This document shows positions 1 to 64,000 of a stretch of 64,000 nucleotides of DNA, in pieces. This DNA is from Bacillus nitratireducens (GTDB lineage Bacteria > Bacillota > Bacilli > Bacillales > Bacillaceae_G). Position numbers and translations under genes: made by a program. Position 1 is the stretch's first letter. Each line of letters begins with the position of its first letter. The stretch covers positions 111,283-175,282 of the forward strand of contig NZ_MAOC01000077.1 of the NCBI RefSeq assembly GCF_001884135.1. The letters are read 5' to 3'. The notes beneath the pieces were generated by a model, which was given only the letters and a program-made list of their open reading frames with translations, made no database searches and was not told where the DNA came from.

Positions 1-288
1 TAGATTTGTATTATGTATGTTCCATGACTCGCTTGGAAAGCATTTTGTTAGAATATCGTTCCATCCATCATTTTTACTCTTGTGAATGGCTGCAAATGTA
101 TACAGTGTGATAATTGTTTCATCTTTATCAGCTTGGAGGATACGCTTCTGACTTTTTACATTACCTCCTTGCCCATTAACAGAATATTCATATACCCTTC
201 GAAGAGATTCTTCTACTCTACGAATCCTCTTTTCTTTGTCGCCAACAAACAGAGACTTCAGATATTCTCTATCGAATATTAAAGTCAT
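1..288 (-). CDS. Unrecognised protein, C-terminal part outside the window
   Basis: An open frame of 96 codons runs leftward from an ATG at 288 to the window edge without a stop. The start is well supported: GGGGGAGGAGAG lies directly upstream on the minus strand with normal spacing. The visible N-terminus (MTLIFDREYLKSL...) is charged, has no signal peptide or membrane segment, and contains a run of Arg/Glu (KEKRIRRVEESLRR) that could form a helix. I do not recognise the family. It lies on the same strand as the next genes of the accessory block. Real gene likely, function unknown. Confidence 0.6.
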   Translation of the reverse strand, partial: MTLIFDREYLKSLFVGDKEKRIRRVEESLRRVYEYSVNGQGGNVKSQKRILQADKDETIITLYTFAAIHKSKNDGWNDILTKCFPSESWNIHNTNL

Positions 289-425
289 CCACTCTCCTCC
301 CCCTTTTGATTACATGATTTATTAAACTTTTTATTTTAAAATGTCCACTAGCTCTTTACATCTTGAATATTTTTTCTCTATGCCATTTCATGTACTCCCT
401 CCCTATTCCTTTATACAGTAAATAG

Positions 426-1142
426 TTATATTTGTAGTTCTACCAATAAAATAGAATGGTCTGACAAACCATTTAAACGCTCTTGATGTGAAAAATATGA
501 TTCAAATATGTTTTCTTTTAAAGCTGGCGCAACAAAGACATGGTCAATTCGGAAACCATTTCCCTTCGTGCTGTACCATGAGTAACCAGAAAAAGAGCCA
601 TGTGTATATCTCCAAGTATCAATCCAACCTAAATCAACTAATTTTTGCATATACTGTGGTCCGACAAAAGGAGCGCCTTGTGTATCTTCTTCTAGTCCTG
701 TATTATAGTCCCCCATTATAACAGTCCTAGAATTACCCTGTTCTTTTGCAAAGGCATTTACTTCCTGCCAAAATTCCAGCTTCTCTTGTACATCATTGTT
801 GTTGGCTGGAATATGTACTCCAACAATGTGCAAATCATATTGGGCGATTCTAATTTCTAACCAACGCTCGCTGTTTCTATCTTTCCTGAAGAAGGATGGA
901 ACTACTTCAAAGGGATACTGTGAAGCGAACAGTAGACTATTTTGCTTAATAGCGCCATTACTAGAAATCATATATTCATACCCATTTTCTCTTAGTAACC
1001 GCTTAATCTCTTCCCCCTTTTTTCCTTCCCAGTATTCTGTTAACAAGAGTACATCTGGTGAATGTTTACTTAGTTGCTCTACAATCCTTGGGATGCGCTT
1101 CACTGAACCACCTTGTCTTATATTCCAAGTTAATAATTTCAA
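426..1142 (-). CDS. Endonuclease/exonuclease/phosphatase family protein
   Basis: A 238-residue protein of the EEP (exonuclease III/DNase I-like) fold, a family of metal-dependent phosphodiesterases. The signature residues are visible in order: TWN near the N-terminus, TEYWEG (metal-binding Glu), GVHIP (His), GDYN (Asp/Asn pair), RIDHVF and a final SDHS (Asp-His). The catalytic set therefore looks complete. There is no signal peptide, so it should be cytoplasmic. I chose the TTG at 1142, because AAAGGAG lies just upstream and the residues before it are not family-like. A longer frame reaches 1208. The substrate (DNA, RNA or a small phosphoester) cannot be read from sequence. It sits in the accessory block and could be a nuclease or a stand-alone phosphodiesterase. 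Confidence 0.8.
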   Translation of the reverse strand: MKLLTWNIRQGGSVKRIPRIVEQLSKHSPDVLLLTEYWEGKKGEEIKRLLRENGYEYMISSNGAIKQNSLLFASQYPFEVVPSFFRKDRNSERWLEIRIAQYDLHIVGVHIPANNNDVQEKLEFWQEVNAFAKEQGNSRTVIMGDYNTGLEEDTQGAPFVGPQYMQKLVDLGWIDTWRYTHGSFSGYSWYSTKGNGFRIDHVFVAPALKENIFESYFSHQERLNGLSDHSILLVELQI

Positions 1143-1371
1143 ACCAACACTCCTTTCACCAATTACGTTAATTGTTAATAAATTCAAGATGAATGGGCAT
1201 TCTAACACATATCAAAATATACTATTCATGCCATCCTATCCATGTTTTTTCATTCTGTAATTACCCTTCGGGGTTAATCAAACTTTTCCTACATTTGTTA
1301 TAAAACTAAAGTATCCACTATCTTGATAGATTTCTAAGTTTTTTATTTAGTCTAATTACAACGCAATGATT
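1143..1371. other. Gene-free stretch
   Basis: AT-rich spacer between two minus-strand genes. It holds the ribosome binding site of the EEP protein at about 1151-1157. I see no RNA gene and no clear terminator for the gene that starts at 2070. Confidence 0.4.
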
Positions 1372-2070
1372 TTACTTTTGAGTGTTTCTGCGTTTTAAAT
1401 GTTTGCAGTAAAATGCCTCTTCCTTTTCTATCCATTCTTCAAACTTATCAGATGGACCGTCAAAAGGCTTTGGATGACTATAATGAAGTAAGTGAAAATA
1501 TATATTAGACGCCTCTTTATACAGAGGAGAATCAAAATCTTGGCGCTGTCGTGACCTCTTGAATTCTAATGTAGCCTTGTAAAATGAAGGATAAATTCTA
1601 TCTATTGGACTTAAATTACTAAAATCAGATGGTGTTTTGTATACAGAAAAGAGAAGCAACAATAACTTACCTGAGTAGTAACTATTTCGACGTTCACCGT
1701 CCCCTATACCCACGTACCATTTCTGTTCTTCTGCTTCAAAAATTATATTTGTATGCCGACCATCTTCTTCAACAATTATTTTCATTTTATCATTAATTAT
1801 CGTTTCACTAGGCTTAGAGAAATTAATAGCATAATATTTTACATTTTTTAGATGTTTAAGAATTTCTAAACTATCTAATTCTTCTAACAAAAATAGGTCA
1901 ACTTTTACGAAACCATGCGAGTTTATCGTAGCAAGAAAATAGTTACCTTCATTACGTCCATAAGAAAACGTATATTCATCATAAAAATGTATTATATGGT
2001 ACTGTTCATTTTCTTTAAAGTATAACTCTGACAAATCTACAACTCCTTTATAATTCGAATCTAACAACAT
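1372..2070 (-). CDS. Hypothetical protein, 232 aa
   Basis: I do not recognise this protein. It is soluble in appearance, rich in Tyr, Phe, Lys and Glu, with no signal peptide or membrane span. The C-terminal third is strongly charged (EEWIEKEEAFYCKHLKRR). The ATG at 2070 has only a weak upstream purine run (AGAAAAAG), so the start is less certain than for the neighbours. It lies in the accessory block on the same strand as the flanking genes but is separated from them by more than 200 bases on each side, suggesting its own transcript. Confidence 0.55.
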   Translation of the reverse strand: MLLDSNYKGVVDLSELYFKENEQYHIIHFYDEYTFSYGRNEGNYFLATINSHGFVKVDLFLLEELDSLEILKHLKNVKYYAINFSKPSETIINDKMKIIVEEDGRHTNIIFEAEEQKWYVGIGDGERRNSYYSGKLLLLLFSVYKTPSDFSNLSPIDRIYPSFYKATLEFKRSRQRQDFDSPLYKEASNIYFHLLHYSHPKPFDGPSDKFEEWIEKEEAFYCKHLKRRNTQK

Positions 2071-2328
2071 AGACTTTTTCTATCCACTTAAATAATTCCC
2101 CACTAATGATGTTTATGCCTTCTTAAACTAACCTGTCTCTTTATTTTAAACATCTACAGGGCTTATTTAAAACAGATAAATCAACACTTTATAAAATGCT
2201 ACACAGATACATCTGTTACAATATTTTGTACCATGTAAAAGACGGGTTTTATTAGTTTTGTGTAACCGATTTGGTGAATTTCAACACTATGTTCAATTGT
2301 ACACTCAATATACACAAAAATAAGAGTC
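2071..2328. other. Gene-free stretch
   Basis: AT-rich sequence upstream of the 1372-2070 gene and downstream of the 2329-3588 gene. Apart from the weak hairpin at its right end (see 2315-2344) I see nothing defined in it. Confidence 0.35.
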
Positions 2329-2344
2329 TCAATTGCGAGACCCT
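2315..2344 (-). terminator. Probable terminator of the 2329-3588 gene
   Basis: On the minus strand GTCTC and GAGAC pair across a short loop (GCAATT) and are followed by TCTTATTTTTGTG. The stem is only about 5-6 bp and overlaps the stop codon, so it is a weak but plausible intrinsic terminator. Confidence 0.45.
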
Positions 2345-3588
2345 TCTGTAGTTCTTACTAATTCCTTATCCATTTCAGCAATCATATGAATAGCTTGAGA
2401 ATGTGCTAAAGGATTGGTTCTCTTTGTTTCTTTAGCAACTTCAAACTTAACTCCATCGCCTTCAATTGTAATTAATGCTGTTTGTTCAACTACAGTTGGA
2501 TTTGATTTCATACTGCTCATGCATCTGAAATACTTCAATAATAGTTCCCACATTGGAGCATATTGTTTCATAATCTTCAAGCACTTAACTCTAGCTGTAT
2601 CAGACTTGTTAGTGGTGTTCATCTCCCTTCCCTTAGCAAGTTCCAATGAATGCTTACTGTGCATATCCTTGAACATCTCGGTCACAATAATCGCATATTC
2701 TTCAGTTAAACGATGTGTAAATTCCAATTCGCCTTTCTCTTGCAATCTATCAAGGTAGTCCCGAATTCCTAGGTCACTATCTTGTAACACACAGAAATGA
2801 GCGTCATAATCGAACTTCAATCCCAGCCGCTCAGTCAGTTGCTCATCGAATTCCTTTTTAAAATCTTTGACCTCTTTTTTGTTGGTTTTGAACAAATCAT
2901 TCCCTTTAATTCCATGTGCAGTGAGCAGAATACGTCTAATACTAGCTATCTCTTTAATCTCATTCCGTGTAAGCTTCCTGTGATTGTTTTTAATAGTACA
3001 TCCCCATCTCTCTTTTTGGTAAATGATGATTTTAGCTTTAACTAATTTGTTGAACACTGATATTAGACTCGATTTCATATTCTTCAATGATATTTGAAGG
3101 AACTCGTCCAACATCTCGATATCTGAATCAGCCTTGTTATAATTCTTAACCCTCTTGCTGAACTGCTCTTGAAGTTTTTCGAGATGTATACCTCTAGCAC
3201 CATATAATGCACCAAAAAACTTGCCATCAATGATACCTAGTTCAGCAACCCATTTAGTCGCACTCATGGGTCTTACTTTATTATCATTCTGAATTAGATA
3301 GTTCACCACTAGCGAGTTCAATTCAAATTCACCAACCAATTGTCCTTTACCATTATTAGAACGCTTATCAATCCGCTTAGCCTTTTTAGAACGTTTCCCA
3401 CTGCAGGTGATAATACGCTTAGAGCCTCTGCCCTCAACTGTGTAGGATTCCCATTCCTGTTCAACTGATTTAATGAGGAGGGTAAACTCCTTTCCAGTAA
3501 GATTACCTTTGTTTCTCTTTAACGATGCTTTCTGAGCCTTTGTTCCATACTTCTTAACCAATTCTGCCAATGTAAATTCTTGGTTCAA
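2329..3588 (-). CDS. Unrecognised charged protein, 419 aa
   Basis: A 419-residue protein that starts with TTG at 3588, preceded by AAAGGGAATTATA. I do not recognise the family. It is very rich in Lys, Arg and Glu and has no membrane segment. Residues about 55-80 form a basic patch (SKRIITCSGKRSKKAKRIDKRSNN), and residues 205-245 are also strongly basic, which suggests nucleic acid binding. A Cys pair is absent, so it is not an obvious zinc finger. It lies next to an intergenic block with large inverted repeats and a GC-rich hairpin (3730-3985) and a GIY-YIG nuclease. That context would suit a replication or mobilisation protein of an integrated element, but this is inference from position only. 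Confidence 0.6.
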   Translation of the reverse strand: MNQEFTLAELVKKYGTKAQKASLKRNKGNLTGKEFTLLIKSVEQEWESYTVEGRGSKRIITCSGKRSKKAKRIDKRSNNGKGQLVGEFELNSLVVNYLIQNDNKVRPMSATKWVAELGIIDGKFFGALYGARGIHLEKLQEQFSKRVKNYNKADSDIEMLDEFLQISLKNMKSSLISVFNKLVKAKIIIYQKERWGCTIKNNHRKLTRNEIKEIASIRRILLTAHGIKGNDLFKTNKKEVKDFKKEFDEQLTERLGLKFDYDAHFCVLQDSDLGIRDYLDRLQEKGELEFTHRLTEEYAIIVTEMFKDMHSKHSLELAKGREMNTTNKSDTARVKCLKIMKQYAPMWELLLKYFRCMSSMKSNPTVVEQTALITIEGDGVKFEVAKETKRTNPLAHSQAIHMIAEMDKELVRTTEGSRN

Positions 3589-3729
3589 TATAATTCCCTT
3601 TTCTCATGACTAAGATTTGCTTTTATTAGCAGTCATGTACTTCAACTCCTTTTAGTTTTTCGCTTCAAAAATGAACACTTAAATGCTCAAGTAATCCTTA
3701 TTTTTATTGATAATTCACAATATAAATTT

Positions 3730-3785
3730 CTGTACCGAATCGACCTCCTAATAAATAATAGTATTTATACCTCGATTCGGTACAG
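3730..3785. repeat. 14-bp inverted repeat with nested hairpin
   Basis: CTGTACCGAATCGA (3730-3743) is exactly complementary to TCGATTCGGTACAG (3772-3785). Inside the 28-base loop, ATAAATA and TATTTAT pair around ATAG. A run of T follows the right arm, so the hairpin could end plus-strand transcripts, but it could equally be a pair of protein-binding sites: a degenerate third half-site (TTGATTCGATAGG) follows at about 3798-3810. Confidence 0.6.
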
Positions 3786-3898
3786 TTTTTATACTCTTGA
3801 TTCGATAGGTTTTTATTGATAATTAGAGGCACTCGATGCTACAAAAATGAGCATCAAAACTCAATACTCACTTTTTAGAGTTGATGTGTCAAAAGGTC

Positions 3899-3985
3899 AA
3901 GAGCATTGGGCTTGAGCGCCCCGTCACTCGCTACGCTCATTCCTCCTAGCCCAGTTGCACCCTCGGAACACCACCGAGGGCGACA
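3899..3985. other. GC-rich segment with hairpin, possible origin-like site
   Basis: About 85 bases of markedly higher GC content than the surroundings. It includes GGGCTTGAGCGCCCC and a perfect CCCTCGG/CCGAGGG hairpin at about 3961-3981 with a loop of AACACCA. It encodes nothing obvious. Such segments occur at replication or transfer origins of mobile elements, but no nick-site motif was recognised, so the role is unproven. Confidence 0.4.
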
Positions 3986-4008
3986 ACTTATATAATCATT
4001 CCTTTTGC

Positions 4009-4611
4009 TTACGCTGTTTTCTTTTGCTTAGGATTAAGAGTTTGCTTCTTTTGGCTCGTTTTACAATAGCTCGATAGATGATAGCGCTTATTTGCAAGAG
4101 CCTCATCAATCCGCTCATAGGATACTTTCCCCCGCCATTTCTGGAACAGATACTCTCTCATCTCATTAAATGTTACTTCTCGGTTGGCATCTGATACAAT
4201 TTGTCCAATTACTTTTTGAATCGAATGGATTTGATATCTCGGATTCTCATCGATATTGAACAGTGGTATCCAATCTTGAATAAAACTTGCTTCCTTTTCC
4301 TTCAGATTCCTTTTAAATTCCTTCTTATCCATGCCATGATTATCAATTGGTTGAAATGCTAACATGATACTATCCGATTCAAACTCGATTAACTCTAATA
4401 TCCTTGGATTATTATATCCCTCTCGCTTATCTTTTTGATACTGCCCCATCCGCCTGTATAGGTCTGTTGCTTCCCCTACATATAACAGTTCCTTCGGATT
4501 ATACGTTAAATACCGATAATACAAACCGCTTACTTTTTTTAATTGCGATTGATATTCTTCAATTTCATTCCATTTACATTTGAATACTATATTCTTTTTA
4601 ACTTGGGTCAA
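4009..4611 (-). CDS. GIY-YIG nuclease family protein
   Basis: A 200-residue protein with an N-terminal GIY-YIG nuclease domain. The two halves of the signature are seen as GLY at residues 29-31 and YVG at 44-46, followed by Arg53/Arg54, a candidate catalytic Glu107 (EKEASFI) and Asn119 (PLFN), in the spacing expected for UvrC/homing-nuclease folds. A basic tail of about 80 residues follows and could bind DNA. The start is TTG at 4611 with AGAGG eight bases upstream. The family makes single-strand cuts using one metal ion. Here the protein stands alone between the unrecognised 419-aa protein and an HTH regulator, so it could serve a mobile element, defence or repair. Confidence 0.8.
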   Translation of the reverse strand: MTQVKKNIVFKCKWNEIEEYQSQLKKVSGLYYRYLTYNPKELLYVGEATDLYRRMGQYQKDKREGYNNPRILELIEFESDSIMLAFQPIDNHGMDKKEFKRNLKEKEASFIQDWIPLFNIDENPRYQIHSIQKVIGQIVSDANREVTFNEMREYLFQKWRGKVSYERIDEALANKRYHLSSYCKTSQKKQTLNPKQKKTA

Positions 4612-4853
4612 TCTATTTTCCTCTTTTCATTATGGATTTGTTTGCCATAATGATTGCCTCCTTACGCATCAATTCGGTTTAGATTGCCTCTATTAATTTC
4701 ATTCCCTGTTCTAACTAGATAAATTTCTAGCTTCAACTTCATTGTAGATGATAGGTTTCTATCTCTTTTCAATTCTTTACGTAGATAATTAGACTAATTT
4801 TTCTTCCACAAAGCCTGTATAAAAATACCCTTTAACTGTATCAAGAATAATTC
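4612..4853. other. Gene-free stretch
   Basis: AT-rich spacer between the GIY-YIG gene and the HTH regulator. It holds the ribosome binding site of the former near 4620. I see no RNA gene or clear terminator. Confidence 0.35.
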
Positions 4854-5468
4854 TCATCTAATCTCTCCCGTATCAGCAATATTTTGCTTTTTTAATATCT
4901 TGCTTAAATCCTTAACCACCTCATCTTTTAGTTCATTTTTGATTAATGAAAGAAATTCCATGGTAATACTTATCTCCTTGACATCATTCTGTTCAAAGAT
5001 ATCATTCAGTATAGTCAAAGCGCCTAAATATCTCTCTCCAATAGGAGAGTGTAAACCCTCTAGATAATCCTTATTAAATACTAGTGATTTTGCCCTCTCT
5101 ATCTCCTGTACCATATCCTTTAATTCAATTAGCATTTGTCTATCTTCTGCGTAAGGGTCAATGGGAACAGGGACTCCAAAGAATTCATCCTCTACTTCTA
5201 TAGAATCTCTGTCCGACATGTACTTACTACGGGCTATCTCAATTTCTACATCATCCACATCATCTATCACCTTTTGAAATAATTCTTTATTCAAATACCT
5301 GAATTCTGGAATTTCAGCTAGTTGGTCAATCCGTTCTTGTGGAATCTTTCTTCTTCCCTTTAACCAATCATAAACAGTGTACCTACTTATACTAAGTTCC
5401 TTAGCTATTTGGTTAGCATTAAAATTAAATACTTTAATTATTCTTTCTAAACCTATAATAATAATCAC
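4854..5468 (-). CDS. HTH transcriptional regulator (XRE/Cro-like N-terminus)
   Basis: About 200 residues. The N-terminal 50 contain a helix-turn-helix (NQIAKELSISRYTVYDWLKGRRKIP) of the Cro/CI type. The rest is acidic and helical, with no known ligand domain recognised. The start is uncertain. A GTG at 5468 opens the frame listed here, but the perfect ribosome binding sequence GAGGTGAT overlaps that GTG and would best serve an ATT at 5459 or an ATA at 5456, which are rare initiators. A still longer frame starts with a GTG at 5489 inside an operator and has no ribosome binding site. Two identical 18-bp palindromic sites lie just upstream (5485-5537), so autoregulation is likely. Confidence 0.7.
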   Translation of the reverse strand: MIIIIGLERIIKVFNFNANQIAKELSISRYTVYDWLKGRRKIPQERIDQLAEIPEFRYLNKELFQKVIDDVDDVEIEIARSKYMSDRDSIEVEDEFFGVPVPIDPYAEDRQMLIELKDMVQEIERAKSLVFNKDYLEGLHSPIGERYLGALTILNDIFEQNDVKEISITMEFLSLIKNELKDEVVKDLSKILKKQNIADTGEIR

Positions 5469-5484
5469 CTCTAAATATATTTTT

Positions 5485-5502
5485 GACACACATTTGTATG
5501 TC
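5485..5502. promoter_or_regulatory. Palindromic operator copy 1
   Basis: GACACACATTTGTATGTC is an imperfect palindrome with half-sites GACAYACA/TGTRTGTC. An identical copy starts 35 bp away at 5520. It sits directly upstream of the HTH gene, the usual place for an autoregulatory operator. The regulator as binder is inferred. Confidence 0.65.
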
Positions 5503-6027
5503 TAAATAAAGAATACAACGACACACATTTGTATGTCAATGTCTTTTTCATTTTTCCATACCAAGTAAACAAGAAAATTAACATCATTCTGTAACATAAA
5601 TTACTCTTTAATAAATTTATTATCGGACAAACACTAGTGTTTACAAAGGAAAAGTTCTTAAGCGGACATAGAGAGAACATTTAAGTCTAGGTGTTATATA
5701 GGAAATAACTAAGGAAACTAAATGTAAATTATTGCAGAAGTAGCTTAACCTATCCGTATCGTATCGGAGATTTTTCACATCGTATTGGTGTGTATGTAGG
5801 TGCTACCCTCCCTTTCCCTAACAAGACTACTATTAAATGTGGAAAACAGCCCCCCTCCTCTGTCCAACTCTTTTATGACACACCTATCTTCTCATAAATA
5901 TTTATAACGCCCTCAATTGCGCTGATGCATACACAACAACGTCTAGCAAAAATTACAATTGCAATTACAGTTGCCACAATGTACTCCTATCCGTAAAATA
6001 ATGATATACACGGGAAGGAGTTATAGC
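5490..6027. other. Gene-free divergent intergenic region
   Basis: Region between the minus-strand HTH gene and the plus-strand metallopeptidase. It contains operator copy 2 and most of copy 1, and a perfect 14-bp palindrome AAACACTAGTGTTT at 5629-5642 of unknown role. The ribosome binding site of the metallopeptidase is at 6015-6020. No convincing small gene was found. Confidence 0.45.
5520..5537. promoter_or_regulatory. Palindromic operator copy 2
   Basis: Exact repeat of the 18-base site at 5485-5502, on the same face of the helix within half a turn (start-to-start 35 bp, about 3.3 turns). This supports cooperative binding by a dimeric repressor. Confidence 0.65.
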
Positions 6028-6759
6028 ATGCCGACTTTTCAATATGGAACTACAGCTATTGAGTATGACATCGAGTATGCCGACGATAAGAAAGGCGTAT
6101 CTATTATTGTTGAATGGATGGAAGATATTCGGCTCATAGCCCCTACAGGTATTACCGACGAACAGATTGAGGAAATTATACGAAAGAAAGCACCTACTAT
6201 CTTCCAGAAGCTAAAAGAAGTGAATGAGATAACTGAGCCTCCTTTTCCAAAGGAATTTGTTAGCGGTGAAAAATTTGCTTATTTAGGACGAAACTATCGA
6301 TTAAAAGTATATAGAGAAGAAGGTCTACAAAAAGTTCAGTTAAATTTTGTAAGAGGAAAATTCATCGCAACCGTTCCAGTTGGAATAGACGAAAAGGAGA
6401 AGAAACTGCAATTGCTAGACTTGTTCAAAGTTTGGTATCTTGAACACGGTAAAACGAAGGTACAGTCACGTTTAAAGCTCTATTGTGCTAAGATGGGTGT
6501 TACACCTAATGATGTGCAACTAAAGGAGCAAAGAATACGTTGGGGTACTTGTACACTTGAGGGTAATATTTATTTGAATTGGCGAATTATCATGTCACCA
6601 ATGTCCATTGTAGACTACGTACTCGTGCATGAATTAGCACATTTAAGATATATGAATCACAGTAATGATTACTGGAACTTTGTACATTCTATTCTACCCG
6701 ACTATGAACAACGTAAAGAGTGGTTACGTATAAACGGACCAACTTTAACATTGGAATAG
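6028..6759 (+). CDS. YgjP/SprT-like zinc metallopeptidase (M48/DUF45 type)
   Basis: A 243-residue soluble protein whose C-terminal third carries the zinc motif HELAH (residues about 201-205) with a further His near 211 (MNHSNDYW), as in the YgjP/DUF45 family. The start is the ATG at 6028, which has AAGGAG seven bases upstream; a longer frame to 5959 lacks such a site. Genes of this family are often found beside type I restriction-modification operons, and here it is convergent with hsdR, sharing a terminator. That makes a role in control or processing of the Hsd complex plausible but not shown. All zinc ligands appear present, so the enzyme is probably active. Confidence 0.8.
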   Translation: MPTFQYGTTAIEYDIEYADDKKGVSIIVEWMEDIRLIAPTGITDEQIEEIIRKKAPTIFQKLKEVNEITEPPFPKEFVSGEKFAYLGRNYRLKVYREEGLQKVQLNFVRGKFIATVPVGIDEKEKKLQLLDLFKVWYLEHGKTKVQSRLKLYCAKMGVTPNDVQLKEQRIRWGTCTLEGNIYLNWRIIMSPMSIVDYVLVHELAHLRYMNHSNDYWNFVHSILPDYEQRKEWLRINGPTLTLE

Positions 6760-6761
6760 AG

Positions 6762-6792
6762 AAAAAGCCATCTCAAGCAAGATGGCTTTTTT
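6762..6792. terminator. Bidirectional terminator between metallopeptidase and hsdR
   Basis: AAAAAGCCATCT and AGATGGCTTTTTT form a 12-bp stem around a short loop (CAAGCA). Runs of A on the left and T on the right let it work in both directions for the convergent genes. Confidence 0.85.
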
Positions 6793-6803
6793 CATTATCA
6801 TTT

Positions 6804-9746
6804 TTATTTCTTATAATGTACTGTTGCTAAGTCAATCAGTTGCTGTGTTAAACTCTCCAACTTTTCTTTTGGACAAGGACTTACACGGAGTTGCTTCTTA
6901 ATTTTCTTTCGCATTTCACGTTTTACATCTTCTTTATTCGTCCATTCCACTATATCTGCTTCCTGCTGAATAATGTCCGTTATAAGATGCGTTAAGGCTT
7001 TCAAATCCTCTACATCATCATATGAAGGCATTTCTTTCTCCAGCATTTGATAAAATGGATATTGCTCACGAGTAAAGCCGTGTTCTTCACCTTTTTGTGC
7101 TGTATTCCGCATATCATTCACCATATTGCGATATTCTTCCAACAACTCATCGATATCCATCTGACGGTCTCTGCGTCGTTGAAGGAGTTCTTCAAGCCGT
7201 TCTTTTAAGGATGTATAGTACACTGGATTCTCTTCTAGCTTAACTCGTATTTCATGACGAATGGCATGCTCCATTTCAGCTGCTTTACCTTCTGGTGTCT
7301 TCGCTTCCTCTATCTGTTTTTCAAATCGATTCGAAAGAATATCAATTGGCTCATGAACAACATTAATACCTACTGCCGTAAGATGCTCCTCTATAAGCTG
7401 CTTTACCTTTTCTCCACAGTCACTAATATCCATCCCATCGACACGATAACGAGACTTTGCTGCTTGCCGTATTTTACCTAGAAGTTTTAAATCTGCTATG
7501 TAATCATGTGCTTTGGAACTAGGCATTACCATATCCATGCTTTCTGAAAACCGTTTAAATGCTGTATCAAATTCATTTCGTACGTCTTCTGGCTCTAACA
7601 CCTGTAAGCATGCTTCTAGATTTTTTTTCGAAATCTTGTCGAAAAAGCGCATAGCAGAACGATGACGAGACTGTAATTTTGGTATCTCAGTATCAATATT
7701 TTTTAATGCACCTTGTACATCTTCTTTATTGAAAATAGCAAGTGCTTGTTCTAGGAATCTAGAAACGCCATAGTAATCGACAATCAAACCATAAGTCTTT
7801 TTATCATATGTACGATTTGTACGAGCTATGGCTTGTAGAAGATTATGTTCTTTAATCGGCTTGTCTAAATACATAACCTGTTCGATTGGAGCATCAAAGC
7901 CAGTCAACAGCTTGTCACACACGATTAAGAAACACAACTTATCCTCCGACATCGGATTCTTAAAACGAGCAATCACATCTTTTTCTTCTTCTTTTGACAA
8001 ATGATGTTTTTGGAGATGTTCCCCATCATTATGACCCGCTGACATGATAACTTTAGATTCATAATTACTTAGTTCATCTAACATCTCTTTATACATAACT
8101 GCTGCTTCACGGCTAATCGCTACAATTTGTGCCTTGAAGCCATTTGGCTGGATATGTCTTTCATAATGTCTAATCATATCTAGCACAATACGTTTAATTC
8201 GTTTTTGAGACGAAATAATCGCTTGTTCTGTCGCATACTTCTTCTTAATACGCTCTCGGTCTTCTTCACTATACTCACGAAATTGTCGCTCAAACAGTTC
8301 GTCTAATGAATCTCCTTGCACATGTAAATCAGCCATTCTTGCTTCATAAAAAATAGGTAATGTTGCCCCATCTTTCACTGCTTGTTCAATGGTGTATTTA
8401 TCAATGTATGGTCCGAATGTACGATTTGTACTCTTATCTTCTTTATCAATTGGTGTACCTGTAAATGCCAAATAACAAGCATTTGGCATGGCACTTTTCA
8501 TTGTAGTAGCTAATCCACCGTATTGAGAACGGTGAGATTCATCAATCATGACAAAAATATTCTCAGCAGTAGATAGGTTCTTGAATTCCTTTGTCTCTGC
8601 ATCCTCTTGAAACTTCTGTACCAATGTCATAATAGTAGAGCCTACACCTTGTTGAATCAGCTGCCGTAATTGTGCAACTGACTCTGCCTGTTGTGGATTT
8701 GGGAAGCCACATCGACGGAACGTGTTTGTGATTTGGTCATCCAAGTCTTTACGGTCTGTCACAACAATGATAGTAGGATTTTTAAGTTCTTTAATCCGTC
8801 GCAGCTTTACCGCAAGATACACCATTGTTAAGGATTTTCCACTTCCTTGTGTATGCCATACAACACCGCCACGTTGCGTCTTATCCTCAGCACCTAAAAT
8901 TCGTTCAATTGCCTTGTTTACTGCACGGAACTGCTGATAGCGAGCAAGTTTCTTAATTGTACGTCCTTCTACTGGCTCATATACAATGAAATTACGAATT
9001 AAATCTAGTAGACTCTCTTTTGTTAACATTCCCGCTGTTAAAATATCTTGTGGTGTTGGAGAAACTCTTAGTTCTACGACTGTTTTTGGATATGGGTCTT
9101 TCCATTCACTATAGTGCTGCACTTTCGCTCCAATTGTTCCTACTTTGGCACGGTCATTGCTCGTTACAATCATAAATTGGTTGTAATAAAATAGCTGCTC
9201 ATGTGTGTTCTGATATCGATGTAACTGTCGTACTCCCTCACCAATTTGTTCATCTGGAGATAGCATAGGACTTTTGCATTCAACAATAACAAGAGGCAAT
9301 CCATTTATGAAAATGATAAGGTCAGGACGTATGTTACCTTGTGCATTGCTAATGGTAAACTGGTCTACCACAAGAAATTCATTATTTTCGGGTCTTTCGA
9401 AATCAATAAGTTTTACTGTTTGATTCTTTTTCCCCTTGCCAAGGTCTTGCTGAACAGAAATCATATTTACTATCATTTCATGAAACTTTTGATTCGCTTC
9501 CATTAAAGTGGTCGATTCAATATGGGTAATGGAGCGTACGACCTTTGCTAGATTGGTATCAGAAAGCCAAGGATTTAGTCGTAAGATAGCTTTACTTAAA
9601 CGTTCTTTTAATATGATTTCCCCTCTTGATTCTCGTTCTGAATCAAGAGAAGGACCATGAAGATGTTCATAGTCCAGTTCCTTTAATTGTTCAATCATAC
9701 GGTTTTCAACAAGCTGTTTCTCATTCCATTTAGCGGAGGAGGTCAT
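6804..9746 (-). CDS. hsdR: Type I restriction enzyme, R (motor/nuclease) subunit
   Basis: A 980-residue HsdR subunit, which translocates DNA with ATP and cuts it when the site is unmethylated. The N-terminal nuclease domain shows RPDLIIF and VECKSP (PD-(D/E)xK type) near residues 138-157. The SF2 helicase core follows: Walker A HTQGSGKS near residue 300, DESH near 400, AFTGTP, and the late motif QAIARTNR. The C-terminal helical region should bind HsdM. Length is normal and no motif is missing, so it looks functional. The ATG overlaps the hsdS stop (ATGA), with GAGGTGA upstream inside hsdS, so the two are translationally coupled. Confidence 0.95.
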   Translation of the reverse strand: MTSSAKWNEKQLVENRMIEQLKELDYEHLHGPSLDSERESRGEIILKERLSKAILRLNPWLSDTNLAKVVRSITHIESTTLMEANQKFHEMIVNMISVQQDLGKGKKNQTVKLIDFERPENNEFLVVDQFTISNAQGNIRPDLIIFINGLPLVIVECKSPMLSPDEQIGEGVRQLHRYQNTHEQLFYYNQFMIVTSNDRAKVGTIGAKVQHYSEWKDPYPKTVVELRVSPTPQDILTAGMLTKESLLDLIRNFIVYEPVEGRTIKKLARYQQFRAVNKAIERILGAEDKTQRGGVVWHTQGSGKSLTMVYLAVKLRRIKELKNPTIIVVTDRKDLDDQITNTFRRCGFPNPQQAESVAQLRQLIQQGVGSTIMTLVQKFQEDAETKEFKNLSTAENIFVMIDESHRSQYGGLATTMKSAMPNACYLAFTGTPIDKEDKSTNRTFGPYIDKYTIEQAVKDGATLPIFYEARMADLHVQGDSLDELFERQFREYSEEDRERIKKKYATEQAIISSQKRIKRIVLDMIRHYERHIQPNGFKAQIVAISREAAVMYKEMLDELSNYESKVIMSAGHNDGEHLQKHHLSKEEEKDVIARFKNPMSEDKLCFLIVCDKLLTGFDAPIEQVMYLDKPIKEHNLLQAIARTNRTYDKKTYGLIVDYYGVSRFLEQALAIFNKEDVQGALKNIDTEIPKLQSRHRSAMRFFDKISKKNLEACLQVLEPEDVRNEFDTAFKRFSESMDMVMPSSKAHDYIADLKLLGKIRQAAKSRYRVDGMDISDCGEKVKQLIEEHLTAVGINVVHEPIDILSNRFEKQIEEAKTPEGKAAEMEHAIRHEIRVKLEENPVYYTSLKERLEELLQRRRDRQMDIDELLEEYRNMVNDMRNTAQKGEEHGFTREQYPFYQMLEKEMPSYDDVEDLKALTHLITDIIQQEADIVEWTNKEDVKREMRKKIKKQLRVSPCPKEKLESLTQQLIDLATVHYKK

Positions 9747-11035
9747 ACTTGTGTCACCTCAGCTTCGTCGACTGTTACATGGACCTTACCTGTGAGAAGG
9801 GATTGCATAAGAGCTTTTTTTATAGTTTGAAGTTCTTTAAGGCTCTTTTGTTCATTAACAACTTTCCGTTCGATTCCCAATAGGATACTTACTATCTTTC
9901 TCTGTTCATCTAGACTAGGAACTGGAATTTGAAAAATTTCTAAATCCGCCCTATTTACCTTTGGTATTCCAGTTCGTCCAGAAGCTGAAACAGAGTATTC
10001 ATAGAATCTTTTACTCAACAAAACATATTTGATAAATTCTGGAATCATACAAGCATTCTTTGACTTAATTGGATAAATGTCAGCGCTACAGATTCCTTCA
10101 AATTTAGGAAAAGCTACCTTTGCCAATTCCGGTCTTATCTTACTAAACAGTATATGTTCCTCTGTAAAAAGGTACTTCCCACTTGTAATCCCTTCTTCTT
10201 CTGCAGTATTATAGTCCAATATACGCCCTGTAAATTTTGCTATATTATTAGGACCTAAATGTGGCATAGCACAAAATGGTTCTACCTTGGGGTCAACCTG
10301 TCCACTTACAATTTCACATACATCTTTAAATACGTACAGTCCCCAATCTTCTGGTATGCTTCCAATGCTTGTATCCTTGTATTTCTCGTGTCCAATTCCT
10401 TTTGTAAGAAGTTTCTGCATTAATCCTCTTTTTACTTTTTCTATTTTCTCAATAATAGCTTCTGTTTTTTCAATCGCTTCATCAACAGAAGAAAGAATGG
10501 CTGCGATTTTTTTTTGTTCTTTGGCTTCTGGAATCGGAATAAAGGTTCTTTTTAAATGAAAAGGTCCAAAGTTTGGTTGGGCAGAACCTGTTATAAGCAT
10601 ACTTATCTGCGATAGGAAAGTTTCTGAATTTAGAAAATGGAGCAGAAATTCTCTATTAAGTACATGAGGGTCTTTAGTCTTAAAGCGAATTACACTTGTG
10701 TTCATGAGTAAAGGTAAATGCACCTTCTTGACTACTGATACCTTTCCCCATGAATTACCTGAACTAGCAATTACAATATCTCCCTCATCAATTAAGAAGT
10801 GCGGATACCTTTCCTCTACCTCATCTGCTGAAATGTACCTATTTGTCCTAGATAAATCCAATGTACCATTTACAAGATTGGTTACATTTATTACTTTGAT
10901 ACCCTCGTCTGTAAACTGCCAATTTCTCAATCCTGGTCCTTCCTGAAAGAAGGCAACATCTTCAAGAGGTTTAAATAGAAATGTACTGTTCTCTATTATC
11001 TTACTGACATAGCTAGGTAGCTTCTTATTCACCAT
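9743..11035 (-). CDS. hsdS: Type I restriction-modification specificity subunit
   Basis: A 430-residue HsdS, which reads the bipartite DNA site and holds the two HsdM and two HsdR subunits. It has the expected two target-recognition halves, each ending in a similar helical conserved segment: EQKKIAAILSSVDEAIEKTE...GLMQKLLT around residue 165-210 and EQRKIVSILLGIERK...ALMQSLLTGKV near the C-terminus. The start ATG at 11035 lies inside the end of hsdM with GGAG upstream. It overlaps hsdM by 11 bases and hsdR by 4. The recognition sequence cannot be predicted by reading. Both halves are intact. Confidence 0.95.
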   Translation of the reverse strand: MVNKKLPSYVSKIIENSTFLFKPLEDVAFFQEGPGLRNWQFTDEGIKVINVTNLVNGTLDLSRTNRYISADEVEERYPHFLIDEGDIVIASSGNSWGKVSVVKKVHLPLLMNTSVIRFKTKDPHVLNREFLLHFLNSETFLSQISMLITGSAQPNFGPFHLKRTFIPIPEAKEQKKIAAILSSVDEAIEKTEAIIEKIEKVKRGLMQKLLTKGIGHEKYKDTSIGSIPEDWGLYVFKDVCEIVSGQVDPKVEPFCAMPHLGPNNIAKFTGRILDYNTAEEEGITSGKYLFTEEHILFSKIRPELAKVAFPKFEGICSADIYPIKSKNACMIPEFIKYVLLSKRFYEYSVSASGRTGIPKVNRADLEIFQIPVPSLDEQRKIVSILLGIERKVVNEQKSLKELQTIKKALMQSLLTGKVHVTVDEAEVTQV

Positions 11036-12506
11036 ATCCCAACTCCTTTAAATACCCATACATAACCGTTTCAATTTCCTCACGCTCTTTCTCCAACTTA
11101 CGGAGTTCAACCAATGTAGCAGCCACATCAATTTGCTCTTCTTCCTCTGTTGTGTCAATATATCGAGCAATGTTTAAGTTATATTCATTTTCACGGATTT
11201 CTTCAATACTTACAGGACGACAATACTTCTCTACTTCTTCATATTTGTTGTATGCTCCTACAATCTTTTCAATATCTTGGTCACGTAATGTGTTTTGATT
11301 TTTTCCCTCGTGGTAATCACGTGAGCCGTCTAAGAAGAAAATTTTATTTTTACGTTCAGCTGGCTTGTTACGATTCAAAATGAGGATACTCGCTGGAATA
11401 CCTGTACCGTAAAAAAGATTCGTAGGTACGCCAATAACTGCTTCCAATAAATCCTCTTCAATTATTCCCTTTCGAATCACTCCCTCTGCCCCTCCACGGA
11501 ATAGAACACCGTGAGGCATAACAATCCCAGCTTTTCCTTCATGATTTAATGTTGCAATCATATGTTGGATAAACGCATAATCTCCTGCCGTTTTTGGTGG
11601 TAATCCAAAGCGGAAACGTCCATATTCGTCACTTTCCGCTTCTTCACGTCCCCAATTCTTTAAGCTGAATGGTGGATTGGCAATAACACGGTCATATAGT
11701 ATAAGTTCACCTTCTTCCAATAGCTTTGGCTCCCGTATCGTATCACCCTTTTCGATACGTTGGTCACTTAGTCCATGTAGTAAGAGGTTCATCTTACAAA
11801 TTGCCCATGTATTGAGGTTTCTCTCCTGTCCATGTAGAACTAGATTTCGTGGGTTTCCACCTTGTTCTTTGATGTAATCAACGGATTGGATAAGCATCCC
11901 ACCAGAACCTGCAGTAGGGTCACATACACGCATACCTTCTTCTGGTTTAATCAATTTCACAATTAGTTCTACTACTTTGCTTGGTGTATAGAACTCCCCA
12001 CCTTTTTTCCCTGCATCGTCTGCGAATTGCTTAATAAGGTACTCATATGCACGACCAAGCATGTCAGGCTCGGATAGGCTTGCATTACTTAAATCGATTT
12101 TGGAAAAATGCTGCAATAACTGTAGTAAAAGGTTGTCAGGTAGCTTCTCCTTATCATTAAAATCGATAGTTGCAAGTACACCTTGTAGCGATACGTTTTC
12201 CTCCTCTAACTTTTCGAAAGCCTTATTAATCGCATCTCCAATGTCTTGTGTTTTGGAACGAATATCTTCCCATCTTGCGCCTTCTGGAACGAAGAATTGA
12301 TGTTCATCACGGTCAGTCCAACCGTAATCATCTCCTTCTTCCTCTTCAATACGTTTTGCTGTTTCTACAAATACATCATTTAAGCGTTTTAGGAACAGTA
12401 AACCAAATATGTAGTTCTTATAGTCGGAAGAATCAATGCTTCCCCGTAGTATGTTCGCAGATTCCCATAAATGGGATTCCAGTTGTTGTAACGTTAACTT
12501 CTCCAT
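11025..12506 (-). CDS. hsdM: Type I restriction-modification DNA methyltransferase subunit
   Basis: A 493-residue N6-adenine methyltransferase. The N-terminal helical domain is followed by the SAM-binding motif DPTAGSGGM near residue 200 and the catalytic NPPF motif near 280 (ANPPFSLKNWG). The ATG at 12506 is preferred over the one at 12524, because GGAGGAAAG lies between them at correct spacing. It is the first gene of the hsdM-hsdS-hsdR operon, in the usual order in which methylation is made before restriction. The complex protects host DNA and supplies the methylase for HsdR-dependent defence against phage and plasmids. Confidence 0.95.
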   Translation of the reverse strand: MEKLTLQQLESHLWESANILRGSIDSSDYKNYIFGLLFLKRLNDVFVETAKRIEEEEGDDYGWTDRDEHQFFVPEGARWEDIRSKTQDIGDAINKAFEKLEEENVSLQGVLATIDFNDKEKLPDNLLLQLLQHFSKIDLSNASLSEPDMLGRAYEYLIKQFADDAGKKGGEFYTPSKVVELIVKLIKPEEGMRVCDPTAGSGGMLIQSVDYIKEQGGNPRNLVLHGQERNLNTWAICKMNLLLHGLSDQRIEKGDTIREPKLLEEGELILYDRVIANPPFSLKNWGREEAESDEYGRFRFGLPPKTAGDYAFIQHMIATLNHEGKAGIVMPHGVLFRGGAEGVIRKGIIEEDLLEAVIGVPTNLFYGTGIPASILILNRNKPAERKNKIFFLDGSRDYHEGKNQNTLRDQDIEKIVGAYNKYEEVEKYCRPVSIEEIRENEYNLNIARYIDTTEEEEQIDVAATLVELRKLEKEREEIETVMYGYLKELGYGE

Positions 12507-13080
12507 GTTCTTTCCTCCATCCAATTTCTATCTATATTCATGTATATTGATGAATAAGCTTGTCTACCTTCTACTATAACAAAATGGTGTGTGTACAACT
12601 AGAGTTATCCTAAATCTAAAATGTCCATAGAATGGAAATTTTAAATAACAGTAATTAATAAAAACAGCATTTTATATTGAATTTTATGCTAAGAACCCTC
12701 ATCACATATTCAGGACGTAAACAAAGTAAGTAGAACATTTACCTCCCTCTCTTTTCTAACAAAAAAGAGAACAGCCATGTGACTATTCCCTTCCACTCAA
12801 TTTTTAGTGATTATGCGTTTCATACTAAAGCTCTAAAACTTTATAATATGAATATTTTCAACTCCCCTTGTCCGCATTCAACTTATAATATTTATCCTTC
12901 AAATGTATTGATTGATTTTGTTGATATATTAGAGGAAACAAAGTAATTACCTTACCATTATACAGACAGTTAAAGACATAATTTTGTGGTCACAAATGGT
13001 CACATAACTTACAATAACCATTGCTGTTTTGGTAGAATTCCGTTTATATAAACCCATGAAAATGCCTTTAAATCAACGTT
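12507..13080. other. Gene-free stretch upstream of hsdM
   Basis: AT-rich spacer of about 570 bases. It should hold the hsdM promoter; TAGTTG and TATAGT separated by 17 bases on the minus strand (about 12572-12602) are a weak candidate. Two direct TGGTCACA repeats lie at 12986-13004 next to the tRNA-like sequence. No gene was seen. Confidence 0.4.
12986..13004 (+). repeat. Two direct repeats of TGGTCACA, possible integrase arm sites
   Basis: GTGGTCACA at 12986-12994 and TGGTCACA at 12997-13004 are followed by a third copy, GTGGTCAC, at 13228-13235 on the other side of the tRNA-like sequence. Tyrosine integrases bind short repeats of this kind on the arms of their attachment sites. The link to the adjacent integrase remnant is inferred. 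Confidence 0.45.
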
Positions 13081-13153
13081 TTTCCCGTAGCTCAGCAGGG
13101 AGAGCGCCACCTTGACAGGGTGGAGGTCGTGAGTTCGAGCCTCTCCGGGGTCA
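13081..13153 (+). tRNA. Degenerate tRNA-Val(GAC)-like sequence, possible attachment site
   Basis: A 73-base cloverleaf can be folded: D-stem GCTC/GAGC, anticodon stem CCACC/GGTGG with loop TTGACAG (anticodon GAC, valine), and T-loop TTCGAGC. No CCA is encoded. The acceptor stem is damaged. The 3' strand CGGGGTC would need GACCCCG, but the 5' strand reads TTTCCCG, so only about five of seven pairs form. The T-stem also has one T-T mismatch. It is thus more likely a tRNA 3' segment carried at an attachment site than a working gene. A truncated integrase lies about 90 bases downstream. Confidence 0.55.
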
Positions 13154-13160
13154 TACAGTC

Positions 13161-13197
13161 AAAAACCGTATTAAATTAACGTTTGATGCGGTTTTTT
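13161..13197 (+). terminator. Hairpin with T-run after tRNA-like sequence
   Basis: AAAAACCG and CGGTTTTT pair, and the stem extends through weaker pairs TATTAAA/TTTGATG around a TTAACG loop. The T-run suits termination of plus-strand RNA from the tRNA-like locus. Confidence 0.6.
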
Positions 13198-13227
13198 ATT
13201 TATTTAAACTTATCCTCAAAAACATCA

Positions 13228-13235
13228 GTGGTCAC
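13228..13235 (+). repeat. Third GTGGTCAC repeat near the integrase stop
   Basis: GTGGTCAC lies 75 bases to the right of the tRNA-like sequence and just beyond the integrase stop codon. It matches the two repeats on the left side (12986-13004). Confidence 0.4.
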
Positions 13236-13240
13236 GTTCC

Positions 13241-13726
13241 CTACAAAATCTCTTCTATTTTGTTTACCGCATCTTCTTGCATCATTGGCAACACATGTGA
13301 GTAAATATCCAATGTGATTTTGATTTTACTATATCCTAATCGTTCAGAAATCACCTTCACATTTACGCCTTTCGCCAATGGCAAAGTTGCATGTGTGTGA
13401 CGTAAATCATGAAACCGAATCTTTGGCACAACCGCTTTCTTAATCAAAGCGTTTAGACTTCGTCTCACATTAGCAGGATTAATTGGCGTTCCAGAAGGAG
13501 TACACATCACCAAGTCATTGTCTTGGTATTTCTCATCAATGAACACTACTTTATACTTTTCTACTTCCAACTGACTTTTTGCTTCACCAAGCGTTTCCAC
13601 CATGTTTTTCAACTCATTAATCACATAAGACTCTTCCACTATATTCACTTGTTCTTGGATTTCTAATTGGAGTTGTTCTATGCTTTTTATCAATCCACGT
13701 TTATTCTCTAAATTAAACACCTTCAC
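13241..13726 (-). pseudogene. Tyrosine integrase remnant (C-terminal part only)
   Basis: The C-terminal 100 residues match phage/ICE tyrosine recombinases: HDLRHTHAT carries the second catalytic Arg and flanking His, and DIYSHV carries the nucleophile Tyr. The N-terminal arm-binding and core-binding domains and the first catalytic Arg are missing. The first 60 residues are lysine/glutamate-rich and look unlike an integrase, so the frame may be a fusion after deletion. At 161 residues it is less than half the usual length of about 370-390. No recombinase activity is expected. Position beside a tRNA-like sequence supports a decayed integrative element. Confidence 0.75.
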
Positions 13727-13915
13727 TTCTAACGTATCTACGGTTAGCTAACTACTTTACTTAAAATGATATACAAGTTCAATAATCTTATGAACCTCAA
13801 GGTGTGATATTTAACTTATATAATTAAACTCAGATATACTATTTTAGTTCCTCTAATTAACACAAAATAAGACCCCGCATCCCAGCAAGGCCTTCCAAAC
13901 AAAATATAACACTAC

Positions 13916-14614
13916 TCATATCACTTGGTTTTCAAAATGGCATTTCAAACTTTTACTGTATTCCGGAACATCTAACGTAATACTTAAATCAGCTGTACTC
14001 AAGTATTTTAAAGCTAAATACATTGCATATAGTTTTGCATCTGATTTTGTTTCAGTAACGATAATATGTAAATCAAAAGTCCTATATGTCTTCTTCAATT
14101 CTACAACTTCATCTATAACATCTGCAGGGTCAGCACCGATCTCAGATACAAAAAGATATTCATCTTCATGTGTTATGACAAATAAACCTGGTAGATGAGA
14201 ATTTTCATCTATAAAAGAAAAGATATCCCCATTTATAACAAATAACTCGAATTTTGAAGAAGATTGGACATGTTTGTGTAAAACTAATAAACTCGGTCTT
14301 AAATCAGCAGGATCAATTCGTACATATTCATCAACTAGGTCGCTTGCATATTCTAAGAAAGCTTCAACATCAAAGTTTTCCTCCTTAGAATTAGCTTCTC
14401 TAAGCTTCCAAGTAAATGTTTCTGAGGGAAACCTAATTCCACTGTGAAAAAGAACATCATCATACTTCGAAGTGGCGACATGAATAAGATTAGCAAAATA
14501 CAAAACTTTAACTATGTAAAAATCACTAAGACCTAAAGAACGACATAACTTACGACAATATCCCGAGTACAAATCAGGATTACCCTTGAAATTATCATAC
14601 CAATATTGACTCAT
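13916..14614 (-). CDS. Hypothetical protein, 232 aa
   Basis: I do not recognise this soluble protein. It has no signal peptide or membrane segment. The middle is acidic (ADPADVIDEVVELK), and no catalytic motif stands out. The ATG at 14614 is well supported by GGAGGGAGAGT just upstream. It lies between the integrase remnant and a set of small membrane-protein genes, and 189 bases of AT-rich sequence separate it from the integrase. It may be cargo of the decayed element or a strain-variable gene. Confidence 0.6.
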   Translation of the reverse strand: MSQYWYDNFKGNPDLYSGYCRKLCRSLGLSDFYIVKVLYFANLIHVATSKYDDVLFHSGIRFPSETFTWKLREANSKEENFDVEAFLEYASDLVDEYVRIDPADLRPSLLVLHKHVQSSSKFELFVINGDIFSFIDENSHLPGLFVITHEDEYLFVSEIGADPADVIDEVVELKKTYRTFDLHIIVTETKSDAKLYAMYLALKYLSTADLSITLDVPEYSKSLKCHFENQVI

Positions 14615-14780
14615 TACTCTCCCTCCTTTACTTATTATATTTTAATATAAAGATTTTATGTTGTAAATGTATAATTACTATAGAGTTTAAGTTCAATCAA
14701 ACCATTTTTCTCCTTTCATGATAAGTACTAAATGTTTTATATTTTCTCCAACAAGCCCTCTACTTGATTGGCTCCTTTTA

Positions 14781-15143
14781 TTAAAGTACTTGTTTTAACA
14801 TCGGCCTTGCTACTCTATATTCTTCACTATTAGGTTCTATTACGAGTATGGGACGCCTTTCATCCTCTTCTTCTAAAATCATTTCAAATACTTCTGTTTT
14901 TTCTTGTAATATGTTGGATTCACTATCTTTAGTAGGCTCTTTGCTTGTTTCAATTTTCTTTGTCACTTCGCCAAGCTTTTGCCCGACTTCTTCTGCTTTG
15001 ACAGGTTCATTCGTAACGTAGTATTCCTGGCCCTCCCATACTAACATAGGTGGCACTTGTTCTCGTTTGTTACATATTATGTAAGTAATACTAGCTATAA
15101 GTAGTAGACATACTGCTATAAAGAAGATAGCTTTTTTATTCAT
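14781..15143 (-). CDS. Small membrane-anchored protein, 120 aa
   Basis: An N-terminal hydrophobic segment (residues about 5-24, FFIAVCLLLIASITYIIC) acts as a signal anchor or uncleaved signal. It precedes an extracytoplasmic acidic tail with the phrase WEGQEYYVTNEPV and a Lys/Glu-rich middle. The Cys at residue 24 is not in a convincing lipobox. I do not know the function. It lies on the same strand as the XRE operon upstream but beyond the terminator at 15240-15265, so it is likely a separate transcript. Confidence 0.6.
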   Translation of the reverse strand: MNKKAIFFIAVCLLLIASITYIICNKREQVPPMLVWEGQEYYVTNEPVKAEEVGQKLGEVTKKIETSKEPTKDSESNILQEKTEVFEMILEEEDERRPILVIEPNSEEYRVARPMLKQVL

Positions 15144-15239
15144 ACACTATTCTCCTTATCTATCATCTTATTGGTTTATATCATATATAGAATAGATAGT
15201 GAATGGATTTTATGGTAATTTTTAGTTTTACCCCCAAAA

Positions 15240-15265
15240 AGAAAAACCTTACAAAAGTAAGGTTC
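15240..15265 (-). terminator. Terminator of the XRE/membrane-protein operon
   Basis: AACCTTAC and GTAAGGTT pair around AAAA. On the minus strand the stem is followed by TTTTTC, fitting the end of the operon at 15278. Confidence 0.75.
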
Positions 15266-15277
15266 CATTTTTAAATT

Positions 15278-15460
15278 CTATAGTGACTGATTTATTAAAA
15301 CGATCATTACGATAATCGCTATAAACATAACAACTAGACAGCCGATCATTTTATAAAATCCTCTTTTCGTTAACGTCCCGCCTTGAACGTCTTTACGAAT
15401 AAATAAGAACACGGCTAAAAATAATACCAGCCCAATGCCAAAAGCATACATCATTTGCAT
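15278..15460 (-). CDS. Small two-span membrane protein, 60 aa
   Basis: Sixty residues with two hydrophobic segments (about residues 4-21 and 36-57) joined by a basic loop (RKDVQGGTLTKRGFYK). It follows the 125-aa membrane protein by 28 bases and precedes a terminator, so it is the last gene of a three-gene operon headed by an XRE regulator. Function unknown. Confidence 0.65.
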   Translation of the reverse strand: MQMMYAFGIGLVLFLAVFLFIRKDVQGGTLTKRGFYKMIGCLVVMFIAIIVMIVLINQSL

Positions 15461-15488
15461 ATGTTAATCTTCCTTTCTCTCTTCCATC

Positions 15489-15866
15489 TTAATATCTTTT
15501 CGATAAAACAACAAATGAGATAAAAACAGTACTCATCGTGAGTGCCATAAGTATATTCAATAATTCAACCGCAGATAGTGTAATTACTTTTAAGTTCAAA
15601 CCAATAGAGAAAAGAAGATAATATGCTGTTAGAGCAAAAAAGCTGAAGAACATCCCTTTATAACGAATGAGTTTCATTCGCTCATCTTTTTCTTTAAATT
15701 GCGGGTGCAAGTAGCTTAGGCAGAAACACATAATCATCATTGCAAGCACGGTATAAGTTGGAATTGGCGGTGCTGAATGGGTCATTATACCTGCTAGTAT
15801 CATAAATCCACTCATAATTAAAAAGATAATTCCCATAATAACAAAGTACTTTTGTGAATAATTCAT
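15489..15866 (-). CDS. Four-span membrane protein, DUF2178-like
   Basis: A 125-residue protein with about four membrane segments and the cytoplasmic motif KEKDERMKLIRYKG between the second and third. This resembles small DUF2178-type membrane proteins that often sit beside short XRE regulators. Its ATG overlaps the stop of the regulator gene (ATGA), so the two are translationally coupled. The transported or sensed molecule, if any, is unknown. Confidence 0.7.
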   Translation of the reverse strand: MNYSQKYFVIMGIIFLIMSGFMILAGIMTHSAPPIPTYTVLAMMIMCFCLSYLHPQFKEKDERMKLIRYKGMFFSFFALTAYYLLFSIGLNLKVITLSAVELLNILMALTMSTVFISFVVLSKRY

Positions 15867-16078
15867 CCTTTCTGCCCCTCTTCTTTTGCTTCATAAATAA
15901 ATACATTTTCTATCGTTGTCTGGAATGTTTTCGCTATTTCAAATGCTAATGGAAGTGATGGATCATATTTCCCTTTTTCAATTGAAATGATGGTTTGTCT
16001 GGAAACCCCAAGTTTCTCAGCCAATTTTTCTTGAGATAGTCCAAATTTTTTTCGGTATTCGACCATTTTATTTTCCAA
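15863..16078 (-). CDS. Short XRE-family transcriptional regulator
   Basis: A 71-residue HTH protein, almost entirely the DNA-binding domain (LSQEKLAEKLGVSRQTIISIEKGKYDPSLPLAFEIAKTF). It is like the YozG/Xre-type mini-regulators that control a co-transcribed membrane protein. It heads a three-gene operon. A perfect 9-bp inverted repeat spanning the -35 region (16114-16149) is a likely autoregulatory operator. Start ATG at 16078 has GGAGGGAG upstream. Confidence 0.85.
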   Translation of the reverse strand: MENKMVEYRKKFGLSQEKLAEKLGVSRQTIISIEKGKYDPSLPLAFEIAKTFQTTIENVFIYEAKEEGQKG

Positions 16079-16106
16079 GGAAATTTCTCCCTCCTCCCTT
16101 ATATCG

Positions 16107-16149
16107 AGTATATATGTAAAGGAAGCTTTACGTCAAGGTCCCTTTACAT
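16107..16149 (-). promoter_or_regulatory. Promoter and inverted-repeat operator of the XRE operon
   Basis: On the minus strand TTGACG (16136-16131) and TATACT (16112-16107) are spaced 18 bases apart. ATGTAAAGG (16114-16122) and CCTTTACAT (16141-16149) form a perfect inverted repeat that brackets the -35, and a third CTTTAC half-site lies at 16126-16131. A repressor bound here would block the polymerase. Confidence 0.65.
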
Positions 16150-16903
16150 TCACTTAGATTATTTTGCATTCTATTTATATAGAAGAAACTTTTTCAATTG
16201 AATCATGTCTATTTTGAAATGAAACATGGAACAATGTATATATCCGTTACTATATCTCCTCCCCATTTTTGTGAAAATTTAATATCTCCATATTTGTTTT
16301 ATCCTTTTAAACTATTTCATTCTTCTCCTTATTAGATGAAATGCGCTATTGTTTTTACGTTGTTTTTCGCCATATTTATAGAAACTAACGGTTTATGAAG
16401 CATTTTTTATGTTTAGCCACTTTTTTTGTAGAAATCCTTCATTTTCCTTTCGATATTTAACACTATCGAAATAAAGTTTACGCTAAATTCATAATTTTTT
16501 ATTTTTTATACTATATTCCGTTATATTGTTGTATAATATCAATGAAAGCGCTTATTATTTCAATATACATAATTCAAACTAATCTTTATCGAAACATTCT
16601 AACAATTTTACTTATATTTAAATGCAACAATTATAGTCATTAATGTAGGTATACCAAATATATCCACCCCATTTTTCTGTAAAATTACTTTATAACATGA
16701 AAGATTAACTTGGGTGATAAGTTATTGTGAATGTTTTTTTACAAAACAGATAAGTAATAGTGTTTGGTATTATGTAAATTATTGTAATAACATAAGAGTA
16801 AAGATAACATTTACATTAATTATTAGTTCATCAATTATTGAAAAAGAGCAAAATGCACCTTTTGTATAGGAAAAGGATTATATGCATTGGGAGGTTTAAA
16901 CAA
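16150..16903. other. Long AT-rich leader region of sucA
   Basis: About 750 bases without a convincing gene. It contains a TATAAT box at 16532-16537 on the plus strand and a cre-like sequence at 16542-16557. The ribosome binding site of sucA is at 16889-16893. No riboswitch fold was recognised. Confidence 0.45.
16532..16557 (+). promoter_or_regulatory. Candidate -10 box and cre-like site upstream of sucA
   Basis: TATAAT is followed five bases later by ATGAAAGCGCTTATTA, which matches the CcpA cre consensus except at the last two core positions. CcpA binding just after a -10 would repress the operon on glucose, as is known for odhAB in B. subtilis. The promoter is about 350 bases from the start codon, so the assignment is tentative. 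Confidence 0.4.
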
Positions 16904-19771
16904 ATGACGAGGAAGAATACAACGACAAACCCTTGGGCCAAGTTCCATGGTCCGAACCTTGGTTATGTTATTGAACAGTATGATCTTTACGTAACTGGAG
17001 CAGGTTCTGTTGATCCGGAATTACAAGAGCTTTTTGAAATTTTTGGAGCTCCTTCGTTTCAAGATGATGTCGTAACAGGGGACAACACAGCAACACATTT
17101 TTCTCCTCAAAACACAGGGAACATTGAAAAAATTCTTAAAGTCGTTCAACTTGTTGAACAGATTCGTTCTTTCGGGCATACGTTAGCTCACATCAATCCG
17201 ATGGAAGATGCTGCAAATGGACAATCTCTTCTTGAAAAAGCATTGAACGAACTGAGCGATGCTGATTTGAAAGCGATTCCAGCTAAAACAGTATGGCAAG
17301 ATGCACCAGAGGGTATTCACACTGCATTTGATGTAATTCATAGATTAAAAGACGTTTATACAAAATCTTTAGCTTATGAATTCTCACATATACAAGATAG
17401 TGAAGAACGCGCGTGGTTGCATCAAATGGTGGAATCAAATTCATTGCGTCAACCATTATCAAATAAAAAACGAACTGCTCTTTTAAAACGTTTAACAGCT
17501 GTTGAAGGTTTCGAGCAATTCTTGCATAAAACATTCGTTGGTCAAAAACGTTTCTCTATCGAGGGCGTTGATATGCTTGTACCTGTACTAGATGAGATTG
17601 TTTCAGAAGGTGCTAAAGGCGGCGTTGAAGATGTCATGATTGGTATGGCTCACCGTGGTCGTCTAAGCGTACTCGCTCACGTACTAGAAAAACCATATGC
17701 TCACATGTTTGCTGAGTTCAAACATGCAAAAATAGAAGGCGCAGTTGCAAATGCTGGCTGGACTGGCGACGTGAAATACCATTTAGGTAGAGAGCAAGTC
17801 GTTGGTAATGAAGAAGTTAGCACTCGCGTTACATTAGCAAATAACCCGAGTCATCTTGAGTTCGTTAACCCTGTTGTTGAAGGTTTCGCACGTGCAGCTC
17901 AAGAGAATCGTAAAAAATCTGGTCTTCCAGAACAAGATACTTCAAAATCATTCGTAATTTTAGTTCATGGTGATGCTGCATTCCCTGGTCAAGGTGTTGT
18001 GTCTGAAACACTCAACTTAAGCAGATTAAATGCATACCAAACTGGCGGAACGATTCATGTTATCGCTAATAATGCAGTCGGCTTTACGACTGATAGCTAT
18101 GATTCTCGTTCTACTAAATATTCAAGCGACCTTGCAAAAGGTTTCGATATTCCGATTGTTCACGTAAACGCTGATGATCCGGAAGCTTGTCTTGCTGCTG
18201 CTAACCTTGCGATCCAATATCGTACGTTGTTCAAAAAAGACTTCTTAATCGATTTAATCGGTTACCGCCGATATGGTCATAACGAAATGGATGATCCAGC
18301 AGTTACGCAACCACAAGTGTACAAAAAAATTAAAAATCACCCAACTGTAAGAGCAATTTATGCAGATCAATTACAATCTGCTGGCGTTCTGAATGCAGAT
18401 GAGGTTGAAACAATTACTCAGTTTATACAAGAGGAATTAAAGGCTGAATACGCACAAGTGCCACCAGCTGATACGAGCGCTGCAACAATTCACGTTAAAG
18501 TTCCAGAGGTTGTTGCAAAAGGAATTCAACCGATTGACACTGGTATTTCAATTGACTCACTTCGTGCAATTAATGAAGGACTATTATCTTGGCCTGAAGG
18601 CTTTAACGTATATCCAAAAGTGAAGAAAATTCTTGAGCGCCGTAAAGATGCTCTTGAAGAGAACGGTAAAATTGAATGGGCACTTGCTGAATCGTTAGCA
18701 TTCGCTTCTATTTTGCAAGAAGGTACGCCAATTCGTTTAACTGGTCAAGATTCACAGCGTGGTACATTCGCGCACCGTCATATCGTATTACACGATACTG
18801 ATACAAACGAAACATATTCACCATTACACCGTTTACCGAACATTAACGCATCATTCTCTGTTCATAACAGTCCATTATCAGAGGCTGCTGTTGTTGGTTA
18901 TGAATATGGTTATAACGTATTTGCTCCAGAAACTCTTGTTATGTGGGAAGCTCAATATGGTGACTTCTCAAATACTGCGCAGGCATTATTTGATCAATAT
19001 GTTTCAGCAGGAAGAGCAAAATGGGGTCAAAAATCTGGTTTAGTTCTTCTATTACCACACGGTTATGAAGGTCAAGGGCCAGAACACTCTAGTGCACGTC
19101 CAGAGCGTTTCTTACAATTAGCTGCTGAGAACAACTGGACAGTTGCAAACTTAACGAGCGCGGCACAATACTTCCATATTTTACGTCGTCAAGCATCTAT
19201 CTTAGGAACAGAAGCTGTTCGACCGTTAGTGCTTATGACGCCAAAGAGTTTATTACGTCATCCACTTACGCTTTCAACTGCTAGTCAGTTAAGCGAAGGA
19301 CGTTTCCAACCTGCTTTAGAACAAGAAAACCTTGGTACAAAACCAAATAAAGTAAAACGTCTTGTTTTAAGTACAGGTAAAATGGCGATTGACTTAGCTG
19401 CAGAAATTGAGTCTGGAAAACATGAGTACAACTTAGATGAAGTTCATGTTGTTCGTATTGAACAGTTGTATCCATTCCCTGCTGAAAAAGTTCAATCTAT
19501 TATTAAACGCTTTAAAAACTTAGAAGAAATTATTTGGGTTCAAGAAGAACCTCGTAATATGGGCGCATGGCATTACATGGCTCCAATTCTGTTCGAACTA
19601 GCTGGAGATAAAGTGAAAACAGGTTACATTGGACGCCCGGATCGTTCTAGCCCATCTGGTGGCGATCCATTCGCTCACAAAGCTGAGCAAGAACTAATTG
19701 TTGCACACGCTTTAGATGTGAAGTACAACTTCCGTCAAGATAAACAAGAAATTGAAGTTTTCAGCAACTGA
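16904..19771 (+). CDS. sucA: 2-oxoglutarate dehydrogenase E1 component
   Basis: A 955-residue thiamine-diphosphate-dependent E1 (also odhA). It decarboxylates 2-oxoglutarate and passes the succinyl group to the lipoyl domain of E2 in the TCA cycle. Recognisable parts include the N-terminal segment ([18 protein letters not shown]), the conserved [13 protein letters not shown], the ThDP/Mg site [11 protein letters not shown], and the C-terminal half with [10 protein letters not shown] and [14 protein letters not shown]. The start is the ATG at 16904 with GGGAGG upstream; a TTG-started extension to 16838 is not conserved-looking. It is followed by sucB 130 bases downstream, with a strong hairpin between. 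Confidence 0.97.
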
Positions 19772-19792
19772 AAATAACAATGAGTTTTTCCG

Positions 19793-19827
19793 GCTCGACT
19801 TGGGCAGAGTATCTGCCCAAGTCGAGC
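19793..19827 (+). promoter_or_regulatory. Intercistronic 16-bp hairpin between sucA and sucB
   Basis: GCTCGACTTGGGCAGA and TCTGCCCAAGTCGAGC pair perfectly around a 3-base loop (GTA). No U-tract follows, so it is not a normal intrinsic terminator. It may adjust the E1:E2 ratio through partial termination or by protecting or processing the mRNA. Confidence 0.7.
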
Positions 19828-19900
19828 TAACAAATGGAGATTACCGAAGATTAAAGAAGACAAAACACACCGTTAGGCAAATAAGGGGAGGACATTTAAA

Positions 19901-21160
19901 ATGATCGAAATTAAAGTACCTGAGCTTGCAGAATCTATTACCGAAGGAACTATCTCACAATGGCTTATCAACGTAGGCGACAAAGTTGAGAAAGGTGGCA
20001 GCGTTGTTGAGCTTGAGACTGACAAAGTCAATGTAGAAATCATTGCAGAAGATTCAGGTATTGTATCGAAGTTACTAGGCGAACCTGGGGATACAGTTGA
20101 AGTTGGCGCAACTATCGCAATTTTAGATGCAAACGGAGCACCAGTTGCAGTAAGTACACCTGCACCATTGGCTGAGCAACCAAAACAAGAAACTACTGAA
20201 GCACCGAAAGCAGAAGCTCCAAGTGCTGAACAAAATAAAGCGTTGCAAGGTTTACCAAATACAAATCGTCCTATCGCATCACCAGCTGCTCGCAAAATGG
20301 CTCGTGAATTAGGAATCGACTTAAACGATGTACGCAGCACAGATCCACTTGGACGTGTGAGACCACATGATGTACAAGCTCATGCTGCAGCACCAACAGA
20401 AGCACCAGCTGCTCCAAAAAGTCCAGCTCCTGCTCCAGTTGCAAAAACTGAATTCGAAAAACCAGTTGAGCGTGTGAAAATGTCCCGCCGCCGTCAAACA
20501 ATTGCAAAACGTCTTGTAGAAGTTCAACAAACATCTGCAATGTTAACAACATTTAACGAAGTTGATATGAGTGCGATCATGGAATTACGTAAAGAACGCA
20601 AAGATGCTTTCGAGAAAAAACATGATGTGCGTCTTGGCTTCATGTCATTCTTCACAAAAGCAGTTGTTGCAGCATTAAAACAATTCCCATTATTAAATGC
20701 TGAAATTCAAGGCGATGAGCTTATCATTAAAAAATTCTATGATATCGGTATTGCAGTAGCAGCTCCAGATGGATTAGTTGTTCCAGTTGTACGTGATGCT
20801 AACCAATTGAACTTCGCTGAAATTGAAAGCGAGATTCGTAATTTAGGTCTAAAAGCACGTGATAACAAACTTTCATTAAAAGAGCTACAAGGTGGTACAT
20901 TTACAATTACAAACGGTGGTGTATTCGGTTCTCTAATGTCTACACCAATCCTAAATAGCCCACAAGTAGGTATTCTAGGAATGCATAAAATCCAAGTACG
21001 CCCAGTTGCGATTGATAACGAGCGTATGGAAAACCGTCCGATGATGTACCTTGCACTATCTTACGATCACCGTATTGTTGATGGTAAAGAAGCAGTTAGC
21101 TTCCTTGTTGCTGTTAAAGATATGCTTGAAGATCCAAAATCATTATTATTAGAAGGTTGA
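19901..21160 (+). CDS. sucB: Dihydrolipoamide succinyltransferase E2 component
   Basis: A 419-residue E2 (odhB). Domains in order: lipoyl domain with the modified Lys in ETDKVNVE near residue 43, an Ala/Pro-rich linker, a peripheral subunit-binding domain ([18 protein letters not shown]), a second Ala/Pro linker, and the catalytic acyltransferase domain ending in [12 protein letters not shown] with the active-site His and Asp. Start ATG has GGGGAGGA upstream. It forms the core of the 2-oxoglutarate dehydrogenase complex with sucA and a shared E3 encoded elsewhere. Confidence 0.97.
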
Positions 21161-21177
21161 TAGATTATTAATCTATT

Positions 21178-21213
21178 AAAGGCTGTAGAATGAATCATTC
21201 TACAGCCTTTTTT
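21178..21213 (+). terminator. Terminator of sucAB
   Basis: AAAGGCTGTAGAATG and CATTCTACAGCCTTT form a perfect 15-bp stem with loop AAT, followed by a T-run. Strong intrinsic terminator. Confidence 0.92.
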
Positions 21214-21285
21214 TATTGTGTTCATACGGGACAAATTACATGACATAAGCTAATAATGTATGCCTAAAGCGTAAGGGGGATAAAC

Positions 21286-23205
21286 ATGAATAACCTTCCA
21301 GTTCATGCAAAACTTAAAGCAAATAAGGATACTTTCTTCCTCCCCGATTCAAACGGGGGTGTTTACTTTCGAAATAACTCCAGTTCATTCCGTATGGATG
21401 GTGATGGAATTTATGACTGGATTGAGAAATTAATGCCTATGTTTAACGGTAATCATTCTTTGACAGAAATAACCGATGGTCTCCCTCTCCCCTATCAAAA
21501 TCGTGTATTTGAAATTGGAGAGATTTTATATGAAAATGGTTTCGTCCGTGATGTAAGTCAAGATGCTCCTCATGAATTAAACAGTGCGTTACTCGACAGG
21601 TACGCTTCTCAAATTGAATTTTTAGAAGCCGATTCTCATTCAGGTGCTTTAAAATTCGAGACGTACCGTGCGGCAAATGTCCTTATAATTGGTTCTGGGG
21701 ATATGCTTACTTCCTTAGTTTCTTCTTTACTAGAATCCGGATTACCTAAATTTCATTATCTTGTCACAGATTATGCGGAAACAAATTACGCTCGAATTCA
21801 TGAGCTAGTAGAACGTGCACATGAACTTGATGACAATGTATTTATTCAAGAAATAGATACGACAACGGATCGTCCTTTACATGAAGTATTCGAGCCTTTC
21901 GACTGGATTTTATACGTTTCTCAAAATGGAGATATTGAAAGTTTAAGAGCAATACATGCTATTTGTAGAGATGAGGGAAAAAATTTCATACCAGCTGTTT
22001 GCTTATCAAGAGTCGGTTTAGCTGGTCCTGTCGTAATAGCAGATCGTGAAGAATGCTGGGAATCCGCATGGCATCGTCTACACGAAACTACTTTACAAAA
22101 TGAAAATCCGCCAGAGCCTTTCTCACCAATCCCATCTGCAATGTTAGCAAATGTTATCGTTTTTGAATTGTTTAAACATGTCGCTGACGATTTACACCGG
22201 CAGCATAATCCTCAATTCTTTTTATTAAACTTTGAAACACTTGAAGGAAAGTGGCACCCTTTTATAAAGCATCTTCTCGCAACCGATGAAACCTTTACAA
22301 TTGATACAGTGCAAAATCTTCAAGAAAACCTTGCCCATCGTTCTGGACAATATACTTCAACTGAACTTTTTCGTTTTTTTGATACATTAACTTCTAAAGA
22401 AGCTGGCATATTCCACATGTGGGATGAACAAGATTTGCACCAATTACCTTTATCACAATGCTATATTCAAGTTGCAAATCCATTATCAGACGGACCTACC
22501 TCTCCCCTTCCTACTATAACTTGTGGTGGTTTAACTCATAATGAAGCACGCCGCGAAGCTGGTTTAACAGGAGTTGAAACGTATGTAGCTGAAATGATTC
22601 ATCGTCTTATCCCCGAACATACTGATATCGGTATTGGTGCTGGGGAAACGATGACAGAAGGTGTATACCGTGCACTGCAAAAACATTTAAATAATAAGTT
22701 GTGTGAACGCCAATCACATATGCTAGAAGAAGTTACAGAGCTTGATTTAACCGAAATTCATGATAAACATTGTAGGTTTTACTATGATGCTCTCTCTACA
22801 ATTCATGAGATACCTAAAGTGGGAATGAGTGAGGAGTTACTCGGTTTTCCTGTCATTTGGATCGGCATAAATGATAGATGGTACGGTGCGGCAAATATTA
22901 ATATAACATTGGCGTTAAGAAACGCTCTGCAACAAGCACTCCTTCATATTCAAAATGAAGAGATTCCTTATAAAGCTAATATTTTGCCGGAATCATCCGT
23001 TGTTTTATATAGTACGGATTCTGTTAGAGTAGCAATACAAGAAGAGGAAGAGATTCCAGGCGTACAGTCTTTACAAGTTGCCTTACAAAATTTAGCAGAA
23101 AATAATTTTTATCCATTCGTTTTTGATTTAGCTATTGAATCATTTTTAAGAGACAACTTAGACGGTGTATACGGGGTATTAATTGCAAAGGAGGACGGTC
23201 TATGA
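21286..23205 (+). CDS. Thiazole-containing bacteriocin maturation protein (ThiF-like)
   Basis: A 639-residue protein of the type annotated in the B. cereus group as a putative thiazole-containing bacteriocin maturation protein. Residues 1-95 resemble a PqqD-like peptide-binding (RRE) fold. Residues about 125-300 form a ThiF/E1-like Rossmann domain (ANVLIIGSGDMLTSLV), and the C-terminal 230 residues resemble part of a YcaO domain (TCGGLTHNEARREAGLTGVETYVAEMIHR). It probably binds the precursor leader and helps the cyclodehydratase. It overlaps the next gene by 4 bases and heads the maturation operon. A strong ribosome binding site (AAGGGGGA) precedes ATG 21286. No adenylation activity can be claimed. 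Confidence 0.85.
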   Translation: MNNLPVHAKLKANKDTFFLPDSNGGVYFRNNSSSFRMDGDGIYDWIEKLMPMFNGNHSLTEITDGLPLPYQNRVFEIGEILYENGFVRDVSQDAPHELNSALLDRYASQIEFLEADSHSGALKFETYRAANVLIIGSGDMLTSLVSSLLESGLPKFHYLVTDYAETNYARIHELVERAHELDDNVFIQEIDTTTDRPLHEVFEPFDWILYVSQNGDIESLRAIHAICRDEGKNFIPAVCLSRVGLAGPVVIADREECWESAWHRLHETTLQNENPPEPFSPIPSAMLANVIVFELFKHVADDLHRQHNPQFFLLNFETLEGKWHPFIKHLLATDETFTIDTVQNLQENLAHRSGQYTSTELFRFFDTLTSKEAGIFHMWDEQDLHQLPLSQCYIQVANPLSDGPTSPLPTITCGGLTHNEARREAGLTGVETYVAEMIHRLIPEHTDIGIGAGETMTEGVYRALQKHLNNKLCERQSHMLEEVTELDLTEIHDKHCRFYYDALSTIHEIPKVGMSEELLGFPVIWIGINDRWYGAANINITLALRNALQQALLHIQNEEIPYKANILPESSVVLYSTDSVRVAIQEEEEIPGVQSLQVALQNLAENNFYPFVFDLAIESFLRDNLDGVYGVLIAKEDGL

Positions 23206-25151
23206 TTCAAAATATATTACTTACAGGAGATGGCCTACTTGCAGACTATGTACATGATCAATTATGCAAACAATATTCCATCATTCGCCAACATACAATT
23301 ACAGACGAAATGCCTGAAAATATTCACCTCGCTCTCATATTACATGACGGCTCTCCTTCTACTATTCATCATGATGCTGAGCTGACATTTCGTTCGAACC
23401 ATATTCCGTGGCTTCGTGCATTTACTTCATTTGGTGAAGGCGTTATCGGTCCTTACATTGACCCTCTTGCAACGGGATGTACCCATTGTGCCGATGGACG
23501 ACGCTTTATCGCTGGATTTGATCAAAAAGAAATGTGGGAACTACAGCGGAAATATGCGTTAAAAGCGGATAACGAGACGAGGCGTGATGTACGCGCTACT
23601 CAAAATGGTATGTTACAAATGTGCCAGCTCATTCATGCTGAAACGGAGAAAATATTAGCTCACGGACATTCTTCTTTAGAAAATGAACTCATTTTACTAA
23701 ACTTACAAACTCTGCAATGTATGCGGCATTCGTTCCTTCCAGATCCTCTCTGTCCGGTATGTAGTAATTTACCTGATGATACTGCGGATGCGGCAGAGAT
23801 TTCTTTACAACCGAGCTTAAAAACAAGTAATGAAGCGTATCGCTGTCGTTCTATTCATGAGCTAAACACATTTTTAACGAGAGACTATTTAGATTACCGG
23901 ACTGGTATTTTGAATGGAAAAATGCAGCATTCTTTATTACCATTTGCTGACGTCATTATAAACATGCCGTTACTGTTCGGAAATGAAGGTGTTGCAGGCC
24001 GAACTCATTCATTTGCACTGAGTGAGGCAACTGCTATTTTAGAAGGTTTAGAACGATATTGCGGTATGTCACCTCGCGGGAAAAAGACAAATGTGCATGG
24101 TAGTTTTCATGATTTAGAGGATCATGCACTGAATCCCCTCACACTCGGTGTACATACAAATGAACATTACAACCGTGATAGTTTTCCGTTTAAACCATTT
24201 GATCCTGATTATGAGCAAAACTGGGTATGGGGATATTCTTTATCACAAAACAGGCCCCTTTTAGTTCCAGAATCAATCGCTTATTATAGCCTCGGTCATC
24301 GAGATGCTTTCGTATATGAAACATCAAATGGATGTGCAATTGGTGGTAGTTTAGAAGAAGCAATTTTTCACGGCATTTTAGAAATTGTAGAGCGTGACGC
24401 CTTTTTACTCACTTGGTATACAGAATTACCTCTTCCCCGTCTTGATCTTAATTCAGCAAATGATACAGAATTACAATTAATGATCCAGCGGTTACACACG
24501 ATTACGGGGTATGAATTATACGCTTTTAACGCGACGATGGAACATGGCATCCCGAGCTTATGGGTCATTGCAAAAAATACGCGTGACACTGGAATGAACG
24601 TTGTTTGTGCGGGAGGCGCTCATTTAGACCCCATCCGAGCTCTAAAAAGTGCGATCCACGAAATTGCTGGCATGTTACTTATAACAGATGAAGAGCTTGA
24701 ACAAAAAAGAGAGAAATATGAAAACTGTTTACAAGATCCATATCTTGTTTCGCAAATGGAAGATCATAGTATGCTGTACGGATTGAAAGAAGCAGAAGAA
24801 CGTCTTCACTTCCTTTTACGTGAAGATTCTCCGGTGCAAACGTTTCAAGAAATGAGGGCATTACAATCATTTGATATGGATTTAACATCTGATCTTCATC
24901 AACTTTTAAACAGGTTACATCAATCCGGACTTGAAGTAATCGTTGTAGATCAAACCGTTCCCCTTATAGAAAAGAACGGCTTACATTGTGTAAAAGTAAT
25001 AATTCCAGGCATGTTACCGATGACGTTCGGTCACCATCTCACTCGGGTTACAGGATTAGATAGAGTGTATACCGTACCGATGACACTTGGATATTGTGCT
25101 GAGCCTTTAACGAATGAAAGTTTAAATCCACATCCGCATCCTTTTCCATAA
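23202..25151 (+). CDS. YcaO-family thiazole/oxazole cyclodehydratase (SagD type, fused C-D)
   Basis: A 649-residue fused cyclodehydratase. The N-terminal 200 residues form a ThiF-like scaffold with two Cys pairs (GCTHC, CPVC) that should bind a structural zinc. The YcaO domain follows with SEATAILEGLERYCG and SLEEAIFHGILEIVERDAF, the residues that bind ATP and Mg. The C-terminus ends in the Pro-rich PHPHPFP, the PxPxP-type tail typical of azoline-forming YcaO enzymes. It uses ATP to turn Cys, Ser or Thr of a precursor peptide into azolines. ATG overlaps the previous stop. The catalytic set looks complete. Confidence 0.92.
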   Translation: MIQNILLTGDGLLADYVHDQLCKQYSIIRQHTITDEMPENIHLALILHDGSPSTIHHDAELTFRSNHIPWLRAFTSFGEGVIGPYIDPLATGCTHCADGRRFIAGFDQKEMWELQRKYALKADNETRRDVRATQNGMLQMCQLIHAETEKILAHGHSSLENELILLNLQTLQCMRHSFLPDPLCPVCSNLPDDTADAAEISLQPSLKTSNEAYRCRSIHELNTFLTRDYLDYRTGILNGKMQHSLLPFADVIINMPLLFGNEGVAGRTHSFALSEATAILEGLERYCGMSPRGKKTNVHGSFHDLEDHALNPLTLGVHTNEHYNRDSFPFKPFDPDYEQNWVWGYSLSQNRPLLVPESIAYYSLGHRDAFVYETSNGCAIGGSLEEAIFHGILEIVERDAFLLTWYTELPLPRLDLNSANDTELQLMIQRLHTITGYELYAFNATMEHGIPSLWVIAKNTRDTGMNVVCAGGAHLDPIRALKSAIHEIAGMLLITDEELEQKREKYENCLQDPYLVSQMEDHSMLYGLKEAEERLHFLLREDSPVQTFQEMRALQSFDMDLTSDLHQLLNRLHQSGLEVIVVDQTVPLIEKNGLHCVKVIIPGMLPMTFGHHLTRVTGLDRVYTVPMTLGYCAEPLTNESLNPHPHPFP

Positions 25152-25170
25152 TTCATAGCGAGGGGGAAAT

Positions 25171-26736
25171 TTGATGCAACCTGATACTTTTTTACATCAT
25201 CTCCATTTTTCTATTAATGAAATTATGTCGTCCGATAAAGAGATTGACTGGGAAGACGCACCACTTCCTTATAAATTATATCGAAATTTACCAGTAATCC
25301 CTCTCTCTTTAGAAATCCCATTAACTTTGCGGAATTCTTCTACTAAACCTAACTTAGAGGAAATCGGTCATTATCTTTGGTACTCATTTGGTTTAACACA
25401 ATTATGTCAGCCTACTACTAACCTAGAAAATAATAAAACAACGACTCTATTTCGAAGATTCATCCCTTCTGGGGGTGCTTTATATCCAAATGAATTATAT
25501 ATATATTTAAAAATTGATCATTATCCAGACGGCATTTATCATTATGACGCCGCGCATCACCGTCTTATCTTACTTCGTGAAGGAAATTTTGATTCTTATC
25601 TTACAGAAGCACTCGGCAATCGTTGTAACATACATTCTTGTTTTGGAGCAGTATTCGTATCCACTATGTTTTGGAAAAACTTCTTTAAATACAATAACTT
25701 TTCATACCGGCTTCAAGGGTTAGATAGTGGTGTTCTAATCGGGCAATTACTTGAATGCGCAAAACAATTCGGTTATACCAATGGTGTATATTTTCAATTT
25801 CTAGACCGGGCAATGAATCATTTACTTGGACTGTCAGAAGGTGAAGAAAGTGTGTATGCTGTTATTCCTTTAAGTACAGAACCGAATACAGATTGGTTTC
25901 ACGATAATCATCACGAAAATAAAACTATTACTTCTCATGACTTGTTGCAGCAAATCCCGCCTTTAACACATGAGCATTTCGTTCGCTCAAAGCATGTAGA
26001 TGAATATCCGATGATAACAAAAGTTAACGCAGCTTCTATGATTGAATCGACAGAACACTTCCAAACATTAACTCAAGAAAATCGACAGCAATACAGTGCA
26101 CACGCTGTACAGCTACCTAAAGTGGAACGTTTATCCTATGATTTCTTACATCTTTGTAAAAAACGATATTCACCTGATTCTGACTTCATTTTAACGAAAT
26201 GGGATGCAGCCGAGCTCGCTACTTTACTACAAGAAGCGAGCCTCTCCTTCCCTTATTACAACGACCTTGATGGCAAGTATGTAAATGAAAACGCACGAGT
26301 CTCACTATACGGATGTTTTTATAACGTAAAAGACATAGAAAACGGCGCTTACGCTTATAACAGCAGGTCACATTCCATACAGCCAATTCGGTACGGAGAC
26401 CTTCGTCATCCGCTTCAATCTAGTATGACGATGGATAACGTAAATCTTTTTCAAGTACCACTTTGTCTACATGTAATCGGAAATAAAGATTACTATACAC
26501 ATACATTAGGTTATAGAGGATATCGCATTCATCAAATGGAAGCTGGTATACTCGTTCATAAACTCGTTTTTGCAGCGACTGCGATGGGAATGGGTGGGCA
26601 TCCTTTACTGAGTTTTGATACAAATTCATGTGATCAGTTGTACGGGATAGATGCTGGAAATGAAACGTCTCTCATTCAAATTCCTGTTGGGGCATATCGA
26701 GCGCGGAATTGGCTAAAAGGGTATTTGTATAATTAG
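25171..26736 (+). CDS. SagB-type azoline dehydrogenase
   Basis: A 521-residue protein of two nitroreductase-like halves. The first half includes FRRFIPSGGALYPNELYIY and GLDSGVLIGQLLECA. The second half includes YRGYRIHQMEAGILVHKLVFAATAMGMGGHPLLSF. This is the fold of FMN-dependent SagB dehydrogenases, which oxidise azolines to thiazoles and oxazoles. The start at 25174 (second ATG) may be the true one, as GAGGGGGAAATTTG lies just upstream; the frame opens 3 bases earlier. It is the third enzyme of the maturation cluster and ends at a strong terminator. Its partner precursor is not in the window. Confidence 0.88.
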   Translation: MMQPDTFLHHLHFSINEIMSSDKEIDWEDAPLPYKLYRNLPVIPLSLEIPLTLRNSSTKPNLEEIGHYLWYSFGLTQLCQPTTNLENNKTTTLFRRFIPSGGALYPNELYIYLKIDHYPDGIYHYDAAHHRLILLREGNFDSYLTEALGNRCNIHSCFGAVFVSTMFWKNFFKYNNFSYRLQGLDSGVLIGQLLECAKQFGYTNGVYFQFLDRAMNHLLGLSEGEESVYAVIPLSTEPNTDWFHDNHHENKTITSHDLLQQIPPLTHEHFVRSKHVDEYPMITKVNAASMIESTEHFQTLTQENRQQYSAHAVQLPKVERLSYDFLHLCKKRYSPDSDFILTKWDAAELATLLQEASLSFPYYNDLDGKYVNENARVSLYGCFYNVKDIENGAYAYNSRSHSIQPIRYGDLRHPLQSSMTMDNVNLFQVPLCLHVIGNKDYYTHTLGYRGYRIHQMEAGILVHKLVFAATAMGMGGHPLLSFDTNSCDQLYGIDAGNETSLIQIPVGAYRARNWLKGYLYN

Positions 26737-26767
26737 AAGCACGCCGGTTGATGGCGTGCTTTTTTTA
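26737..26767 (+). terminator. Terminator of the bacteriocin maturation operon
   Basis: AAGCACGCC and GGCGTGCTT pair around GGTTGAT and are followed by TTTTTT. It separates the SagB gene from the methyltransferase, which probably has its own promoter. Confidence 0.9.
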
Positions 26768-26829
26768 GAGGAGTTACATTATTAAAAGCGAAATGAGTAT
26801 ATATTCTTACATAAAAAGGAGCGTTTAAA

Positions 26830-27420
26830 TTGGGCATTTTACAACGTTTAATCAAACAAGCGAAAAATCCTCGTGGAACAATCGGTTCCTCAATGCTTTG
26901 TATTATGAACTCTGCACATACGAGACTAACAAATTGGGCTTTACAAAAAATACATATACGTGAAGATGCAGTTATTTTAGATATTGGTTGTGGGGGTGGT
27001 AAAACAATACATACGCTTTCGAAACTAACTCCGTTTGGGAAAATATATGGAATTGATTACTCCGATCAAGCTGTGAAAGATTCTATACATACGAATATGA
27101 AAGATGTACAAACACAAAAAGTAACTGTTCAAAAAGCAAGCGTCTCTTCTATTCCACATCATGCGAACTTCTTCGATCTCATTACCGCTTTTCAAACACA
27201 CTACTTTTGGCCTGATGTGGAACAAGATATAAAAGAAGTATTTCGCGTCCTACAACCGAACGGATCCTTTTTATTAGTGGCTGAAACTTTCAAAATTCAA
27301 TATCATATGGAGAAATGTAATACGACTGAAGAATTAATAAACCTATTTTATAATACAGGATTTACAAGCGTGAAATGTTATGAAGAAAGAGGTTGCCTTT
27401 GCATAATAGGAAATAAATAA
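26830..27420 (+). CDS. Class I SAM-dependent methyltransferase
   Basis: A 196-residue methyltransferase. Motif I is DIGCGGGKTIHTLSKL near residue 42, followed by an acidic residue (YGIDYSD) for the ribose and VEQDIKEVFRVLQPNGSFLLV, as in small-molecule methyltransferases. The start is TTG at 26830 with AAAGGAGCG upstream. It is separated from the maturation operon by a terminator, so a role in modifying the same peptide is possible but not shown. Substrate unknown. Confidence 0.85.
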   Translation: MGILQRLIKQAKNPRGTIGSSMLCIMNSAHTRLTNWALQKIHIREDAVILDIGCGGGKTIHTLSKLTPFGKIYGIDYSDQAVKDSIHTNMKDVQTQKVTVQKASVSSIPHHANFFDLITAFQTHYFWPDVEQDIKEVFRVLQPNGSFLLVAETFKIQYHMEKCNTTEELINLFYNTGFTSVKCYEERGCLCIIGNK

Positions 27421-27449
27421 AAAGCAGACCTCTCAAGGCCTGCTTTTTC
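27418..27449. terminator. Bidirectional terminator
   Basis: AAAAGCAG...CTGCTTTT stem with one inner mismatch, between the plus-strand methyltransferase and the convergent minus-strand gene. A-run and T-run flank it. Confidence 0.8.
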
Positions 27450-27450
27450 A

Positions 27451-27861
27451 CTAGATTAATTTAAAGATACTCTTAATTTGTCTTGCAAATAACCAGTTTT
27501 TCGTACCGTAGTTATCATTTAGACTGTCTAAATCGATAGATTTCCCATTAGCAAACTTTAGTTCTAACGTTGTATTTTTGTCATTTGTTTTTAGATTGCT
27601 ATTTGTAATGTCATCATACTTTAGTTTCTCAATTTCAACATACTCTTCTTTTTCTTGTCCGATAACAACATGATCTTGGAAGAAGAACAATACTTCTACT
27701 TTCTTACCGAAACAAAATACGTTTTTCGTATAAATTAATGTCGCGTTATCAAGTCCGACACATACTTCTTTCATCTCTTCAACAACGTTTCCTAAGTCTT
27801 CTTCGTTTCTTGCATTTGACTCAGCAATCCATTCTTCGATTATATTCATGTTAATTGCCAT
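27451..27861 (-). CDS. DUF3908-like protein, 136 aa
   Basis: A small soluble protein seen in Bacillus, here assigned by overall resemblance to the DUF3908 family. It has an acidic N-terminal helix and an alternating hydrophobic/charged C-terminal half (TTLELKFANGKSIDLDSLND), suggesting beta structure. The ATG at 27861 has AGGGGGCAC upstream; an in-frame ATG also lies four codons later. Function unknown. Monocistronic, convergent with the methyltransferase. Confidence 0.7.
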   Translation of the reverse strand: MAINMNIIEEWIAESNARNEEDLGNVVEEMKEVCVGLDNATLIYTKNVFCFGKKVEVLFFFQDHVVIGQEKEEYVEIEKLKYDDITNSNLKTNDKNTTLELKFANGKSIDLDSLNDNYGTKNWLFARQIKSIFKLI

Positions 27862-28007
27862 ACTGTGCCCCCTGGTTCGTTCATTGCTTTATTAAAAAAT
27901 AAATACTATATGACAATATAAGCGATACGTACTATGTTTTCAAGGGCGAACGGTATATTCAAAATAAAGTTAAATTTCAAAGTAATATATCAGGGGCACC
28001 TATTTCA

Positions 28008-28496
28008 TTATATTTTAAACGTCTGAACGAGGCATTCTTCATCATCGATTAGCTGTGTTCGCTCGTCAAATTCAATTTTCAGCTCTCTATATACTTTCTT
28101 CCAAAAAGAAACAGCTGGTATATTTTTTGTAAGTTCAATAACGAAATATTGTCCTCGTTTCGCTTCTAGCAAATTTTCAATAACCTTCTTTCCGATTCCT
28201 TTTCCCTTATATTGATTCAATATGAAAATATCATTAATACTAAAGTCGTTTTCTTGCTCCAAAAATGGACGTTCCAATAGTAATAAAAATCCTACAATAC
28301 TATGATCAACTTTTATAAAATACGGAGTGATTCCATCATTTCCCCAAAACATATGCAAATCTTCGTATTCAAAAAAACCATCCGCTCCAATCGTTATATT
28401 AGTAGTGAACTTAGAGAGGTCATGTAGATATAGTGAATATAAATTACGTAAAATCATTTTTTCTGATTCTTGAACTTTTTGAAGTGCCACAACCAT
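28008..28496 (-). CDS. GNAT family N-acetyltransferase
   Basis: A 162-residue acetyltransferase of the GNAT fold. The acetyl-CoA binding loop reads NQYKGKGIGKKVIENLLEA, with the Q/RxxGxG/A signature. The preceding strand (FSINDIFI) and the following FVIELTKNIPAVSFWKKVY fit motifs A and B. The acceptor is unknown. Start ATG 28496 has GGAAGGGGATC upstream. Monocistronic. Confidence 0.85.
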   Translation of the reverse strand: MVVALQKVQESEKMILRNLYSLYLHDLSKFTTNITIGADGFFEYEDLHMFWGNDGITPYFIKVDHSIVGFLLLLERPFLEQENDFSINDIFILNQYKGKGIGKKVIENLLEAKRGQYFVIELTKNIPAVSFWKKVYRELKIEFDERTQLIDDEECLVQTFKI

Positions 28497-28579
28497 TTTT
28501 AAAGATCCCCTTCCCTATATGTAACTATTTCCCAAACCTCTTTATTCGACAAAATTGATTACTCCCCTTTAACGAAAAA

Positions 28580-29995
<1,416 letters not shown>

Positions 29996-30130
29996 TTAAA
30001 TTGTAAAGAAAAAGAATTTAATCTACAAGTTTGGTGCATAAAACTATGCCTTAATAGGTATCCGTCGTGTCTTATAAACAAGATGTTTAATATGCTATAA
30101 CAGTAACTATCGAAAGTAGGTGAAACATAC

Positions 30131-30559
30131 ATGTGCGCCGGCCTTCTCGCTCAAACTCCAGAGGAACCGCAAGAACCGAAACCCGCCGTGTCGCTTGACC
30201 AAGAATTTTCCATTAACGCAACATTATACAGCGCTCGTGCTTGGTTATCTAACGACGAGACTTTCGCACAAACTATTTGGAAAGGCTCTCGCTTCGCTTC
30301 AGCATCACACGCTGGCAAGTCCATCTTACCAATCGGTACTGTTAAAATTTTGAACTTATCTGATGATACAATAACAGTTACTGCATCATCAGAATCAGAT
30401 GATGTCCTCAAAATAGTCGTACCGCCTCGTTCTGAAGGTGTTTTAACATCTAGTGCATTATCTGATGTGCAAGCTAGTACATCAGGAGGAGCAAGTAAAG
30501 TCACATTCCTCTTTCACATCTTTTTCTCAAGGGATCCTGGTCCAGCTAAACAACCATAG
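30131..30559 (+). CDS. Hypothetical protein, 142 aa
   Basis: I do not recognise the family. The protein starts MCAGLLAQTPEEPQEPKPA and has a Pro/Glu-rich N-terminus, then Ser/Thr-rich beta-like segments (TVKILNLSDDTITVTASSESDD) and ends SRDPGPAKQP. There is no true signal peptide. The start ATG has AGTAGGTGA upstream, and a strong terminator follows, so it is a real monocistronic gene. Its composition (Ser, Thr, Ala rich, few Lys) resembles small Bacillus spore-surface or virion-like beta proteins, but that is only a compositional impression. Confidence 0.65.
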   Translation: MCAGLLAQTPEEPQEPKPAVSLDQEFSINATLYSARAWLSNDETFAQTIWKGSRFASASHAGKSILPIGTVKILNLSDDTITVTASSESDDVLKIVVPPRSEGVLTSSALSDVQASTSGGASKVTFLFHIFFSRDPGPAKQP

Positions 30560-30591
30560 AAAAGGTACAGTAATATACACTGTACCTTTTT
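30560..30591. terminator. Bidirectional terminator
   Basis: AAAAGGTACAGT and ACTGTACCTTTT form a perfect 12-bp stem; it lies between convergent genes and has A- and T-runs on both sides. Confidence 0.9.
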
Positions 30592-30599
30592 CATGCACT

Positions 30600-31835
30600 C
30601 TATTCTCTTGATTTAATCAGTTCAACATTATAAGCTTCCACACTCGTTAACGTTCCCGTAAAATACGGATTTTCTCTGTACCAAGACTGTTTTGAAAAAT
30701 ACGCCTGCATATCTTTCGTTTGAAACATATGTCCATGCCTTGCGTATATTTCATTTCTAGCAATTTTCAACTGTTCTTTCGATAAATATGTTAAGTCCTC
30801 ACTCGTTAATTTTCGAACATCACTATCAGGGAAGATGAAACCATTATATACATAATGAGTAGTAGGCGGCGGAGTAACATTGTAAACAACTGTTTTTTCT
30901 ACACTTTTCTTTTGGAATGGAAGATTATAAGCCGACAGTGCCGTTACAGTTTCTACCTTCGTCGTTTCCCTTCCGTTTTCTCCATTTCGTTCTAAATAAA
31001 TCGCCGCACTTCCATCAGTCGCTACCGGTCCCCACGTAATTTCTTCTCCGGTCAACGCAGTAACTGGCTTTTGATTCACGTACAATGTCGCACCAGGCAC
31101 ATTCGTTTGAACTGTAATATATTGCCCTTGCAACGTTAAATCTACCGTTACATTATTTTGACTTTGTTTTATAAGTACAACCTTTTCCTCTCTTGATAGT
31201 TTTACATGGTCATTTTTATATTCCGCTTGAAACACTTGAGCCCCTGGAAGAAACGGTCCATATTGCTTCTCAAACTTTTTATCATTTGTCTTATCAATTT
31301 CTTTTCCGTTCATTTTTAATAATGTACCTTTTTCATTTGTAAGCAAAGTCGTATAATACGTCTTCGCTTTCAATTTATAACGATCGAATATAAAGAAATA
31401 CTTCCCTTCTTTCGTTAAAGAAAAATCTGCTCTTTCTATTCCATCCCCTTGTTTTTCACCTTGCCTCAAATATTCTTTCAATTCATTCACATAAGATGGG
31501 TTTTCTTTTATATATGAAAATAGAGGCGTTACACACTCTCTCGTGACAATAACGGCTGGATCATCTGCCATGATGATCTCAGCTAATTTCTCCCCGTCCC
31601 TCTCTTGTAAAATAGTAATCATTCGGTCTACTTGTGCTGTCTGCTTATAATACGATGATCCATACAAATACAATCCAACAATTACTATAACAAGTAATGT
31701 TAAGAGTGTAATGCCAACTTTTGTACCGCCGCTCATTTTCTTCTTTACTACAAGACTTTCCCTCTTCAGCCCGCAGTTTTGGCAAAATTGCACTCCATCT
31801 TCATACTGAACTCCGCACTTAGTACATACATTCAT
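30600..31835 (-). CDS. Zinc-ribbon membrane protein with C-terminal YARHG domain (YvbJ-like)
   Basis: A 411-residue protein. The N-terminal zinc ribbon reads CTKCG...CQNCG, then a membrane span near residues 42-62 (VGITLLTLLVIVIVGLYLYG) leads to an extracytoplasmic region resembling TcaA/YvbJ proteins. The C-terminus carries the YARHG motif (ARNEIYARHGHMF). I chose the ATG at 31835, with AGGTGG eight bases upstream, rather than the GTG at 31847. It follows a second zinc-ribbon membrane protein by 20 bases and is co-transcribed. The family is linked to cell-envelope functions; the exact role is not known. Confidence 0.8.
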   Translation of the reverse strand: MNVCTKCGVQYEDGVQFCQNCGLKRESLVVKKKMSGGTKVGITLLTLLVIVIVGLYLYGSSYYKQTAQVDRMITILQERDGEKLAEIIMADDPAVIVTRECVTPLFSYIKENPSYVNELKEYLRQGEKQGDGIERADFSLTKEGKYFFIFDRYKLKAKTYYTTLLTNEKGTLLKMNGKEIDKTNDKKFEKQYGPFLPGAQVFQAEYKNDHVKLSREEKVVLIKQSQNNVTVDLTLQGQYITVQTNVPGATLYVNQKPVTALTGEEITWGPVATDGSAAIYLERNGENGRETTKVETVTALSAYNLPFQKKSVEKTVVYNVTPPPTTHYVYNGFIFPDSDVRKLTSEDLTYLSKEQLKIARNEIYARHGHMFQTKDMQAYFSKQSWYRENPYFTGTLTSVEAYNVELIKSRE

Positions 31836-31854
31836 CCATTCAACCACCTTTTCA

Positions 31855-32640
31855 TTAGAAGCCTGTGAATCCCCCAGTAAAGGTTTGAATTATCGTGTTA
31901 ATGTAAGACCAAAATACAATCCATGTTGCGATTCCGATGAAAACATTTGCGATAAGAAGAGCGTAAACAAGATCTAATCCACCGTTATCTAATTTCACTA
32001 TAGATACAATTACACTAATTCCCATATAAGTTACCGCCACCGATAGTAATATCGGTAAGAAAAAGATTAATAAAAAACTAAAAAGAAAAGAAAGCACTAA
32101 TATAGCAATAGCCGGAGTCGCTATCGTCCCCCATATACCGAATGCTTCAAGAAAAGAAAAAGATGATTGCATCATCTTACCACTTACAAAAATAAGAAAT
32201 CCGACAAATAAAGTTAAAATTAATAAAAAGAAAAAGACCTTTACAGATTCTCCGAAGAAAGTAGGAGTAGGTATATCGGGCACTAATGTCCTCGTAACAG
32301 TCGCCGCTGCGCTCATCATTCTATAAAAAATACATGCTCCTAAAAAACAAATAAGTACAAGGCTTGCAATTCCATTTCGCACTTCAATATTTCCACTTTT
32401 CATAACGGCCGATGGTGATTTAAAAGCATTTTTAAAGAACTGAAAATAGCCACTTGCAAATTGTTTCGCTTGCTCTACTGTTTCATTTGGGCGAGTTTCC
32501 TTTTCTTGTGCTACACGTGCTAATTCTGGCCCTTCTTCTTGGCCACTACTTGCCACTACTTCTTCCGTTAACGAATGTCCACAATTCCCGCAAAACTTTG
32601 CTTCCACTGCATTTTCTGTATGACACGCCGGACAGTTCAT
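31855..32640 (-). CDS. Zinc-ribbon multi-span membrane protein
   Basis: A 261-residue protein with an N-terminal zinc ribbon (CPACH...CGNCG) and five or so hydrophobic segments from residue 90 to the end. The linker (residues 25-75) is polar. It is the first gene of a pair with the YARHG protein. Ribosome binding site GGAGGGATGAGAGA precedes the ATG. Function unknown; such pairs are common in Bacillus envelope loci. Confidence 0.8.
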   Translation of the reverse strand: MNCPACHTENAVEAKFCGNCGHSLTEEVVASSGQEEGPELARVAQEKETRPNETVEQAKQFASGYFQFFKNAFKSPSAVMKSGNIEVRNGIASLVLICFLGACIFYRMMSAAATVTRTLVPDIPTPTFFGESVKVFFFLLILTLFVGFLIFVSGKMMQSSFSFLEAFGIWGTIATPAIAILVLSFLFSFLLIFFLPILLSVAVTYMGISVIVSIVKLDNGGLDLVYALLIANVFIGIATWIVFWSYINTIIQTFTGGFTGF

Positions 32641-32826
32641 TCTCTCATCCCTCCTTAAGCATATACCTTATAGGGTGTTACAAATTCAATATATGACTTT
32701 GGACATAAAACATGACTACAAGAAAAAGATTATGAAATCCTTCTTTTAAACGAAACTATGTGTGCTAGTAATATAGAAAAATAATGTTATTATGAAACAG
32801 AGCAAATAACATTTTTAAAAGATTGG

Positions 32827-33669
32827 ATGAAGACAGTGGATTTTGTAAACTCGATTTTTCAAACACTCCTTACAAGCGTGATCCAATTATTTTCTTTAAT
32901 TGGTGTCATCATTGTAATTGGATTTATATTAGGTTATTTAGAATCTCTCACACGAATGTATTGGTCGAGAGCTTTTGGTAGGAAAGGCTTCCTTTTAACT
33001 GCGTGGATTGGTGTCCCTATTCATGAACTTGGACATGCAATTATGTGTGTACTATTTCGTCATAAAATTGTAGCAACACAGTTTTTCCCAACAGATACAA
33101 GTCAAGGTGCTTTAGGCTACGTACAACATCAATACAATCAAAAAAGTGTATATCAACGCATTGGGAATTTCTTCATTGGAATTGGCCCTATTATTTCTGG
33201 TATTACTGCCTTAATACTTTTAATGCGCTATTTCGTACCAGAGTCATATTCTTTATTTAATACGACTCTCGAAACAACTGTTGCATCGACTTCTATTAAC
33301 TTAGACATGATCCAAAACATGTTTTTATCAACATTCTTTTTATTAAAAAGCTTGTTTACAATGAGCAATTTATTGACCCCTTCTTTTTGGTTATTTTTAT
33401 TTATCGCTATTTGTATTTCTGCACATATTGCTTTAAGTAAACCAGACATTAAAGGATCAATAGACGGTGTCATCGTCATGTTTATCATATTATTTTTATT
33501 CAATATAATAGCGGGACTGCTTCAGTACGACAGTAATCAGCTAATTGGACAGGTTATGAAATATAATATGTATCTCATTGCATTTTCTAGTGTAGCGCTT
33601 CTTTTCTCTTGTATTTCTACACTTGTTAGTTTTGGGTTTTATAAAATAAGAGGAGGGCGTTCTTTTTGA
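32827..33669 (+). CDS. Membrane protein with HELGH motif (M50-like)
   Basis: A 280-residue polytopic protein with about six to seven membrane segments. It carries PIHELGHAIMC near residue 67, a zinc-metalloprotease HExxH motif inside a membrane segment as in intramembrane (site-2/M50-like) proteases. A further conserved Asp ligand was not identified, so proteolysis is a hypothesis. The ATG at 32827 has a poor upstream site; a GTG at 32836 is an alternative. Monocistronic, convergent with the YukJ-like gene through a shared hairpin. Confidence 0.75.
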   Translation: MKTVDFVNSIFQTLLTSVIQLFSLIGVIIVIGFILGYLESLTRMYWSRAFGRKGFLLTAWIGVPIHELGHAIMCVLFRHKIVATQFFPTDTSQGALGYVQHQYNQKSVYQRIGNFFIGIGPIISGITALILLMRYFVPESYSLFNTTLETTVASTSINLDMIQNMFLSTFFLLKSLFTMSNLLTPSFWLFLFIAICISAHIALSKPDIKGSIDGVIVMFIILFLFNIIAGLLQYDSNQLIGQVMKYNMYLIAFSSVALLFSCISTLVSFGFYKIRGGRSF

Positions 33670-33677
33670 ACGCCCTC
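33653..33677. terminator. Bidirectional terminator
   Basis: GAGGGCGTTC and GAACGCCCTC form a perfect 10-bp stem around TTTTT. It overlaps the stop codon of the HELGH protein and lies just past the end of the YukJ-like gene. Confidence 0.75.
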
Positions 33678-33683
33678 TTCTCA

Positions 33684-34367
33684 TTAATTATTTTTCTTAT
33701 GATCACAATGCTCCACCGGAACACGAGCATGCCCCTCTTCATCGGTACACCATGATTGCGATTGAAAAGCAAGAAAGATACCTATCCACTCTTCCCTCTT
33801 CTCAAAATGAATGAGCAAACCACCGTCTTGCCATATCCCATCATCACCTTGCCATTTCTCTACATTCCCTTGATTCATATGAATATCGTGTATGCCGTTT
33901 CCTGGTTCGAAATGAAAGTAAGAATCGGGTGTATTTTCTTCTGGCCCCCATCTTTCACCAAACGCGTAAATAATTGCTTTTTCTTCTATCGCTTGCTTTA
34001 TATAACGCTCTATTTTTTCATTTAAATCATTATCAACTCCTGCTTTTTCAGCAGGTAAAGGAATCATTTGATTCGAATCAAATAAATTACCTCTTACATA
34101 ATCTAAAGCCACTTTCGACTCATTGTTTTTCACTTCCGTAAAACCGAACGGTAATGTCGGTAAAATATAAATCGCCTCTGACCGAATATTGTTGCTCGCA
34201 AAATATAAAACTTCTGACGGATAACTTTGCGACTTCACGTTAATTGCAATACGATAATCTACTTCTGCTTCGCCTTGTAAATGAACTTGATAATGAGGTA
34301 TTTTCCCTTTTCCAATCTTTGATTGTATAACTGTACCTTTTAATACACCGTAGTTTTTTAAGGGCAT
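33684..34367 (-). CDS. YukJ-like (DUF2278) protein
   Basis: A 227-residue soluble protein similar to B. subtilis YukJ (DUF2278). The N-terminus (PLKNYGVLKGTVI) and the middle (AFGERWGPE..., GIHDIHMNQGN) are typical. The ATG at 34367 has TAGGAG eight bases upstream, while the ATG at 34376 overlaps that site and is rejected as start. Function of the family is not known; no membrane segment is present. Confidence 0.82.
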   Translation of the reverse strand: MPLKNYGVLKGTVIQSKIGKGKIPHYQVHLQGEAEVDYRIAINVKSQSYPSEVLYFASNNIRSEAIYILPTLPFGFTEVKNNESKVALDYVRGNLFDSNQMIPLPAEKAGVDNDLNEKIERYIKQAIEEKAIIYAFGERWGPEENTPDSYFHFEPGNGIHDIHMNQGNVEKWQGDDGIWQDGGLLIHFEKREEWIGIFLAFQSQSWCTDEEGHARVPVEHCDHKKNN

Positions 34368-34431
34368 CTCTTTCATCTCCTATTCATTTAGTAGAAGCTT
34401 TTCATATTTAAAACATTATCCAGTCATAAAG

Positions 34432-34459
34432 AAAATCCTCCTATGTTAGGAGGATTTTT
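34432..34459 (-). terminator. Terminator of the lactate-permease-like gene
   Basis: AAAATCCTCC and GGAGGATTTT pair around TATGTTA, with an A-run/T-run. It overlaps the stop codon end at 34458. Confidence 0.85.
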
Positions 34460-35957
34460 AATTTCTCAATATATACCAAAAAACAACTTCCACTACTACA
34501 AGCAACACCGCACCAAAAATCATTAGTGTCGTCTTCTTTAATAGTTCATTTTCACGATACGGGATATTACATAAATAAGCACCAAGCGTAATCCGTGATG
34601 GGCAAGCGATTGTCGCTACTGATGATGCGGTATTTTGAAGTGTTGTGACGTATTGCCACGGAAGTGCTACGTTTTGCGCTGTTTGCATTTGCAGTTTTAT
34701 AAACATTGCATTTGACCCTGCGTTACTACCAGTTAAAAAGCCGCCGATTCCGCCAATGAACGGAGCAACGAAAATGAAAAACGTACCAAATGTTTCACCA
34801 GCTGTTTCTGCGAGTAATGAATGCATACCAGATGCCCCCATTAGTTCTGAAATTGCAATGAACATTGTCGTTGTAATAGCGAAAGGAATCCATTGTTTTA
34901 TCGTTTGCGAGAGTGATTGTTTCATAATATTAGATGGAATGCGGAAGAAAATAATTGTAAACAAACAAGTCATGGCGAGCCAAAATCCTGGCGAATATAG
35001 TAGTTCTAGTCTGTAAGAGTATGATTTTAAATCGAGAACCGCATATGACCTGAGCAAATCATGTAATGCTGGAACGAGGCGAGATAATAAAATACAAACT
35101 GTTAAAAATATATAAGGGCTAATAATTTTTATAATGGATACTTCCCTCTCCGTAGCCGCCGCATGTTCTGTTAAAAGGTTTTGTTCATTTTTCCCTTTTA
35201 ATTTTATGATAAGAAAACCAAATGTAATGGTAACGATAGAACTTAATATCCCTGCTAGTTCAACACTTACGTATGCGTTAGAAAGATAGATTCCGAGAGA
35301 GAATAATAGAAAGAAACCGAATCCTTCCTTCCACTTTTCTATAACTGCCTGAAAGCCACCGACAACGTATAAAGAAAGGAAGATAAAGTATGCAAAAATC
35401 GGGATGCTTAATAATGCTGTATTTGTGCCAAGAGTTGTGAGCGGCATGTTAATAAGCTGCGAACCGATAATCGTACCTGTTGCCATCGCGCCCCATGAAC
35501 TTGCAAGTAGACCGATAAACGAAAGTAGTACAGCTTGAAACGGTTTATAGCCTAACGAAAGAAAGATTGGCGCTGCAACCATAAAACCAATTCCGAACCC
35601 ACTCACTGATTCAATAAGTGGACAAATACCAAAACACATTAGAAGCATTTGTAATAAGCGATCGTGTGTGACTTGTTCTAGAAATCGTGCTACTTGATCG
35701 ATGTATCCCATTTTGTTCATGAGGTGAAATAAAAAAATACCGAAAAACAAAACGTATCCGACAATAAAACAAATCAACCAACCTTTAATCGTAGCGTGTA
35801 CAGTTTCACTTATCCCTAATTGAAACGTTGGCGAGAGTAAAACGATTCCGACAGAAACGGCATAAGAGATTAATGAGGCTCTTAATGACGTTTGTTTAAA
35901 CAAAAACAAACAAATGAAAATCATCATAATCGGGATAAGTGCCAACAATATGGCCAT
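34458..35957 (-). CDS. L-lactate permease family transporter (LctP/LldP)
   Basis: A 499-residue protein with about 12-14 membrane segments, similar to the lactate permease family which imports lactate or glycolate with protons. Family phrases include PLIESVSGFGIGFMVAAPIF and the C-terminal GFLTGSNAGSNAMF. It is shorter than the typical 550 residues. Start ATG 35957 is chosen since AAAGAGATGA lies upstream; the ATG at 35975 would overlap no ribosome site. Monocistronic. Substrate assignment is by family only. Confidence 0.85.
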   Translation of the reverse strand: MAILLALIPIMMIFICLFLFKQTSLRASLISYAVSVGIVLLSPTFQLGISETVHATIKGWLICFIVGYVLFFGIFLFHLMNKMGYIDQVARFLEQVTHDRLLQMLLMCFGICPLIESVSGFGIGFMVAAPIFLSLGYKPFQAVLLSFIGLLASSWGAMATGTIIGSQLINMPLTTLGTNTALLSIPIFAYFIFLSLYVVGGFQAVIEKWKEGFGFFLLFSLGIYLSNAYVSVELAGILSSIVTITFGFLIIKLKGKNEQNLLTEHAAATEREVSIIKIISPYIFLTVCILLSRLVPALHDLLRSYAVLDLKSYSYRLELLYSPGFWLAMTCLFTIIFFRIPSNIMKQSLSQTIKQWIPFAITTTMFIAISELMGASGMHSLLAETAGETFGTFFIFVAPFIGGIGGFLTGSNAGSNAMFIKLQMQTAQNVALPWQYVTTLQNTASSVATIACPSRITLGAYLCNIPYRENELLKKTTLMIFGAVLLVVVEVVFWYILRN

Positions 35958-36040
35958 ACTATCATCTCTTTTCATTAAAAATACAATTTTTAACTATTAT
36001 ATAACAGCTGTCATATTTTTCAATTGTTTTTACAACAGAT

Positions 36041-36073
36041 TCAAAAAAGGAGCCGTTTGGCTCCTTTTTTGAA
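36041..36073 (-). terminator. Terminator between lactate-permease-like gene and 36074 gene
   Basis: AAAAAAGGAGCC and GGCTCCTTTTTT form a 12-bp stem around GTTT, directly after the stop of the 36074-36433 gene on the minus strand. Confidence 0.88.
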
Positions 36074-36433
36074 TCACTCCCATTTTCTTTTATCCTGAAA
36101 AACCGTCTGTTGTCCGATTATTTTTTCTAGCACAACAAACACAATATAAGCACATATTACTTGCAATACAATATTTCCAAATTTCATTAATTCAAATGAA
36201 TAAATCCCCCGAAATAACTCGTTTAATAACACAATCGAAACGATACTAAATAATTCTATACTAATCGAAAATATACATACTTCTAAAATAGATTGCTCTT
36301 GTATTCGATTTAATTGGGAAAAGATGAATACATATCCTAAAAACAGAGCCACCAACTCTATTTTCGTCATGCTAATGAGCCAAGCGTATAATGGTACAGT
36401 TAAAAGAAGATATAATAGTTTACGTCTTAGCAT
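36074..36433 (-). CDS. Small membrane protein, 119 aa
   Basis: A hydrophobic 119-residue protein with about four membrane segments (from residues 5, 26, 50 and 85) and a charged tail (QDKRKWE). I do not recognise the family. It is transcribed in the same direction as trp but lies beyond the trp terminator, and ends at its own terminator. Confidence 0.6.
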   Translation of the reverse strand: MLRRKLLYLLLTVPLYAWLISMTKIELVALFLGYVFIFSQLNRIQEQSILEVCIFSISIELFSIVSIVLLNELFRGIYSFELMKFGNIVLQVICAYIVFVVLEKIIGQQTVFQDKRKWE

Positions 36434-36493
36434 GCCTTCTCACCCTCTAAGTTATAAGTATTTTCTGTATATTTTAACATTTATTACGCAAAA

Positions 36494-36525
36494 CAAAAAG
36501 AAGAGACTTATGCCTCTTCTTTTTG
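36494..36525 (-). terminator. Terminator of the trp operon
   Basis: AAAAAGAAGAG and CTCTTCTTTTT pair around the end of trpA; the minus strand gives a T-run. Right arm overlaps the 3' end of trpA. Confidence 0.8.
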
Positions 36526-37284
36526 TTTTACTGCCTGTATTAACTCACGTATTTCCTCTAGCTTTTCATTTTCTAAAAGCTCAATAACTTTACTTCCAAC
36601 GACAACACCGTCGCATATTGTAATCATTTCTTCTACATGTTCCTTCGTTGAAATACCGAACCCTGCCACTACCGGTAAATGCGTATGTGATTTTACTTTT
36701 TCTAAATAACTATGAATCTCATCTTTAAAGTTTTGACGTACTCCCGTTACACCTGCTACTGTAACAGCGTAGACAAATCCCTCTGATTCACTCGTAATTT
36801 TTTCAATTCGCTCAATTGGGCTCGTAACGGTAACGAGTGGAATTAAAGCTATATTCGCCTCACGAAGAAGTGGTATAATAATTTCTTGTTCTTCATACGG
36901 TAAGTCTGGAACGATTATGCCATCCACACCCGCTTCAAGGCAGTTCTCGATGAATCGTTCTTTCCCAAATGCAAGTACTGGATTTAAATATGTCATGAGT
37001 ACAAATGGAATTTGAACTTCTTGCCTCACCTCTATTAATGCTTGAAAAATACCTTTTAATGTTACACCGCTATCTAATGCTCGTTTCCCTGCCCTTTGAA
37101 TAGTTGGCCCGTCTGCGACTGGATCTGAAAATGGGATACCGATTTCAATGATGCTTGCTCCTGCTTCATCAAGAAAACGGATTCTTTCTTTTAACTTTTC
37201 AAGTCCACCATCTCCGCCCATTACGTACGGAATAAATGCTTTCTTACCATTTTTAAACGCTGCTTTAATTTTTTCTACTCCCAT
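36508..37284 (-). CDS. trpA: Tryptophan synthase alpha chain
   Basis: A 258-residue alpha subunit, which splits indole-3-glycerol phosphate into indole and glyceraldehyde 3-phosphate. Signature parts: [28 protein letters not shown] (catalytic Glu and Asp region), PDLPYEE, and GFGISTKEH. It is the last gene of the operon, 3 bases after trpB. Length normal. Confidence 0.97.
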
Positions 37285-37287
37285 TTT

Positions 37288-38481
37288 TTACACCTCTTCC
37301 ATATAACGTTTTATACTCTCTACATCTTTATCACCGCGGCCGGATAAACAAATGACAAGCCCCTCGTCTTGCTTCATTTGCGGCGCTAGTTTTAAAGCGT
37401 ATGCAACAGCATGTGAACTTTCTAATGCCGGGATAATCCCTTCTTTTTTCGTTAATAATTGAAATGCTTCTAACGCTTCTTCGTCCGTAATTGAGTGGTA
37501 AGAAACACGGCCGATGTCTTTTAGCAAGCTATGTTCTGGCCCCACACCCGGGTAATCGAGTCCTGCTGAAATAGAATGAGCTTCTTGAATTTGTCCTTCT
37601 TCATTTTGCAGAAGGTACATCATCGATCCGTGTAAAACACCGACGCTTCCTTTCGTTAAAGTTGCTGCGTGCTTTTCTGTATGAACACCTTTCCCAGCTG
37701 CTTCTACGCCGTAAAGGGCAACTTCTTCATCGTGTACGAACGGATAAAACATTCCCATTGCATTACTACCACCACCAATACAAGCAACGACCGCTTCTGG
37801 TAATTTCCCTTCTAATGCTTCATATTGTTTTTTCGTTTCTTTCCCAATTACACTTTGGAAATCACGGACAATTTGCGGGAACGGATGCGGTCCAAGAACT
37901 GATCCCATAATGTAGTGCGTATCATGCACGTGTGAAACCCAGTAACGAAGCGCCTCGTTTACCGCATCTTTTAACGTGCCGCTACCTGCCGCTACGCTTT
38001 CTACCTTTGCTCCAAGTAATTCCATTCGGAACACGTTTAATTTTTGACGTCTCACATCTTCTTCTCCCATGAAGATCACGCATTCTAATCCGAGTAGGGC
38101 ACATACAGTAGCTGTTGCAACTCCGTGTTGTCCTGCTCCTGTTTCAGCGACAACTTTTTTCTTACCCATTCGTACGGCAAGAAGTGCCTGACCGATTGTA
38201 TTGTTAATTTTATGTGCGCCTGTATGATTCAAATCTTCACGTTTCAAATAAATTTTTGCACCGCCGCAATACTTCGTCATATTTTCAGCGAAATAAAGCG
38301 GTGTTTCTCTGCCAACATACGTTTGTAAATAATGATTTAATTCCTTTTGAAACTCTTCATCTTGCATCGCTTCTTTATATGCTTCTTCTAACTCTAATAC
38401 GGATTGCATTAACGTTTCTGGAACGTATCGCCCCCCGTATATACCGTAGTGACCTTTTTCATCTGGATATGCGTAGTTCAT
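37288..38481 (-). CDS. trpB: Tryptophan synthase beta chain
   Basis: A 397-residue PLP enzyme that joins indole to serine. The PLP Lys lies in [14 protein letters not shown], and the phosphate loop reads GGGSNAMG; the C-terminal LSGRGDKD is typical. The ATG at 38481 has AAGGAG eight bases upstream and overlaps the trpF stop (ATGA); a GTG three codons earlier overlaps the ribosome site and is rejected. Confidence 0.97.
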
Positions 38482-39092
38482 TTGGAACACTCCTTCGCTT
38501 TTTTAATAAATTGTTTTATTTTCTTTAGATCTTTCTTTCCTTCTGTCTCTACTCCGCTACTCACATCGACCATATATGGCTGAACGGTTTGAATGGCTTC
38601 TTCTATATTAATGGTGTTTAATCCGCCAGCTAGTATCGTTTTCTCTCGCGACTCTTTTGGCATATGTGCAAGTAACTTCCATGAAAATTTCTTTCCATTT
38701 CCTCCATGAAACTTTTCTTTCGGACTATCAAACAATATATAATCCACTTCGTATGTTTGAGCGTTTTTCATATCGTCCTCCGAAGTCACTCCGAGCGCCT
38801 TTATAGACGGAATATTCAATCTTCTAATTTGATGATTGTCTTCATCCCCATGTAGTTGCACATGTGTTAACCCACACTCATCTGCAATTTTCTGGATCAC
38901 TTCTACTGATTCATTTACGAAAACACCGACCTTTAACACGTTTGCTGGAAGCTCCTGAATGATTTCTTTCGCTAGCCCTGGGGTGATTTTCCGCTTACTT
39001 TCTGCAAAAACAAATCCAATTGCATCTGCTCCGTATTCGCAAGCATGTTTTGCTGTTTCAACATCAGTGATGCCGCAAATTTTCACTTTCAT
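38478..39092 (-). CDS. trpF: Phosphoribosylanthranilate isomerase
   Basis: A 204-residue TIM-barrel isomerase converting PRA to CdRP. The N-terminal [10 protein letters not shown] carries the catalytic Cys, and [13 protein letters not shown] near the C-terminus is the phosphate site. It overlaps trpC by 4 bases and trpB by 4 bases, consistent with tight translational coupling. Confidence 0.96.
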
Positions 39093-39850
39093 ATGTTCAC
39101 CTTACAGTCTTCGAAAAAGTTACTTATAGAAGATGATGTCATAAGTGCTTCTCCAACTAATACACCTTTTGCTCCAGCTCGTTTGACGCGAATAATATCT
39201 TCCTTTGAATGAATCCCGCTCTCACTAATCCAAAGTAATTTCTCCTCATTTAATCGTTTCCCAAGCTTTTCTGTTTGGCTTAAATCCACTTCAAACGTTT
39301 TTAAATTACGGTTGTTAATTCCGATAACGTGCGGATTTAATCGGATTGCAATTTCTAATTCCTGTTCATCATGAACTTCAACAATCGCTTCTAATCCTTT
39401 TTCTAGTACGTAGTTATAAAGCTCGTTTAATTTCTCTTTTGACAATGCTGCAACGATTAATAAAATAAGATCGGCTCCTGCTTCATACGCTCTATCAATT
39501 TGGATTTTATCGATTATAAAATCTTTACATAAAAGCGGAATGTTACTTTCTGCTCTTGCCGTTTGTAAGTCGTGAAACGATCCTTTAAAAAATTGACCGT
39601 CTGTTAAAACCGAAACTGCTCCAGCACCGCATTCTTCATATGTTTTCACTTGTTTTGGCACATCAACGTGTAAATTAATATAGCCTTTTGATGGAGACGC
39701 TCGCTTTACCTCTGCGATTACAGTAAACTGCTCTAAAGCTTTTACAAGTGAGTGTGTTTTTCTTTTTTCTTTCACTGGTGAATATGTTTCATATAACTCC
39801 GCAACTTCTACTTTCTTTTGCGCTACAATTTTGTCTAAAATCGTCCCCAT
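39089..39850 (-). CDS. trpC: Indole-3-glycerol phosphate synthase
   Basis: A 253-residue synthase. Hallmarks are [12 protein letters not shown] near residue 47, [23 protein letters not shown] and [11 protein letters not shown]. It sits between trpD and trpF, with trpD ending 2 bases before. Confidence 0.97.
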
Positions 39851-39851
39851 T

Positions 39852-40877
39852 TTAATTCACCCTTTCTAATTTTTCATGGCTTGCTGCAATTAATAAGTTT
39901 AGTTTGGCTAATGCTTTTCCAGAGTCAATGCTATGTGCCGCTAGTGTAATTCCTTCTTCAATCGTTTCTGCTCTTCCATTTGCAAAAAGGGCTAGACCTG
40001 CATTTAATAAAACAGTATCGCGATAGACACTCTTTTCTCCGCTTAATACTCCGAGCGTAATCTTTGCATTTTCTTTCGAATTCCCACCTCTGATTTCTTC
40101 ATTTTTCACTCTTGAAAAACCATATTTTTCAGGCTCAATACTCATTTCGATTATTTCATTGTCTTTTAAAATAGCGACGCAGTTTTCTCCTTGTAATGAT
40201 GCTTCATCTAAAAAGCCACTTCCGTTTACGACAAGCGCTTGTTTTCTTCCTAGTTTCTGTAATACTTGCGCAACTGGTAGTAACATATCTCGTTTATAAA
40301 TGCCGACAAATTGTGTTTCTAAGTTAACAGGATTCGTTAAAGGGCCAATTAAGTTAAAGATCGTCGGAACGTTTAATTCTTTTCTTATTTTCATAATGCG
40401 TCTTAATGCTGGATGCATCGCTGGTGCGAATAAGAAGGCAATCCCTACATTTTCTAATAAGTAGTCAATTTCACCTGGCGTACAACTAATGTTTACACCG
40501 AGTTCTTCTAATAAATCAGCACTTCCTGTTTTACTAGAAACAGCGCGGTTTCCATGTTTCGCAACCTTTACACCAGCTCCGGCAAGTACAAATGCCGATG
40601 TTGTACTAATATTGAATGTTTGCGCACCGTCACCACCCGTTCCGCAATTGTCCATCGCGCCTTTTATATGATTTGAAAACGGTAATGCCTTTTCGCGAAG
40701 AGCACGAACGAGACCGTATATTTCTTCTGCTGTTTCGCCTTTCGCTTTCAGCAATACTAAGAAAGCTGCAACTTCACTTTCCAATATGTTGTCACTTAAT
40801 AAAAGAAGTCCTGCTTCATACATTTCTTCTTCTGTTAAATGTTGTCCCTCTACTAATTTTCGAAGATAACTGTTCAT
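39852..40877 (-). CDS. trpD: Anthranilate phosphoribosyltransferase
   Basis: A 341-residue phosphoribosyltransferase. The PRPP-binding [14 protein letters not shown] and the [21 protein letters not shown] segments are present. It overlaps trpG by 4 bases. Not fused to trpG. Confidence 0.97.
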
Positions 40878-41461
40878 ACTCTCTCCTCCTCTTTCACTTC
40901 TGCTAAAAAGGCACGTATTAATTTTCCGCCTTCTTCTGTTGCAATTGATTCTGGGTGAAACTGTAATCCGAAGAGCGGATAATAGTTGTGACGAACTGCC
41001 ATGATTTCTCCGTCATCCATCGCTGTCGCAAGTATGTCAAAACAATGCGGCAAACCATTTTGCGCTGCGACAAGTGAATGGTAACGCATTGCCGTTAGCG
41101 GCTGCGTAACGTACGAAAATATTGACGTTCCGTTATGTTTCACACGTGATGTTTTTCCGTGTTTAATGCGCTCTGCTCTAACAATTTCTCCTCCAAATGC
41201 GGATATGATTGCTTGATGGCCAAGGCAAATTCCTAAGATAGGAACGTTCTTATAAAAGTGACGAATAACATCGATACAAATTCCAGCATCTTCTGGTTTC
41301 CCTGGTCCTGGTGAGAGCACAATTCCTTTCGGCTTCATCTCCTCTAATTGTTCAATTGTTATTTGATCATTTCTTACGACGACGATGTTTTCTTCGTACT
41401 CGCCTAATAGTTGATACAAGTTATATGTGAAGGAATCATAGTTATCAATCAGTACAATCAT
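40874..41461 (-). CDS. trpG: Anthranilate synthase glutamine amidotransferase subunit
   Basis: A 195-residue class I glutamine amidotransferase that supplies ammonia to TrpE. The nucleophile Cys is in GICLGHQAI, and the His/Glu pair in [11 protein letters not shown]. In B. subtilis the trp operon lacks this gene and shares pabA; here trpG sits inside the trp operon, between trpE and trpD, overlapping both by 4 bases. Confidence 0.95.
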
Positions 41462-42876
41462 TTCATAACCTCCAAAAGCGCTCTCGCTTTATTTAACGTT
41501 TCTTCATATTCAGCAACCGGGTCTGAATCGTAGACGATACCCGCTCCTGCCTGAACGTACGCTTTCTCGTCTTTTACAACCATCGTTCGAATTGCTAGCG
41601 CCATATCAAGATTTCCTGAGAATGAAATATATCCAACAGCTCCGGCATATACATTTCTTTTCTCATGCTCTAACGTATTAATAATTTCCATCGCCCTTAT
41701 TTTCGGAGCACCTGATACTGTACCAGCTGGTAAACAATACGCTAATGCATCAAATCCACTCATTTGTTTTCGCAATGTTCCGTAAACTTCAGATACAATG
41801 TGCATAACGTGAGAGTATTTTTCTACTTTCATATATTTGTCTATCGTCACAGAGCCAATTTCACTTACTCTGCCAATATCGTTTCGTCCAAGGTCCACAA
41901 GCATCATATGTTCTGCTCGCTCTTTCTCATTTCCTAACAGTTCTTTTTCGATTTCCTCATCTTCCTGCTTCGTTTTCCCTCTCGGCCTCGTACCCGCAAT
42001 TGGGTTTGTCATCACCTTATCGTCTCTTACTGATAGTAAACTTTCTGGCGAAGAACCGAGAACGACGTAACCTTGAAAATCGATATAGAACATATATGGT
42101 GATGGATTTGCAATTCGAAGTTTCCGGTATAATGCAAATGGATCTCCAATACATTCACTTTGCAAACGCTGGGATAATACAACTTGGAAAATATCTCCGG
42201 CCCGAATGTATTCTTTCGCTGTTTCTACCATTTCGCAAAACTCTTTTTCCGTTATGGAAGAAGTAAATGATAACGATGATATTACTTCACTCACCTTCTC
42301 TTCTTCACCGTTTAACACATCCTCTTTGTACCTTTGCAATCTTTCGTATACTTCTTCATAAGAAGCTGACTCTTCTTGCCCGCATACATATACAAACGAC
42401 AACTTTTGGCGTAAATGATCGTAAACGATAAACTCACGATACAGTAGTACGTGTACTTCTGGAATATTTAATGGGTCATGTAAGTCTACTCCTATATTTT
42501 CATACTGCCGAATTACGTCATAGCCGATATATCCAATCGCTCCTCCGCAAAACGGAAATGGACTCTCTACTTGTTCTGGTGCGATTACCTCTTCTAATAC
42601 TTGCAATACGTTACCTTGCAATTTTTCTGTTTGCCCATACATCGTTCGTTCTACTTCTATACCGACGCTTTTCACTTCTCCATAAGGATTACACCCTAAG
42701 TAAGAATAGCGCCCTTTATCTTGATGAAGCTGTGAACTTTCTAGTAAAAACTTTTTCTTACCCTTCATACGTCTATATAAAGAAATTGGCGTAATGCTAT
42801 CTCCTTCTTCTTCAGCGATTACTAAAAATGTTTTTCCTTGTTCTTTTTGCTTCATAAATTCCTCTTTTGTCATCAT
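41458..42876 (-). CDS. trpE: Anthranilate synthase component I
   Basis: A 472-residue chorismate-using enzyme, the first step of tryptophan synthesis. It has the N-terminal ELLESS-like feedback region (FLLESSQLHQDKGRYSYLG) and the catalytic PIAGTRPRGKTKQEDEEIE and LPAGTVSGAPKIRAMEII. The ATG at 42876 has GAGGTGA eight bases upstream; the GTG at 42885 overlaps that site. It is the first gene of the operon, read from the tandem T-box leader. Confidence 0.96.
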   Translation of the reverse strand: MMTKEEFMKQKEQGKTFLVIAEEEGDSITPISLYRRMKGKKKFLLESSQLHQDKGRYSYLGCNPYGEVKSVGIEVERTMYGQTEKLQGNVLQVLEEVIAPEQVESPFPFCGGAIGYIGYDVIRQYENIGVDLHDPLNIPEVHVLLYREFIVYDHLRQKLSFVYVCGQEESASYEEVYERLQRYKEDVLNGEEEKVSEVISSLSFTSSITEKEFCEMVETAKEYIRAGDIFQVVLSQRLQSECIGDPFALYRKLRIANPSPYMFYIDFQGYVVLGSSPESLLSVRDDKVMTNPIAGTRPRGKTKQEDEEIEKELLGNEKERAEHMMLVDLGRNDIGRVSEIGSVTIDKYMKVEKYSHVMHIVSEVYGTLRKQMSGFDALAYCLPAGTVSGAPKIRAMEIINTLEHEKRNVYAGAVGYISFSGNLDMALAIRTMVVKDEKAYVQAGAGIVYDSDPVAEYEETLNKARALLEVMK

Positions 42877-42900
42877 GCCTTTCACCTCACTCTGAAAAAT

Positions 42901-43170
42901 AAAAAAAGTCCCCTACATATCGAAATATGTAGAGGACGATAAATTTACCGTGGTACCACCTCATGTTGGACGCAAAAGCATCCCGCTTTATTCAGGTACA
43001 AAATATATACCTTATCCTTGTAACGGCGGAACCCGGGTTGCCTACTGAAAACAATTGTTCAGCATACCTCTCGTAAGCCCATTCCGTATATGGCACCGTA
43101 CCGGGCTCCCACCTGCTCCCGGCTCTCTGTAACGTCTCCAATATACGTACTCTTCTTACTTAAACGATTT
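42901..43170 (-). promoter_or_regulatory. Tryptophan T-box riboswitch, copy 2 (proximal to trpE)
   Basis: On the minus strand the T-box motif TGAGGTGGTACCACGG lies at 42963-42948. A terminator hairpin (GTCCCCTACATAT/ATATGTAGAGGAC, 42908-42937) follows, with a T-run. Upstream lies a stem I with a TGG (tryptophan) specifier candidate in GAATGGGC at about 43080. When uncharged tRNA-Trp is bound the antiterminator forms and trpE is transcribed. Confidence 0.85.
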
Positions 43171-43194
43171 CATTTATTTAATTTTTTATACACA

Positions 43195-43460
43195 AAAAGG
43201 GAGTACTCATCCTATAGAAAGGACGGGTACTCCCGTGGTGCCACCTTAATTCGTTACGAATGTAACGCACTTTGCCGTATCAAAAAATAATACGTGTCTC
43301 TTATATCGATGAGATCATGTCGCCAAAGCCTACTTCTTTCGTTTCGGTTTGGAAGCTCCGAAGCCCATTCCACATCAATTCCATACTGATTCGCACCAAC
43401 CATCAGCTCTCTGACATGTTCATCATGTGTACTCTTCTTCATCAACGCTTGCATTTTTTT
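43195..43460 (-). promoter_or_regulatory. Tryptophan T-box riboswitch, copy 1 (distal)
   Basis: A second T-box motif, AAGGTGGCACCACGG at 43247-43233, is followed by its own terminator hairpin (GGGAGTAC...GTACTCCC, 43199-43234) with TTTTTG. The stem I region (about 43300-43460) includes candidate TGG specifiers (GTATGGAATT, GTGGAATGGGC). Tandem T-boxes upstream of trp are known in the B. cereus group. Confidence 0.85.
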
Positions 43461-43471
43461 AAGTTGCACTC

Positions 43472-43501
43472 ATTATATTCCTCTCTTTTCTAATAAGTCA
43501 A
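43472..43501 (-). promoter_or_regulatory. Promoter of the trp operon
   Basis: On the minus strand TTGACT (43501-43496) and a perfect TATAAT (43477-43472) are spaced 18 bases apart, just upstream of T-box copy 1. Strong SigA-type promoter. Confidence 0.75.
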
Positions 43502-43760
43502 TACTTTTTCCGAAAAAAATATTTTTTCTTCATTCAATATTATATTGACAAAACAACCTGTTTTTATGTAAATATAATAAATACTCTATTAAAATTACGG
43601 TTTTTTGTCAGAAAATCATATATTACAAAAGCGAAACATCGTCAAAAAACGCTTACATTTCAGAAAATTCGTATTTCTGAATGGATTTTTCTGAATAATC
43701 ATGATAGATTATAAATATGCATAACGCATCAAAAGACAAGACAAAAGGAAGGGGAACTAC

Positions 43761-45239
43761 ATGAGTACGCAGATGTTAACTTTAACTTCTATCTCTATTT
43801 ACATGCTCGGGATGTTAGTAATCGGCTATTTCGCCTACAAACGAACGTCCAACTTAACAGATTATATGCTTGGCGGGCGTACACTAGGCCCCGCAGTAAC
43901 AGCATTAAGTGCTGGAGCATCAGATATGAGCGGTTGGCTTTTAATGGGCTTACCCGGTGCAATGTTTAGCGTTGGATTAAGTAGTAGTTGGATTGCATTC
44001 GGCCTAACATTAGGCGCATACGCAAACTGGCTATATGTCGCTCCTCGCTTACGTACCTACTCTGAAATTGCAAACAACTCTATTACTATTCCAGAATTTT
44101 TGGAACACCGTTTCCATGACAAATCTCACATGCTACGCTTAGTATCCGGACTTGTTATTATGATTTTCTTTACTTTTTATGTAGCTTCAGGATTAGTTTC
44201 AGGCGCTGTATTATTTGAAAATTCATTTGGTATGAACTATCATTTTGGATTATTCATTGTAGCAGGCGTTGTTGTAGCTTACACATTATTTGGTGGTTTC
44301 TTAGCAGTAAGTTGGACAGACTTCGTGCAGGGAATCATTATGGTTGTTGCTCTTATTCTTGTTCCTATCGTAACAATTATGAATTCACACGGACTTGGAC
44401 CTGCATTTGATACAATTCGATCGGTAGATCCAACACGTTTAGATATTTTTAAAGGTGCCTCTACTTTAGGAATGATTTCTTTATTCGCATGGGGCCTTGG
44501 TTATGTTGGACAACCTCATATTATCGTACGCTTTATGGCAATTTCGTCTGTAAAAGAAATTAAAAGCGCACGAAGAATTGGTATGAGCTGGATGATTTTC
44601 TCTGTTGTCGGAGCTATGTTTACTGGTCTTATTGGTATTGCTTACTATTCACAACAAGAGTTGACATTATCTAACCCAGAAACAATTTTCCTTGAACTAG
44701 GAAAAATTTTATTCCACCCACTTATTACTGGATTTTTATTAGCAGCTATTTTAGCAGCGATTATGAGTACAATCTCATCTCAGCTTCTTGTTACCTCTAG
44801 TGCTATAACAGAAGATTTATATCGTACATTCTTTAAACGCTCTGCTTCTGATAAAGAGCTTGTATTTGTCGGTCGTATGGCTGTACTTGTTATCGCCTTA
44901 GTTGGGTGTGCATTAGCGTTTAAACAAAATGATACGATTTTAGCTCTTGTTGGATACGCTTGGGCTGGATTTGGTTCTTCATTCGGACCTGCTATTTTAT
45001 TAAGCTTATATTGGAAACGCATGACAAAATGGGGCGCGCTTGCTGGTATGATTTCAGGTGCTGCTACAGTAATTATTTGGACTCAATTCAAATTCTTAAA
45101 AGATTTCTTATATGAAATGATTCCTGGTTTCGCTATTAGTTTAATAGTAATCATAATTGTTAGTTTACTAACTAAACCTTCAAAAGACGTTGAAGAGCAA
45201 TTTGAGAATTTCGAAAAACAACATAGTCATAATCTATAA
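43761..45239 (+). CDS. putP: Sodium/proline symporter
   Basis: A 492-residue member of the SSS family with about 13 membrane segments. Typical phrases are YMLGGRTLGPAVTALSAGASDMSGW near the start and WTDFVQGIIMV, plus the Na-site region SSQLLVTSSAITED. It imports proline with sodium. ATG 43761 has GGAAGGGGA upstream. Monocistronic and followed by a strong terminator. Confidence 0.95.
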   Translation: MSTQMLTLTSISIYMLGMLVIGYFAYKRTSNLTDYMLGGRTLGPAVTALSAGASDMSGWLLMGLPGAMFSVGLSSSWIAFGLTLGAYANWLYVAPRLRTYSEIANNSITIPEFLEHRFHDKSHMLRLVSGLVIMIFFTFYVASGLVSGAVLFENSFGMNYHFGLFIVAGVVVAYTLFGGFLAVSWTDFVQGIIMVVALILVPIVTIMNSHGLGPAFDTIRSVDPTRLDIFKGASTLGMISLFAWGLGYVGQPHIIVRFMAISSVKEIKSARRIGMSWMIFSVVGAMFTGLIGIAYYSQQELTLSNPETIFLELGKILFHPLITGFLLAAILAAIMSTISSQLLVTSSAITEDLYRTFFKRSASDKELVFVGRMAVLVIALVGCALAFKQNDTILALVGYAWAGFGSSFGPAILLSLYWKRMTKWGALAGMISGAATVIIWTQFKFLKDFLYEMIPGFAISLIVIIIVSLLTKPSKDVEEQFENFEKQHSHNL

Positions 45240-45242
45240 AAA

Positions 45243-45278
45243 GAAAGCTCTGCTGTTATCATAACAGCAGAGCTTTCC
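45243..45278 (+). terminator. Terminator of putP
   Basis: GAAAGCTCTGCTGTTAT and ATAACAGCAGAGCTTTC form a 17-bp perfect stem with a single-base loop, followed by CTTTT. Confidence 0.92.
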
Positions 45279-45402
45279 TTTTATTAAAGTTCGACAATCT
45301 TCTTCTCAAATTTAACAAATTCTTTATGTTTCGTTAAATTTAACATAACACTACTCATTTATAGTATTAGTATCAGCACTTATACAGAAAGGGGACTCCA
45401 AC

Positions 45403-45801
45403 ATGTTAGCAGCTTTCCAGCGACAACATATAAGAAAATTTTCACCTATCACAAATACTTCTACTTCTTGTTTAAACATACAACCTAATCCACCCAAAAT
45501 TTCTATTGCTCCTTCTGTTATTTCAGTCATCGGTGTTCATATGGAAAAAAATAAGTTGAAAGTGAGAACTGGACAAAGCACTGAGTTATCAGCTTCCGTT
45601 TTGCCAGTGCAAGCAACGAATAAAGAACTTATTTGGACAAATATGAATGCTGATGTCATCACAATGTATCCAAAAGGTGATACGGTAACGATTACTGGAA
45701 AAAGTGCAGGAAGAGCAGTCGTAATTGTTACAACTGCTGAGGGAAAATTTCGTGACCTATGCGTCATTCATGTACAACCTTATATGACAAATCCAAAGTA
45801 A
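45403..45801 (+). CDS. Ig-like (BIG2-type) domain protein, 132 aa
   Basis: The C-terminal 80 residues look like a bacterial Ig-like (BIG2) domain: [28 protein letters not shown] followed by [17 protein letters not shown]. There is no signal peptide in the N-terminus, which is odd for a surface Ig domain. A ribosome binding site (AAAGGGGA) precedes ATG 45403. Monocistronic with a shared terminator. Role unknown. Confidence 0.75.
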
Positions 45802-45828
45802 AAGAGTGGCTTCATAGCCGCTCTTTTA
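45801..45828. terminator. Bidirectional terminator
   Basis: AAAGAGTGGCT and AGCCGCTCTTT pair with one wobble around TCAT, between two convergent genes. Confidence 0.8.
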
Positions 45829-46221
45829 CTTTATTTCAATATGCTTATTTTTACTTTTTGCGAGTTGGATAAATTGTTCCTTATCTTTTGGAGAAATAAT
45901 TTCTGTTTTATATAAATCATAAACGATTTCAATTCGATCAAATGATAATGCATGAGCTGCTATTGGGTTTTTCGTATTTGAAATTTGTTTTATATCTCGT
46001 ATAAATATGCGCTTTTTAACGAGACCTGATCTAATAGTAATCTCTTCTTCCCCTACAATATATTTTGTTGAAAACCAACTCCAACTAAACAGTATCGCTA
46101 ATGGAATTGTAAAAAATAAAAGAAAGTAGTCTCTCCCTGCAAATATTGGAGCAAAACAGGCGCCTAAAACAATGAAAAAGATTGGATATAACCATGCATC
46201 TTTTTTTGATGGAAATTCCAT
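45826..46221 (-). CDS. PH-domain membrane protein, 131 aa
   Basis: Two N-terminal membrane segments (about residues 10-50) precede a bacterial PH-like domain (STKYIVGEEEITIRSGLVKKRIFIRDIKQI...). Such proteins occur widely in Bacillus with unknown function. ATG 46221 has GGAGAGAG upstream. Monocistronic. Confidence 0.78.
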   Translation of the reverse strand: MEFPSKKDAWLYPIFFIVLGACFAPIFAGRDYFLLFFTIPLAILFSWSWFSTKYIVGEEEITIRSGLVKKRIFIRDIKQISNTKNPIAAHALSFDRIEIVYDLYKTEIISPKDKEQFIQLAKSKNKHIEIK

Positions 46222-46309
46222 TGCGCTCTCTCCTCTCTTGATTTAAGTCAATGAATCATCCTCCTTCTCTTATTAAAATGAAAGTAATATTGAAATAGGA
46301 GGACGACAT

Positions 46310-46981
46310 ATGAATGAACGAAAGTTTGCCTTATTTGCAGGCACTTCTCTTCTTATCATGGCATTCACTGCATTTTTTTCTTACGGTTTTGTTCACGGAA
46401 ATCTCGTTGTACCAAGTAATGCGAGCACAACACTCCATAATATTCAAACTTCAAGTTCACTTTTCAAAGCAGAAATTTTCGGATGGATTATCATTTTTAT
46501 TACGGATATTATCGCCTCATGGGCTCTTTATTTCTTTCTAAAGCCTATCCATGCTAGCCTCTCATTACTAGCTACCTGTCTTCGTCTTATGTATACAGCT
46601 ATACTTGGGATTTCTATATTCAATTTAACATTTGTATTACTTCTTTCAAAAAGTACAGTTGCTAATTCAGAAACATATACAATGTTATTTCTAGAAGCTT
46701 TTGAATACATTTGGTCTGTAGGGTTAATCATTTTCGGCTTACATCTTTTCGTTTTAGGATATGTAACTTTTCTATCTAAACAAATACCGAAATTTATTAG
46801 TGTATTACTATTCATCGCTGCTATCGGTTATATCGTAATTCACGTCATGAATACAATGTTTTCACAATATGATGCGATGATTTCCATTCTTAACGTTGTC
46901 TTTCAATTACCGATGATCGCAGGTGAACTAGGATTTAGTATATGGCTATTGATTAGAGGTGGAAGAAACTCTACTATTTGA
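46310..46981 (+). CDS. DUF4386 membrane protein
   Basis: A 223-residue protein with six membrane segments and the layout of DUF4386 proteins (N-terminal ERKFALFAGTSLLIMA, YMEY-like middle segment AFEYIWSVGLIIFGLHLFVLGY). AGGAGGACGA precedes the ATG. It is convergent with, and overlaps by 8 bases, a Crp/Fnr-type regulator, which suggests a regulatory link. Function unknown. Confidence 0.82.
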   Translation: MNERKFALFAGTSLLIMAFTAFFSYGFVHGNLVVPSNASTTLHNIQTSSSLFKAEIFGWIIIFITDIIASWALYFFLKPIHASLSLLATCLRLMYTAILGISIFNLTFVLLLSKSTVANSETYTMLFLEAFEYIWSVGLIIFGLHLFVLGYVTFLSKQIPKFISVLLFIAAIGYIVIHVMNTMFSQYDAMISILNVVFQLPMIAGELGFSIWLLIRGGRNSTI

Positions 46982-47546
46982 GTCGTTTCTTAATTCTACT
47001 TAATGATTCTGGCGTAATACCTAGATAACTTGCCAATTGATATTGAGGAACACGATTGATTAAATGAGGTCGTTTTTGTAATAATGATTTGTAGCGCTCT
47101 TCTGGTGTCGATGCAATAAATAATGTAAGTTCTTCTTGTACCTCACCAAAATTGTATTCTATCATTTGACGCGTCATTTCTTCTAACTGTGAATATTTCT
47201 TATACATGTCCTTTTCACAATACAGGTCGCCAACTACAACTAGGCAGTCTTCTAGACACGTTAATGTATGTGGGGATGATTTATCTTGTTTATGATGGTT
47301 GAAATTCGCGATTGCTTGTTCTTCTGTATAAAAATTTGATGTAACCTCTTTCCCTGTTTCATCTATACAATGTTGCCTCACGCATCCTTTTAATACAAAG
47401 TAACATTTAGACGGAACATCTCCTTGTCTTAGGAGTACTGTTCCTTTTTTATATTCTGCAATTTGTAATTCTTCCACGATTATACGCTGCTGCTCTTCAC
47501 TTAATGTTGTATGCTTTGTCATGTATTTCATTAAAATATCTTTCAT
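46974..47546 (-). CDS. Crp/Fnr-family transcriptional regulator
   Basis: A 190-residue regulator with an N-terminal cyclic-nucleotide-binding-like beta domain (GTVLLRQGDVPSKCYFVLKGCVRQ) and a C-terminal HTH (YQLASYLGITPESLSRIKKRL). There is no Fe-S cysteine cluster, so it is not an oxygen-sensing FNR. Its effector is unknown. The end overlaps the convergent DUF4386 gene. Confidence 0.88.
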   Translation of the reverse strand: MKDILMKYMTKHTTLSEEQQRIIVEELQIAEYKKGTVLLRQGDVPSKCYFVLKGCVRQHCIDETGKEVTSNFYTEEQAIANFNHHKQDKSSPHTLTCLEDCLVVVGDLYCEKDMYKKYSQLEEMTRQMIEYNFGEVQEELTLFIASTPEERYKSLLQKRPHLINRVPQYQLASYLGITPESLSRIKKRLK

Positions 47547-47668
47547 TTGGTCTCCCCTTCTATATTTGTATGAGAAGCGTATGATGTAACTCCGCTATAT
47601 ATTATCTTTTTCATGCTATATGGCGGGAATTCCCCCTATTAATCTGTTTTCTTTTCTGCATGGAACAA

Positions 47669-47700
47669 AAAAAGAGAAGTTACCAATAACTTCTCTTTTC
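47669..47700 (-). terminator. Terminator of the EamA transporter gene
   Basis: AAAAGAGAAGTTA and TAACTTCTCTTTT form a perfect 13-bp stem with loop CCAA. On the minus strand a T-run follows. Confidence 0.88.
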
Positions 47701-47719
47701 GTATATTAGAATAGGCTCG

Positions 47720-48631
47720 TTATAATTCCTGTGTATAAGCCGGTTCGTTCACTACATTTTTTGCTGTTCGTTTTTGTTGCTGTAGTAAGAAAACAGATAC
47801 ACCAAACAATACGAGCATGCTGCCGATAATTTGCATTGCATTTAATTTTTCCCCAAGTAAGAAGAACGCTAGTATAGATGCCCCAACTGGTTCTCCTAAA
47901 ATACTCATTGAAATTGTTGTTGCATTTACGTAGTTTAATAGCCAGTTATTAATGACATGTGACACTGTCGGCACAATCGCAAGTAAAAGAAAAATAGTCC
48001 AGTCCCACTTCGTATAACCTGTAAAAGGTACTTGCAGCACGATATTATAAATCCCCATAAAAATACCTGCGAATGTAAAAACTGTAAAGCTATAAATCCA
48101 GTGTGATACTTTCTTTACTGTCGTTTGTCCGATAAATAAATAACCGACAACCGCTATTACACTTAAAAAGGATAATATATCTCCATAAATTGCTTGTTTA
48201 CTTAAACCTAAATCTCCCCAACCAATACACATTACACCTAATATAGCGATACCCATCGTCGCAATGGCTGAATAGGTTGTTCTTTCTTTAAATAAGAAAA
48301 AACCTCCAATTAAAGATACGATCGGTTGAAGTGCTAAAATAATCGTCGAACTAGCAACTGTTGTATGCTTTAAAGATTCAAACCATAAAAGAAAATGAAG
48401 CGCTAAAAAGAATCCAGATCCAATTAAAAATCCCCAATCTTTTATTTGAATCTTATGGAACTCTTCCCGCTTTTTCCAAACGATTGGCAACATAATAAGT
48501 ACGATAATCCATAATCGGTACATACTTAAAATAGAAGATGGTGCTGAGGACATCTTTACAAAAACTGCTGCGAATGAAATTGCTATAATAGAAATTGCTA
48601 ATGGTAGCGCGATTGATTTTTCTTGTTTCAA
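47720..48631 (-). CDS. EamA/DMT-family transporter
   Basis: A 303-residue protein with ten membrane segments in two EamA repeats. Repeat 1 has LHFLLWFESLKHTTVASSTIILALQP, and repeat 2 has VINNWLLNYVNATTISMSILGEPV. The family exports amino acids, sugars or metabolites; the substrate here is unknown. Start ATG with AGGGGAGAC upstream. Divergent from yjcH. Confidence 0.88.
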   Translation of the reverse strand: MKQEKSIALPLAISIIAISFAAVFVKMSSAPSSILSMYRLWIIVLIMLPIVWKKREEFHKIQIKDWGFLIGSGFFLALHFLLWFESLKHTTVASSTIILALQPIVSLIGGFFLFKERTTYSAIATMGIAILGVMCIGWGDLGLSKQAIYGDILSFLSVIAVVGYLFIGQTTVKKVSHWIYSFTVFTFAGIFMGIYNIVLQVPFTGYTKWDWTIFLLLAIVPTVSHVINNWLLNYVNATTISMSILGEPVGASILAFFLLGEKLNAMQIIGSMLVLFGVSVFLLQQQKRTAKNVVNEPAYTQEL

Positions 48632-48831
48632 ACCCTGTCTCCCCTCTCACCTGTAAAAAATCCCACTTCATTATATCCGTTTTCTTTCATAACTTAAATA
48701 CTAATTTTTTAGATTCTTCGTACCATTATGGTAAAATAGAAATTGAGGCACCTATTAGTGAATATTTCTTTCCTTTTCACTACAAGCGTCGCTCTTACAA
48801 TCACAGTAAATTTTTATTTAGGGGGATATAC

Positions 48832-49563
48832 ATGAATCAAACAATAGGGAGAATTGAAGAAATTTCATTTTTTAGTACATCACTTCAAGAGGAACTTACA
48901 CTTCTTGTTTATTTACCAGTAAATTACACACCTCTCCATAAGCATACGGTTGTTATTGCACAAGATGGTAGAGATTATTTTCAGCTTGGTAAAGCGCACC
49001 GTGTAATTGAGCGTCTTCGTGAAACTGAAGAAATCGACCGCACAATTATTGTCGGTATTCCATATAAAAATGTACACGATCGTAAAGAAAAATATTTCCC
49101 GAATGATATAAAGAATGCTGCTTACATTCGTTTCCTTGCTCACGAGCTTGCTCCATATATTGATGAAAATTATCCAACGTATCAAATGGGTAAAGGACGC
49201 GTTTTAATTGGAGATTCTCTTGGCGGTACAGTTTCTTTCATGACTGCACTTATGTATCCGCATACATTCGGTAAAGTCGTTATGCAATCACCATTTGTTG
49301 ATGAAACAGTTATGAACTTAGCAAAAGACTTCAAAGATCCACAGGCGTTAGAACTTTATCACGTCATTGGGACAGAAGAAACAGCTGTAAAGCGCACAGA
49401 CGGACAAGTATCTGATTTCGTAGGACCAAATCGCGAGTTAAATAAACTTCTTACAAATAGAAATTTCATCACGCATTATGAAGAGTTTGAAGGGAATCAC
49501 ACTTGGAAGTATTGGCAAGCTGATTTACCGAAAGCTTTCTCTCATATTCTATCAATGAAATAA
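48832..49563 (+). CDS. yjcH: Putative esterase (YjcH-like, alpha/beta hydrolase)
   Basis: A 243-residue protein of the esterase (Esterase D-like) alpha/beta hydrolase family. The nucleophile elbow is GDSLGG, and the C-terminal EGNHTWKYW carries the catalytic His. The ATG at 48832 has AGGGGGATA upstream; the longer frame to 48595 overlaps the divergent gene and is rejected. The order yjcH-yjcG-yjcF is also known in B. subtilis (there yjcF-yjcG-yjcH), supporting the name. Substrate unknown. Confidence 0.85.
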   Translation: MNQTIGRIEEISFFSTSLQEELTLLVYLPVNYTPLHKHTVVIAQDGRDYFQLGKAHRVIERLRETEEIDRTIIVGIPYKNVHDRKEKYFPNDIKNAAYIRFLAHELAPYIDENYPTYQMGKGRVLIGDSLGGTVSFMTALMYPHTFGKVVMQSPFVDETVMNLAKDFKDPQALELYHVIGTEETAVKRTDGQVSDFVGPNRELNKLLTNRNFITHYEEFEGNHTWKYWQADLPKAFSHILSMK

Positions 49564-49656
49564 TAGAGAGCAGTATTCAGAATAATTTGATATAATAGAT
49601 AAAGAGATTTATTTTTCTCAAAATCTAACTAGACTTACAAAGGGAGGAATTGGAAC

Positions 49657-50175
49657 ATGAAATTAGGCATTGTAATTTTTCCATCAAAAATGATTCAAGA
49701 TAAAGCGAACGGATTGCGTAAACGTTATGATCCGCACTACGCATTAGTTCCGCCACATATTACATTGAAAACACCCTTTGAGACGCAAGATGATCAACTA
49801 GAATCGATTGTAAACGAGTTACATACAATCGCAAGTAAAACGAACCCTTTCACCCTTCATGTTGGAAAAGTCGGTTCATTCGCACCTGTTAATAATGTCC
49901 TTTATTTTAAAGTAGAAAAAACACCTGAACTAACTTTCTTAAATGAAGAAATGCATAATGGTTTCTTTACACAAGAGCGTGAATACTCTTTCGTACCTCA
50001 TTTAACAATCGGTCAAGACTTATCAGATGCAGAGCATGCTGATGTATTAGGTCGATTACGTATGAAAGATTTCTATTATGAACAACCAATCGATCGTTTC
50101 CACCTTCTATACCAATTAGAAAATGGAACGTGGACTGTACATGAAACATTCCACCTTGGAAAGGAGAACAACTAA
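49657..50175 (+). CDS. yjcG: 2'-5' RNA ligase/phosphoesterase family protein
   Basis: A 172-residue protein of the 2H phosphoesterase superfamily. The two HxT/S motifs are PHITLKTPF (near residue 32) and PHLTIGQDL (near residue 114). The family acts on 2'-5' or cyclic phosphate bonds in RNA. GGGAGGA precedes the ATG, and yjcF starts one base after the stop. Confidence 0.92.
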   Translation: MKLGIVIFPSKMIQDKANGLRKRYDPHYALVPPHITLKTPFETQDDQLESIVNELHTIASKTNPFTLHVGKVGSFAPVNNVLYFKVEKTPELTFLNEEMHNGFFTQEREYSFVPHLTIGQDLSDAEHADVLGRLRMKDFYYEQPIDRFHLLYQLENGTWTVHETFHLGKENN

Positions 50176-50176
50176 T

Positions 50177-50599
50177 TTGCACGCACAAATCGTACAAACG
50201 GACGAACAACTAAGAGATGCATTCTCTGTACGTAAGCAAGTATTTGTGAATGAGCAACGTGTTTCTGCAGAAGAAGAGTATGATGAGTTTGAAGAAATTT
50301 CAACACACGTTGTTATATATGATAATGATGTTCCAGTTGGTGCTGGTCGCTTCCGCATCGTTGATGGAGTTGGAAAGATGGAACGCATTTGCGTACTAGC
50401 TTCCCATCGCAAAAAAGGCATTGGCAAAATCATTATGGATGCACTTGAAGCATATGCGAAGGAAGAATCGCTACCAAAATTGAAACTTCATGCTCAAACG
50501 CATGCTGAAGATTTCTATAAAAAACTTGGGTATGTTACAAGTTCTGATGTATTTATGGAAGCCGATATCCCGCACGTCGTAATGATAAAAGAATTATAA
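50177..50599 (+). CDS. yjcF: GNAT family N-acetyltransferase
   Basis: A 140-residue GNAT enzyme. The acetyl-CoA loop reads SHRKKGIGKIIMDALEAYA, preceded by MERICVLA; the C-terminal part includes HAQTHAEDFYKKLGY. The start is TTG at 50177 with AAAGGAGAAC ten bases upstream, directly after the yjcG stop. A longer frame from 50123 lies inside yjcG and is not used. Acceptor unknown. Confidence 0.88.
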   Translation: MHAQIVQTDEQLRDAFSVRKQVFVNEQRVSAEEEYDEFEEISTHVVIYDNDVPVGAGRFRIVDGVGKMERICVLASHRKKGIGKIIMDALEAYAKEESLPKLKLHAQTHAEDFYKKLGYVTSSDVFMEADIPHVVMIKEL

Positions 50600-50606
50600 A
50601 TTTGTA

Positions 50607-50633
50607 GCAGGAGGTAGCCCCCTCCTGTTTTTT
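50607..50633 (+). terminator. Terminator after yjcF
   Basis: CAGGAGG and CCTCCTG pair around TAGCCCC and are followed by TTTTTT. Confidence 0.82.
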
Positions 50634-50699
50634 ACATTGCTATTTTCTTTTTCTTCCGCTAAAGTTAAATGTTGATGCTATAGTTTTGAAGGTGAATAT

Positions 50700-52766
50700 A
50701 TGACACAAGAAAAATTTTCACAAAAATCGTTAACACACGCTGATATTCCGCGTGCGACATATCATATTCCGAAAACATCTACCCATTTAATTATGGAAGA
50801 AGATGCAGATGCGGCGTATTTCCGCGCTCTCGAACAGCAAAATGTTTTTCTAAACGAAAAACAATTAGAAGCTGTGCGAACGACAGAAGGTCCTGTTCTT
50901 ACATTGGCTGGTGCCGGAAGCGGAAAAACATCTGTTTTAACAACCCGCGTTGGTTATTTAGTAAATGTAAAACAAGTTCATCCACGGAATATTTTATTGC
51001 TTACATTTACACAAAAAGCAGCTGAAGAAATTCGAAGCCGTGTAGCGAATTTACCTGGTATGAATCATGCCGCAAGTAGCTATGTCGTTGCTGGTACATT
51101 CCACTCTGTCTTTTTAAAATTGCTTCGTAGTCAAGGATATAATCAGCAAATTTTAGCAAATGAAAAACATAAACAAATTATGATAAAGAAAATTTTGAAA
51201 GAATTACGCTTAAAAGACGCTTATGATGCCGAAACGATACTCGCTATGATTTCACTTGAGAAAAACAAATTGAATCGTCCGAAAGATGTAAAAGCGAAAA
51301 CACCGGTTGAACAAGAGTTCAAAGAAGTATACGAACGTTTCGAAGAGGTAAAACAAAGATACAATTATATCGATTTTGACGACATCTTATTAGAAATGTA
51401 TTATCTGTTAGAAAATAACGCTCCCTTGCTTACTCAATTACAAGAGCGTTTTCATTACATTGAAGTAGATGAGTTTCAAGATACGTCATATGCACAATAT
51501 GAAATTGTAAAATTGTTAGCCACGCCAAGAAATAATTTATTTATCGCAGGTGATGATGATCAAGCTATCTATGGCTGGCGAGGAGCAAGTCACCAAATTA
51601 TTTTATCTTTCCCAAAGGAATTTGATAATACAACGATTATCGCGCTTAATACGAATTATCGATCCAATCCATTTATCGTTGGACTTGGAAATGAAGTTAT
51701 CAAACTAAATCAAGAGCGTTTTGATAAAGAGCTATATTCTGTTCGTGAAGAGGGTGTACAACCATTTTACGCACGACCAGCTACAACTCTTGATGAAGCA
51801 AATCAAATTTTACAGCTCATTCAAGAAAAAGTAGATAGTGGTGAACGAAACTATAAAGATTTTTGTTTACTGTATCGCACACATTCTGTAAGCCGTTCGT
51901 TACTTGATCAGCTTACAATTCATAAAATCCCGTTTATTAAACACGGTGCGAGTCAATCATTTTACGAGCACTCTTTAATTAGACCTGTATTAGATCATTT
52001 ACGACTCGTGATTGAACCGTTTCGTCTAGAATCTCTTTCTAACATATTGCCAACTATGTATATCGGCCGAGATGAGTGCATTTCCTTTATCGAACGTGAA
52101 CAATGGAAATATGGTGAGGGCCGTTTCCCTTCTCTTCTTCATTTCTTATTATTAAATCCGAGCTTGAAACCTTTTCAAGTAAAAAAGGTAAATGAGCGCA
52201 TTGATTTTATTAAATTTATAAAAGAATTAGAACCGAAAAAAGCATTAAAAGAAATTATTCATGGTAAAGGAAAATATTTAGAGTACTTACAAAGTAACGA
52301 TCGTTCTTCCTTTACGATGCATAAAGACATACAAGAAGAAATGTTAGAAGAATTAATGGAGTCTGCAACTCGTTTCACCGATATTCCAGCTTATTTACAA
52401 TTTATTAATGAAGCAATTCAAGGTCAAAAAGAAATGGAAGCATTAAAAACAATGCCGCAAAAAGATGCCGTATCACTTATGTCAATTCATAACGCGAAAG
52501 GCCTTGAGTTTCCATGCGTCTTTTTACTCGGAGCAAGCGATGGTATACTGCCACATACTTCTTCTTTAAAAGATGCCAATGACCGTGTGACGGAGACTTC
52601 TGAAGCATTAGAAGAAGAACGACGATTACTCTATGTCGCAATTACGCGTGCCAAAGAAGAACTTTACATTTCCTCCCCGCAATTTTTCAGAGGAAAGAAA
52701 CTAGATATATCTCGTTTTTTATATACTGCGCGAAAAGATTTACCTGAAAAGACACCTATTAAATAA
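50700..52766 (+). CDS. yjcD: UvrD/Rep-type ATP-dependent DNA helicase (YjcD-like)
   Basis: A 688-residue SF1 helicase. Motifs in order: Walker A LAGAGSGKTSVL, DEFQDTS (Walker B), AGDDDQAIYGWRGA, NYRSN, and the C-terminal ITRAKEELY. It lacks the long C-terminal insertion of AddA. It unwinds DNA, probably in repair or replication restart. The name rests on similarity and on position beside yjcF-yjcG-yjcH. ATG 50700 has GAAGGTGA upstream. Confidence 0.9.
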   Translation: MTQEKFSQKSLTHADIPRATYHIPKTSTHLIMEEDADAAYFRALEQQNVFLNEKQLEAVRTTEGPVLTLAGAGSGKTSVLTTRVGYLVNVKQVHPRNILLLTFTQKAAEEIRSRVANLPGMNHAASSYVVAGTFHSVFLKLLRSQGYNQQILANEKHKQIMIKKILKELRLKDAYDAETILAMISLEKNKLNRPKDVKAKTPVEQEFKEVYERFEEVKQRYNYIDFDDILLEMYYLLENNAPLLTQLQERFHYIEVDEFQDTSYAQYEIVKLLATPRNNLFIAGDDDQAIYGWRGASHQIILSFPKEFDNTTIIALNTNYRSNPFIVGLGNEVIKLNQERFDKELYSVREEGVQPFYARPATTLDEANQILQLIQEKVDSGERNYKDFCLLYRTHSVSRSLLDQLTIHKIPFIKHGASQSFYEHSLIRPVLDHLRLVIEPFRLESLSNILPTMYIGRDECISFIEREQWKYGEGRFPSLLHFLLLNPSLKPFQVKKVNERIDFIKFIKELEPKKALKEIIHGKGKYLEYLQSNDRSSFTMHKDIQEEMLEELMESATRFTDIPAYLQFINEAIQGQKEMEALKTMPQKDAVSLMSIHNAKGLEFPCVFLLGASDGILPHTSSLKDANDRVTETSEALEEERRLLYVAITRAKEELYISSPQFFRGKKLDISRFLYTARKDLPEKTPIK

Positions 52767-52780
52767 GGGTGTCTTTTTGC
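52747..52780 (+). terminator. Terminator of yjcD
   Basis: AAAAGACACC and GGGTGTCTTTT form the stem that overlaps the stop codon of yjcD and is followed by T. Confidence 0.75.
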
Positions 52781-52861
52781 ATATCACGTTATGTACATCC
52801 CCTCTATATAAATTCCCTGTTTCTATCCTGAGAATTAACGTAATATCAATCATATCCCGTT

Positions 52862-52870
52862 CATATTGTA
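52862..52870 (+). promoter_or_regulatory. SigK-like -10 element of cotY
   Basis: CATATTGTA matches the sigma-K -10 consensus CATAnnnTA about 40 bases before the cotY start. Exosporium genes are late mother-cell genes, so this fits, but no clear -35 was found. Confidence 0.4.
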
Positions 52871-52908
52871 ATAGTGTATGTCAGAACTCACGATAAGGAG
52901 TGAACATA

Positions 52909-53379
52909 ATGAGCTGCAATTGTAATGAAGATCATCATCACCATGATTGTGATTTCAACTGTGTATCTAATGTCGTTCGTTTTATACATGAACTACAAGA
53001 ATGTGCAACTACAACATGCGGATCTGGTTGCGAAGTCCCATTTTTAGGAGCACATAACACTGCATCAGTAGCGAATACACGTCCTTTTATTTTATACACA
53101 AAAGCCGGAACACCTTTTGAAGCATTTGCACCATCTGCAAGCCTCACTAGCTGCCAATCTCCAATTTTCCGTGTAGAGAGTATAGATGATGATGACTGTG
53201 CTGTATTGCGGGTATTGACTGTAGTATTAGGTGATGGTTCTTCTGTACCACCTGGTGACGATCCAGTGTGTACATTTTTAGCTGTACCAAATGCAAGATT
53301 AGTATCAACCTCCTCTTGTATTACTGTTGATTTAAGTTGCTTCTGCGCTATTCAATGCTTACGCGATGTTTCTATATAA
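52909..53379 (+). CDS. cotY: Exosporium structural protein CotY
   Basis: A 156-residue cysteine-rich protein, one of the two paralogous self-assembling proteins that form the exosporium basal layer in the B. cereus group. It begins MSCNCNEDHHHHDCDFNC, followed by the conserved CGSGCEVPFLGAHN and the C-terminal CFCAIQCLRDVSI. The ATG at 52909 has AAGGAGTGA upstream; a GTG three codons earlier overlaps that site. It is about four-fifths identical to ExsY encoded at 54898. Cys residues form cross-links that make the shell resistant. Confidence 0.95.
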   Translation: MSCNCNEDHHHHDCDFNCVSNVVRFIHELQECATTTCGSGCEVPFLGAHNTASVANTRPFILYTKAGTPFEAFAPSASLTSCQSPIFRVESIDDDDCAVLRVLTVVLGDGSSVPPGDDPVCTFLAVPNARLVSTSSCITVDLSCFCAIQCLRDVSI

Positions 53380-53392
53380 AACTGAATACTAA

Positions 53393-53441
53393 TTTAAGCA
53401 TGGATTGGGTGGCAGATGATTCTGCCACCCAATCCATGCTT
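53393..53441 (+). repeat. Long perfect inverted repeat after cotY
   Basis: TAAGCATGGATTGGGTGGCAGA and its reverse complement form a 22-bp perfect stem around TGAT. A T-run does not follow on the plus strand; AAAAGG follows. It could be a Rho-independent-like mRNA stabiliser of cotY. It shares a GGCAGA/TCTGCC core with the sucA-sucB hairpin. Confidence 0.7.
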
Positions 53442-53546
53442 AAAAGGTATTATTATGTATTTTTTATAAAATTGGGAACTTGTCTAGAACATAGAACCTG
53501 TCCTTTTCATTAACTGAAAGTAGAAACAGACAAAGGAGTGAAAAAC

Positions 53547-54050
53547 ATGTTCTCTTCTGATTGCGAATTTACTAAAATTGATTGTGAAGCGAAACCAGCT
53601 AGTACACTACCTGCCTTCGGTTTTGCTTTCAACGCTTCTGCACCTCAGTTTGCTTCACTATTCACACCATTACTATTACCTAGCGTAAGTCCAAACCCCA
53701 ATATTACTGTTCCTGTAATAAATAATACAGTAAGTGTCGGAGATGGTATTCGAATTCAAGTAGCTGGTATTTATCAAGTCAGTTATACATTAACAATTAG
53801 TCTTGATAACGTTCCTACCGCACCAGAAGCTGGTCGTTTCTTCTTATCATTAAATACACCAGCTAACATTATTCCTGGATCAGGTACAGCGGTTCGTTCT
53901 AACGTTATTGGTACTGGTGAAGTAGACGTATCCAGTGGTGTTATTCTTATTAACTTAAACCCTGGTGACTTAATTCAAATTGTACCAGTTGAACTGCTTG
54001 GAACTGTAGACATCCGTGCTGCAGCATTAACAGTTGCACAAATTAGCTAG
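53547..54050 (+). CDS. bxpB: Exosporium protein BxpB/ExsFA
   Basis: A 167-residue protein, the known length of BxpB/ExsFA. It anchors the BclA nap to the exosporium basal layer in the B. cereus group. The start MFSSDCEFTKIDCEAKP and the beta-rich body (GIYQVSYTLTISLDN, GSGTAVRSNVIGTG) are those of the TNF/C1q-like jelly-roll family. The ATG at 53547 has AAAGGAGTGA upstream. It lies between cotY and exsY and ends at a strong terminator. Confidence 0.95.
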   Translation: MFSSDCEFTKIDCEAKPASTLPAFGFAFNASAPQFASLFTPLLLPSVSPNPNITVPVINNTVSVGDGIRIQVAGIYQVSYTLTISLDNVPTAPEAGRFFLSLNTPANIIPGSGTAVRSNVIGTGEVDVSSGVILINLNPGDLIQIVPVELLGTVDIRAAALTVAQIS

Positions 54051-54051
54051 T

Positions 54052-54087
54052 AAAAAGCGGTATTTCTCCTTTGAAATACCGCTTTTT
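54052..54087 (+). terminator. Terminator of bxpB
   Basis: AAAAAGCGGTATTT and AAATACCGCTTTTT form a perfect stem, followed by T-rich sequence. Confidence 0.9.
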
Positions 54088-54100
54088 ATATGTATAATAA

Positions 54101-54128
54101 AAAACACTCACAGTAACATGAGTGTTTC
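54101..54128 (-). terminator. Terminator of the Gln-rich small gene
   Basis: AAACACTCA and TGAGTGTTT pair around CAGTAACA; on the minus strand the stem is followed by a T-run. Confidence 0.8.
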
Positions 54129-54303
54129 ATTCTTCATATTGTTTTATTATGTTCTTCTTTTTCCCGCAATTACATCCCTTTTTCTTCACAAACCCCTGTT
54201 GTTGCAATTGTTCTTGATATGCCTGTTGTTGCAATTGGTGTTGTTGCTGTATATGATACCACTGCTGTAGGTCATATGAATTTTGCCTTGGATTATTGCT
54301 CAC
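54127..54303 (-). CDS. Gln-rich small protein, 58 aa, with CNCGKKK tail
   Basis: A minus-strand gene in the exosporium cluster. The 58 residues start with GTG at 54303 (AGAGGAG nine bases upstream) and read MSNNPRQNSYDLQQWYHI, then a Gln-rich stretch (QQQHQLQQQAYQEQLQQQ) and the tail KKKGCNCGKKKN. A TTG eight codons earlier and an ATG three codons earlier are poorer starts. Gln-rich small proteins with a Cys tail occur at spore surfaces, so a coat or exosporium role is likely but unproven. Confidence 0.65.
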   Translation of the reverse strand: MSNNPRQNSYDLQQWYHIQQQHQLQQQAYQEQLQQQGFVKKKGCNCGKKKNIIKQYEE

Positions 54304-54413
54304 AGCAAACATCTCCTCTACTGTCAATTCTGTCTATTTACTATATGAACAACTCTTTATTTCCGTTCCCTCATTCTTTTAAACTCCGCTTTTTCTCGTA
54401 TTATGAAAATATA

Positions 54414-54773
54414 TTATTCTCCCATAAAATATCCTGTAATGGTTTCAATGATCGCCGCTGCACCTGCAATGGCTAATAATGCTAGTACAGGCTCTGCAAC
54501 AATAGGAATCCATTTATATAAAACTAATAAAAAAGCACTAACCCACACACCTGTACACCAATAGCAGCTTAATAATTCTCCAATCCACTTTCTTAATCCT
54601 TTCCCTTTCACCTTTGTAAAAGTCGATACACTTCCATCAGGCTCTGTAATCTCTAACTCATCAATAAACGGTCTTCGCAAAAAAGCTGTAATTTTATCAT
54701 AAACAATAAGACGAGTTAACCTAAATGCAGCTAGCGCAAAAATAAAAAATAAAAGCCAGCTTGTAAATAACAT
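54414..54773 (-). CDS. yjcA: DUF1360 sporulation membrane protein (YjcA-like)
   Basis: A 119-residue protein with membrane segments near residues 2-24 and 80-115, and between them the motif LSCYWCTGVWVS typical of DUF1360 (B. subtilis YjcA, made during sporulation). Start ATG has AAGGTGGA upstream. It lies between the bxpB and exsY genes on the opposite strand. Function unknown. Confidence 0.82.
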   Translation of the reverse strand: MLFTSWLLFFIFALAAFRLTRLIVYDKITAFLRRPFIDELEITEPDGSVSTFTKVKGKGLRKWIGELLSCYWCTGVWVSAFLLVLYKWIPIVAEPVLALLAIAGAAAIIETITGYFMGE

Positions 54774-54897
54774 AATTCCACCTTCCTTATCCTCTTTAGC
54801 CTATTTAAAAAAAAAGGTCTTAAGATTGTGACCAAATCTCCCCCACTCCAATATCTTATTAATGTAAATACAAACAAGAAGATAAGGAGTGACATTA

Positions 54898-55362
54898 ATG
54901 AGTTGTAACGAAAATAAACACCATAGCTCTTCTCACTGCGTAGTTGACGTTGTAAAATTCATCAATGAACTACAAGATTGCTCTAGTTCAACATGTGGTT
55001 CTGGTTGTGAAATTCCATTTTTAGGGGCACACAATAGTGCAGCAGTAGCAAATACACGCCCTTTTATTTTATACACAAAAGCTGGAACGCCATTTGAAGC
55101 ATTTGCACCATCTTCAAGCCTTACTAACTGCCAATCTCCAATTTTTCGTGTAGAAAGCGTAGATGACGATAGCTGTGCTGTCCTACGTGTGTTAACTGTA
55201 GTATTAGGTGATGGGTCTCCTGTACCACCTGGCGACGATCCAATTTGTACGTTTTTAGCTGTACCAAATGCAAGATTAATCTCGACATCTACTTGCATTA
55301 CTGTTGATTTAAGCTGCTTCTGTGCTATTCAGTGCTTACGCGACGTTTCTATAGTTAAGTAA
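54898..55362 (+). CDS. exsY: Exosporium structural protein ExsY
   Basis: A 154-residue cysteine-rich paralogue of CotY, required for complete exosporium assembly in the B. cereus group. It differs from CotY mainly in the first 35 residues (MSCNENKHHSSSHCVVDVVKF). The CGSGCEIPFLGAHN and CFCAIQCLRDVSI blocks are the same. The ATG at 54898 has AAGGAGTGA upstream; a GTG three codons earlier overlaps that site. It forms a self-assembling lattice. Confidence 0.95.
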   Translation: MSCNENKHHSSSHCVVDVVKFINELQDCSSSTCGSGCEIPFLGAHNSAAVANTRPFILYTKAGTPFEAFAPSSSLTNCQSPIFRVESVDDDSCAVLRVLTVVLGDGSPVPPGDDPICTFLAVPNARLISTSTCITVDLSCFCAIQCLRDVSIVK

Positions 55363-55378
55363 ACTAAAAAACTATTGG

Positions 55379-55401
55379 GGTGGTAGAAGCTTTCTACCAC
55401 C
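55379..55401. terminator. Hairpin between convergent exsY and cotO
   Basis: GGTGGTAGAA and TTCTACCACC form a perfect 10-bp stem around GCT. It is short of T on the plus strand (CTTT only), so it may be a weak terminator of exsY and of cotO. Confidence 0.6.
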
Positions 55402-55410
55402 TTTACATAT

Positions 55411-55908
55411 TTAAAAGCCGGCCATATCAATCGATTTGATGTCTTCTATAGATAATCGAATATCTCTCATACTATTTGGTGGCATAATGGATACAATGCC
55501 ATTACGGTAAGATATAATCGATCCTATATATGAGACGGTCGTCGTTCTTATTCTACATCTTACTTTTGGAATGTAATGAGGACGATTTAATAAAAAATGA
55601 ATTTTTTCTTCATTATTCATATCCTTAAAGGATTTATTGTAAGGGACCGTTCTCACTTGCTCTTCCTCTACTTTTTCTTCCACCTCCACTTGAGGCTCCT
55701 CTCGTGGTTCTTGTTTCTCTTGTTCTACCACTTCTTCCACAGCACTACTTACAATATTTTCATTTCTATTACTTTTCTCATTTTGACCCTCATTTTCAAA
55801 GTTTGTTAAGATAATTCTTTTTATTTTCGGTGTAGCAAGTTCTAAATTTACTTGCGCAATATATAACAACGGTTTTCCAACTGTTGAACTTTTATTTTTA
55901 TTCTTCAC
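55411..55908 (-). CDS. cotO: Spore coat morphogenetic protein CotO
   Basis: A 165-residue protein. The N-terminus (KSSTVGKPLLYIAQVNLE) and the C-terminal domain (NEEKIHFLLNRPHYIPKVRCRI...SYIGSIISYRNGIVSIMPPN) match CotO; a Glu-rich linker lies between. It is needed for late coat/exosporium assembly. I start it at GTG 55908, since GGGAGG lies seven bases upstream; a longer frame to 55980 lacks this. The gene order exsY-cotO is typical of the group. Confidence 0.88.
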   Translation of the reverse strand: MKNKNKSSTVGKPLLYIAQVNLELATPKIKRIILTNFENEGQNEKSNRNENIVSSAVEEVVEQEKQEPREEPQVEVEEKVEEEQVRTVPYNKSFKDMNNEEKIHFLLNRPHYIPKVRCRIRTTTVSYIGSIISYRNGIVSIMPPNSMRDIRLSIEDIKSIDMAGF

Positions 55909-56017
55909 ACTCGTCCCTCCCACTTCCATACGTAGCTGAATAAATCGTGTACTATTATAGTTATATTCATAACGTGGCAAGAACTTTCGTTAAAAATCGT
56001 TCTTTCTGAGAACAATA

Positions 56018-56053
56018 AAAAGGACAGTCTCAACGTTTAGAGACTGTCCTTTA
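56018..56053 (-). terminator. Terminator of fabI
   Basis: AAAAGGACAGTCTC and GAGACTGTCCTTT form a strong stem; on the minus strand TTTTTATTG follows. Confidence 0.88.
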
Positions 56054-56075
56054 AAAATTATAATTACTATTCTAT

Positions 56076-56846
56076 TTACCCTAGGATATGATATCCTGAA
56101 TCAACGTGAATGTTTTCTCCTGTTACGCCGCGTGCTAAATCACTGAATAAGAACACTGCTGTATCGCCAACTTCTTCTGGAGTTGTTGTACGACGAAGTG
56201 GTGCGCGCTCCTCAATTTCTCTTAAGATTGAATTAAAGTCGCCTACACCTTTCGCGGATAACGTACGAATTGGTCCTGCAGAAATAGCGTTAACGCGAAT
56301 GCCATGTTGGCCTAAATCGTTCGCTAAATATTTCACGCTCGCTTCTAATGAAGCTTTCGCAACACCCATAACGTTATAGTTTTTCACAACGCGCTCTCCG
56401 CCAAGGTATGTTAAAGTTAAAATATTTCCGCCCTCTGTCATTACTTTCTTCGCTTCTCTTGCTACAGCTGTTAAAGAGAATGCACTAATATTTTGTGCAA
56501 GTAAAAATCCATCGCGAGAAGTATCTACAAATTCGCCTTTTAAATCGTCACGATTTGCAAAAGCAATACAGTGTGCAACACCGTGAATTGTGCCAACTTC
56601 TTGCTTAATCGTTTCAAAGCAAGCTGTTAGTTCTTCATCATTCGTTACATCACAAGGTAATACAAGCGATTCTTGTCCTTCTAATGTGTCCGCTAATTCA
56701 CGAACGTTTCTTTCTAAACGTTCTCCTGCATATGTGAAGATTAATTTTGCACCTGCATTATGCAAAGAGCGAGCAATTCCCCATGCAATACTTCTTTGGT
56801 TCGCAACGCCCATAACAACAAATGTTTTCCCTTGTAATAGTTCCAT
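56076..56846 (-). CDS. fabI: Enoyl-[acyl-carrier-protein] reductase (NADH)
   Basis: A 256-residue short-chain dehydrogenase that makes the last reduction of each fatty-acid elongation round. NAD-binding is at VMGVANQRSIAWGIA near residue 11. The catalytic Tyr-x6-Lys is YNVMGVAKAS near residue 157, with a Tyr in LTYLGGER upstream. ATG with GGGAGGA upstream. It is the target class of triclosan-like inhibitors. A FapR-like operator lies 30-50 bases upstream, as expected for a FapR-regulated lipid gene. It is monocistronic, ending in a strong terminator. Confidence 0.96.
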   Translation of the reverse strand: MELLQGKTFVVMGVANQRSIAWGIARSLHNAGAKLIFTYAGERLERNVRELADTLEGQESLVLPCDVTNDEELTACFETIKQEVGTIHGVAHCIAFANRDDLKGEFVDTSRDGFLLAQNISAFSLTAVAREAKKVMTEGGNILTLTYLGGERVVKNYNVMGVAKASLEASVKYLANDLGQHGIRVNAISAGPIRTLSAKGVGDFNSILREIEERAPLRRTTTPEEVGDTAVFLFSDLARGVTGENIHVDSGYHILG

Positions 56847-56877
56847 GATATATCCTCCCAGAAATACTTATACTTGT

Positions 56878-56898
56878 TATTAGTACCTGATACTATAA
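56878..56898. promoter_or_regulatory. FapR operator upstream of fabI
   Basis: TTATTAGTACCTGATACTATA matches the FapR-binding element (TTAGTACC...) and overlaps the likely transcription start. FapR releases this site when malonyl-CoA is high, raising fatty-acid synthesis. Confidence 0.7.
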
Positions 56899-56928
56899 TT
56901 ATAGTACCATAAAACCGCTTAAAGGCAA
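56898..56928 (-). promoter_or_regulatory. Promoter of fabI
   Basis: On the minus strand TTGCCT (56928-56923) and TACTAT/TATAAT (within 56906-56898) are separated by 16-19 bases, directly before the FapR-like site. Confidence 0.6.
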
Positions 56929-56931
56929 ACA

Positions 56932-56967
56932 AAAAAGTCATTAACATAAATTTGTTAATGACTTTTT
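56932..56967 (-). terminator. Terminator of the rhamnose operon
   Basis: AAAAAGTCATTAACA and TGTTAATGACTTTTT form a 15-bp stem with a loop of TAAATT. It overlaps the end of rmlD and marks the end of the operon that begins near 62185. Confidence 0.85.
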
Positions 56968-57809
56968 GTTTCTATAAAAAAACGCTCTAATCCTTCTTCC
57001 CAAGAAGACATTTGTGCAAAACCATTTAGCCTGAGCATACTATGTTGAAAGATAGAATATTTTGGCCTTGCAGCCGCCGATCCAAATTCTTCGGTTGAAA
57101 CAGGTAATACATTCACTTTCATATTTGCATACAAAAATATTTTTTGAGCAAATTCAAACCAAGAACATGAGCCTCTATTTGATACATGATACGTACCGTA
57201 TAAAGAAGTATGAATGAGCTTATTAATAATCATATTTAAATCTGCCACATACGTAGGAGAACCGATTTGATCCGCTACAACAGATAGTTCTTCTCTTTCC
57301 TTACCTAATCGCATCATCGTTTTCACAAAATTATTTCCATACTTACCATATAGCCACGATGTACGAACGATAAAATATTTATTATGTAACTCTTTGACGA
57401 ACTGCTCCCCCGCATACTTAGAAGCACCGTATATATTTATCGGCGCTGGACTATAAAATTCATCGTATCCATCCGGTCTGTCGCCCTGAAATACATAATC
57501 AGTACTAATATAAACTAACTTTGCTCCTACTAATTGTGAAGCAACCGCTATATTTCGAGCTCCTATTGCATTGATTAAATAAGCAAGATCCTGTTCTTTC
57601 TCAGCATAATCAACTTTCGTATACGCTGCACAATGAATAATTATATGTGGATTTATTTCTTTTACCACTTGCTGAACTCGGGATATATTTGTTACATCTA
57701 GTAACTTTTTATCAAATGGATATATGTCATATTCTTCGGGATTTAACTCTTCTTGCAGTTGCTTTCCTAATTGACCATTTGCTCCTGTTATGATAACCCG
57801 CTCTTTCAT
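56955..57809 (-). CDS. rmlD: dTDP-4-dehydrorhamnose reductase
   Basis: A 284-residue SDR enzyme, the last step of dTDP-L-rhamnose synthesis. NAD(P)-binding is ITGANGQLGKQL, and the catalytic YGASKYAGE is near residue 128. It is the last gene of the rml operon. In the B. cereus group these genes supply rhamnose for the glycan on BclA. Spacing to rmlB is 17 bases. Confidence 0.95.
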   Translation of the reverse strand: MKERVIITGANGQLGKQLQEELNPEEYDIYPFDKKLLDVTNISRVQQVVKEINPHIIIHCAAYTKVDYAEKEQDLAYLINAIGARNIAVASQLVGAKLVYISTDYVFQGDRPDGYDEFYSPAPINIYGASKYAGEQFVKELHNKYFIVRTSWLYGKYGNNFVKTMMRLGKEREELSVVADQIGSPTYVADLNMIINKLIHTSLYGTYHVSNRGSCSWFEFAQKIFLYANMKVNVLPVSTEEFGSAAARPKYSIFQHSMLRLNGFAQMSSWEEGLERFFIETKSH

Positions 57810-57826
57810 TTACATGCCCCTTACTG

Positions 57827-58798
57827 TTACTGTTCTTTTAGTGGTTTCCACCATTCCTTATTCTTTTCATACCAATGCACCGTCTCTTGTAATCCTTGTT
57901 CGAACGTATACTTCGGTTCCCAATCAAATTCATTCTTCATTTTCTCTGCATCAATCGCATAACGGCGATCGTGCCCTAAACGGTCCGTAACATATTCAAT
58001 GTCTTTTTTTGTTTTTCCTAAGAGGGTAATAATTTGTTGCACAACTTCTACATTTGTTTTTTCGTTATTTCCACCTATGTTATATACCTCTCCTACACGT
58101 CCCTTATGCAAAACAATATCAATCGCACGACAATGATCTGTTACATGTAACCAGTCTCTTATATTTAAGCCATCACCATATAACGGTAGTTTTTTTCCTT
58201 CCAGTGCATTCGTAACCATTAATGGAATTAACTTTTCAGGATATTGGTACGGTCCATAATTATTGGAACAACGCGTTACTATAACTGGTAATTGATATGT
58301 TTTATAATAAGATAAGGCTATCATGTCGGCGCTCGCCTTACTTGAAGAATACGGACTATTTGGAGCTAACGGGGTTTCCTCGGTAAACTTTCCTGTTTTC
58401 CCTAAAGAACCGTATACTTCATCTGTTGATACTTGCACGAACTTAATATGCGGATACTTTTTCACTAATTCTAATAAAGTGACTGTCCCGATTACATTCG
58501 TATCGTAAAAGGGAATCGGATTTTCAATACTACGGTCCACATGTGATTCAGCTGCAAAATTAACAATTACTTGCACATCACGCTCTTTAATAACATGCTC
58601 CAGCAGCTCTCCATTTTGAATTTTTCCTTTTACAAAAGAGTAATTAGAATGCTCTTGAATAGACTTTACATTATTCAAATTTCCGCTATATGTTAATGCA
58701 TCGAAATTAATGATTTTATATGTTTCATAGCTTTGCAGCATGTAATGAACAAAATTACTTCCAATAAATCCAGCTCCACCTGTTACTAATATATTCAT
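57827..58798 (-). CDS. rmlB: dTDP-glucose 4,6-dehydratase
   Basis: A 323-residue SDR enzyme that converts dTDP-glucose to the 4-keto-6-deoxy sugar. NAD-binding is VTGGAGFIGSNF, the catalytic YSSSKASAD is near residue 149, and DEVYGSLG holds the Asp/Glu pair. ATG 58798 has TAGGAGAG upstream; the TTG at 58804 is two codons earlier and is rejected. Confidence 0.96.
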   Translation of the reverse strand: MNILVTGGAGFIGSNFVHYMLQSYETYKIINFDALTYSGNLNNVKSIQEHSNYSFVKGKIQNGELLEHVIKERDVQVIVNFAAESHVDRSIENPIPFYDTNVIGTVTLLELVKKYPHIKFVQVSTDEVYGSLGKTGKFTEETPLAPNSPYSSSKASADMIALSYYKTYQLPVIVTRCSNNYGPYQYPEKLIPLMVTNALEGKKLPLYGDGLNIRDWLHVTDHCRAIDIVLHKGRVGEVYNIGGNNEKTNVEVVQQIITLLGKTKKDIEYVTDRLGHDRRYAIDAEKMKNEFDWEPKYTFEQGLQETVHWYEKNKEWWKPLKEQ

Positions 58799-58813
58799 AA
58801 ACAACTCTCCTAC

Positions 58814-59359
58814 TTAAAAACTATCTTCATATTCCTGAAGTGATGGTAATATTCGATCCTTATCAGATAAGATAGGATTTGTTACCGGCCATGGAATTGC
58901 TAATTCTTTATCCTCCCAAAGTAATCCCGAGTCATGCTGTGCACTATAATACTCATCTACTTTATACATAACAATAGTATGTGGAACAAGCGTACAAAAC
59001 CCGTGCGCAAATCCTTTTGGCACCAATAATTGCCGGTGGTTATCCGCACTTAAAATATACCCTTTCCACTGTTTAAATGTTGGTGATTCTTTTCGTAAGT
59101 CTACGATAACATCATAAATTGCCCCTTGCATAACTTGAATGAGTTTCGTTTGTGCTTTCGGATTTTTTTGAAAGTGTAATCCTCGAATCGTTCCTGCCTG
59201 TGCTGAATAAGATACGTTATCTTGTACAAATGAATACGTAATCCCTAATGTTTCTAGCACCTTCTTATTATAACTCTCTGTAAAAAAGCCACGCTCATCT
59301 CCAAATAGCCTCGGTTCTAACAATTTTGCATCGGTAAAGTTTGTTTCTACAACTTTCAT
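58814..59359 (-). CDS. rmlC: dTDP-4-dehydrorhamnose 3,5-epimerase
   Basis: A 181-residue cupin epimerase. RGLHFQKNPKAQTKLIQV holds the catalytic His, and GFAHGFCTL is typical. Between rmlA and rmlB in the operon. Normal length. Confidence 0.95.
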   Translation of the reverse strand: MKVVETNFTDAKLLEPRLFGDERGFFTESYNKKVLETLGITYSFVQDNVSYSAQAGTIRGLHFQKNPKAQTKLIQVMQGAIYDVIVDLRKESPTFKQWKGYILSADNHRQLLVPKGFAHGFCTLVPHTIVMYKVDEYYSAQHDSGLLWEDKELAIPWPVTNPILSDKDRILPSLQEYEDSF

Positions 59360-59367
59360 ATTTTCAC

Positions 59368-60108
59368 CTATTCTCCGTTAAACTGTTTCCCAAAGTTTAT
59401 ATCTCGGGCTAACGCATTCGCCCTTTGAAGAGAAGCATGAGTTCCCGCATCCGTCCACCAGCCGCTCATTTCGTTATAAGTAAGTACCCCTCGTTTTAAA
59501 TACCAATTATTTATATCTGTAATTTCAAGTTCTCCCCTTGCGGAAGGTTTTAATTCTTTTATATAAGTAAAAACTTTCGAATCATATAAATAAATTCCCG
59601 TAACAGCATAGGAACTTTTCGGTTCCGTCGGCTTTTCTTCAATTTCAATTATTTTTTTGTTTTGAATATGTGCTACACCAAATCGTTCAGGATCTTCTAC
59701 AGATTGAAGCAGTACTTTTGCACCTTCTTTTTGCTTTGTAAACACTTCAACATACGGACGAATATCATCTGAAAAAATATTATCTCCTAATATAACTACC
59801 ATGCGATCGTCCCCAATAAAATCTTCACAAAGCCCTAACGCTTGTGCAATTCCGCCCGCCTTATCTTGCACACGATACGTAAAGGACACACCAAATTCGT
59901 GACCACTTCCTAAAAAGCTAACAACATCTCCCATATGCTCTTTACCTGTAATTATCATAATATCTGTAATCTCGCATTGTTTTAGCTTATATACCGCATG
60001 ATAAATCATCGGATACCGTCCAACAGGAAGCAAATGTTTATTCGTTACTTTCGTTATTGGATATAGTCTCGATCCAGTGCCACCTGCTAAAATAATTCCT
60101 TTCACCAT
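59368..60108 (-). CDS. rmlA: Glucose-1-phosphate thymidylyltransferase
   Basis: A 246-residue nucleotidyltransferase that activates glucose-1-phosphate as dTDP-glucose. The N-terminal LAGGTGSRLYPITKVTNKHLLPVG is diagnostic, with VVILGDNIF and the catalytic VTGIYLYD. This is the short form common in Bacillus. It is the first sugar gene after the two glycosyltransferases. Confidence 0.95.
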   Translation of the reverse strand: MVKGIILAGGTGSRLYPITKVTNKHLLPVGRYPMIYHAVYKLKQCEITDIMIITGKEHMGDVVSFLGSGHEFGVSFTYRVQDKAGGIAQALGLCEDFIGDDRMVVILGDNIFSDDIRPYVEVFTKQKEGAKVLLQSVEDPERFGVAHIQNKKIIEIEEKPTEPKSSYAVTGIYLYDSKVFTYIKELKPSARGELEITDINNWYLKRGVLTYNEMSGWWTDAGTHASLQRANALARDINFGKQFNGE

Positions 60109-60119
60109 GCATCTCTCCC

Positions 60120-60800
60120 TTACGATGGAGATAATATATCTTTATAATGTTCTACAAACACTTTCCGGTACTTCTCGTATATATCCGCATCAAATTCATC
60201 TCCGTTGTAATGAATACACCATAGATTTGCTTGATTAGGAATCCCTACTAAATAACCAGCCTTTTGAAACTCTAAAGACTGTGACACATCATAAAAGTGG
60301 AATCCTTGAAACAAATCTTCGCGCCACGGAATATCAAACTGCGTTGCCATTAGTAAACCATCAATTGCCTGAACTGACATAAATGACTTATTTCCATAAT
60401 ACCCCTGGTCTAAATTTAATAATTGATAATTCTGTCTTCTGTACTCAATCACTTTCCCTACTAAATTTTTCCCTTCCCACCATATCCCATTACCCGGTAA
60501 AAATTGAGCACCAGCTACTCCAATTAAACCAAGCTTTTCATTATCTTTAAAAAGGGCAATGAGTGTATAAAACATCTCCCGATTAATAAGATAAGTATCT
60601 TGATGTATATATACTTTATACTTCGCCGGATATGAAAGTACTCGGTTGTACGCACTTGCCATACTTTTTGCATCTCGTATCGGAAAAATTTGCACAACAT
60701 AACCAGGGGGAACAAAAAGGTTTCGTATTTGTCTCTCGCATTGCTTGAAAAGCTCTTCATTATTTATACAAACAACGACTAATATTGTATGATCTTTCAT
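60120..60800 (-). CDS. Glycosyltransferase, GT2-like, paralogue 1
   Basis: A 226-residue glycosyltransferase-like protein. It has the N-terminal VVCINNEELFKQCERQI, the candidate metal/sugar HQDTYLI motif (equivalent of DxD) and a conserved AIDGLLMATQFDIPWREDLF. It is about half identical to the adjacent 60813-61499 protein, hence a tandem duplication. Its place between the methyltransferase and rmlA suggests addition of a sugar, perhaps rhamnose, to a spore-surface glycan. Acceptor and linkage are unknown. Confidence 0.8.
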   Translation of the reverse strand: MKDHTILVVVCINNEELFKQCERQIRNLFVPPGYVVQIFPIRDAKSMASAYNRVLSYPAKYKVYIHQDTYLINREMFYTLIALFKDNEKLGLIGVAGAQFLPGNGIWWEGKNLVGKVIEYRRQNYQLLNLDQGYYGNKSFMSVQAIDGLLMATQFDIPWREDLFQGFHFYDVSQSLEFQKAGYLVGIPNQANLWCIHYNGDEFDADIYEKYRKVFVEHYKDILSPS

Positions 60801-60812
60801 TTTGTAGCCCCT

Positions 60813-61499
60813 CTATTCTTCCTTATTCACATCTGACATATAGTTCTCTACAAATACTTTCCTATGCTTTTCATAATTCGTCATATTCACATCGAAATGA
60901 TAATGAATACACCACGCATCGCGTTGTACAGGTACACCGACTGTATATCCTGCTTTTTTAAATTCAAATGATTGAGATACATCGTAAAAGTCAAATCCGT
61001 CAAATATGTCTTCTCGCCACGGGATATCATATTGTGTCGCCATTAACAAACCGTCAATACATTCAACAGGAATAAACGTCTTTGATTCATGAAATGGTTG
61101 CTCTAAACTTGCCATATAAAACAAATCGTTCATATAACCAATGACTTTCCCGACAATCCCACGCCCTTCGTTCCATATACCAGTTGGAGGAACATATTGC
61201 GATCCAACCATCCCAATCATTCCAAGATGTTCATGTTCCTCAAATAATTGAATTAATCCGTATAGAAAGGCTGCATTTATAATAAATACATCTTGGTGTA
61301 AATACACTTTATACTTCGCTGGATGTGAAATGGCTTGATTGTATCCGCTCGTCATACTTTTTGCATTTCGAATCGGCATAAATTGTATAGCATACCCAGG
61401 AGGTACTGCCAATTTCAATATATGTCGCGCACATTGTGCATACAATTTCCGATCATTTATACACGTAACAAATAATATTGTTTTTTCGGCAGTACTCAT
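60813..61499 (-). CDS. Glycosyltransferase, GT2-like, paralogue 2
   Basis: A 228-residue paralogue of the previous gene. The same landmarks are seen: VTCINDRKLYAQCARHI, MPIRNAKSMTSGYNQAISHPAKYKVY, LHQDVFII and CIDGLLMATQYDIPWREDIF. It overlaps the upstream methyltransferase gene by 4 bases and precedes paralogue 1 by 12 bases. Together the pair may add successive residues of the BclA-associated glycan. Confidence 0.8.
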   Translation of the reverse strand: MSTAEKTILFVTCINDRKLYAQCARHILKLAVPPGYAIQFMPIRNAKSMTSGYNQAISHPAKYKVYLHQDVFIINAAFLYGLIQLFEEHEHLGMIGMVGSQYVPPTGIWNEGRGIVGKVIGYMNDLFYMASLEQPFHESKTFIPVECIDGLLMATQYDIPWREDIFDGFDFYDVSQSFEFKKAGYTVGVPVQRDAWCIHYHFDVNMTNYEKHRKVFVENYMSDVNKEE

Positions 61500-62185
61500 A
61501 CTTGTGATTTTTCTGCTTCAATAATATATTGAAACACAACTGTCTCAGCCATGAAGCCACTTCCAAGACGATATTTTTTACAAACTTCATATAACTCTTC
61601 AATAAGTGGCTCATACATTTTATGGTCAATATATACACGATCTACTTTACTAATAGAATATCCTGCTTTTAAAAACATTCTTAGCATTTCATTAAAGGTA
61701 AAGAAACGTACGTGCGTTTTATCTAGTAAGCCATATTCTGTATACGTCCAATTTCCAGAAAGTAAGGGAGCTAATACTGAAATGTGAGCAACATTTGGTA
61801 TACTAGCTAAAATTACACCGTTTTGTTTTATATATGGTTTTACTTTTTCTATTACAGCCCACGGATCAAATAAATGCTCTAATACATCCCCAAATATGAC
61901 GCAATCAAATTGCTCCTCCTCATACGGCATATCCATTGTCTCTATATCACCTAAAACAACATGATCCAGCTTTTCTTTTGCTTTTTCCGCTGCTTCTGGA
62001 AATGCCTCAATACCTGATACACGTGTGCCATTTTCTTTTATAACCGCTCCTAATGCACCACTAGAACAGCCAATATCAAGAACTTCTTTCCATTCCTTTT
62101 TTATATGCTTTAATACATTCGGATTCGCTGCATTATAATAATAATCGGATTTTTCTTCATATAAAGAACTTTTTTCGCGATTCAT
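61496..62185 (-). CDS. SAM-dependent methyltransferase in the spore-glycan cluster
   Basis: A 229-residue class I methyltransferase. Motif I is VLDIGCSSGALGAVIKENG near residue 37, followed by VSGIEAFPEAAEKAKE and CVIFGDVLEHLFDPW. The ATG at 62185 has AAGGAGTGTG upstream; a GTG three codons earlier overlaps that site. O-methylated sugars occur in the BclA glycan of the group, so this enzyme is a candidate for sugar O-methylation. It heads the minus-strand run to rmlD. Confidence 0.85.
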   Translation of the reverse strand: MNREKSSLYEEKSDYYYNAANPNVLKHIKKEWKEVLDIGCSSGALGAVIKENGTRVSGIEAFPEAAEKAKEKLDHVVLGDIETMDMPYEEEQFDCVIFGDVLEHLFDPWAVIEKVKPYIKQNGVILASIPNVAHISVLAPLLSGNWTYTEYGLLDKTHVRFFTFNEMLRMFLKAGYSISKVDRVYIDHKMYEPLIEELYEVCKKYRLGSGFMAETVVFQYIIEAEKSQV

Positions 62186-62351
62186 TTCACACACTCCTTA
62201 TGCAAATTGAATTTGAAATATACATCTCATATGAACAGAATACATCTTACAAAGGATGTCACCTCTACTGTTTTCATTACTAATACTCTAATATATAGCC
62301 AATCTATCATCATTAGAATAATAACAAGGTATTTCCTAAAAACAGCCTACA

Positions 62352-63446
62352 TTACACTTTATATTGTTTATCAAAAACACCTCGAAAATATTTACGGTTA
62401 TATTCGACTGCAGCATTATTCGGAACGTAAGAAGCTGCTAATTCATTGTAATAATAAGCTTTGTCTTGCTCTCCTAACTTGCTATAGCAAATACACATTT
62501 GCAAATATGGAAGCCATGTGTAGCTAGCTGGACTGTGAAACGGACTATCCGCTGCTAGTGGTACTTCCGTTGCTAGTTTAAACCAAAAGATCGCCTCATT
62601 ATATTTTTGTTGTTCCATATATATATATCCTATTCTTGTACAATTCTCTCCTCTAGGGATATCGTACCGAAACGACTTTACACAAGATTCAATTGCCTTC
62701 TCCCACATTCCGAGCTTTGCATAACAATCCCCTAACTTACCGCATGCGTAAATTTTCTCTTCATGCCATCCTTCGTCTTGATTTAGAAATGTTTCATAGA
62801 GAAGAACCGCATCGTTGAATTTTTCGTTATCCATAGACTCATTCGCGTAATAAAACAAATCTCTTGGACTCAATTCCTCTCCCGCCATTACAGTATTTTG
62901 AAAAATCTTCAAATTACGATCCGTCACTTCTTTTTCCTTTTTATGTGTAATAGCAACGTTACTATTATAGATTTCACCGGAAACAGCTAAATACTCATGT
63001 ACCTTACCAAACCATTGAAACTGTTTTTCACGTTTTACAAGTCGATATCTTCTTGTGCAATATAAAGGCTTCCCATTAGAATCCATTACAAGGTGATACG
63101 GCATCGAAACAGCATCCACATTAAAATCTAATTCTCCTTTTAATTGTTTCAATGCTTCTTGAGCATCTTCTAATAATACGTCATCTGCATCTAGCCATAA
63201 TATATATTCTTGCGTCGCTTTTGAAAAAGAAAAATTTCTCGCAGCCGCAAAATCATCAATCCACTGAAAATCATATATGTTAGAAGTATATCGCTCTACA
63301 ATTTCTTTCGTTCGATCAACGGAACCTGTATCAACTATTACGATTTCATCAACGATTTCTTCTACCGCTTCCAAACATCGGGCTATTGTCTTTTCCTCAT
63401 CTCGAACTATCATACATAAACTAATTGTAATGCTTTGCTTGTTCAA
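62352..63446 (-). CDS. GT2 glycosyltransferase with C-terminal TPR repeats
   Basis: A 364-residue protein. The N-terminal GT2 domain has SLCMIVRDEEKTIARCL, VIVDTGSVDRTKEI and the metal motif LDADDVL. The C-terminal half (residues about 190-350) is made of TPR helices (CGKLGDCYAKLGMWEKAIES, YNEAIFWFKLATEV). The TTG at 63446 has GAAGGTGAT upstream; an in-frame longer frame to 63470 has no such site. Fusion of GT2 and TPR is typical of enzymes that glycosylate surface proteins, and it is divergent from bclA with 168 bases between. Confidence 0.85.
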   Translation of the reverse strand: MNKQSITISLCMIVRDEEKTIARCLEAVEEIVDEIVIVDTGSVDRTKEIVERYTSNIYDFQWIDDFAAARNFSFSKATQEYILWLDADDVLLEDAQEALKQLKGELDFNVDAVSMPYHLVMDSNGKPLYCTRRYRLVKREKQFQWFGKVHEYLAVSGEIYNSNVAITHKKEKEVTDRNLKIFQNTVMAGEELSPRDLFYYANESMDNEKFNDAVLLYETFLNQDEGWHEEKIYACGKLGDCYAKLGMWEKAIESCVKSFRYDIPRGENCTRIGYIYMEQQKYNEAIFWFKLATEVPLAADSPFHSPASYTWLPYLQMCICYSKLGEQDKAYYYNELAASYVPNNAAVEYNRKYFRGVFDKQYKV

Positions 63447-63470
63447 TATAATCACCTTCTTCCAACTCAA

Positions 63471-64000
<530 letters not shown>

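What the first reader, a model, noticed from the sequence alone, without database searches (positions are those of the whole stretch)
21286..26736. Complete thiazole/oxazole peptide maturation cluster without a visible precursor
Three genes encode a ThiF/RRE-like protein, a fused YcaO cyclodehydratase with a C-terminal PHPHPFP tail and a SagB-type dehydrogenase. This is the heterocycloanthracin-type system described for the B. cereus group, whose precursor is known to be encoded away from its enzymes. I found no small ORF with Cys-Xaa-Xaa repeats in the flanking spacers, so the substrate of this strain is unknown, and the enzymes may serve one or several distant precursors. The first protein also ends in a second, YcaO-like region without the full ATP-binding set, an arrangement worth study.
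Basis: partly seen in the sequence, partly recalled or inferred. Interest (0 to 1): 0.75.

Follow-up and report, generated by a model that had tools for sequence, protein, structure and literature searches.

The report
Known peptide-antibiotic maker, precursor elsewhere
This is the already described three-gene machine with which Bacillus cereus-group bacteria turn a cysteine-rich peptide into a ring-bearing, probably antibacterial compound; the less expected part is that its substrate-binding protein appears to carry a dead copy of the machine's own catalytic domain.

Summary
Three intact genes encode an RRE/ThiF-like F protein (21286-23205), a fused cyclodehydratase D (23202-25151) and a SagB-type dehydrogenase B (25174-26736), between two terminator-like hairpins. 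This is the heterocycloanthracin (HCA) locus of the B. cereus group, in print since 2009 with its precursor far away, so the cluster and its missing neighbour are ordinary. No precursor was found in the window. No whole genome was held, so this strain's substrate stays unknown.

Two results go further. First, among 397 Bacillales genomes, 110 carry a near-full-length F; of the 93 of these with a TIGR03601 precursor hit, 88 have it 118-904 bp upstream of F. A remote precursor is the exception. F is probably a pseudoenzyme cousin of D (RRE, E1-like, dead YcaO) that pairs with the live enzyme. My searches of the held library found no statement of this, but the key 2015 paper is not held.

The parts
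21178..21210 (+). Hairpin followed by a T run behind odhB (19901-21160): intrinsic-terminator-like, separates odhAB from the cluster
   Evidence: 15 bp stem, -21.5 kcal/mol, z -6.6, 0 of 200 shuffles as stable
21211..21285 (+). Leader/promoter spacer of F with ribosome-binding site AAGGGGG; no precursor ORF; holds one sigma-K-like motif (21226-21252) of doubtful meaning
21286..23205 (+). F protein, 639 aa (ocin-ThiF-like; HcaF type): RRE about 16-90, E1/ThiF-like about 115-336, degenerate YcaO-like region about 413-626
23202..25151 (+). D protein, 649 aa (HcaD type): short E1-like/C region (about 1-205, with four invariant Cys 93, 96, 184, 187) fused to an ATP-site-complete YcaO domain (266-604) and a PHPFP end; its ATG overlaps the F stop (ATGA)
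25174..26736 (+). B protein, 520 aa from the ATG: SagB-type dehydrogenase made of two related nitroreductase-like halves
26735..26763 (+). Hairpin followed by a T run directly behind B: terminator-like, ends the F-D-B unit and sets the methyltransferase apart
   Evidence: -18.4 kcal/mol, z -5.1, 0 of 200 shuffles as stable; the pattern scan did not list it
26830..27420 (+). Class I methyltransferase-like gene, behind the terminator; probably not part of the unit

Best explanation
A heterocycloanthracin biosynthesis unit of a Bacillus cereus-group chromosome. F binds the leader of a Cys-rich precursor made from a gene elsewhere (shown for relatives in print, inferred here). D uses ATP to turn Cys residues of the core into thiazolines, and B oxidises them to thiazoles with FMN (from the families). 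F is built as RRE, E1-like domain and a degenerate YcaO domain (shown here by profile comparison and residue loss). The dead YcaO domain most likely serves as a docking or dimer-shaping part that lets F pair with the YcaO half of D, so that leader binding and catalysis, held in one chain in TruD or LynD, are split over two chains (inferred). The product is probably exported and trimmed by proteins encoded elsewhere, since none conserved was found beside the cluster (inferred).
Against: Narrower tests of the YcaO kinship are weak: against the D family alone E is 0.0009 to 0.0019; an HMM of D's YcaO domain does not single out F (best F match E 0.19, an unrelated ORF 0.064); the reverse search gives D at E 0.0022 with an unrelated ORF at 0.0035. 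PF02624 is not among the 25 of 30 Pfam families shown for 26 F proteins, and no YcaO model is among the 21 NCBIfam families. One unrelated control, the F middle part against the YcaO profile, reached E 0.032. The AlphaFold2 models are poor (mean pLDDT 49 and 47), so the C-terminal fold is not shown. Micrococcin's F protein TclI works with 242 aa, without such a domain (PMC10634744 passages), so the domain is not needed for pairing in general. No precursor of this strain was seen.
Confidence: 0.8

Rival explanations
1. Orphan or decaying cluster: the strain has no precursor left and the enzymes are relics.
For: No precursor in the 64 kb window; no genome to search; 17 of 110 F-bearing genomes lack a TIGR03601 hit.
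Against: All three ORFs are full length with the active-site positions kept; of 14 held genomes among those 17, 10 have a Cys-rich small ORF just upstream of F that the family model missed; Haft reports at least one precursor in every completed genome studied of B. anthracis, B. cereus, B. thuringiensis and B. weihenstephanensis (PMC2674419).
Confidence: 0.06
2. The C-terminal part of F is not a YcaO relative but a separate domain; the similarity is convergence or composition.
For: Weak or negative single-profile searches; a poor model.
Against: E 6.6e-9 and a score 3.6 times that of the best of 40 column shuffles, along 173 columns in the order of the YcaO domain; the two poor models also show the same order helix, three strands, helix in the aligned stretch (F 494-558, D 422-493), which is only suggestive at such confidence.
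Confidence: 0.12
3. The neighbours odhAB and the methyltransferase belong to the pathway and add further groups, as PMC4603692 allows for.
For: They adjoin the cluster in the B. cereus group (PMC4603692 passage).
Against: Strong terminator-like hairpins lie on both sides of F-D-B. In 24 relatives with flanks no odhA, odhB or DUF3908 ORF was matched, and a methyltransferase only once, at 26% identity, on the other strand (L002).
Confidence: 0.05

Closest known systems
Heterocycloanthracin locus of the B. cereus group (BA_1266 to BA_1268; HcaB, HcaD, HcaF)
   Same: Same three proteins; same neighbours as described in print (methyltransferase, succinyltransferase, 2-oxoglutarate dehydrogenase); no precursor beside them (PMC2674419 read whole; PMC4603692 passages)
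   Different: Nothing found that sets the window's cluster apart
Adjacent-precursor HCA-type clusters of other Bacillales (Priestia, Peribacillus, Brevibacillus, Neobacillus and 88 of 93 sampled genomes with F and a precursor hit)
   Same: F-D-B order; 45-53% identity in F for the best relatives
   Different: Precursor 118-904 bp upstream of F; no odhAB beside it in 24 relatives
Thiopeptide F protein TclI with TclJ and TclN (micrococcin)
   Same: RRE plus ThiF-like scaffold, YcaO enzyme, dehydrogenase (PMC10634744 passages)
   Different: TclI has 242 aa and so lacks the extra C-terminal part of about 300 aa
TruD / LynD cyanobactin heterocyclases
   Same: D matches LynD (E 1.1e-35) and TruD (3.5e-35) over the YcaO domain; TruD is also among the Foldseek matches of the F model, rank 24, E 3.4e-7, 681 columns, but TM only 0.2
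   Different: There RRE, E1-like and YcaO domains sit in one chain; here they are spread over F and D

Membership tests
Heterocycloanthracin-type TOMM/LAP cluster | F protein of TIGR03693 above the curated cut-off | tested here: met
   1178 bits against 562
Heterocycloanthracin-type TOMM/LAP cluster | Fused C-D cyclodehydratase without the N-terminal RRE part | tested here: met
   TIGR03882 at 68-237 and TIGR03604 at 266-649 of 649 aa; PDB heterocyclases match only from residue 265 on
Heterocycloanthracin-type TOMM/LAP cluster | YcaO ATP-site residues and Pro-rich end intact | tested here: met
   Window residues agree with positions identical in 64 of 64 D proteins; that these are the ATP contacts is recalled
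Heterocycloanthracin-type TOMM/LAP cluster | SagB-type dehydrogenase | tested here: met
   TIGR03605, 228 bits against 78
Heterocycloanthracin-type TOMM/LAP cluster | TIGR03601 precursor with Cys-Xaa-Xaa repeats in the genome | not testable with these tools
   No genome held; none found in the window
Heterocycloanthracin-type TOMM/LAP cluster | Azol(in)e formation on the precursor | not testable with these tools
   Needs biochemistry; in print for the system (PMC4603692 passage)
YcaO superfamily (C-terminal part of F) | Sequence profile similarity | tested here: met
   E 6.6e-9 in profile-profile comparison; single-profile searches weak or negative
YcaO superfamily (C-terminal part of F) | ATP-site residues E..ER of both motifs | tested here: not met
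   F 428, 432, 448, 466, 469, 470 vary; only E431 is kept, in 65 of 65; the register of the first motif was set by eye
YcaO superfamily (C-terminal part of F) | YcaO fold | tested here: inconclusive
   Model pLDDT 49; the VIA rows cover only 115-336

The most novel reading that the evidence does not exclude
F and D are the two halves of a duplicated TruD-like heterocyclase that divided the labour: D lost the leader-binding domain, and F kept it but lost catalysis, its dead YcaO domain now docking on the live one to form a pseudo-symmetric F:D pair. The leader and the active site thus come from different chains, which lets one enzyme set serve precursors encoded anywhere.
Probability: 0.4. Interest if true: 0.5.

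Novelty: already known. Interest (0 to 1): 0.3.

Why it matters
The cluster itself adds one more copy of a system known since 2009. The pseudoenzyme reading of F would explain why HCA-type F proteins are about 400 aa longer than the micrococcin one, and gives a testable picture of how leader binding is passed to the catalytic chain. The genome counts show that precursor and enzymes are neighbours by default in Bacillales, so the B. cereus-group arrangement is probably a later separation.

Tried and rejected
Sporulation control: one sigma-K-like motif lies upstream of F, but only 1 of 33 relatives has one upstream of its precursor (expected fraction 0.017); treated as chance. The consensus patterns used were recalled.

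Precursor on mobile DNA: one relative's precursor against plasmids and phages gave no match; the low-complexity filter may hide such peptides, so this is weak. F protein against plasmids: 6 records, all under 60% identity, none a B. cereus-group plasmid.

Conserved transporter, protease or immunity gene beside the cluster: in 24 relatives with flanks up to 5 kb, families shared by 3 or more loci were the precursor (7 by this crude clustering), an aminotransferase-like regulator (4), an ABC ATPase (3) and an aldehyde dehydrogenase (3) (product names by eye); none is general. Short or divergent proteins could be missed.

CXX runs at the window end (63686-64000): off-frame readings of collagen-like repeats, not a precursor.

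Structure route: two AlphaFold2 jobs with 5 sequences each gave poor models. The VIA rows cover only F 115-336; YcaO chains are not in the listed rows, which excludes nothing.

Origin of the window: not told. B. cereus group is inferred from the score, the neighbours and print. The genome-contig scan and the order sample held no close relative (best F identity 53%), so it was not tested.

Papers: the 2015 paper on HcaF and the 2014 paper on the YcaO ATP site are not held; both are known here only through other papers.

Full report
What is there. The region holds three tightly packed ORFs on the + strand. F (21286-23205, 639 aa) is a TIGR03693 'ocin_ThiF_like' protein at 1178 bits; D (23202-25151, 649 aa) carries TIGR03882, TIGR03604 and PF02624; B matches TIGR03605. 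The D start overlaps the F stop, and B follows 22 bases behind D from a GAGGGGG site. A strong hairpin with T run ends odhB (21178-21210) and another ends B (26735-26763), so F-D-B looks like one transcription unit of its own, apart from odhAB upstream and the methyltransferase downstream. That weakens the suggestion in print that those neighbours decorate the product (PMC4603692 passage): no odhA or odhB ORF was matched in 24 relatives with flanks.

What it is. It corresponds to the heterocycloanthracin locus BA_1266 to BA_1268 of Haft 2009, whose precursor lies 1.27 Mb away in B. anthracis Ames (PMC2674419, whole text). In print, the F protein binds the leader and pairs with the shortened D protein, which needs it for activity (PMC4603692 passages; PMC10634744 passages). 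RRE-Finder places the RRE of HCA clusters in TIGR03693 proteins (PMC7470986 passages). The window host is not told; B. cereus group is an inference from these neighbours and from an F score above the best of 397 sampled genomes (1178 against 907 bits).

The missing precursor. None of 1802 open frames of at least 20 aa gave a convincing match to profiles of 33 relatives' precursors or of their leaders (best E 0.041 and 1.1). The window's genome is not held, so the strain's substrate is open. In a sample of 397 Bacillales genomes, 116 match TIGR03693. Dropping 6 with fragment matches leaves 110. TIGR03601 matches 94 of 397. Of the 93 genomes with both, 88 have the precursor 118-904 bp upstream of F on the same strand (median 196 over 89 rows), 4 have it 4 to 10 kb upstream, and 1 has only a weak hit on another contig. 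The one precursor-like hit without near-full-length F (G284) is weak, E 4.8e-5 and under the cut-off. Of the 17 F genomes without a hit, 14 were at hand, and 10 of these show a Cys-rich small ORF just upstream of F; 4 do not. Neighbouring genes are thus the rule and the remote precursor of the B. cereus group looks derived; a second group in the sample has also moved its precursor some kilobases.

F 95-360 is related to the short C region of D (E 1.3e-13). F 340-639 against the D family's YcaO domain gives only E 0.0009 (25 rows) or 0.0019 (64 relatives), but against a broader profile with 20 further Bacillales YcaO proteins it gives E 6.6e-9, probability 95.8 and score 70.8 over 173 columns. 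Controls: 40 column shuffles at most 19.8; reversed F E 0.58; reversed YcaO 0.36; B 0.39; F middle part 0.032. In that register, D N376, E394, E397 and R398, identical in 64 of 64 D proteins, face variable or unlike residues in 65 F proteins, while G453, R462 and P522 of F are identical in 65 of 65. In the first motif, placed by eye, E281 and R285 of D are lost in F and E284 is kept as E431. Against this, ordinary HMM searches do not find it, and the structure models are too poor to decide.

How it most likely works. F takes the leader through its RRE (F 16-90 matches the PbtF RRE), D makes thiazolines with ATP, and B oxidises them. The dead YcaO domain of F most likely shapes the F:D pair. 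Shown here: domain order, kinship by profile, residue loss, conserved gene order. Shown in print for relatives: leader binding, 1:1 pairing, azoline formation. Inferred: the docking role, the origin by duplication, an antibacterial product, export by distant genes.

Novelty. The cluster is already known. For the pseudo-YcaO reading, my searches in the held library for 'ocin-ThiF', 'degenerate YcaO', 'inactive YcaO', 'YcaO-like domain', 'TIGR03693', for YcaO with 'pseudoenzyme' and 'cyclodehydratase' (none) and for YcaO with 'catalytically inactive' and three further terms (none) gave no such statement in what I saw; I read passages or whole text of 6 papers, not all 12 listed. The main primary paper is not held, so I do not claim it is new.

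Noticed in passing
63615-64000: Start of a BclA-like gene with GPT/GAT collagen-like repeats, cut by the window end; its off-frame readings give Cys-Xaa-Xaa runs that imitate a TOMM precursor. The name BclA is recalled, not searched.
   Followed up: partly
30131-30559: 142 aa ORF between a CoA-disulfide-reductase-like gene and a TcaA-like gene, without a Pfam or NCBIfam match at 0.001.
   Followed up: no
6804-13726: Genes that look like a type I restriction-modification set (6804-12524) beside a piece that reads like the end of a tyrosine recombinase (13241-13726); by eye.
   Followed up: no
21226-21252: Sigma-K-like motif AC-N16-CATANNNTA upstream of F; the whole window has 12 such matches on both strands, and 1 of 33 relatives has one upstream of its precursor.
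   Followed up: yes
L102, L104, L105, L107: Four relatives (G318, G298, G255, G339) with intact F but no Cys-rich ORF within about 1 kb upstream; three others (G182, G378, G277) have the precursor 7-10 kb upstream.
   Followed up: partly
25174-26736: The dehydrogenase consists of two related halves (profile comparison E 9.5e-11).
   Followed up: partly
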